Source of the DNA: Candidatus Binatia bacterium
GTDB taxonomy: Bacteria; Desulfobacterota; Binatia; Bin18
Reading direction: 5' to 3'
Length of the DNA: 32,191 nt
Assembly (NCBI GenBank): GCA_022824615.1
Contig: JAJDZM010000026.1
Span: 1-32,191 of the forward strand
Within the stretch, counting starts at the first letter, position 1; each line of letters opens with the position of its first letter. Position numbers and translations under genes: made by a program. Positions 1-32,191 of the stretch are shown here, in pieces. A model generated the notes under the pieces. That model did no database searches, was not told the origin of the DNA, and saw only the letters and a program-made list of their open reading frames with translations.

Positions 1-1217
1 CGCGAGAGCCCAGGGAACAGCCCGTAGTTTACGTTCATGGGTTGGAAATCCTTCCGCTCGGGGTCGGTGACGTATGCGACCATGGCGCCCAGCGCCGTTG
101 TGAGGGGCGGCGTCAACAATGGCCGGCCCTTGACCTGGAGGCCCGCGTTTCTTCCGGCCAGCCATCCGGCCGCGGCCGACTCCAGGTAGCCTTCCACACC
201 AATCATCTGTCCGGCAAAAAACAGGTCGTCGCGCTGCCGAAACTGTAAGGTCGGTCTGAGCAGGCGGGGTGACTCGATGAAGGTGTTGCGGTGCAGACTG
301 CCGAGACGCACGAACTCCGCGTGGGCCAGGCCGGGAATCGTGCGGAAAATACGCCGCTGCGCGGGATACGTCATCTTGGTCTGAAATCCGACCAGCCCCC
401 ACAAGGTTCCGGCCCGGTCGTCCTGCCGGAGTTGAACAACCGCGTAGGGTCGTGTGCCGCTGCGCGGGTCGGTCAGGCCGACCGGTTTCATCGGACCGTA
501 GGCTAGGGTGTCTTTGCCGCGTCGGGCCATCTCCTCGATCGGCAGACAGCCCTCGAAGTAGCGGCACTGCTCAAATGCCTTTTCCGGTACTTTTTCGGCA
601 GCCAGAATGTCGTCAACGAGTTGATAATACTCGGCCTGCGAGAGAGGACAGTTGAGATAATCATCGCCGCCGTGATCATAACGCGAGGCCCGAAATGCCA
701 CGTGCGTGTCTACTGAGTCGGCCGTCACGACAGGAGAAATGGCATCGTAGAAATACAGATACTCACGGCCAAACAGCGCCCGCAGGTATTCGGATAGGGC
801 CGGTGAGGTCAACGGGCCACTGGCAATGACCGTCGGCCCGGACGGAATGACCTGGATTTCTTCCCGTATCACTTCAACCAGATGCTGGTCCGCCAAGGCG
901 TCGGTGATGTACTGGGCAAAGACGTGACGGTCGACCGCCAGGGCCTGCCCGGCCGGAACCCGTGCCGCGTCGGCCGCGGCCATCACTAATGACCCCAGGC
1001 CGCGCATTTCTTCTTTCAGCAGACCGACCGCCGCTACCAGGGCGGCACTACGAAAAGAATTGGAACAGACCAGCTCGGCCAGTTTGTCCGTATGGTGGGC
1101 GTCGGTGGGACGAACCGGACGCATTTCGTACAGACGGGTGGCGACGCCCTGGCAGGCGAGTTGCCAGGCCGCCTCACTGCCGGCTAAGCCACCGCCAATG
1201 ACCATGACTGTCTGCAT
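1..1217 (-). CDS. trmFO: TrmFO, folate-dependent tRNA (uracil-54-C5) methyltransferase, partial
   Basis: This FAD protein makes m5U54 in the T-loop of tRNA, using methylenetetrahydrofolate as carbon donor. I translated the minus strand from the ATG at 1217. An N-terminal dinucleotide-binding motif [11 protein letters not shown] lies at about residues 7-17. The conserved stretch LVCSNSFRS carries Cys51, and a second conserved cysteine sits in [14 protein letters not shown]; the family is known to need two such cysteines. [12 protein letters not shown] near the window edge is the typical C-terminal signature. About 405 codons are visible and family members run to roughly 440, so only the last part is missing. 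The frame is open throughout. The gene starts 21 bases after the topA stop and belongs to the dprA-topA-trmFO block. Confidence 0.95.
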
Positions 1218-1238
1218 AGCGCTCGTCAGGTTTTCCCG

Positions 1239-3902
1239 TCATGCGACCTGGGACAAAGTGTCGGTCGTCGTGGCCCTGGTTACACGTGGGCGTTTTGCCC
1301 GCGCGCGCTCTCGTACCTCCCAGACGCTATTCCGATAGTGTGCGCTCCAGCCGGTAGCCTTGCCGTTCACCTCAGAGGCGACATATTGCTCACGGCTTTT
1401 ACGCGAAAATCTGATCACGGCTGGATGCCCCTGCGGGTCGGCCTCGGGCGCACTTAACAAAAAGTGAAACTTGGGGTCCAGCTTGTCAGCATGAGGCTTC
1501 AACTCAGCAACCAGGGGCGCCCGCGTCTCGCGGTTCCGGGGGAACTGGCTGGCGGCCAGAAAGATGCCGGCTGCGCCATCGCGCAGCACGTAGTAATCGT
1601 CCACGGTCCGGCACTTGAGTTCGGGCATGGGTACGGGGTCGGCCCGCGACGGAGCGGGCTGACCGTTACGCAGCAGCTTGCGCGTGTTGCCACACGTACT
1701 GTTGGCGCACCGGAAGTACTTGCCGAACCGGCCGCTTTGCAGTTGCATTTCAGCGCCGCATTTCTCACACTCCAAGACCGGTCCGTCATAGCCCTTGAGA
1801 CGGAACTCACCGGACTCTATTTGGTTCCCATCGCAGTCCGGACCGTTGCCGCATAGATGCAGCTTGCGCGTTTCGTCGATCAGATAGGAATCCATGGCGG
1901 AGTCGCAGGAGGGACAGCGCCGTTTGGCCCGCAGTCGCCGGCTTTCTCCCTCTTCATCCGCATCGATGTCAACCGCTTCCTCTCCGGGTACGAGATTCAT
2001 GGTGCGCGTACAGCGCTCAGCCGGAGGCAGCGCGTATCCCGAGCACCCCAGAAACATCCCGGTACTGGCCGTGCGCACCTGCATCGGGCGTCCGCAGGCA
2101 TCGCACCGGACCGCCGTGGTGATGGGCTGATTGGGCCGCATGCCTTCCGTGGCTCCAGCGGCTTGGAGCCGTTGAGAAAAATCCGCGTAGAAAGCATCCA
2201 GCACGCCGCGCCACTCCCGCTCTCCCAGAGCGATCTGGTCGAGTTCCTGCTCCATGTCTGCGGTAAACGAATAATTGAGCAGGTGGCTGAAATTCTCTAC
2301 CAGTCGGTCGGTCACCAGTTCGCCGATCTTCTCCGCCTGAAAGCGCCGTTTGTTGAGGCTGACATAGCCCCGTTCCTGGATAGTGGAGATGATAGCCGCA
2401 TAGGTGGACGGCCGCCCAATGCCGCGTTTCTCAAGCTCGCGCACCAGACTCGCCTCGCTATAGCGGGCGGGTGGCTTGGTAAAATGCTGCACGGTGTCGG
2501 TGTCGAGGCAGACCAGCGCGTCACCCTGGCCGAAGTCAGGCAACTCCACCTCGTCTTCCTTGCGCGAGGCCGACGGTAACACCTTGGTGAAGCCGTCAAA
2601 CTTGAGGATGCGGCCCCGGATACGCAACTCGAACGGTCCGGCCTCAGCGAGGATGGTGGTGCTGAGGTATTTGGCGCGCGTCATCTGACAGGCAATGAAC
2701 TGGCGGCGGATGAGGTCGTAGAGCCGCCGGGCATCCGCGTCCTGATTACCTAGGTCGGTCGGTTTGACCGTAAAGTCGGTCGGCCGAATCGCCTCATGCG
2801 CCTCCTGGGCAGACGCCTTGCTGGCGTAGGCGTTCGGCTTGTCCGGCAGATAGCGCGGCCCATACTCGCGCTCAATATAGACCCGTACTGTGGTCACGGA
2901 TTCGCGCGAGAGGTTGGTCGAATCGGTCCGCATATACGTAATGTGGCCAGCCTCATACAGTTGCTGCGCCAGCCGCATGGTCTTCCGTACCCCAAAGCTC
3001 AGCCGGGTAGCCGCCGACTGCTGAAGCGTGGACGTGATAAAGGGGGCGCTCGGACGGGCCTGAGTCGGTTTGTCCTCACGACTAGTGATTAAAAAATCCT
3101 GGGTGGCGAGACGGGCAGCCGCGGCTTCGGCCTGTTCGCTCCTCCCCGGACGAAAGTTCTCGCCGTTCTCCTTTATGACCTGGAAGCGATACCCCGGCTC
3201 GTCAGCGCCTTTCGCCAGCTCGGCAAAAACCTCCCAGTACTCCTCGGGCACAAAGGCACGAATCTCCCGCTCGCGCTCCACAATAAGCCGCACCGCGACC
3301 GATTGCACCCGACCGGCCGACAGGCCGCGCGCCACCTTGGCCCACAGCAGGGGCGACAGCTCAAAGCCGACGACACGGTCGAGAAAGCGCCGCGCCTGCT
3401 GCGCGTTGACGCGGTTTTCGTCAATTTCGCCGGGATGCTCAAACGCTTCCTGAATGGCGCTTTTGGTAATTTCGTTAAAGACTACCCGACGAAAGCGCTC
3501 TTGTGTCCCGCCGATGAGTTGCTTCAAATGCCAGGCAATCGCCTCGCCCTCGCGGTCACGGTCGGTCGCCAGGTACACCGCGTCCGCGTTGTGCGCCAGT
3601 TTCTTCAAGTCGGCAACGACCTTCTCTTTGCCGGGTAGCACCTGGTAACTTGCTGCCCAGTTATTGTCGGGATCGACACCCATCCGCGTGATCAGTTGAG
3701 TACGTGCGTTCTTACGGCCAGCGGCCTTTTGCGTTTTCTTTGCACGCTTGCGCGCTGGGGTCGCCCCACGCTCAGACTTGCCGCCGGTCGGCAAGTCGCG
3801 CACGTGGCCAATACTGGACTTCACAATATAGTCGCGGCCCAGGTAGCGGTTGATCGTCCGGGCTTTGGCCGGCGATTCGACTATGACGAGGTTTTTGGCC
3901 AT
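1239..3902 (-). CDS. topA: DNA topoisomerase I (type IA)
   Basis: This enzyme relaxes negative supercoils by cutting one strand through a 5'-phosphotyrosine. The 887-residue protein starts with the TOPRIM domain (VIVESPAKA, Glu9; acidic DRDREGE at about 114-120). The active-site tyrosine is Tyr323 in ITYMRTDST. The C-terminus has three cysteine clusters that look like topoisomerase zinc ribbons: C600/603/620/631, C663/666/684/690 and C712/715/732/737. A Lys/Arg-rich insert lies at about 42-66. The start is supported by GGAGG just upstream of the ATG. The gene begins 17 bases after dprA and ends 21 bases before trmFO, which suggests an operon. Confidence 0.97.
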
Positions 3903-3919
3903 ACCTACCTCCCCCCTCT

Positions 3920-5053
3920 CTACTTTCCTCTCGTAGCGGTGAAATACATGCCGGGCAGTTGAGTCACGACTCCTTTTAATTCTAACCCAAGCAGGACTTC
4001 AAGCACACGCGCTGGCTCAAGTCCACTGCCAGTGATGAGGGTATCCACATGCACCGCCTCTTCTGGAAACAATTGCAACACCATCTCCTCATCCGGCTCT
4101 AATGGAACGACCGGGACACTAGGGCCGTTTTTCTCAACTCGGTCCGTCCGCGCCAGGGCCGGAGCAATCTCACTGAGTATATCATCAATACTTTCGACAA
4201 GCTTTGCGCCCGCCTTAATCAGGCGATGCGGCCCCCGGCTTCTGCTCGCCGTGACCGGGCCAGGCACGGCAAACACCTCACGATTCTGGTCAAGCGCGCA
4301 TTGGGCGGTAATAAGCGAGCCGCTCTTTTCCGTTGCTTCCACCACAACCGTCCCCAGGCTGATGCCGCTGATGACCCGATTTCGATAGGGAAAATTCCCG
4401 GCCTCAGGCTGGCTGCCAAGAGAAAACTCCGATACCACCGCTCCGCTCGCGGCAATCTGCTCTGCCAAGGCTATATGCTCCCGCGGATACACCACGTCAA
4501 GCCCCGAGCCTAAAACCGCAATTGTTCTCCCCCCAGTTGCGAGGCTGGCCTGATGCGCTTCCGAATCGATCCCGCGTGCCAGACCACTCACCACGCAGAC
4601 CCCACAGCCGGCCAGTTCCTGGGCGAGTTCACGGGCCATTTTACGCCCGTACGTACTCGCAGTCCGCGCTCCTACGATGGCAATCGCCAGGGTATCCCGG
4701 GGCTCAACATGTCCGCGGATATAGAGGAAAGGCGGAGGGTCGTGAATCTGTCTGAGACGTTCCGGATATTCAGCATCTGTCTGGGTGACCAAGCGGGCGT
4801 TCATCCGTGCCAGTTTTTCCAACTCGGCTTCGACCTCTTCCCATTGGTCAAACGCGGCGATCTCCCGCGCAACACGGACACTCGTACCTGCCTCGGTGAG
4901 CATGGCTGGAGATGTCCGCAAAATCTCGCGCGGAGACGCAAAACGGTCCAACAACTGCCGGTAGGTCACGTTTCCGACCCCCCGTACCAGACGAAGAGCT
5001 ATCCAGTCCCCCCAGCCGTCCTGAGCCGTCTCCTGGTCCGCTGTGCGTTCCAT
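3920..5053 (-). CDS. dprA: DNA processing protein DprA/Smf
   Basis: DprA binds incoming single-stranded DNA and loads RecA during natural transformation; it is also widespread in species not known to be transformable. The 377-residue protein has an N-terminal helix-hairpin-like segment ([15 protein letters not shown]). This is followed by the Rossmann-like DprA core with IVGAR at 126-130, [13 protein letters not shown] at 155-167, [11 protein letters not shown] at about 180-190 and [10 protein letters not shown] at 221-230. A C-terminal winged-helix segment (about 310-370, [30 protein letters not shown]) completes the usual architecture. GAGGG sits nine bases before the ATG. It is the first gene of the dprA-topA-trmFO block and is divergent from argS. 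Confidence 0.96.
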
Positions 5054-5208
5054 CCCTGTTCGCCCTCACCACATGCCACTGTCCGGCGCTTCGTTCGCTC
5101 CAATCTTCTGCTATGTATTCCGGGTGGTAGGTTCTTTTCAAAAATCATGGCACAAGTCAAAGGAAGGAACGAGTATCCCTAACCCCTGACCCTCAATCCC
5201 TACTATAT

Positions 5209-6927
5209 ATGCCAACAGTACAACAATTCTTGGAAGAAAAGACGACACAGGCTATTGAGGCAGCCAGTGGGACGGCCGCCCCGGCGATAGTCAAGCCCGC
5301 TGCCAATCCGAAATTCGGCGACTATCAGGCCAACGGCATCATGGCGGTTGCCAAGACCCGGAAACAAAATCCCCGCCAATTGGCCGAAGCCGTTGTGGCG
5401 CGGCTTAACCCGGATGAGATTCCTGCAAGCTGGGAGATTGCCGGACCGGGCTTTATCAACTTCCGTCTTGACCCGGACTGGCTGGGGCAGACCCTGCTGG
5501 CTATCGCCCAAGACGACCATCTCGGGGTTGACCCGGCCGCTAACCCGGAAACCATCGTCATCGACTTCAGCGCCCCCAACGTGGCCAAATCCATGCATGT
5601 CGGCCATATTCGTTCCACCATCCTGGGCGACGCCCTCACCCGGGTGTTGCGCTTTCGTGGGCACACGGTGGAGACGGACAATCATCTGGGCGACTGGGGC
5701 ACCCAGTTCGGCATGTTGATTGTCGGCTATCGTTCTTTTCTTGACCAGGCCGCGTATGAGCGGGACCCCCTGGCCGAGATGGAGCGCATCTACAAAGAGG
5801 TCCAGGCCAGATCCATAACGGATGCGGCCCTGGCGGACCGGGCGCGCGAAGAGTTGGCCAAATTGCAGCAGGGAGATGCGGCCAATACCGCCCTGTGGCG
5901 GGAATTCATGCAGGTCTCGCGCCAGGCCTTCGAGCACATCTATGCGCGCCTAAATGTGCACTTCGACCATTGGCTCGGAGAGAGCTTCTACAATCCGATG
6001 CTCGCCAATGTCGTGCAAGACCTGCGCGACAAGAAACTGGCTCGGCCAAGCGAAGGGGCCATCTGCATCTTCTACGACCAGGATACCGAGCTGGCCGAGA
6101 CCCCGTTCCTGATTCAAAAACAGGACGGCGCCTTCCTGTACGCCACGACTGATCTGGCAACGATTCAATACCGGGCCGAGACCTTTCGGCCGCAGCGCAT
6201 CATCTATGTGACGGACGGTCGTCAGCAACTTCATTTTCGGCAACTCTTTGCCGCGGCCCAAAGCTGGGGGCATCGCATGGCCCTGGAGCATGTCTGGTTC
6301 GGAACCATCCTGGGAGCGGACGGCAAGCCGATCAAGACCCGGGAGGGCCAGCCCATCAAACTCGTCGCCCTGCTGGACGAAGCCGAGGAGCGCGCGCGGG
6401 CCATTGTCCAGGAAAAAAACCCGAGTCTCTCCGCCGCAGAGCAGGCTACCGTGGCGCGCATCGTCGGGATTGGCGCGGTCAAATACGCCGACCTGATGCA
6501 AAACCGTACCGCGGATTACCGCTTCAGTTGGGATAAGCTGCTCGCCCTGGACGGCAATACCGCACCGTATCTGCAATACGCCTATGCACGGATTCGTTCG
6601 ATTTTTCGCAAAGGTGGTTTTACGGACTGGCAGCCGACTCCAGATGTACCGGTCCGACTGCTGGCCCCGGAAGAGCAGGCCCTGGCCAAGCAGATGCTTC
6701 GCTTCGGCGATGTCCTGATCGAGGTCGAGCGCTCATACAAGCCCAACCTCCTGGCCAACTTCTTGTACGAACTGGCCACACAGTTTAATCTTTTCTACCA
6801 AGCGTATTCCGTGCTCAAGGCTCCGCAGGACCGGCAGCCCACGCGGCTGTTATTATGCGACCTCACGGCCCGGTATTTGAAGACGGGCCTGGACCTGCTC
6901 GGCATTGAGACCCTGGAAGCAATGTAG
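5209..6927 (+). CDS. argS: Arginyl-tRNA synthetase
   Basis: This class Ia synthetase charges tRNA-Arg. At 572 residues it has normal family length. The N-terminal additional domain (about 1-90) is followed by the catalytic fold with FSAPNVAKSMHVGHIRST, whose HVGH at 130-133 is the HIGH signature, and TDNHLGDWGTQFG. No clean KMSK is present. The corresponding loop reads GKPIKTREGQPIKL, which is common in ArgRS enzymes. The C-terminal DALR-type anticodon-binding helices follow NTAPYLQYAYARIRSIFRKGG. There is no obvious Shine-Dalgarno site before the ATG (preceding bases CCCTACTATAT), so this start rests on homology to the family N-terminus. The gene is divergent from dprA. Confidence 0.96.
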   Translation: MPTVQQFLEEKTTQAIEAASGTAAPAIVKPAANPKFGDYQANGIMAVAKTRKQNPRQLAEAVVARLNPDEIPASWEIAGPGFINFRLDPDWLGQTLLAIAQDDHLGVDPAANPETIVIDFSAPNVAKSMHVGHIRSTILGDALTRVLRFRGHTVETDNHLGDWGTQFGMLIVGYRSFLDQAAYERDPLAEMERIYKEVQARSITDAALADRAREELAKLQQGDAANTALWREFMQVSRQAFEHIYARLNVHFDHWLGESFYNPMLANVVQDLRDKKLARPSEGAICIFYDQDTELAETPFLIQKQDGAFLYATTDLATIQYRAETFRPQRIIYVTDGRQQLHFRQLFAAAQSWGHRMALEHVWFGTILGADGKPIKTREGQPIKLVALLDEAEERARAIVQEKNPSLSAAEQATVARIVGIGAVKYADLMQNRTADYRFSWDKLLALDGNTAPYLQYAYARIRSIFRKGGFTDWQPTPDVPVRLLAPEEQALAKQMLRFGDVLIEVERSYKPNLLANFLYELATQFNLFYQAYSVLKAPQDRQPTRLLLCDLTARYLKTGLDLLGIETLEAM

Positions 6928-6954
6928 GAAGCAAAACAGTCCAAGGAGGGTCCC

Positions 6955-7779
6955 ATGGCCGAAACACGAAGGACAGAGGAGGCGGTCTCGATTGCTTACG
7001 ATATTGAAGGCAGTGGTCCGATCGTTGTTTTCCTGCACGGCATTGGCGGCAATCGACTGAATTGGACAGATCAGTTGGCCCATTTTGGCAGGCGGTTCTG
7101 TACGGTGGCCTGGGACGCGCGGGGCTATCTCGACAGCGACGACTCTCCCCAGACGCTCCGGTTCAGCGATTTTGCCGATGACCTGTGCCGTCTCCTGGAC
7201 CGGCTCAAAGCCGACCGGGCTCACCTGGTCGGACTGTCTATGGGCGGCATGATTATCCAGGACTTCTACGGGCGCTATGTCGACCGGGTCGCCACCCTCT
7301 CCCTGGTTGATACCTCGTCCGGTTTCGGCGGAGTTCCCGAGGCCGTCCGGCAAGACTTTCTCGCCCGCCGGCTTGACCCACTGGAAAACGGTCTCACCCC
7401 GGCGGACATTGCACCTGAGGTGGTCAAGGTCCTGGTTGCCGAAAGCGCAGGGCAAGCCGTGCGTGAGCGGCTGATCGCCTCCATGTCCGCGCTGCGCGCC
7501 GAGGCGTATAAACAGGCCCTGCACGCCATTGTGACAACCGATTTCCGCGCGGTCCTGCCGCAGATTGCGGTGCCGACCCTGGTGATTGTGGGGGAAGAGG
7601 ATCAGGTCACCCCGCCCTCGGCTTCGGAATTCCTGGTGAAACAGATTCCCGGTGCCTCGCTGGTGACCATCCCGGACTGCGGACATCTGTCGAATCTCGA
7701 AAAGCCTGACCGGTTTAATGCGGCCCTAGGAGCGTTTCTGGACGAACACGCCGGACGAGCTTCGACCGTCACCGGCTAA
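6955..7779 (+). CDS. Alpha/beta hydrolase, PcaD-like
   Basis: This is a 274-residue alpha/beta-hydrolase-fold protein. The oxyanion-hole motif is VVFLHGIGGN, the nucleophile elbow is GLSMGG with Ser95, the acid is Asp216 in GEEDQVTPP, and the base is His244 in PDCGHLSNLE. The pattern resembles 3-oxoadipate enol-lactonase and related esterases, but no ring-cleavage genes lie nearby, so the substrate is unknown. The start is well supported by AAGGAGGG six bases upstream of the ATG. It follows argS by 27 bases and is probably co-transcribed with it. No strong terminator is visible after it. Confidence 0.85.
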   Translation: MAETRRTEEAVSIAYDIEGSGPIVVFLHGIGGNRLNWTDQLAHFGRRFCTVAWDARGYLDSDDSPQTLRFSDFADDLCRLLDRLKADRAHLVGLSMGGMIIQDFYGRYVDRVATLSLVDTSSGFGGVPEAVRQDFLARRLDPLENGLTPADIAPEVVKVLVAESAGQAVRERLIASMSALRAEAYKQALHAIVTTDFRAVLPQIAVPTLVIVGEEDQVTPPSASEFLVKQIPGASLVTIPDCGHLSNLEKPDRFNAALGAFLDEHAGRASTVTG

Positions 7780-7909
7780 GAGCAACCGGCGCGTTTCTTC
7801 ACCATGTAAAAGGACAGAAAGAATGGGAATGTAATAAAAGTGGGTGAGAATGGGGTTTTGCCTAATAAAGAGCGATTTCAGGGTGGGGATATGAGCGTGT
7901 CCTGACAGG

Positions 7910-8064
7910 ATTTTTTCTCTTTTGGAAAAAATGGCCGTAAAATTCCCGTAAGTGCCCGATATTATTGGATCTAAATTTCTCCTTGGCTAAAAAAAGGGCC
8001 TAAAAAGAGAATTTTTTCTCTTTTTGGTGAACTATAGGGTAAAAGTTCTCATTTTTTCTCTTCC
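7910..8064 (+). repeat. Three copies of a T-rich direct repeat
   Basis: The motif ATTTTTTCTCTT is present at 7910, 8011 and 8051. The first two copies extend to a following GG (CTCTTTTGG and CTCTTTTTGG). The second and third are 40 bases apart start to start, and the first is 101 bases before the second. All lie in the same orientation as the downstream methyltransferase gene. Confidence 0.7.
8002..8025. repeat. Perfect 9-bp inverted repeat in the leader
   Basis: AAAAAGAGA (8002-8010) and TCTCTTTTT (8017-8025) are exact reverse complements separated by six bases. The second arm overlaps the middle T-rich repeat copy. It could be an operator or an RNA hairpin. It is a weak terminator candidate because the stem is nearly all A-T. 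Confidence 0.6.
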
Positions 8065-8126
8065 CGATAGACGATATGCGCACGCCTTGATATGGCCGGA
8101 GCCATCCGACAAAGGAGGTTCGCATC

Positions 8127-8219
8127 ATGCCACCAGACGCAAGCAAGACCAACACGATTGAAGGCTTCTGGGCACTGTCAATTATACCTCAAGTAAAGTA
8201 TGGAATTCCCATTGCATAG
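8127..8219 (+). CDS. 30-codon ORF with strong ribosome site; leader peptide or transposase remnant
   Basis: ATG at 8127 is preceded by AAAGGAGG at 8111-8118, one of the best Shine-Dalgarno sites in the window. The product is 30 residues and contains KTNTIEGFWAL. TNTIEGFW resembles a conserved stretch in transposases of the IS1595/ISXO2 type, so this may be a scrap of an insertion sequence. It might instead be a translated leader: its TAG (8217-8219) touches the GAGGG that serves the methyltransferase start at 8229, so translation could be coupled. The resemblance covers only about eight residues. Confidence 0.4.
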   Translation: MPPDASKTNTIEGFWALSIIPQVKYGIPIA

Positions 8220-8228
8220 AGGGCAGGT

Positions 8229-9116
8229 ATGTCGGTTCCCCCTTCGTCCGCATGCTCGGCTTTTCCGCTCTCTCGATTGCCAGCCGTCAATGTTGCCACT
8301 GTTCCCCAACGGAGTCCGCTCCGGTATCCAGGAGGGAAGACGTGGCTGATTCCGCATATTCGAGAATGGCTTGCTAACGTTCAGGCCCGCGTACTGGTTG
8401 AACCCTTTGCCGGGGGTGGCATTGTCTCCCTGACTGCCGTGATGGAGGCATTGGTTGACCAAGCGATTTTAATTGAGCGTGACCATGACGTTGCCGCCTT
8501 TTGGCATATGGTACTGGAAAATGGAGCGCCCCTTGCGGAGCGGATTCGTCATTTTACCCCCACACGGGAGTTGGTAAGCGCTCTGGAACAGTCAGGCGTG
8601 CGGTGTGTGGCTGAGCATGCGTTTCGGACCTTGGTGCTGAACCGGACAAAACGAGCCGGGATTCTTGCGCCAGGAGCATCATCCATGAGGGCCGGCGAAA
8701 ACGATAAGGGTATTGTTTCCCGGTGGTATCCCGATACGCTCGTGGCACGGTTGCAAGCTATTGGGGAATACGTCGATAAACTGACCTTTTTTGAAGGGGA
8801 TAGCATGCGTCTCCTCGAACCACTATTACGGGGATGGGGGAAAGACGCCGTCGCCTTCCTTGATCCGCCCTATACGGCAGCTGGGGGGAAAAAAGCAGGC
8901 GCACGCCTTTATGCCTATAGCACCATTGACCATGCGGCCTTGTTTGAGATGATGGCCCGCTGTAAATCAGATTTTCTCATGACGTATGATGGCGCACCGG
9001 AGATTGTGGCACTTGTCGAGAAATACCAGTTTCAAGCGGTCCGTGTGGAGATGAAAAACGCGCATCACCATCGCCTGCCTGAACTGGTGATTACGCGGGA
9101 AAGACGGTTCTCATGA
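8229..9116 (+). CDS. D12-class adenine-specific DNA methyltransferase of a type II R-M system
   Basis: This enzyme transfers a methyl group from S-adenosylmethionine to N6 of adenine and would protect the host from the adjoining endonuclease. The 295-residue protein has motif X LRYPGGKTWLI (31-41), SAM-binding motif I VEPFAGGG (57-64) and catalytic motif IV DPPY (212-215), in the order of the Dam/EcoRV-type D12 family. The first roughly 28 residues have no matching motif. GAGGG lies five bases before the ATG at 8229, but an internal start before SPLRYPGGK is possible. The stop overlaps the endonuclease start in ATGA, so the two are translationally coupled. No controller (C) protein gene is visible. 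Confidence 0.9.
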   Translation: MSVPPSSACSAFPLSRLPAVNVATVPQRSPLRYPGGKTWLIPHIREWLANVQARVLVEPFAGGGIVSLTAVMEALVDQAILIERDHDVAAFWHMVLENGAPLAERIRHFTPTRELVSALEQSGVRCVAEHAFRTLVLNRTKRAGILAPGASSMRAGENDKGIVSRWYPDTLVARLQAIGEYVDKLTFFEGDSMRLLEPLLRGWGKDAVAFLDPPYTAAGGKKAGARLYAYSTIDHAALFEMMARCKSDFLMTYDGAPEIVALVEKYQFQAVRVEMKNAHHHRLPELVITRERRFS

Positions 9117-9979
9117 GCACGCGCTATGGGATTGCGGAATGGTATGGAGAACCGTTCGCCACGATGCCCCCAAAGCGGCGGCGAGCCTTGGCGGCGGTTG
9201 CTTTGGGGCAAAACAGAGACATTCCCAGATGCCCATTTCAGCGCGGGCAGGTTCCCTGTAACAAAAAAGGTGGAGTCTGCTCTATGCAGACCTACCGCCC
9301 CTATCTAGGCAACCATTTATCAGACCGGATAGGAGAGCGAGCCGGGCCACCTGTTATTATGTGTCCAAAACGGTTTGACCAAAACGATATTGTCCCGAAA
9401 TGGTTGGCAAGGATTGTGGGGTTTCAACAGGTCTTTCTCGCGCAAGAAGTCCCCTTTATGCGGTCGCCAGATACAGGACAAGCTGCCGGTCGGATTGATA
9501 TCGTCCTGTCAGGAAACAGCACTGCTTCCAGGTGGTTTGGGTTAGAGATTCAAGCCGTGTACTTCTCCGGTAAAGGCATGGCGCGTGACTTTGAAGTCTT
9601 CCACCATGATACCGGACGGCTTCCCCCCATGCCGACTACGGTGAGGCGCCCTGATTGGCGCTCTTCCAGCGCAAAGCGGCTTATGCCGCAGTTAGAGATC
9701 AAAGCCCCGACTTTACGTCGATGGGGAACAAAGTTAGCTGTGGCGGTCGATGTGCCGTTTTTTGAAGCGATTGGGGGAGTAAGTAGCCGTCCCTCCCATG
9801 ATATCAACGAGGGCGATATTGTATGGCTCGTGGTGCAGGTGTCTGACCGCTATGAGTTGGAACAAGTGCACTGGGAAGTGCTATCACTTGAGGAATCAAG
9901 CAGCAAACTCTTAGCTGCGGAGACCGTCAAGCGGGAAGAATTTGAAGAGATTCTCCGCTCGAAGCTCCGGCCGTTGTAA
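9113..9979 (+). CDS. NotI-family type II restriction endonuclease
   Basis: This is a predicted site-specific DNA endonuclease of 288 residues. The N-terminus RYGIAEWYG is followed by a cysteine cluster: Cys40 in RCPFQ, Cys49 in PCNKKGG, Cys56 in VCSM and Cys84 in MCPKRF. It resembles the metal-binding four-cysteine module known from NotI. The active site fits a PD-(D/E)XK variant with Asp129 (GRIDIVL) and Glu145-x-Gln147 (GLEIQAVY). No frameshift is seen, so the gene appears intact. It begins in the ATGA overlap with the methyltransferase stop. The family assignment rests on motif recognition; the target site cannot be read from the sequence. Confidence 0.8.
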   Translation: MSTRYGIAEWYGEPFATMPPKRRRALAAVALGQNRDIPRCPFQRGQVPCNKKGGVCSMQTYRPYLGNHLSDRIGERAGPPVIMCPKRFDQNDIVPKWLARIVGFQQVFLAQEVPFMRSPDTGQAAGRIDIVLSGNSTASRWFGLEIQAVYFSGKGMARDFEVFHHDTGRLPPMPTTVRRPDWRSSSAKRLMPQLEIKAPTLRRWGTKLAVAVDVPFFEAIGGVSSRPSHDINEGDIVWLVVQVSDRYELEQVHWEVLSLEESSSKLLAAETVKREEFEEILRSKLRPL

Positions 9980-10102
9980 AAAGGGGGGAATGATGGCAAA
10001 GGCGATACCGGCGAGACCCGCCAAGGAAAGGAAGGAAAATAGCGGCATAAAAGAAGGAACCTACGAAACCGCACCTCTCTCATTTATTCTGTTCTTTTAC
10101 AT

Positions 10103-12178
10103 TCACCAAGCTCGACTGCGACGCTGGCGCCAGTCATCCTCGTCTTCATCCTCTTCTTCAATGAGAAAAACCGGTTTCAGAATCCGGCGGGGAATGTCTT
10201 CCAAAAAACGCGACGGTTTACTGAGGACCATACCGGTCGCACGATCGAAGATATTGATAGGATAGGAAATAAACAGGTTTTCTTTGGCCCGGGTGGCGGC
10301 CACATACATCAGCCGTCGCTCTTCTTCGAGCTCGTCGTCCTCCTTGTTGTACAGTGAAGGGAAACGGCCCTCGACCGCCCAGATGATAAACACCGAGTGC
10401 CATTCCAGCCCTTTTGCCGAGTGAATGGTCGACAGGGTCAGCACGCCTTCTTCATCCTTATCGGTTGCCAGCACATCGCCCACGCTGCTGTTGGGCGGCT
10501 CCAGGGCCATATCCGACAGCAGCCGGTTCAGACTGCGGTAACGTTCGGTGATAATCGAAAAATGCTCCAGGTCTTTCTGGCGCTTGGGATAATCGTCGCG
10601 ATGATGCTGTTTGAGAATCGGCAGATAATACTGCACGATCAGGTCAATCTGCTCGCGCGGCTGGAGGTTGGGATCGGCGACGGTTTGGAGCGCGGCGGCC
10701 AGCTTCTGCACCTCGGTCTTGACCGCGCCGCGGCCAGGGTAGTCGGCCAGACGCTGCACCTGATCGGCCCCACCTAGCACATGGCTGAGAATCTTGTCGC
10801 TGCTCTTGGGCCCGACACCTTCGAGCAGGAGCAGCACCCGGTGCCACGACACCGCGTCCTGTGGGTTGGCCAGCACACGTAGATGGGCCAGCACATCCTT
10901 AACGTGGGTGGTTTCGATAAACTTGAATCCGCCCCGTTTGACGAACGGCAGGTTACACTTGCTCAGTTCGATCTCAAGATCGAAGGAATGAAAGCTGGAA
11001 CGAAAGAGGACCGCCATCTCGGTCAGGGGTACGCCTTCCTCGCGCAACTCCAGAAGCTTCTGGGCCACAAAGCGTGACTGGTAGCGTTCGCTATCGGCCT
11101 CGATCAACGCCGGTTGAAAGCCGCTGTCTTTTTTGGTGAACAGGTTCTTGGTGTAGCGTTCCTTGGCTTGCAGAATAATTTCGTTCGACAGGTCGAGGAT
11201 CGGCTGGGTGCTGCGGTAGTTTTCTTCGAGCTTGATCACCTTGGTGTCGGGAAACAGGTCCGGGAACTCGAAGATGTTGCGAACGGTGGCACCGCGAAAA
11301 CTGTAAATCGACTGGGCGTCGTCACCGACCGCCATGACGTTGTCGTGCACATGGGCCAGCAAACGCACGATTTCGGCTTGGAGCCGGTTCGTATCCTGAT
11401 ACTCATCGACCATGATGTAGCGATAGGTATGGGAGAGGCGTTCAGCGACCTCCGGGCGGGTGCGCAGCAGTTCGCGCAAATGGGTCAGCAGATCGTCGTA
11501 GTCGAGCAGGCTGCGTTCGCGTTTGTACTGCCGGTAATATTCTTCAATCCGGCTGAGGTCGTCGAGTTCGGAAAACAGATGGGGGAACTGCGAGTCGAGC
11601 ACTTCCGCTACGCTGGTGGTCTTATTGGCCGCTAGACTGATGATCTCGGCAATGGTCTGTTTGCGCGGGAAGCGGCGCGCCTTTTTGTCCAGGCCGAGAC
11701 GCGCCCGGATCAAATTGATCGCATCCTCGGAGTCGCCCCGGTCCAGAATCGTGAAGGCATTGGCAAATCCGAGCAGGGAGGCGTAGCGCCGCAGAACGGT
11801 ATTGGCAAACGAATGAAACGTCCCACCGGTTACCTTATCGCAGCGACCACCCATGAGGGCCTCAGCGCGCTGGATCATTTCTTCCGCGGCCCGGCGGGTG
11901 AAGGTCAGAAGGAGCAGCGACGCCGGGTCAATGCCTTCTTCAATCATCCGCGCGACCCGAAATATCAGAGTCCGCGTCTTGCCGCTGCCGGCTCCGGCCA
12001 GCACCAGCACCGGACCGTCGCGCGTGGTTGCGGCCTCGTACTGGCTGGGGTTCAACTCGTGCTTGTAGTCGATGGTAAAGTGCCGTGGTCGATGGCTCTC
12101 CGCATCCGACCGCAGCATATATTTCTCAGGACGGCTCTCGTCGCGTTCCACATTGCGTACTGTATAGTGGCTGGTCAT
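10103..12178 (-). CDS. UvrD/PcrA-type ATP-dependent DNA helicase
   Basis: This superfamily 1A 3'-5' helicase acts in DNA repair or replication-fork maintenance. The order of motifs is standard: Q-motif region LNPSQYEAA, Walker A AGAGSGKT (61-68), Walker B IMVDEYQDT, motif III VGDDAQSIYSFRGA, motif IV LEENYRST, motif V TLSTIHSAKGLEW and motif VI RRLMYVAATRAKENLF. At 691 residues it is slightly shorter than many PcrA proteins. The C-terminus is acidic (EEEDEDEDDW). The annotated ATG lies inside a repeat (12161-12240). The ATG at 12118 (Met21), or another start nearer FTIDYKHELNPSQ, may be the real one, since the first roughly 35 residues match no helicase motif. Confidence 0.92.
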   Translation of the reverse strand: MTSHYTVRNVERDESRPEKYMLRSDAESHRPRHFTIDYKHELNPSQYEAATTRDGPVLVLAGAGSGKTRTLIFRVARMIEEGIDPASLLLLTFTRRAAEEMIQRAEALMGGRCDKVTGGTFHSFANTVLRRYASLLGFANAFTILDRGDSEDAINLIRARLGLDKKARRFPRKQTIAEIISLAANKTTSVAEVLDSQFPHLFSELDDLSRIEEYYRQYKRERSLLDYDDLLTHLRELLRTRPEVAERLSHTYRYIMVDEYQDTNRLQAEIVRLLAHVHDNVMAVGDDAQSIYSFRGATVRNIFEFPDLFPDTKVIKLEENYRSTQPILDLSNEIILQAKERYTKNLFTKKDSGFQPALIEADSERYQSRFVAQKLLELREEGVPLTEMAVLFRSSFHSFDLEIELSKCNLPFVKRGGFKFIETTHVKDVLAHLRVLANPQDAVSWHRVLLLLEGVGPKSSDKILSHVLGGADQVQRLADYPGRGAVKTEVQKLAAALQTVADPNLQPREQIDLIVQYYLPILKQHHRDDYPKRQKDLEHFSIITERYRSLNRLLSDMALEPPNSSVGDVLATDKDEEGVLTLSTIHSAKGLEWHSVFIIWAVEGRFPSLYNKEDDELEEERRLMYVAATRAKENLFISYPINIFDRATGMVLSKPSRFLEDIPRRILKPVFLIEEEDEDEDDWRQRRSRAW

Positions 12179-12180
12179 TA

Positions 12181-12230
12181 GTGGCTAGTGGTTAGTAAAA
12201 AATCGGAACTCGCCACTAACCACTGGCCAC
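12181..12230. repeat. Inverted repeat of GTGGCTAGTGGTTAGT type
   Basis: GTGGCTAGTGGTTAGT (12181-12196) is the reverse complement of 12215-12230 with one mismatch, around an 18-base loop. Related partial copies flank it (AGTGGCTGGTCATTA before, ACTAACCACT after). It fills nearly the whole gap between the helicase and the TusA-like gene and runs up to the proposed helicase start. Confidence 0.75.
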
Positions 12231-12259
12231 TAACCACTCTCTCCGGTATGTAGGAGGCG

Positions 12260-12502
12260 ATGAGCGGCAGAACCGAACACCTGACCCTGCGCGGCGTCAA
12301 ATGTCCGTTGAACTGGGCCAAGGCCAAGGTGCGGTTGGAATACCTCGACCAGGGCGACCAACTCGAACTCGTCATTGACGACCCCAAAGGCCGACGTGAT
12401 ATTCCTCGGGCCGCGGAAGCGGAAGGCTATGCCATTGTGGAGATTGAAGAGACGGCCGAATCGGGCACCCCTCAGCAGTGGCGCATCGTGATTGAGAAAT
12501 AG
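12260..12502 (+). CDS. TusA/SirA-like sulfur-carrier family protein
   Basis: The 80-residue protein has the TusA-family pattern LRGVKCPLNWAKAKVRLEYLDQGDQLELVIDDP, with Cys15 in the CP motif that carries persulfide sulfur in characterised members. The C-terminal half (IPRAAEAEGYAIVEIEE) matches the second part of the fold. True TusA relays sulfur in tRNA thiolation, and relatives serve other sulfur or selenium routes; the partner here is not evident. AGGAGG sits just before the ATG. The next small gene starts one base after its stop, so the two are almost certainly co-translated. It is divergent from the helicase gene. Confidence 0.85.
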   Translation: MSGRTEHLTLRGVKCPLNWAKAKVRLEYLDQGDQLELVIDDPKGRRDIPRAAEAEGYAIVEIEETAESGTPQQWRIVIEK

Positions 12503-12503
12503 C

Positions 12504-12707
12504 ATGGCAAACGATACCCCGAAGTTCGACCTCCTCAGGCTCGCCAAAGCGGTGTTTCAGCATCGGCGGACCAAGCATCCCTACGGCTCCAACTACGCCG
12601 TCAGCATCCGTATGGGCCATGCCGATATTCAGGATTTCACGGCCATTGCCGACATCCTGCTGGCCGTTGAAGAGCTGGGCTACGAGATCAAGAAAAAGCC
12701 GGAATAG
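12504..12707 (+). CDS. Small hypothetical protein coupled to the TusA-like gene
   Basis: I do not recognise this 67-residue protein. It is soluble-looking, has no membrane segment or signal peptide, and ends in a basic tail (EIKKKPE). It contains one central histidine-rich spot (HRRTKHPYG) and a predicted helical C-terminal half (FTAIADILLAVEELGYEI). The ATG at 12504 lies one base after the TusA-like stop; a TTG at 12492 in the same frame is a weaker alternative. The tight coupling suggests a joint role with the sulfur-carrier protein, but that is inference. Confidence 0.7.
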   Translation: MANDTPKFDLLRLAKAVFQHRRTKHPYGSNYAVSIRMGHADIQDFTAIADILLAVEELGYEIKKKPE

Positions 12708-12715
12708 GCGGAGGG

Positions 12716-14005
12716 CTACTCAAACACCTGCTCGCCGGTGGCAAACAGCAGCCAGACCACCGCCCCGAAAACATACAGTCCTGAGGCGATCAAAAAGACG
12801 AGGCCCCAGGAGCCGGTGGCATCCAGGATGTAGCCGGTCAGGGTCACGCCGATGATACCCGGAATCGTTCCGGCCGTGTTTGAGAGACCCAGCAGAATAC
12901 CGGCGTAACGCGGGCCGATATCGAGGTGGTTCACCGCGAAGCCGGACAGGGCAAAAGCGCCAAGCCCAAGTACGCAGCACATATAGCTGACCGCCTGAAG
13001 GGCTGAGGTGACGCCGCCAATCAAAAAGAGGAACAGCGCCGGACCGAAAAAACCAATACTCTGCATCAGCTTGCGCACAAAGGTAACGGACAGGCCGCGT
13101 TGTAGCAGGCTGTCTGCGATCCAGCCGGCAACATTGGCCATGACAAACATGACCAGCCAGGGCAGGATGGCGTACAGCCCGACTTGGCGGAGATCGACCC
13201 CAAGCGCCTGGGTAAAATAGGTCGGCAGCCAGGTCAGAATAACGTAGAAGCCCCAGTTGGAACAAAAGTGGTTAATCACGATGGCCCAGACTGCGGTTTT
13301 GGACAGCAGGTGTCGCCACGGGATTGTAGCGTTAGCCGGAATCGGAGGAACGTGCTCACGGATATAGGCGACTTCTGTGGAAGTGATGGTGGGATGGGTT
13401 TCCGGCGTGTCGGTGACACGGTAGTGCCAGAAGAGATACCAGACAAATCCCAACCCGCCGAACAGGTAAAACACCATCGGCCAACCCCAGACCACCACAA
13501 TGGTCGGAGTCAGTAGTAAAGCAGCGACCGTGCCGAGGGAGACGCCGCTCACGTTGAGCGCGGCTGAGCGGGCTCGCTCCTGGCCCGGCACCCAACGCGC
13601 AAAGAGATTATAAATCGCCGGAAAGGCCACCCCCTCCCCCAGCCCCATGCCAACCCTGGCGAGAAAGAGCACCGTGAGTGAAATCGCTGCCGCGGGCGGC
13701 GTGACCAGGGTAAAGAAGGACCACAGCAGCACGCCCCAGCCGAGGACTATTTTTCCGCCATAGCGGTCGGCCAGCCAGCCACCGACAATCTGGGTGGCCA
13801 GATAGCCGTAAAAGAATGAGGACAGGACAACGCCTTGGGTTGTCTGGTTCCAGCCATACTCCTGGGCCATGGGCAGAATGGCGACCGAGATATTGACCCG
13901 GTCGATATAACAAATAAACGTGCTGCAAAAACACAGGCCAACCAGCGTAAAGCGGCGCGGCCAGTAGTCGCGCGGGGCAGCCAGTCCGGAGGCGGAATCC
14001 GTCAT
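12716..14005 (-). CDS. MFS transporter, anion:cation symporter-like
   Basis: This 429-residue inner-membrane protein has about 12 hydrophobic segments. The N-terminus FTLVGLCFCSTFICYIDRVNISVAI, followed by SSFFYGYLATQIVGGWLADRYGGK, is typical of the ACS branch of the major facilitator superfamily. That branch imports organic anions such as sugar acids, or phosphate. The loop between helices 2 and 3 has the conserved GGWLADRYGG signature. The gene converges on the small hypothetical gene ending at 12707, with an eight-base gap. The substrate is unknown. No regulator lies beside it. Confidence 0.88.
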   Translation of the reverse strand: MTDSASGLAAPRDYWPRRFTLVGLCFCSTFICYIDRVNISVAILPMAQEYGWNQTTQGVVLSSFFYGYLATQIVGGWLADRYGGKIVLGWGVLLWSFFTLVTPPAAAISLTVLFLARVGMGLGEGVAFPAIYNLFARWVPGQERARSAALNVSGVSLGTVAALLLTPTIVVVWGWPMVFYLFGGLGFVWYLFWHYRVTDTPETHPTITSTEVAYIREHVPPIPANATIPWRHLLSKTAVWAIVINHFCSNWGFYVILTWLPTYFTQALGVDLRQVGLYAILPWLVMFVMANVAGWIADSLLQRGLSVTFVRKLMQSIGFFGPALFLFLIGGVTSALQAVSYMCCVLGLGAFALSGFAVNHLDIGPRYAGILLGLSNTAGTIPGIIGVTLTGYILDATGSWGLVFLIASGLYVFGAVVWLLFATGEQVFE

Positions 14006-14149
14006 GCGTCAGTCTTCCCCTTTGTGTGTTGAGCGCTCAGCCTGGTGCGTGCCTGGCGCTCTGTGCAAAAGAGCCGGGCTACTGTACCGGATTCTCTCGC
14101 TCTTGCGAACGCAGTTAGGGGGATAGGTCGAAGGAGAAGCGTGCGCCCT

Positions 14150-14554
14150 CTAGGTCTCCTCTCCGCTGACCTTGTGCATCGAGCCGTCGCTCAGTTCGTA
14201 ATAGACGGCAACCCGCTCGCCTGTGGACAGAGGCGGCAGGCGGAACTCGGATGGGTGCGCTTCGTAGTAGCGTTGTTCGGCTTCTTCGCACCGGGCAACA
14301 AACGCCTCAAGCGCCGCCTGATAGCGGCTCTCTGAGACCTTGAGCTGGCTCAACTGAAAGAGTTCGTCGTCTGCCTGATGGAGCTGTTGCCAGACGGCCG
14401 GTTCGTTATCGACAAGCCAAGTGTCAATCTGCGCGAAATGGAGGCTCAGAGACCGCGTTGCAGCCGCATACTGCTGCTGGAGCGTCAGGGGAGATCCCGC
14501 AGGCGGCCGGGACGCGATTGAGGCGCGTCTCCCCCGTTGGGGGGCTGGTGCCAT
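14150..14554 (-). CDS. Hypothetical protein, helical, 134 aa
   Basis: I do not recognise this gene. The 134-residue product has a short Arg/Pro-rich N-terminus, then a long helix-prone stretch rich in Gln, Glu and Ala (about 25-105), then a beta-like tail (GERVAVYYELSDGSMHKVSGEE). There is no signal peptide or membrane segment. GGAG lies close before the ATG. It sits between the MFS and MATE transporter genes on the same strand. The coding call rests on the frame, the ribosome site and an amino-acid composition that looks protein-like. Confidence 0.6.
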   Translation of the reverse strand: MAPAPQRGRRASIASRPPAGSPLTLQQQYAAATRSLSLHFAQIDTWLVDNEPAVWQQLHQADDELFQLSQLKVSESRYQAALEAFVARCEEAEQRYYEAHPSEFRLPPLSTGERVAVYYELSDGSMHKVSGEET

Positions 14555-14629
14555 GTCTCCATTTTACGGATGAACCGAACGGCAAAACAAGACAGGTTTG
14601 GAGAATAGGCAATATGTCCACACTCACAG

Positions 14630-15985
14630 TTACACCCGAATCCGGGTCCAGCCGCCGGCCTGCCAACTCCAGACGAAGGTGACGGACTGGAGGATACGAT
14701 AGGCGAGATTAGCGACCCAAATAGCCAGAAGACCGAATCCCCAGAGCGCTTGCATGGCAAAGGCGATGGGTAGAAACAGGCACCACTGCATAGTCAGGGA
14801 TATGACCATCACCCGCCGGCTGTGCCCGGCTCCATAGTGGGCATTCATCAACACGACACCGAGGGCTTCGAGCGCCATGGTGGCGGCGGTGAGTTGCAGC
14901 GGCAGCCGGGCGAGCGCCAGCGTCGTCGGGTCGCGCAGGAACAGCAGCAGAAACAGGTCGGGCGCGAGCAAGGCCGGCAGGGCCAGACCGCCGACCACCA
15001 GCATGGAGAGTCGGGTCACATACCAGCCCCAGGCCCGTGCCTCCTGCACCTTACCAGCACCCAGGGCTTGGCCGACAAAGGAGGCTGCGGCCAGTCCGAA
15101 CCCGTTCGTCAAGAGCAGCCACAGCAGCAGCAGGTTAGACAGGACATGCCCTGCGGCCAGTTCCGCGGTGCCGATATTACCCAGAATCCAGAAGAAGGCC
15201 AGCATGCCGGCAGCAAAGAAGACGTGCTGAATACCGGCCGGAATCGAGAGCCGTAACAGGGTTGACAGAGTGGCCCGGTCCGGCCAACGGACCAGAAAGC
15301 CCCCGTCACGGGCGTGGCGCAGGGCAGTGAGCAGATATGTGGCCGACCCGATGTACAATGCCGCAGTAGTGCCGATTCCGGCTCCGACGACACCCAGTCG
15401 CGGAGCGCCGAGGTTGCCGAAGATCAAGACCCAGTTAAGGAAGATATTGGTTACATTCATCAGGATGATGGTGCGCATATAGAACTTGGACAAGTTGACC
15501 GCGTTCCAGTAGCCGCGAAAGACAAAGTTGACGCCCATGGCAAGCAGGCCGACCAGACGCGCCTGAAAATAGACTGTGCCATGGTCGGTGACCGCAGCGT
15601 CCTGGCTGAGTACGGAGAACAGGGCTGGCGCGAAATGTATCAGCAGGGCCGAGGTGGGCAGCCCGAGCAACAGAACGAGCAACAGCCCGCCGTTCAACGG
15701 CACGGCGATTTCACCCAGGCGGCCGGCTCCCAGCCAGCGGGCCGACGTGGCCTGCACGCCGGTTGCCAGACCGATGATGAACGCACCGCAGGTAAAGGTT
15801 GAGAACTGGGCCAACCCGACCGACGCCAGAGCCTCGTCGCCCAGCACGCCCAGCATGGCCGTATCCACCAGATTCATGATGTTCTGGGAGATCATGCCGC
15901 CCATAATGGGCAGGGCAAGGCTGAGTGTCCGGCGCAGGCGGGAGGTCACGGGGCTGGTATAAGGCAGAGTAGGCCTCAACTGCAA
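14630..15985 (-). CDS. MATE-family multidrug/sodium antiporter
   Basis: This is an inner-membrane exporter of the MATE superfamily, which expels cationic drugs or metabolites in exchange for H+ or Na+. The 451 residues contain about 12 hydrophobic segments arranged as two related halves. The first starts LALPIMGGMISQNIMNLVDTAMLGVLGDEALASVGLA, the second SIPAGIQHVFFAAGMLAFFWILGNIGTAELAAGH. The frame opens with TTG at 15985, three bases after the stop of the upstream nuclease gene; an internal GTG at 15949 is an equally plausible start. Translation is probably coupled to the nuclease gene. Confidence 0.9.
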   Translation of the reverse strand: MQLRPTLPYTSPVTSRLRRTLSLALPIMGGMISQNIMNLVDTAMLGVLGDEALASVGLAQFSTFTCGAFIIGLATGVQATSARWLGAGRLGEIAVPLNGGLLLVLLLGLPTSALLIHFAPALFSVLSQDAAVTDHGTVYFQARLVGLLAMGVNFVFRGYWNAVNLSKFYMRTIILMNVTNIFLNWVLIFGNLGAPRLGVVGAGIGTTAALYIGSATYLLTALRHARDGGFLVRWPDRATLSTLLRLSIPAGIQHVFFAAGMLAFFWILGNIGTAELAAGHVLSNLLLLWLLLTNGFGLAAASFVGQALGAGKVQEARAWGWYVTRLSMLVVGGLALPALLAPDLFLLLFLRDPTTLALARLPLQLTAATMALEALGVVLMNAHYGAGHSRRVMVISLTMQWCLFLPIAFAMQALWGFGLLAIWVANLAYRILQSVTFVWSWQAGGWTRIRV

Positions 15986-15988
15986 ATA

Positions 15989-17050
15989 TCAGTCTGCCGA
16001 TTCTGTTGGGCTAAATCGTATTTCAGCTGATGGGTAACTTTCCTTCAGAGCCTTCATTATAGGATAAAATTTCTCCAGACTTGATACAGACCGGAACTCA
16101 TATGTCCGCCCATCATAGTGCAGAAGATTGTCGTCTCCGGTAAACCATCTGCGAGGATTAAATTTTTCATCCGATTGCTGCACGGCATCTATGAAAGCCT
16201 GCTCGTTGAGCTCTCCCTCCGCTGCCTTAAAGCGACGCTTATAGAATTTATCGTCTACTTTGTTCGAAATTTCTTCAGGCGCGTGGCGTGACTTCACGAG
16301 GTTTTGTACGACCCGAAACAGAGCGTACTGTCTCGATAAATTCTGATACTTTTCCCCAAGGATCTCAACATCGAAACGGGTCATATCTCGGCCAGAACTT
16401 CTCGTCTGCCGCTCTCGTTGGGCCTTCTCTCTGACCTGAACTTGAAACTCTTCCGTCTCGGGCAGCGGAATGACCTGCTGCACATCCAGAAAAATCCGAC
16501 CACCATCGGAATAGGGTTGAAGACGGATACACCGAATATCGAGATCGCGCTGATTTAGCCACATGACGGCTGTCGTAAGTTCCTTGGAAAAGTCGGTAGA
16601 TGCCAGTATCACCCGAACATCTTGGGCAAAACGCTCCTCATCCGACTCATCCCATTCAAGGAATTCGAGCAAACCGCTCGCAGGGTCATCGTCGCGTCTC
16701 ATTTTCTGGAGAAAATCACGGTAGGTATTTATCGCTTTCTCGAACGTCATGGTTGAGACCATGGCGGCATATCGGAGCGCTTGCAGTTCCATATGTCCGC
16801 CGCTCTCGGTCCGCTTTAACTCGATCACAACCAGGTTTGCCTTTCGGTCAACCGCCAGCAGGTCTATACGTCGTTTCGACTCCTCCCAATCGCCAAACTC
16901 TTCGCTGATGACCAGCAGGTCAGGATCGAGCACCTCGATTTGATCCCGAATGAGGGGCTGCAAATCGGTCCGTTCCCGGAGTCCTTGGCGGGCAAAGTCC
17001 GTGCGTTCAAGGGCTTTCAGAGAGTCAGATGTCACTTCAAAAATAGACAT
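15989..17050 (-). CDS. NucS/DUF91-like PD-(D/E)XK nuclease-domain protein
   Basis: The 353-residue protein has an N-terminal PD-(D/E)XK nuclease core. Candidate residues are Glu50 (ISEEFGDW), Asp63 (RRIDLLAVD) and Glu77-x-Lys79 (VVIELKR), followed by the helix HMELQALRYAAMV. That order matches NucS/DUF91-type and related restriction-like nucleases. The C-terminal half (about 220-353) is an additional domain I do not recognise, rich in charged and aromatic residues. No methyltransferase or helicase partner is adjacent. It is divergent from the Phd/PIN pair and overlaps nothing. It could serve DNA repair or defence; the sequence does not decide between them. Confidence 0.75.
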   Translation of the reverse strand: MSIFEVTSDSLKALERTDFARQGLRERTDLQPLIRDQIEVLDPDLLVISEEFGDWEESKRRIDLLAVDRKANLVVIELKRTESGGHMELQALRYAAMVSTMTFEKAINTYRDFLQKMRRDDDPASGLLEFLEWDESDEERFAQDVRVILASTDFSKELTTAVMWLNQRDLDIRCIRLQPYSDGGRIFLDVQQVIPLPETEEFQVQVREKAQRERQTRSSGRDMTRFDVEILGEKYQNLSRQYALFRVVQNLVKSRHAPEEISNKVDDKFYKRRFKAAEGELNEQAFIDAVQQSDEKFNPRRWFTGDDNLLHYDGRTYEFRSVSSLEKFYPIMKALKESYPSAEIRFSPTESAD

Positions 17051-17137
17051 AAAATTTTGGTCCGTTCTCTATCTCAGTGTCATGCCAGCTTTCAAGGAGA
17101 ACTTATCGGGCTACTTAATCGTCTGTCAGCCTTTGGA

Positions 17138-17171
17138 TTGCTCTTTCAAGAAACATGGCTATTATAGCCAT
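17138..17171 (+). promoter_or_regulatory. Promoter with palindromic operator for the Phd/PIN operon
   Basis: A -35-like TTGCTC (17138-17143) and a -10-like TATTAT (17160-17165) are 16 bases apart. The perfect palindrome ATGGCTA-TTA-TAGCCAT (17155-17171) covers the -10 and ends three bases before the antitoxin ATG. Phd/YefM antitoxins are known to repress their own operons through such palindromes. Transcripts would start at or just before the ATG, which also lacks a Shine-Dalgarno site. Confidence 0.55.
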
Positions 17172-17174
17172 ATT

Positions 17175-17501
17175 ATGCGGCAGGAAAAAGCAAGCATTGC
17201 GGAGGCTCGCAATACACTATCGGCCCTTATTAACAAAGTCGCCTACAGAGGTATCCGTGTGACCCTGGAATCCCGGGGGAATCCAAAGGCCGCCTTGGTG
17301 AGTCTTGAGGATTTGGAAAAACTGAAGCGTCTGGATATAGACGGGCGGGGCACAGCGGCGGCGAGACTCCTGGTCCGAGCCCGCTCTCTACGCGAGCGTA
17401 TTCATGCCCGGCGACGAGAGAATGTGGCTGACTCCGCCTCTGTTATTAAACAATTACGGGAAGGACGGGTGCGTGAATTCTCAGGTATGCGTCGACGCTA
17501 G
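17175..17501 (+). CDS. Phd/YefM-type antitoxin
   Basis: This is the predicted DNA-binding antitoxin of a type II toxin-antitoxin module. The 108-residue protein begins with the Phd/YefM fold: SIAEARNTLSALINKVAYRGIRVTLESRGNPKAALVSLEDLEKLKRLD. Its Arg-rich C-terminal part (about 66-108) would bind and neutralise the toxin. Longer upstream starts exist in frame, but they run through the divergent promoter region. The ATG at 17175 places the fold at the N-terminus and follows the palindrome directly. The gene overlaps the likely toxin start by 29 bases. Confidence 0.85.
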   Translation: MRQEKASIAEARNTLSALINKVAYRGIRVTLESRGNPKAALVSLEDLEKLKRLDIDGRGTAAARLLVRARSLRERIHARRRENVADSASVIKQLREGRVREFSGMRRR

Positions 17502-17901
17502 TTTCGCGCTGAAGCTGATTTTACCGGAATCAGACAGTGAGCGAGTAGAAGAGCTGTGGCAGAGTTGGCTGGACGCTCACACCGAGATTATTGCACCCAT
17601 GCTGTTCGTGTATGAAACAAGCTCCGTGCTGCGCAACCGGGTCCATCGAAAAGACCTTACTGCTGAAGAAGGTGAGGAAGCGCTCACCTTCTTTATTGAG
17701 TTGGCGGTGAACTATCTCCATCCTCCCGAGCTTCGTCAACTGGCTTGGCAACTCGCAACACAATTTCATCGCCCGACTGTCTACGACAGCTTTTACCTGG
17801 CCCTGGCACAGATAAGAGCGTGCCCGCTGTGGACCGCGGACCGTCGTCTGTATAATGCGGTCAAAGACGAACTGGATTGGGTGTACTGGATAGGAGCTTA
17901 G
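17473..17901 (+). CDS. PIN-domain ribonuclease toxin (VapC-like)
   Basis: This is the predicted toxin, an endoribonuclease of the PIN family. Acidic residues mark the active site: VCVDASFALKL at the N-terminus, MLFVYETSSVLRN in the middle, and PTVYDSFYLALAQ with LWTADRRLYNAV near the end. I chose GTG at 17473, which gives 142 residues, because the PIN fold starts at once (NSQVCVDAS) and GGAAGGA lies eight bases upstream. The ATG at 17404 would add a tail that is only the antitoxin gene in another frame. The overlap with the antitoxin gene is typical of coupled modules. Confidence 0.85.
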   Translation: MNSQVCVDASFALKLILPESDSERVEELWQSWLDAHTEIIAPMLFVYETSSVLRNRVHRKDLTAEEGEEALTFFIELAVNYLHPPELRQLAWQLATQFHRPTVYDSFYLALAQIRACPLWTADRRLYNAVKDELDWVYWIGA

Positions 17902-18061
17902 CGACCCAAGTCGATCAACTCACAGGCGCCAGGCTTTGGATTCATCCGCTACCCCTACCCTCGGTGGATTGATGGTTCTGTTTATTCACCGGACCGCGCC
18001 TCGGTTTCCAAGAGCTTCAAGCATAGCCCGCGTATCTTCTCAAGCTCGTGGAAAGGGAGAG

Positions 18062-18361
18062 TCAGGATACATGACTCACGGTTGCCGCTGGCTGGATGCG
18101 GGCAATCAGCCTTTTTCTTTTCTTGACCAGGGCGCGAAAGTCACATTCGACCTGGAGGCCGTGCCAGAACTCGTCGGACTGACCGAAGAACGCACCAAAG
18201 CGTATGGACATCGCCGGCGTAATGGAGCGTTTGCCGTGAACAATTTCGTTGATGGCTCGTGGGGCAACCCCGATTGCGCGAGCCATGGCATTCTGCGAAA
18301 TGCCCATTGGCTTGAGATATTCCTCCAGAAGAATCTCGCCGGGTGTGATGGGGCTCTGCAT
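18062..18361 (-). CDS. higA: HigA-family antitoxin, HTH, without HigB partner
   Basis: This is a 99-residue Xre-type DNA-binding protein with the HigA signature [55 protein letters not shown], including a helix-turn-helix at about 21-45. HigA normally follows its toxin HigB. Here the upstream position is taken by the SDR gene, which ends 11 bases earlier, and no HigB-like frame is seen on either side. It may be a leftover antitoxin or a stand-alone regulator. No good ribosome site is seen, so expression might depend on the SDR transcript. The 160 bases after it hold nothing I recognise. Confidence 0.85.
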
Positions 18362-18372
18362 TTTTTACCGCA

Positions 18373-19128
18373 CTACCCCCGCCCAATAAACGGCATCTTG
18401 GTAGCCATGACAGTCATGAACTGCACGTTGGCGTCGAGTGGCAGGTTGGCCATATATACCACCGCCTGGGCGACGTGTTCGACATCGAATGTCGGCTCGG
18501 CGGCGACCGTGCCGTTCGGTTGCGGAACGCCGCGTTGCATGACCGCGGTCATGTCGGTCCCGGCGTTGCCGATGTCGATCTGGCCGCAGGCAATGTCGTA
18601 TTTGCGCCCGTCAAGTGAGGTCGATCTGGTCAGGCCGGTCATGGCGTGCTTGGTCGAGGTGTAGGGGGCGGAATTGGGACGCGGTACATGGGCCGAGATA
18701 GAGCCGTTGTTGATGATACGACCGCCCCGGGGGTCCTGGTCTTTCATGATCTTGAAGGCTTCCTGGGTGCAGATAAACACGCCGGTCAGATTGACGTCTA
18801 CAACAGCCTTCCACTGTTCATAGGGTAGTTCTTCCAAGGGGATGGGTGGAGCACCAATGCCGGCGTTGTTGAATAACACGTCGAGCCGGCCAAAGGTCGC
18901 TTGGGTTGTGGCAAACAGGGTACGAATGGCGTCGGGGTCGCTAATATCGGTGGGCGCAACGAGCGTCTGCGTCTCGCTGCCGGCCTCTTTTGCCGTTGCT
19001 TCCAGCAGCTCGGTCCGCCGCCCGGCCAAGACAACGGCATAGCCTTCCCGGACAAGCGCCAGGGCACTAGCCTTGCCAATTCCGGTACCCGCCCCGGTTA
19101 TGAGGGCGACCTTGGTGTGTGTGCTCAT
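18373..19128 (-). CDS. Short-chain dehydrogenase/reductase (SDR)
   Basis: This is a 251-residue NAD(P)-dependent oxidoreductase of the classical SDR type. The cofactor motif is TGAGTGIGK (11-19), an AGRR at 35-38 hints at NADP, NNAG stands at 87-90, and the catalytic set is Ser143, Tyr156 and Lys160 (YTSTK). The substrate is not predictable. I chose the ATG at 19128 because AAAGGAG precedes it; the open frame continues upstream to 19221 but only through a palindromic intergenic repeat. It is the last metabolic gene of the minus-strand run. Confidence 0.92.
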
Positions 19129-19189
19129 ATATTTGCTCTCCTTTGGGTGTGGACCAGAGGGGGGCAACCCACCCCGGCCCTTCGGGTCA

Positions 19190-19205
19190 CCCCTCCGGGG
19201 AGGGG
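19190..19205. repeat. GC-rich intergenic palindrome
   Basis: CCCCTCC-GG-GGAGGGG is a 7-bp perfect inverted repeat in the 93-base gap between a luciferase-like oxidoreductase gene and the SDR gene. The flanks (GGGCAACCCACCCCGGCCC, TTCGGGTCA) look like a longer dispersed intergenic repeat unit. It may act as a weak transcription barrier. Confidence 0.6.
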
Positions 19206-19221
19206 ATTTGAGAAAGGGCAT

Positions 19222-20238
19222 TTACCGAGAAAAGGACTCCAAAATTTTATCCCGATAGTAGTCGCGTTGTTCCTGGGTTGTGCCGGTATTGGGGACGGCG
19301 AGAATAGTCGTGTCGAGCAGTCCTTCGCGCTCGTTCAACTTGGCACGGACGCGGTCAATCGGACCGACTGCGCAAAAGGCATCGACCATTTCATTTGGAA
19401 TCAAATCAAAGCCCTTGTCTTTGTCCGGCGTTTTCTGGAGCGCCCGGACCTGCTCAACCGTTTCGCTAAAGCCGTGGGCGACAAAGATGTCATCGTAAAT
19501 CCGAGCCCAGATGCTGAACAGCATAGCTCCCGCGCCGACCCGGTGGGCGGTTGCCAGATCGTCGTTGATGACCACAAAGCACTGGCCCAGAACCTCGACA
19601 TCGGAACGGCTGCGACCGGCCCGGTCGAGCCCGGTTTTGAGCGGCGGCAGGATATTCTCGCGGACATGCTGCGGCGAGAACATGGGATTCCCAATAAGGC
19701 CGTCGCCCAACTCACCTGTCAGGGCAGCCATCCGCGGTTTTACCGCAGCAACGTAGATGGGCACCCGTGGCCGGGGCTTTGGATTCGGGCGCGGAAAGAA
19801 GTTACGGGCGCGAATATTATAGAACTTGCCCTCGTAGTTCACCTCGCCACCCGGCTCGGCCTTATCCATAATGAGATGCAGCACCTCAATATACTCCCGC
19901 ATTTGACTGACCGGTTTGCCCTCATCTCGTCCGGCGTACCAGTTGTTGTTGCGGTGCTGGTGGGCGACTCCCAGGCCGAGCGTGAAGCGACCCTGACTCA
20001 GCAGGTCGAGGTCCAGGGCCTGAAAGGCGAGCATCACCGGGCTGTGATTAAAGGCCAGCACCACACCGGCGCCGATTTTTATCGTCTGAATATTGGGCGC
20101 GATACCGGCTAATGGAATGAGCGCAGAGTTGGTCAATTCCGCCTGCCAGAGTGAATCAAATCCCGCGGCTTCGTATTTTTTCACCCAGCCGACCATTTCG
20201 GCGTGGGAGGCGGCGGAGAGAAACATTGAGTATTTCAT
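19222..20238 (-). CDS. LLM-class flavin/F420-dependent oxidoreductase (1)
   Basis: This is a 338-residue bacterial luciferase-like TIM-barrel protein. Family landmarks are MKYSMFLSAA at the start, YEAAGFDSLWQAE, LAGIAPNIQTIKIGAGV, HSPVMLAFQALDLDLLSQGRFTLGLGVA and PIYVAAVKPRMAALTGELGDG. Members use FMNH2 or F420 to oxidise or reduce organic substrates; which one applies here is unknown. The ATG at 20238 has AAGGAA nine bases upstream. The open frame reaches 20346, but that extension crosses a terminator hairpin. It lies downstream of the nitroreductase gene with the terminator between, so it probably has its own promoter. Confidence 0.88.
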   Translation of the reverse strand: MKYSMFLSAASHAEMVGWVKKYEAAGFDSLWQAELTNSALIPLAGIAPNIQTIKIGAGVVLAFNHSPVMLAFQALDLDLLSQGRFTLGLGVAHQHRNNNWYAGRDEGKPVSQMREYIEVLHLIMDKAEPGGEVNYEGKFYNIRARNFFPRPNPKPRPRVPIYVAAVKPRMAALTGELGDGLIGNPMFSPQHVRENILPPLKTGLDRAGRSRSDVEVLGQCFVVINDDLATAHRVGAGAMLFSIWARIYDDIFVAHGFSETVEQVRALQKTPDKDKGFDLIPNEMVDAFCAVGPIDRVRAKLNEREGLLDTTILAVPNTGTTQEQRDYYRDKILESFSR

Positions 20239-20254
20239 GCGTGCGTTCCTTCTA

Positions 20255-20286
20255 CAAAAAGACAGGGGCGCAGCCCGCCGCGCCCC
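20255..20286 (-). terminator. Rho-independent terminator after the nitroreductase gene
   Basis: Read on the minus strand, GGGGCGC (20286-20280) pairs with GCGCCCC (20271-20265) over an eight-base loop and is followed by TGTCTTTTT. It lies 32 bases after the nitroreductase stop, inside the leader of the next gene. Confidence 0.7.
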
Positions 20287-20318
20287 TTCATAAAAACAAA
20301 CATCAGAACCGTGGATGA

Positions 20319-20975
20319 CTATGCAAGCGGTTCGTGCTGTCCCCATTTATCAAAGTGGGTTACTTCGGGCGCGGGGCGACGGGTGACCGGTCCGAATTTT
20401 CCCGTAGGAAAGCCAATCGGAATGGTTGCCACCACGCCGTACTCGAACGGAATGCCCAGACGCTCCTGCAACTCGTCTTCGAACATCTGGTGCATAGTCG
20501 TCAGGCTCGCCCCCAGGCCCAGGGCGCGACAAGCGAGCAGAATGTTCTGCACGCAAGGATAGATGGAGCCGTAGGACGGCGGAGCCTTGCCTTCGCGTTT
20601 TTCCGCGGGCACGGCAAACGGCCAGTCCCGTTTACCGCAGATCAGCAGCAGGATGGGCGCCTCGTGCATATGTTCCGCCAAGTGCATCGCAGCCCGGACG
20701 GTACGTGCCCAGGATGATTTGTCGCTCGGGTCAACATTCACGGCGTCACCGAAACGGTCCAGCATAGCCTGGTGATAGCGTTCCTGAAAAAACTTCTTGT
20801 TGTCCGGGTCCTGGAGCACCACAAACGCCCAGGCCTGAAGATTCTGCCCGCTGGGTGCCCGTATCCCGGCGTCAAGAATTTTCCGAATCATTGCTGTCGG
20901 GACGGGGTCGGGTTTGAGCCGCCGCATTGCCCGCATTGAGTGTATGGTTTCAAAGACTCCCATTTCTTCGGCCAT
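20319..20975 (-). CDS. Nitroreductase-family flavoprotein
   Basis: This is a 218-residue FMN-dependent oxidoreductase of the nitroreductase fold. MRAMRRLKPDPVPTAMIRKILDAGIRAPSGQNLQAWAFVV is the N-terminal FMN-binding signature; GSIYPCVQNILLACRALGLGASLT and PFEYGVVATIPIGFPTGKFGPVTRRP complete it. Family members reduce nitroaromatics, quinones or enones, and some remove iodine or desaturate substrates. The substrate here is unknown. The ATG at 20975 is preceded by AGGAGG with six bases between. A longer frame to 21032 would overlap the preceding acyl-CoA dehydrogenase gene. Confidence 0.9.
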   Translation of the reverse strand: MAEEMGVFETIHSMRAMRRLKPDPVPTAMIRKILDAGIRAPSGQNLQAWAFVVLQDPDNKKFFQERYHQAMLDRFGDAVNVDPSDKSSWARTVRAAMHLAEHMHEAPILLLICGKRDWPFAVPAEKREGKAPPSYGSIYPCVQNILLACRALGLGASLTTMHQMFEDELQERLGIPFEYGVVATIPIGFPTGKFGPVTRRPAPEVTHFDKWGQHEPLA

Positions 20976-21003
20976 CGTGTTCCTCCTTCTCGGTTCAGGG
21001 CCG

Positions 21004-22149
21004 TTACGCCCCTTTGAGTAAATGTCTGGCAATGATTACGCGTTGAATCTGAGACGTGCCTTCATAAATCTGGAGCAGTTTGGCGTCGCGCATCAGCTTT
21101 TCCACCGGATACTCGCTGAAATAGCCGTATCCACCGAAAATCTGGACCGCGTTGGTGGTAATCTGCATGGTCCGGTCGGCGCCGAACGCCTTGGCATAGC
21201 TGGACACAATGGACGAGGGTGCACCCTGGTCGAGCAGCCAGGCGGCTTTATAGGTCAGGAGGCGCATGGCTTCGAGTTCGATCGCCATATCGGCCAGCAT
21301 GAACTGGACGGCCTGGAAATTGGCGATGGCCTGGCCAAAGGCCTCACGCTGCTGGGCGTATTTGACCGATTCGTCCAGCGCTCGTTGGGAGATGCCGATG
21401 GCAAAGGCCCCCACTTCGGGCCGGCTGCGGTCGAACGTCCGCATGGCGATCTTAAAGCCCTGACCTTCCGCGCCGACCAGGCCGGCGCGTGGTACCTTGA
21501 CATCCTCAAACACGATCTCCGCGGTGTCTGACGCCCGCTGGCCCATCTTGTCGTGCATGCGGTTGGCCGTCACTCCAGGGGAATCGGCCGACAGCACAAA
21601 GCACGACACCCCCCTATGGCCCTGGCTCTTATCCTCGGTCGCAAAGGTCACATACCAGTGCGCGACCGAGCCGTTGGAAATAAAATGTTTGGTTCCGTTG
21701 AGGACAAAATCATCACCGACTTTGCGATAGGTCGTCGAGATCGATGCGGCGTCAGAGCCGGCACCGGGCTCAGTCAGGGCAAAGGCGGCGTAGACCGGCT
21801 CGGAGATGAGCTGACCAAGATAGGTCTTTTTCTGCTCATCGCTCCCTGCCACGAGTAATGGCGTGGTCGCCAGATTATTGGCCACCATATTGAGCGCCAT
21901 ACCCGCACAGCCGTAGACAATCTCTTCATCAATCAGGCAGGTATCAAACACCTCAAGTCCCAGGCCCCCGTACTCGGTTGGCACGAGCGGGTTGAGGATG
22001 CCCAGTTCCCAGGCTTTACGACAGACATCGTCTGGAAACTCCTGCTCTTTGTCATACTTTGCCGCAACCGGAATCATCTCCTCAACGGCAAACTTGTGGA
22101 CCGTATCTTTGAGTTGTTGTTGTTCCGGAGTCAGTTCAAAGCCGTACAC
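21004..22149 (-). CDS. Acyl-CoA dehydrogenase, canonical
   Basis: This is a 381-residue FAD enzyme that introduces the alpha-beta double bond into acyl-CoA. The N-terminal helical domain (LTPEQQQLKDTVHKFAVEEMIPVAAKYD), middle beta domain (AFALTEPGAGSDAAS, HFISNGSVAHWYVTFA) and C-terminal domain are all present. The catalytic base is Glu363 in QIYEGTSQIQR, as in short- and medium-chain dehydrogenases. The start is GTG at 22149, with AAGGAG nine bases upstream. Gaps of 28 bases to the nitroreductase and 49 to the GST-like gene suggest one transcript. The acyl chain is not predictable. Confidence 0.95.
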   Translation of the reverse strand: MYGFELTPEQQQLKDTVHKFAVEEMIPVAAKYDKEQEFPDDVCRKAWELGILNPLVPTEYGGLGLEVFDTCLIDEEIVYGCAGMALNMVANNLATTPLLVAGSDEQKKTYLGQLISEPVYAAFALTEPGAGSDAASISTTYRKVGDDFVLNGTKHFISNGSVAHWYVTFATEDKSQGHRGVSCFVLSADSPGVTANRMHDKMGQRASDTAEIVFEDVKVPRAGLVGAEGQGFKIAMRTFDRSRPEVGAFAIGISQRALDESVKYAQQREAFGQAIANFQAVQFMLADMAIELEAMRLLTYKAAWLLDQGAPSSIVSSYAKAFGADRTMQITTNAVQIFGGYGYFSEYPVEKLMRDAKLLQIYEGTSQIQRVIIARHLLKGA

Positions 22150-22198
22150 GATGGGCTCTCCTTCTTCTCTGTAAATGATCGACGCACGATAGCACGCA

Positions 22199-23191
22199 TT
22201 ATTGTAACCAGGCTAAACAACCGGCCTCTTCCAGAATGGAGTCTAACGCTGCTTTCTCTTCGACTTTGGCGTACCGTTCCCGCAGAACGCGGAACGACCG
22301 GGCATGGTATTTCTGCGTGCCCTGCGAGTACTCCGTGCTACGCAGCATGACCGAACACGTCTCTTGACCGGCAGCGAGGGCCTGGGCGTTGGCCGCCGTC
22401 CAGGGCAGAAAGGTCTGACCGATTTCTTTGAGGATGGGCTTCAACGTTGGAGCTAGATCGTCCCAGGTCTCTAATGTGCCCTCATCCTTAGGGTCCAGCA
22501 TCTGCATCGCCCAGGATAAGACGTTCGGGGCAACCGCCCGCATGATCGTACCGGCCGAGGGATCGGTGGAGCATTGGTGCAATTGAGCGGCCAGACCGAA
22601 ATCACCAAACGTAGGCTTGCCACCGAACAGATACATACGTTGCCCGAGGTGCGGTTCGAGCAGTGCCAACAAACGATCAAAGGAAGACTCGATATGCTCC
22701 CGGGTCTGCTCGCTTGAGCCGACAAAAGACAGGCGTGGAACCATACGCGTCCGGATTTGCTCAGTCGCCGCCGCATATTCCTCCTCGCTGAGCCCAGGCC
22801 GGGTCAGGCGCGCAATGCGTTCAGCCGTGGATTTCTGGTCAGGCTCATACGTCCAGCGATAGTGAAACATCTGCTTATTGCCCCACTCGTCGCCATACTC
22901 TTCGATCAGGGCGGACAGGAAGGCCAGAGTCGGATCGCTCGGATAAATGGACGGCTCGGGCTGGAGTTCCTCAAAATGCTCCATGATGGGCGTGGAGTCC
23001 TGCATGCCCTGTCCGTCCGGGGTGATAACGAGCGGAACCAGGGGCAGCTTGGCGTAGCGTGCGAATTCTTCCTGGTTGGTGGAATCGCGGGCAATCCATT
23101 CGTGCGGAATATGCTTGTAGCGAAAATAGGCCCGGACTTTTAAGGAGTAGGGCGACAGCTCGACACCAAAGAGACGGTAGGCTTGGGACAT
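22199..23191 (-). CDS. Glutathione S-transferase-like protein
   Basis: This protein of about 330 residues has an N-terminal thioredoxin-like GST domain (YRLFGVELSPYSLKVRAYFRYKHIPHEW, then PLVPLVITPDGQGMQDSTPIMEHFEE) and a helical C-terminal domain containing MYLFGGKPTFGDFGLAAQLHQ. It is longer than usual GSTs, with an extra C-terminal tail of roughly 90 residues. GSTs detoxify or dehalogenate electrophiles, but glutathione use here is unproven. I took the ATG at 23191 (MSQAYRLFG), with GAGG nine bases upstream, over the ATG five codons earlier. It sits between the crotonase and acyl-CoA dehydrogenase genes. Confidence 0.8.
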   Translation of the reverse strand: MSQAYRLFGVELSPYSLKVRAYFRYKHIPHEWIARDSTNQEEFARYAKLPLVPLVITPDGQGMQDSTPIMEHFEELQPEPSIYPSDPTLAFLSALIEEYGDEWGNKQMFHYRWTYEPDQKSTAERIARLTRPGLSEEEYAAATEQIRTRMVPRLSFVGSSEQTREHIESSFDRLLALLEPHLGQRMYLFGGKPTFGDFGLAAQLHQCSTDPSAGTIMRAVAPNVLSWAMQMLDPKDEGTLETWDDLAPTLKPILKEIGQTFLPWTAANAQALAAGQETCSVMLRSTEYSQGTQKYHARSFRVLRERYAKVEEKAALDSILEEAGCLAWLQ

Positions 23192-23227
23192 AATCGTCAT
23201 CCTCACACAGGCCTGATTGAGGCTCGG

Positions 23228-24016
23228 CTATTGCCCGTTGAATCGGGGGGCGCGTTTCTCCAGGAAGGCCGCAATACCTTCTTTGCCGTCGTCGGTCTTG
23301 GAGCGCGCGGCAATGGACTGGGTTTCGTTTTCCATCTGGGTTTCAAGCGTTTCCGTCCAGCCGCTGTGGAGCAGTCGTTTGGCGCCACCGAACGCGCCGG
23401 TTGCCCCCGAAGCGAGCTCAGTGGCCAGTTTTTCCGCCTCAGCCAGCAAATCCGTATCCGGAACAACACGGTTCACAATGCCCCATTCCTCGGCTTCCTG
23501 GGCTGACAGCAGCCGGTTGGTGACCGCCAACTCGAAGGCCCGCTTCATACCGACGATGCGCGGCAGGAAATAGGTCGAAGAGCCGTCCGGGGTCAGCCCG
23601 GCGCGCGTGTAAGCCATGGTGAATTTCGCCGACTCACCGGCAAAAACAATGTCACATGAACAGGCAAGACTCATGCCCGCTCCCGCGGCCGTACCGTTCA
23701 CCGCTCCGATCAATGGGGCGTCCATCCGAGCGAAACGGGATACGGCGCCATGCAGATAGGTGGTCACTTCCTTCATATGGGCGGGCAGTTGGTCGCCCTG
23801 GGCGGCAAAGCTTTTCAGGTCTCCACCGGCGCAGAACATACGGCCGTTGCCGGTCATAACAGCGGCTCGAATGTCCGCGTCCTCGTCGCATTCGAGCGAT
23901 ACCTGCATCAGATCACGCGCCAGATCGATATTGAGCGCGTTCGCGGAATCCGGCCGGTTCAAGGTAATAATGGCGATATGGTCCTTTTTCTCAAATTGAA
24001 GAGCGGTATAGGTCAT
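23228..24016 (-). CDS. Enoyl-CoA hydratase/isomerase family protein, PaaG-like
   Basis: This is a 262-residue crotonase-fold protein acting on CoA thioesters. The oxyanion-hole elements are FCAGGDLKSF and GAVNGTAAGAGMSLACSCDI. Both hydratase glutamates of classical crotonase are missing: the positions read Ser (GAGMSLA) and Tyr (FTMAY). The segment FTMAYTRAGLTPDGSSTYFLPRIVG instead resembles PaaG, the epoxyphenylacetyl-CoA isomerase, including the Asp in LTPD. An isomerase role is therefore more likely than hydration. GGAGG precedes the ATG at 24016; a longer upstream frame runs into the dehalogenase gene. The dehalogenase stop is 26 bases upstream. Confidence 0.9.
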   Translation of the reverse strand: MTYTALQFEKKDHIAIITLNRPDSANALNIDLARDLMQVSLECDEDADIRAAVMTGNGRMFCAGGDLKSFAAQGDQLPAHMKEVTTYLHGAVSRFARMDAPLIGAVNGTAAGAGMSLACSCDIVFAGESAKFTMAYTRAGLTPDGSSTYFLPRIVGMKRAFELAVTNRLLSAQEAEEWGIVNRVVPDTDLLAEAEKLATELASGATGAFGGAKRLLHSGWTETLETQMENETQSIAARSKTDDGKEGIAAFLEKRAPRFNGQ

Positions 24017-24042
24017 GCGGTCCTCCGTCTGATGATGTGGAG

Positions 24043-24930
24043 CTAGAGTCCTTGTAGAAGATCGACTATGGCTTGCCCGATCTCCTGCGGCGCGTCTTCC
24101 TGAATAAAGTGCGAGCCCGTGACAGTGATTTCTTTTTGATTTGGCCAGGTCCGACAATACTCGCGTTGCGGGCCGGTCAGGATCGCTCCGGGGTCGGCGT
24201 TCACGAAGAGTTTGGGCACATCGCTGCTTGACAACCACTGCCCGTATTGTTCGACGATCTCGACCACGTCGGGCGGTTCGCCCTCAATCGGAATCTGGCG
24301 CGGCCAGGTCAGCGTGGGTCGGCGTGACTCGCCCGGCTCGGTGTACGGCTTGCGGTAGACGGCCATTTCTTCTTCGGTCAGTGTCCGCACCACGCTGCCG
24401 GGCAGCACCCGCTCGACAAAGACGTTATTCTGGAGCACCATCTCCTCTCCAGCGGGCGAACGAAAGCCCTGAAAGACTTTGCGGGCGGCCTCGGGAAAGG
24501 TCTCCCACGTCAGGGGACACACAATCGCCTCCATATAGATCAGGGCCTTGATGCTGTCCTGATGACGGTGGGCCCAATGGAAACCCAGGGCCGAGCCCCA
24601 GTCGTGGACCACCAGGGTAACGTTCTTCGTGTGCTGATCGAGCCCAACAGCGTCAAACCAGGCATCCAGATAACGGGCGTGATCAACAAAGCGGTAGGAG
24701 CCCGCAGGATTCTTGCCCGAATCGCCCATGCCGATCAGGTCGGGCGCCAGGCAACGCGCACTCCCTTCGACCTCGGCAATAATGTTGCGCCACAGATACG
24801 AAGAGGTGGGGTTGCCGTGCAGAAACACGACAGGACCGCCGCTGCCGGTATCGACATAGGCCAGCTCACTATCGAGTACGGCCACCCGTTTTCGTTCATA
24901 AGGATCGTTGGCTGAAATGGACTGACTCAT
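24043..24930 (-). CDS. Haloalkane dehalogenase, HLD-II-like
   Basis: This is a 295-residue alpha/beta hydrolase with the full haloalkane dehalogenase signature. The nucleophile is Asp110 in VVHDWGSALG, the base is His274 in GSHFIQEDAP, and Glu134 (YMEAIVCPLTWETFP) is the catalytic acid in the HLD-II position. Asn40 (LHGNPTSSYLWRN) and Trp111 are the halide-binding pair. Such enzymes cleave carbon-halogen bonds hydrolytically to give an alcohol and halide. The specificity is unknown. AGGAG lies before the ATG. The gene precedes the PaaG-like crotonase by 26 bases, so dehalogenation may feed a CoA-linked route; that link is inference. Confidence 0.9.
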   Translation of the reverse strand: MSQSISANDPYERKRVAVLDSELAYVDTGSGGPVVFLHGNPTSSYLWRNIIAEVEGSARCLAPDLIGMGDSGKNPAGSYRFVDHARYLDAWFDAVGLDQHTKNVTLVVHDWGSALGFHWAHRHQDSIKALIYMEAIVCPLTWETFPEAARKVFQGFRSPAGEEMVLQNNVFVERVLPGSVVRTLTEEEMAVYRKPYTEPGESRRPTLTWPRQIPIEGEPPDVVEIVEQYGQWLSSSDVPKLFVNADPGAILTGPQREYCRTWPNQKEITVTGSHFIQEDAPQEIGQAIVDLLQGL

Positions 24931-24962
24931 ACTGCTCTCCTGAAAAAATGCGCTCTCCAGCC

Positions 24963-24985
24963 CCCTCTCCCCTGGAGGGAGAGGG
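24963..24985. repeat. Intergenic palindrome CCCTCTCCC-GGGAGAGGG
   Basis: A 9-bp perfect inverted repeat with loop CTGGA lies in the 71-base gap between luciferase-like gene 2 and the dehalogenase gene, followed by CCAGGGTGAGGG. It looks like a dispersed GC-rich intergenic repeat. There is no T-tract for a classical terminator. Confidence 0.65.
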
Positions 24986-25001
24986 CCAGGGTGAGGGATT
25001 C

Positions 25002-26036
25002 CTACCCGTTTGTTCCCGCAATATCCGCCATAAGGGCTAACGCCTCAGGCTGACCCGACTGCACCATCATGGTTGAAACTCCGGCAGACTCCCAGACTTT
25101 GAAACGCTCACGAATCCGCTCCGGCGGACCGCATAATGAGATTTCGTCGCACAGCTCATCCGGGACCAGCTCGGTCGCCTCTTTTTTTCGGCCGGACAGA
25201 TAGAGATCCTGGATCTCAGCCGCCACGTCCGCATAGCCATACTTCGAGACCATCTCGTTGTGGAAATTCTTGCCTTTGGCTCCCATCCCGCCGACGTATA
25301 GCGCCAGGGTCGGCTTGAGTTGGGCCAGGCAGGCTTTGACATCGTCGCCGATCACCACGGTACAGCCGGCCAGGATATCGAAGTTCTCCAGCGACTTGCC
25401 GTTGCCGGCCCGGGCAAAGCCCTTTTCCAGGTCGGGTGTAAACATATCCATCCGATAGGGCGAGAACCAGATCGGCAGCCAGCCGTCGGCGAGTTCGGCC
25501 GTGATGCGGATGCTGAGCGGCTTCATGGTTGCCAGATAGACGGGCAGGCGACGTGAGTGCAGGATCGACTTGAGGGGCTTGCCCAGCCCGCTGGCATCTT
25601 CTCCCTGATAGGGCAGTTGATATACTTTACCGTCTAACGAAACCGGCTCCTGACGGTCCCAGACCTTGTGCAGGATTTCCACGTACTCGCGAATGCGGGC
25701 TGCCGGCCGGCTGTAGGGCATGCCGTGCCAGCCTTCGATGACCTGCGGGCCGGACATCCCCAGACCGACAATCACCCGTCCGTTCGACAAGGCGTCTAGG
25801 GTTGACATGGTCATGGCGCACATCGCCGGCGTGCGGGCCGGAATCTGGAGAATCCCGGTACCGAGTTTTATGCGCGAGGTCTTGGCCGCCAGATAGGCCA
25901 ATGGTGTCACCGCGTCGGAGCCGTACGCCTCCGCACTCCAGACGGAGTCGTAGCCCAGTTTTTCCGCTTCGAGGATCATATCCAGGGGGAGCTCGACCCG
26001 GCCACCGGAATAGCCAATGCCTATTGCAAGTTTCAT
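25002..26036 (-). CDS. LLM-class flavin/F420-dependent oxidoreductase (2)
   Basis: This is a 344-residue luciferase-like TIM-barrel protein. It shows MKLAIGIGYSGG, AEKLGYDSVWSAEAYGSDAVTPLAYLAAKTSRIKLGTGI, a barrel stretch TPAMCAMTMSTLDALSNGRVIVGLGMSG, and PVYLATMKPLSIRITAELADGW. It resembles F420-dependent methylenetetrahydromethanopterin reductase-like oxidoreductases, but F420 use cannot be told from FMN use by motif alone. AAAGGAG lies eight bases before the ATG. It is the third or fourth gene of a minus-strand series and is followed by the dehalogenase after a palindromic repeat. Confidence 0.9.
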   Translation of the reverse strand: MKLAIGIGYSGGRVELPLDMILEAEKLGYDSVWSAEAYGSDAVTPLAYLAAKTSRIKLGTGILQIPARTPAMCAMTMSTLDALSNGRVIVGLGMSGPQVIEGWHGMPYSRPAARIREYVEILHKVWDRQEPVSLDGKVYQLPYQGEDASGLGKPLKSILHSRRLPVYLATMKPLSIRITAELADGWLPIWFSPYRMDMFTPDLEKGFARAGNGKSLENFDILAGCTVVIGDDVKACLAQLKPTLALYVGGMGAKGKNFHNEMVSKYGYADVAAEIQDLYLSGRKKEATELVPDELCDEISLCGPPERIRERFKVWESAGVSTMMVQSGQPEALALMADIAGTNG

Positions 26037-26099
26037 AGGGACTCCTTTCTTCAGGGGACTGTTTATAGCGGACGGCCGGACCCAGGGCTACTCAGCCCC

Positions 26100-26152
26100 A
26101 AGAGGAAACGTACCCCGCATCTGCATGTCTAGCGGAGGACACGTTTCCTCTT
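26100..26152. repeat. 12-bp inverted repeat directly after a luciferase-like gene
   Basis: AAGAGGAAACGT (26100-26111) and ACGTTTCCTCTT (26141-26152) are exact reverse complements around a 29-base loop, directly adjoining the TGA of luciferase-like gene 3. No U-rich tail follows on the minus strand. It may be a REP-like or miniature element, or an RNA stabiliser. Confidence 0.65.
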
Positions 26153-27142
26153 TCAAGCACCGCGCATGGCTTCCGCTACGCGTGCATAGTCTTCGAGTCG
26201 CGGCAGGATAAGCGGCAGGTCTACCCCAGCGGCTCGATACTCGGCGACCCGCAGTCGGCACTGCTCTTCTGAGCCGATGAGATAAAAAGATGCTACCATC
26301 TCGTCAGTAATGAGCTTGACCGCCTCTGTGCCACCGTCTTTGGCATACGACTCTCGTAACGGCCCGAGAATAGACGGATCGAATCCTCCCTTTTCGAGCA
26401 GGATCTCACCCACATGGGCTTCGTCAAGCAGGCGGACAATACGCTTTTTGAGGGTTGGCAGCGGGCGTTGCGGATCGTCGGTCAATCGAATGACCAGCAT
26501 GCAGGCAATGTCGATCGATTGGGGATCACGCCCGGCCTCCTTAGCCGCGCTGCGGATCTCTGCCACTGCGTAGGAGACGTAGGATGGGGGCACATAGGCA
26601 TTCAATAAAACGCCGTCGGCAATCGCTCCGGCCAGACGCAGCCCTTTTTTTCCAATCGCCGCAAGATAGATAGGCAGATTGGGCTGGACCGGTGTGGTGG
26701 CAAGCCGGACATTCCTGAGCGTAAACGGTCCTGCCGTGTCGGACACCCGCGCACCCGACAGCAGCCGTTTCAGTAGGGAGACGCTGCCCCGCATGGCAGC
26801 CTGGGCATTGCCGTAGGCCATCCCCATCTTGCCTTGGATCACCTCGCGTTCGCTGCGCCCCATCCCCAGCACGAAACGTCCACCCGTAATCCGGTCCAGC
26901 GTGGCCGTTGCCATCGCGAGGAGCGCGGGGTTGCGCGTGTACGGATTTGTGACACCAACGCCGAGCTTGATCCGCTCGGTCGCCGCTCCGAGGTAGCCGA
27001 GCAGCGAGAATATCTCCTCGTGGAAATAGCGCTCCGTGACCCACAGGGATTCATAGCCGGCGTTTTCTGCAATCTGTCCGTATTGCTTCAGTTCGGGGCC
27101 ACTCTCGATACCGTGGTAGAGGACGAGACCTGATCGGCTCAT
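26153..27142 (-). CDS. LLM-class flavin/F420-dependent oxidoreductase (3)
   Basis: This is a 329-residue luciferase-like protein, clearly diverged from the other two. Landmarks are GLVLYHGIESGPELKQYGQIAENAGYESLWVTERYFHEEIF, TERIKLGVGVTNPYTRNPALLAMATATLDRITGGRFVLGMGRSE and PIYLAAIGKKGLRLAGAIADGVLLNAYV. The substrate and reductant are unknown. The ATG at 27142 has GGAG upstream; the open frame to 27280 only overlaps the methyltransferase gene. It begins 19 bases after the methyltransferase stop, so the two are probably on one transcript. Confidence 0.88.
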   Translation of the reverse strand: MSRSGLVLYHGIESGPELKQYGQIAENAGYESLWVTERYFHEEIFSLLGYLGAATERIKLGVGVTNPYTRNPALLAMATATLDRITGGRFVLGMGRSEREVIQGKMGMAYGNAQAAMRGSVSLLKRLLSGARVSDTAGPFTLRNVRLATTPVQPNLPIYLAAIGKKGLRLAGAIADGVLLNAYVPPSYVSYAVAEIRSAAKEAGRDPQSIDIACMLVIRLTDDPQRPLPTLKKRIVRLLDEAHVGEILLEKGGFDPSILGPLRESYAKDGGTEAVKLITDEMVASFYLIGSEEQCRLRVAEYRAAGVDLPLILPRLEDYARVAEAMRGA

Positions 27143-27161
27143 ATTCCGCTCCGTTCCCGTC

Positions 27162-28193
27162 TTAGGCTTGCCTCTGGGCGACAAACGTCCAATACGTCGG
27201 CACGATATCCGGATTCTCTTGGGTGACGCGGAAGCCGGTCTCGTGCAGCATGGCGAGAATATCACTCCGGGTGTTGACAATATTCCCCCAAGTGACCTCG
27301 AACCATTGCTCCAGGATACTCATGGTGAAGCGGCGGTCGTGGAGGTCAGCTCCCGTTTCCGGGGCGCACCGATCGACCAGCAGCAGGCTGCCTCTGGGCT
27401 TGAGCGCGCGCTGGCAGCCACGCAGGATGTCGGCTTTTTTTGCGTCGGGAAGCTCGTGAAAAACCTGGACCATAGTGATGAGATCAAACTCACTCTCAAA
27501 GGACAGCGCTTCCCCGCCGACTGAGCGCACGTCAACCCGGTCGCTGAGTCCTTGCTCCTGAAGCAGCTTTCGAGAGGTTTGTACAAAATAGGGTAAAGGC
27601 TCGATACCGGTTACACGGCAGTGTGCGAATTCCTGGGCAAAGCGCGCGATCACGGTGCCACTCCCGGAGCCGATATCCATAACCTGCCCTCCAGCTTCGA
27701 GTTGCTCTTCCACACCGGGAAGCTTCCGGGCCGCCGCCACTACCACAGGGGCACGCAAGGCCGAAACTTTGCCCTGGTGGTGAAAGAAGTCTTCATCATG
27801 GTCGTGGAAGGTTTTGAGCGCTCCGGTCCGAAAGGCAGCGGGGTAGGCCGGAAAGTCTCGCGACAGGCTGGCCAGAACATGGGCGGTCAGCAACTCGGGA
27901 GCGTCGTCGCCAAGCAGTTCGTCCATAAACGGCGCAAAGGTGAACTGCGTATCTCCGTCAGCTTGGAGTATCCCTACGGCACACGCGGCCTGACACCAGA
28001 CCTTTGTCCGCCAGGGGTCGAGTTCCAGGGTTTCGGCCAATGCTTCGGCCGAGACGGTTCCGCCGCACCGCCGCATTGCGGCGAAGTATCCCAGCCGTCC
28101 GCCAATATCGGTAATATGCGTCGCGTGCAGGCCGAGCATCCAACTCCGTATCATCCGGGCTTGGCTATTCTTTGTCGGTTCTTTATTGGCCAT
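27162..28193 (-). CDS. SAM-dependent methyltransferase, winged-helix O-methyltransferase type
   Basis: This is a 343-residue class I methyltransferase. The first roughly 100 residues form a dimerisation/winged-helix-like region (VSAEALAETLELDPWRTKVWCQAACAVGIL), as in small-molecule O-methyltransferases. The SAM site VMDIGSGSG is at 171-179, with VTGIEPLPYF and LITMVQVFHELPDA following. The acceptor cannot be predicted. AAGGA lies six bases before the ATG, inside the end of the preceding hydrolase gene, which stops nine bases upstream. The tight spacing makes co-translation with that hydrolase likely. Confidence 0.88.
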   Translation of the reverse strand: MANKEPTKNSQARMIRSWMLGLHATHITDIGGRLGYFAAMRRCGGTVSAEALAETLELDPWRTKVWCQAACAVGILQADGDTQFTFAPFMDELLGDDAPELLTAHVLASLSRDFPAYPAAFRTGALKTFHDHDEDFFHHQGKVSALRAPVVVAAARKLPGVEEQLEAGGQVMDIGSGSGTVIARFAQEFAHCRVTGIEPLPYFVQTSRKLLQEQGLSDRVDVRSVGGEALSFESEFDLITMVQVFHELPDAKKADILRGCQRALKPRGSLLLVDRCAPETGADLHDRRFTMSILEQWFEVTWGNIVNTRSDILAMLHETGFRVTQENPDIVPTYWTFVAQRQA

Positions 28194-28202
28194 AGTTGAT
28201 CC

Positions 28203-29006
28203 TTAGCTCTTGTGTTTTTGCAAAAATGTGAGAATCGCCTCTCTCGACTGCCCCGGTTGCTCGACCCAAAACACATGGCCGGCCGGCTCCAGGATCACGA
28301 GTTTGGAGTCGGCAATATGTTCAGCCAGGAGTTGTGAGTTCTCCCAGGCAATCAAGGCGTCGTCCTTTCCCGTAATGACCAAGGTCGGACAGGTAATCTG
28401 GGAGAGACGGTCGAACGTATTGTGTCGATACGCTGCTTTCATTCTATGAGCGAAACCGATGGGGTCGAGGGGTTGCTTTTTACGGGCTTCAATCAATGCC
28501 GGGATAAGCTCAGGATGCTGTTCGACATAACCTCTGGTAAAGGCGGTCTCGGCCAGCGCCCGCCCGCGTTCTTCAGCAGAGAGCGCGGCTGTTGAATGGG
28601 AATTCTGGACAGCCTCGCCCTCCAGACTGACGGCCTGCGGGCCACCAGGGGTAGTACAGCCCAGCACAAGAGAGCGGACGGCAGCCCCGTGTCGGATGGC
28701 CAATTCCTGGGCGATCATTCCTCCCATTGAGACGCCATACACGTGTGCGGGTGAGAAGTCCAGGTGATCCATGAGCGCAGCGGTGTCATCGGCAATCATG
28801 CCGATTGTGTATTCGATGTCCGGCTTTTCGCTCTGGCCAGAGCCACGCTGGTCGAAGACGAGGACCTGGAATTGGTCCACGAAATCCGGCAGCAGATTGG
28901 CAAAAATGCTCCGGTCGCTTTGCGCCCCGTGGATGAGTACCAGCGGGTCGCCTGTCCCGTGCAGTTCATAGGCTAGGTTGACACCATTGACCCGTGCAAA
29001 GGGCAT
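28203..29006 (-). CDS. Alpha/beta hydrolase
   Basis: This is a 267-residue alpha/beta-hydrolase-fold enzyme. The oxyanion motif is LVLIHGAQSDRS, the nucleophile Ser93 lies in GVSMGGMIAQE, the acid in ITGKDDALIAWE, and the base in EPAGHVFWVEQPG. Unlike the protein at 24043-24930, the nucleophile is Ser, so this is an esterase or lactonase-type hydrolase and not a dehalogenase. AGGAGG stands close before the ATG. It follows the frameshifted MFS gene by 20 bases and precedes the methyltransferase by nine. Confidence 0.88.
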   Translation of the reverse strand: MPFARVNGVNLAYELHGTGDPLVLIHGAQSDRSIFANLLPDFVDQFQVLVFDQRGSGQSEKPDIEYTIGMIADDTAALMDHLDFSPAHVYGVSMGGMIAQELAIRHGAAVRSLVLGCTTPGGPQAVSLEGEAVQNSHSTAALSAEERGRALAETAFTRGYVEQHPELIPALIEARKKQPLDPIGFAHRMKAAYRHNTFDRLSQITCPTLVITGKDDALIAWENSQLLAEHIADSKLVILEPAGHVFWVEQPGQSREAILTFLQKHKS

Positions 29007-29026
29007 AATACCTCCTGATTATCCGG

Positions 29027-30326
29027 CTAGACGGCCTGGGGGAGCGCCGCCGGTTTCTTCACAAAACATAACAACATTACGCTAAAAAGATTGAAGAGCG
29101 CACTCATCAGAAAAGCGAGATCGTAACTCCCGTATACATCATAGAGATAGCCCGCGGCCATGGGACCGAAGGCCGCCATGGAGCCGGCCAGGGAAAAAAT
29201 GAAACCAACGATCGCCCCCACCGCCAGCCGTCCGTAGAAGTCGCCGACGATCGCCGGGAACAGGGCCGTGGTCCCGCCATACGAAAGACCGAACAGCGCT
29301 GCCGACGGATAGAGCAAGGAGAGGCCGGAACTGATCGCCAGACCAAAAAACGCCACGGCTTCCAGAGTCAGACAGGTCCCCAAGGTCAACAGGCGACCAT
29401 AACGGTCGGACAGCGGACCGGTAATCAGACGACCGGAAAAACCGGCCAAGCCGATCACGCTGATCAATGTGGCGGCCGTCACCTGCGGTACGCCCAGGTC
29501 TATGGCAAAGGGTACAATCTGGACCAGCGGCATGAACACAACCAACCAGGTCATCGTAAAAGCGGCAACCAGCATCCAGAAGGAAACCGTCCGACGAGCG
29601 GACGCGAGAGTCCATGCATCGCGCCGGTTGGGAGAGACGCGTGGACCGGAGAGCTCCTCTGTCGGTAAGAGGCCGGGCTTGATGCCGTCCGGACGGAGCC
29701 CCAGACGTTCGGGGTCACGGACGATGAAGCAGGCACACAGCGTAATGAGCACCAGTCCGCCCAAGCCAAGGAGCAGGTAGGAGGTTCTCCAGCCATAGCT
29801 CGTGATAAGCAGGGCGGCCAGCGGCGGAACGAAGAAGTTGCCAAAGCTGGAGCCACTTGTGCTCATGCTGAGGGCGAGACCGCGCCGCCGGATAAACCAA
29901 CGCACCACGGTTGCATTACACGGTACAAAGGCCGCACTCATGCCGAGCGCGGCAATACCGCCGAGAAAGAGGTAGAGTTGCCACAGGGCATGCACCTGAC
30001 TCAGCAACATGACCCCGCTTCCCAACAAGATTCCACCGATTCCCACCACAAGACGCGGACCCCAGCGGTCCGTGTACACGCCAGCCACGATCCCAAGAGC
30101 GCTATACACAAACACGTACACCGATATAGGCGAGGGATAAACTTGTCCGTCCCCAGCCCATCTCCGCCGAAATTTCCGGCATGAACACCCCATACGAAAA
30201 CTGAATCCCGTACGCAGCGGACAACACCGTGAACGAACAGCCGACAATCACCCAGCCGTAAAAGACATGCGGCCGTGCGGTCGGCACGATGTCGGGTGAG
30301 AGCTTCACCGGCTCAATGGCACGCAT
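29027..30326 (-). pseudogene. MFS transporter (MCT/OFA-like) with a frameshift
   Basis: The product would be a 12-helix inner-membrane permease of about 430 residues. The N-terminal part is read from the ATG at 30326 (VFYGWVIVGCSFTVLSAAYGIQFSYGVFMPEISAEMGWGRTSLSLAY). The rest is in another frame (SVYVFVYSALGIVAGVYTDRWGPRLVVG and on to the stop at 29027). The two parts join as one normal MFS sequence if one base is removed near 30124-30128 (TATAT on the minus strand). Everything else is intact, so this is either a recent mutation or a sequencing/assembly error. It resembles monocarboxylate or oxalate/formate-type carriers. It begins 96 bases after the upstream acyl-CoA dehydrogenase gene. Confidence 0.85.
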
Positions 30327-30422
30327 GGAACCGCAGTATCCGGGGCGGGTGACACTGGGTCAAGGGAGCGTCCGCCGGTGCCAGGCCGCGAGGCGCTACG
30401 ACAGGCGTGGACGACAGGACGA

Positions 30423-31637
30423 TTACAACCCTAACGCCTTGGCAATGTTGACGCGCTGAATTTCATCCGTGCCCCCGGGAATGCGCAGATTGCGCGCAAT
30501 ACGGAATATTTTTTCGATCCCGGACTCTTTCATCAGTCCATACGCTCCGTGCAGTTGGACGGCTCTATCGGCCACGCGATAGAGCGCTTCGTCGCAGAAG
30601 ACTTTGAGCGCACACACCGTTTTGATGAGGTGCGGGTCGACCTTGAGCGCCCATAAATTCCCCTGGTCGGCCTGCCACAGGCTTTGGAGAGACAGGCTCC
30701 TCATGGCTTGAACATCCAGATAGGAATCGACCACCATCCACTGTAAGGCTTGAAACCGACTCAGTGGCCCCCCAAATGCGCGCCGGTTCTTGATGTAGTC
30801 GCTACAACGGTCGAGCAGATATTGTCCCAGGCCGGTACACATGCCCCCACGCCGGACGCGAATCCAGTTGATCATTCCCATGCTGAGGTAAAAGCCCTGG
30901 CCTTCCTCCCCCCACATATGGTCCGCTGAGAGCTGGCAGTTCTCGAACCGGAGTTCACCGGTCATACCGTCATCCATGATGGTCCGATACGTCCGTCCGA
31001 CGGTCAGCCCAAGGTTGTCGCGTTCAACGATAAAGGCCGTTGCTCCGGCTCCCCCTTTGTTCGGATCGTGCAGCGCACAAACCAAGATCAGGTCGGCATA
31101 CTGCGCATTGGTAATATAGGCCTTGGTGCCATTCACGACCCAGCTGTCACCGTGTTTTTCGGCCCGGGTCTCCATGCCGAGCACGTCAGAGCCGCCTCGA
31201 TATTCGGTGATGGCATAAGCGGCAGTTGTTTCTCCTCGAACCAAGGGCAACAGGTATTTCTGCTGCTGCTCCTCGGTCAGAAACATCAGCATGTGATTGG
31301 GTCCTTCTGTCCAGGACAACATCCACTGCGCAACCCCGATACCGTGCTGATAGACGGCCTCATGCACAAAAAACATATCCGTCAGACTAAACCCGCCACC
31401 ACCGACTGCTTTGGGCATATGCAGCGCATATAGTCCCCGGTCTGCGGACCGTTTGCGAATCGTCTGCTGGGCGGCCAGCACCTCGGGGGCGAGCCGCCCG
31501 TCTTCACGGAGATAGAGATGTTCGTTGGTCAGATGGTCGGCCAGACTGTGCTCAATGGGAGCAATATCGTTTTCAATAAAACGGTGAATATCACGAACCG
31601 TTTGCCCAACATTCGCTGGGGGGGAGAAATCAATCAT
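30423..31637 (-). CDS. Acyl-CoA dehydrogenase family protein with altered active site
   Basis: This 404-residue protein has the complete acyl-CoA dehydrogenase fold. The N-terminal helices come first, then AYAITEYRGGSDVLGMETRAEK and VVNGTKAYITNAQYADLILV in the middle domain, and DRAVQLHGAYGLMKESGIEKIFRIARNLRIPGGTDEIQRVNIAK at the end. The usual catalytic Glu of YEGT is replaced by Gly (PGGT). The alternative Glu seen in isovaleryl-CoA dehydrogenase is also not evident (INWIRVRRGG). It may belong to the ACAD10/11-like group or act on an unusual substrate. No strong Shine-Dalgarno site is seen. It is the first gene of the minus-strand catabolic run. Confidence 0.88.
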   Translation of the reverse strand: MIDFSPPANVGQTVRDIHRFIENDIAPIEHSLADHLTNEHLYLREDGRLAPEVLAAQQTIRKRSADRGLYALHMPKAVGGGGFSLTDMFFVHEAVYQHGIGVAQWMLSWTEGPNHMLMFLTEEQQQKYLLPLVRGETTAAYAITEYRGGSDVLGMETRAEKHGDSWVVNGTKAYITNAQYADLILVCALHDPNKGGAGATAFIVERDNLGLTVGRTYRTIMDDGMTGELRFENCQLSADHMWGEEGQGFYLSMGMINWIRVRRGGMCTGLGQYLLDRCSDYIKNRRAFGGPLSRFQALQWMVVDSYLDVQAMRSLSLQSLWQADQGNLWALKVDPHLIKTVCALKVFCDEALYRVADRAVQLHGAYGLMKESGIEKIFRIARNLRIPGGTDEIQRVNIAKALGL

Positions 31638-31709
31638 ACGCTCGTTCGTAGTGGATTCCGGCAGGAAATGCTATCCCGGCCAAGGACAGCACAGAGCAAA
31701 AAAGACATG

Positions 31710-31732
31710 AAAAAGGGGGCCGTATGGCCCCC
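31710..31732 (-). terminator. Rho-independent terminator of groEL
   Basis: On the minus strand GGGGGCC (31732-31726) pairs with GGCCCCC (31721-31715) over a four-base loop ATAC and is followed at once by TTTTT (31714-31710). It lies 55 bases after the groEL stop and separates groEL from the acyl-CoA dehydrogenase gene. Confidence 0.9.
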
Positions 31733-31787
31733 GTGGTATCGACATTTTCAGCCGGCGGGAGAGCGCATCCCCCGACAGCATTCCAGC

Positions 31788-32191
31788 TTAGTAGTCATCA
31801 AAGTCGTCATCGTGGCTATGGCCATCCATGCCGGCTTGGGGCTTTTCGGGTTTCTCGGCAACCGCCGCCTCTGTGGTCAACATCAAGCCGGACACGCTCG
31901 CCGCATTCTGGAGGGCGACCCGGACAACCTTTGTGGAATCAATCACACCGGCTTTGAACAAGTTTTCATACTCGCCCGAGGCAGCATTAAAACCCGCATC
32001 GCCTCTCCGCCTCTTGATCTGATTGACCACTACCGGAGCGTCCAGGCCGGCATTGCTCACGATTTGTCGAATCGGCTCTTCAATCGCTCTGCGCACGATA
32101 TTCACGCCCGCATCCCGGTCATCGTTGAACTCCAGTTCGTCCAGATTGGATTGTGCCCGAATCAGTGCGACACCCCCGCCTGGAACGATCC
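31788..32191 (-). CDS. groEL: Chaperonin GroEL, C-terminal part
   Basis: This is the 60-kDa chaperonin that folds proteins in a double ring with GroES. Only the last roughly 134 codons lie in the window. [75 protein letters not shown] are unmistakable GroEL sequence. The end is unusual: in place of the common GGM repeats the tail reads [14 protein letters not shown], acidic with two histidines. A strong terminator follows. The start lies beyond the window. Confidence 0.97.

Follow-up and report, generated by a model that had tools for sequence, protein, structure and literature searches.

Two overlapping genes on a contig of Candidatus Binatia bacterium (JAJDZM010000026.1) encode a predicted NotI-fold endonuclease and a D12-class methylase that we take to form a type II restriction-modification system, with a probability of roughly 0.93. 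We base this reading on the identities of the two genes, the fold, the conserved residues, the operon-like overlap, the conserved pairing of the genes and their correlated divergence. In the mechanism that we propose, the upstream D12 enzyme would use AdoMet to methylate adenine in a specific site, and the NotI-fold endonuclease encoded downstream, with a Cys4 metal site holding it together, would cut that site where it is left unmethylated, such that incoming phage or plasmid DNA would be broken and host DNA spared. What we infer from this combination of features is that both proteins are active enzymes, that the methylated base is adenine, that the two share a single site and that their role is defence against phages and plasmids.

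The gene pair and its genomic context

Within the 32,191 bp stretch of DNA analysed here (the window), a D12-class (Dam-like) DNA N6-adenine methyltransferase gene of 295 aa occupies positions 8229..9116 on the forward strand (PF02086, E=3e-12). It is followed on the same strand by the NotI-family endonuclease gene of 288 aa at positions 9113..9979 (PF12183, E=2.2e-44; AlphaFold2 model), the stop codon of the first gene and the start codon of the second sharing an ATGA overlap at 9113..9116 (forward strand). An earlier note, made from the letters of the window, had placed such a pair with an ATGA overlap at 8229-9979, and ORFs of 295 and 288 aa were confirmed there on the forward strand. The same 4-base overlap was found in 44 of the 74 loci that, like the window (itself counted), have the D12 gene first; it was scored as a gap of -1 in our locus survey, in which ORFs stop short of the stop codon.

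The surroundings of the pair are mostly housekeeping: on one flank lie genes for TopA, DprA and ArgS and one for an alpha/beta hydrolase, and the other flank carries those for a UvrD-type helicase, for TusA and for an MFS transporter. The G+C content is 0.51-0.54 at the pair compared with 0.58-0.61 in the flanks, a slight local decrease that fits acquired DNA, weakly if taken alone. For the UvrD-type helicase adjoining the pair (window 10103-12178, reverse strand) the top PADLOC matches were GajB (Gabija) models, which may just reflect a common helicase family.

The predicted NotI-family endonuclease

The endonuclease scored 152 bits against PF12183 (cut-off 22), and its AlphaFold2 model, built on a 52-sequence alignment, had a mean pLDDT of 95.6 and a pTM of 0.90. 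When this model was compared with the PDB using Foldseek, two NotI chains came out on top (3bvq_B, E=8.5e-7, probability 1.00), and the best match other than NotI reached only E=0.01. The match of the predicted fold to NotI is loose in detail, with a TM-score of 0.60 on the query and an rmsd of 6.4 over 373 columns of the 3bvq_B alignment at 14% identity. NotI was missed by PDB sequence searches that used the single endonuclease sequence or the profiles A1 and A2; we discarded the reading of these failed searches as a sign that the protein is unrelated to NotI, on the strength of the fold search and of a wider profile (A3, made from 20 family members, distant ones included) that matched NotI by sequence at 2.6e-16. 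None of the PADLOC nuclease models recognised the protein (best match 0.018, PDC-S26), and no NCBIfam model matched it.

According to a review (PMC4081073), NotI binds Fe2+ through a Cys4 motif and has a glutamine in place of the catalytic lysine. We determined the residue correspondence by adding NotI residues 14-267 to the family alignment, and scored conservation in 116 members, each 240 aa or longer and with its partner identified; the window and some near-copies are counted in this set. The window endonuclease contains exactly four cysteines, C40, C49, C56 and C84 (9230..9364, forward strand), which align with C42, C55, C65 and C81 of NotI and are kept in 114, 115, 115 and 114 of the 116 members, respectively. 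They would form a Cys4 metal site, in which, by analogy with NotI, the metal is presumed to be iron. The active-site residues E112, D129, E145 and Q147 (9446..9553, forward strand) lie opposite E145, D160, E182 and Q184 of NotI; D129, E145 and Q147 are invariant (116/116), and E112, which was absent from the residue list of the earlier note, is kept in 112. By alignment, the protein has the NotI-type active site in which Gln replaces the lysine of the PD-(D/E)xK motif. Profile, predicted fold, cysteines and active-site residues all identify the window protein as a NotI-family endonuclease, as had been proposed from the four cysteines, D129, E145 and Q147, which are present at the positions then given and align with NotI. 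The comparison of a predicted structure with NotI that had been suggested came out in favour of this assignment in both fold and alignment. Of the outcomes named as speaking against it (a missing match to NotI, misplaced cysteines, or homologues of the pair known as a non-nuclease operon) none was encountered: NotI was matched, and the cysteines fall on those of its metal site.

An alternative is an old system whose endonuclease half is inactive and which persists for a regulatory role of the methylase. Relatives that look broken do occur (L078 is in split frames, and for L098, which is short, no methylase was found), the window's own genome (5 Mb, 308 contigs) yielded just one PF12183 gene, and no site avoidance could be attributed to the endonuclease. 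However, the window gene is full-length, retains all of the active- and metal-site residues compared, and is 75% identical to full-length L032, which has the same arrangement. We consider an inactive endonuclease very unlikely, and prefer a working restriction-modification pair.

The D12 methyltransferase

The upstream protein scored 47 bits against PF02086 (cut-off 22) and matched the adenine-specific methyltransferase 7m6b in the PDB (E=1.4e-14); an NCBIfam search for methylase specificity returned general models only. In addition to the profile match, the protein has the PGGK, F-x-G-G and DPPY motifs of the D12 class, in the forms in which they had been noticed before: YPGGK at aa 33-37 (8325..8339), the AdoMet motif FAGGG at aa 60-64 (8406..8420) and the catalytic motif DPPY at aa 212-215 (8862..8873), all on the forward strand. 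Each position of YPGGK and of DPPY is kept in 95 or 96 of the 96 D12 partners compared (window included), and within FAGGG the F and the first two G are kept in all 96, the A in 78 and the last G in 64. D12 enzymes methylate adenine.

The best PADLOC match of the methyltransferase was PD-Lambda-5_B (1e-43), with type II MTase models next. PMC9519451 describes PD-Lambda-5 as a prophage-borne, compacted form of an RM+Abi system. The match would agree with a reading in which the two proteins have no common site, either with an independent Dam-like methylase lying upstream by chance or with the pair working in a PD-Lambda-5-like manner, but we find this hardly credible: the second gene encodes a predicted NotI-fold endonuclease that no PD-Lambda-5 model matched, and the ATGA overlap, the conserved neighbourhood and the correlated divergence described below argue for a restriction-modification pair acting on one shared site.

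Distribution of the family and its methylase partners

A family-profile scan of genome contigs returned 573 relatives, and the family can hardly be called small, as it had been in the earlier note. The best 80 of these 573 were taken on; they came from MAGs of many phyla, and the adjacent methylase gene was D12 in 78, C5 in one and absent in one. Sampled genomes of the window's own phylum contained the family in 21 of 395 cases (own genome counted), and those of the phylum of a Sphingomonas locus in 13 of 398 (that genome counted), the partners in the latter being D12 in six, C5 in five (one of them the centre genome) and N4/N6-type in two. A search with profile A1 found the family on 13 viral contigs (six D12, seven C5); with the single endonuclease sequence there was no match to viral contigs and none to phage records at E 0.01. 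The family was also present in ten plasmid records, of which seven were fetched for inspection. We count the occurrence of relatives of the pair on plasmids and viral contigs towards the restriction-modification reading.

Our locus set comprised 135 loci, with the window in, two duplicate places out and some near-copies left in. A DNA methylase gene lay within 600 nt of the endonuclease gene in 129 of them: D12 in 107, C5 in 16 and N4/N6-type in six, although for two of the latter (L015 and L016) the label comes from a Pfam match of L015 below the threshold and from the homology of L016 with it. Among the six loci in which no methylase was found at this distance, three are fragments of less than 110 aa, L012 has a D12 piece farther away, and L005 and L098 have none. 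The set is skewed to the window's kin because its 80 genome loci are the closest ones. A D12 gene is nevertheless not a one-off partner, being found beside the endonuclease in 107/135 loci and in 6/13 genomes of the other phylum. The R and M genes are linked and conserved as a pair, as in type II restriction-modification systems. RefSeq records name a 'NotI family restriction endonuclease' together with a 'DNA adenine methylase' on Aeromonas, Achromobacter, Variovorax and Thermus plasmids, and the pair is therefore not new to annotation; it is a restriction-modification pair of an ordinary, widespread kind.

Several further arrangements were noted during this survey. The Opitutaceae chromosome OX638348 carries two equally matching copies of the pair (L045 and L046) approximately 1.2 Mb apart. 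On two conjugative plasmids, pAER-a82d (L220, 3971-6105) and pTHAF40_b (L221, 2983-5113), a C5 methylase gene overlaps or abuts a NotI-family endonuclease gene. C5 genes 50-53% identical to that of plasmid pBN5 were found on Xanthomonas, Pseudomonas, Klebsiella and Cronobacter plasmids.

Phylogeny and co-divergence

For a thinned tree, 19 short or partnerless loci were removed from the 135, and the remaining 116 were reduced to 87 by identity; smaller trees were made from hand-picked subsets of 37, 33 and 32 rows. In the 32-row tree, which includes NotI, one branch contained all 13 D12-paired endonucleases and six C5-paired ones, and the other contained NotI, six C5-paired and six N4/N6-type rows (100/99 support). 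NotI has a long row that is at most 28% identical to any other, and its exact position in this tree is unsure; long branches were seen for NotI, L131, L136, L134 and L031. By sequence, the window endonuclease falls in a branch apart from the deep branch of NotI. The earlier note had read the difference between the window system and NotI as a change of specificity within the family. Because NotI lies in a separate deep branch, whose sampled members have C5 or N4/N6-type partners, this difference is one between old branches and not a recent change; within the NotI family, the window endonuclease belongs to a branch that is large and old and in which D12 methylases are the usual partners.

The window's own group has a D12 methylase upstream in all 40 of its rows in the thinned tree (SH-aLRT 100). 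The group mixes phyla, its 61 rows carrying nine phylum labels with two rows unlabelled, and 19 phylum changes were counted (minimum 8, shuffle average 35), a mixing that can be raised by binning errors. Most of its members are presumably sponge symbionts, judged by sample names. Distances between endonucleases were correlated with those between their D12 methylases (Spearman 0.72 over 96 pairs, with 0/500 permutations as high), which is the pattern of genes travelling together, although common ancestry of the rows inflates the figure. The partner of the endonuclease is, as had been noted, a D12 methylase.

Possible exchange of the methylase partner

Within this branch of the NotI family we lean slightly towards a history in which the endonuclease was kept and its protection swapped, between adenine-N6 methylation and cytosine-C5 methylation accompanied by Vsr mismatch repair, at a single site that would have to include A as well as C. 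The endonuclease of pBN5 (L025) shares 84.8% identity with those of Aeromonas plasmids (L026 and L027) and 80.5% with those of IncP-type plasmids (L028 and L029). In the 37-row tree L025, L026, L028 and L125 formed one clade (100/99.9), the last three having D12 partners. On pBN5 (L222 30966-33777, equal to L025 3515-6326) a C5 methylase gene, the NotI-family endonuclease gene and a Vsr gene lie side by side: the C5 gene faces that of the endonuclease, their annotated ends separated by 1 nt, and the Vsr gene (PF03852) is on the endonuclease's other side. No D12 gene was found on the entire 39.5-kb pBN5, where two short matches had E=0.05 and 0.99; pKAM497_4 has a D12 gene, and no C5 match was found on it at E 1.

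Judged by their 85% identity, the pBN5 and Aeromonas-plasmid endonucleases likely have the same specificity; if so, one site would have to contain both A and C, as the sites of the plasmid subgroup probably do. The argument applies directly to the plasmid subgroup and would extend by analogy only to the window endonuclease, which is approximately 40% identical. Protection chemistry in the branch looks exchangeable, and since closely related endonucleases switch between C5 and D12 partners, the partner type is a weak guide to the whole site. The swap probably occurred more than once, because a single clade for the nine C5-paired rows of the branch was rejected in the 33-row tree (p-AU 1.75e-4) and none of 200 bootstrap trees had a single change. 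The best 33-row tree contained four partner changes, of which strongly supported branches alone force one. An earlier one-clade test on 11 C5 rows had given a p-AU of 3e-5; two of these rows were very divergent, and the test was repeated without them. If the swap is true, the branch would be a natural series on changing the protecting enzyme without killing the host, and C5/D12 partner swaps would be an opening on the reassembly of restriction-modification modules.

The recognition site

The NotI site is all G/C. With a D12 partner, the window system most likely has A in its site, and if it resembles the plasmid subgroup, C may perhaps be present too. Palindromes were counted at lengths of 4, 6 and 8 bases in a 276-kb sample of the window's own genome and in 400 kb of each of three other host genomes (G397, G404 and G406), and at lengths of 6 and 8 bases in 72 pooled host loci (691 kb); a later count of 6 bases only added a fourth host genome (G407, 400 kb) and two same-class control genomes without the family.

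Among 6-base palindromes, CTCGAG showed the strongest depletion in the own genome (22 seen against 95.5 expected, O/E 0.23), ranked first in the pooled host loci (139 against 259.8 expected), was depleted in three of the four other host genomes (O/E 0.57, 0.26 and 0.42) and did not occur anywhere in the window. It was undepleted in the two control genomes (O/E 1.09 and 0.91), which are only two and differ in G+C (0.67 and 0.72 vs 0.57). These figures would suit a restriction-modification system whose site is CTCGAG or an extension of it. However, G397 carries the system in two copies and shows no depletion of CTCGAG (190 seen, 194 expected), and 6-base palindromes were depleted broadly (median O/E 0.73 in the own genome and 0.36 in G406). 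When five hosts were combined, AAGCTT, AGGCCT and CAGCTG were the most depleted words, with CTCGAG outside the top ten. We regard this site as improbable, treat CTCGAG as a lead only and have abandoned naming a site from avoidance, the 8-base counts also being too small; what we retain is the restriction-modification reading with an A-containing site.

Available work on sponge methylomes yielded no usable motif, and NotI was absent from the accessible portion of PMC6329791. The own genome, with its CTCGAG loss and broad 6-base palindrome depletion, looks as if several restriction-modification systems had acted on it. In G406, a Dehalococcoidia MAG (L198-L217), most 6-base palindromes were extremely depleted, with GGTACC and GCATGC absent, and GATC and CATG were seen 346 and 238 times compared with 1536 and 1262 expected.

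Comparison with known systems

NotI is a widely used rare-cutter. We found little in print on its relatives: the terms 'NotI family restriction endonuclease' and 'PF12183' were not found in the literature searched, which excludes most subscription journals, and in the accessible part of PMC12707154 NotI occurs only in the reference list; REBASE may hold characterised relatives. Going by their sequences, NotI relatives would be candidates for new specificities on a distinctive metal-bound fold.

The window endonuclease has in common with NotI (PDB 3bvq, 3c25; PF12183) the predicted fold, the four cysteines and the E/D/E-x-Q active site. It differs in length (288 aa, compared with 383 aa in NotI) and is 14% identical to it in the fold alignment; NotI belongs to a separate deep branch (100/99), itself on a long branch, and has an all-G/C site, whereas the site of the window system is expected to contain A. 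With the anti-phage system PD-Lambda-5 the likeness is confined to the methylase: among PADLOC models, the window D12 protein matches the methylase model of that system best; of the two PD-Lambda-5 components, neither has a model that matches the window endonuclease. The plasmid pairs of Aeromonas, the IncP-type plasmids (pEST4011) and Thermus have the same two families adjacent as in the window, with endonucleases 29-40% identical to the window's, but in these the endonuclease comes first, whereas in the window the methylase does. The pBN5 endonuclease is 39-42% identical to that of the window, and differs in its neighbour, which is a C5-cytosine methylase (with Vsr) in pBN5 and a D12 methylase in the window.
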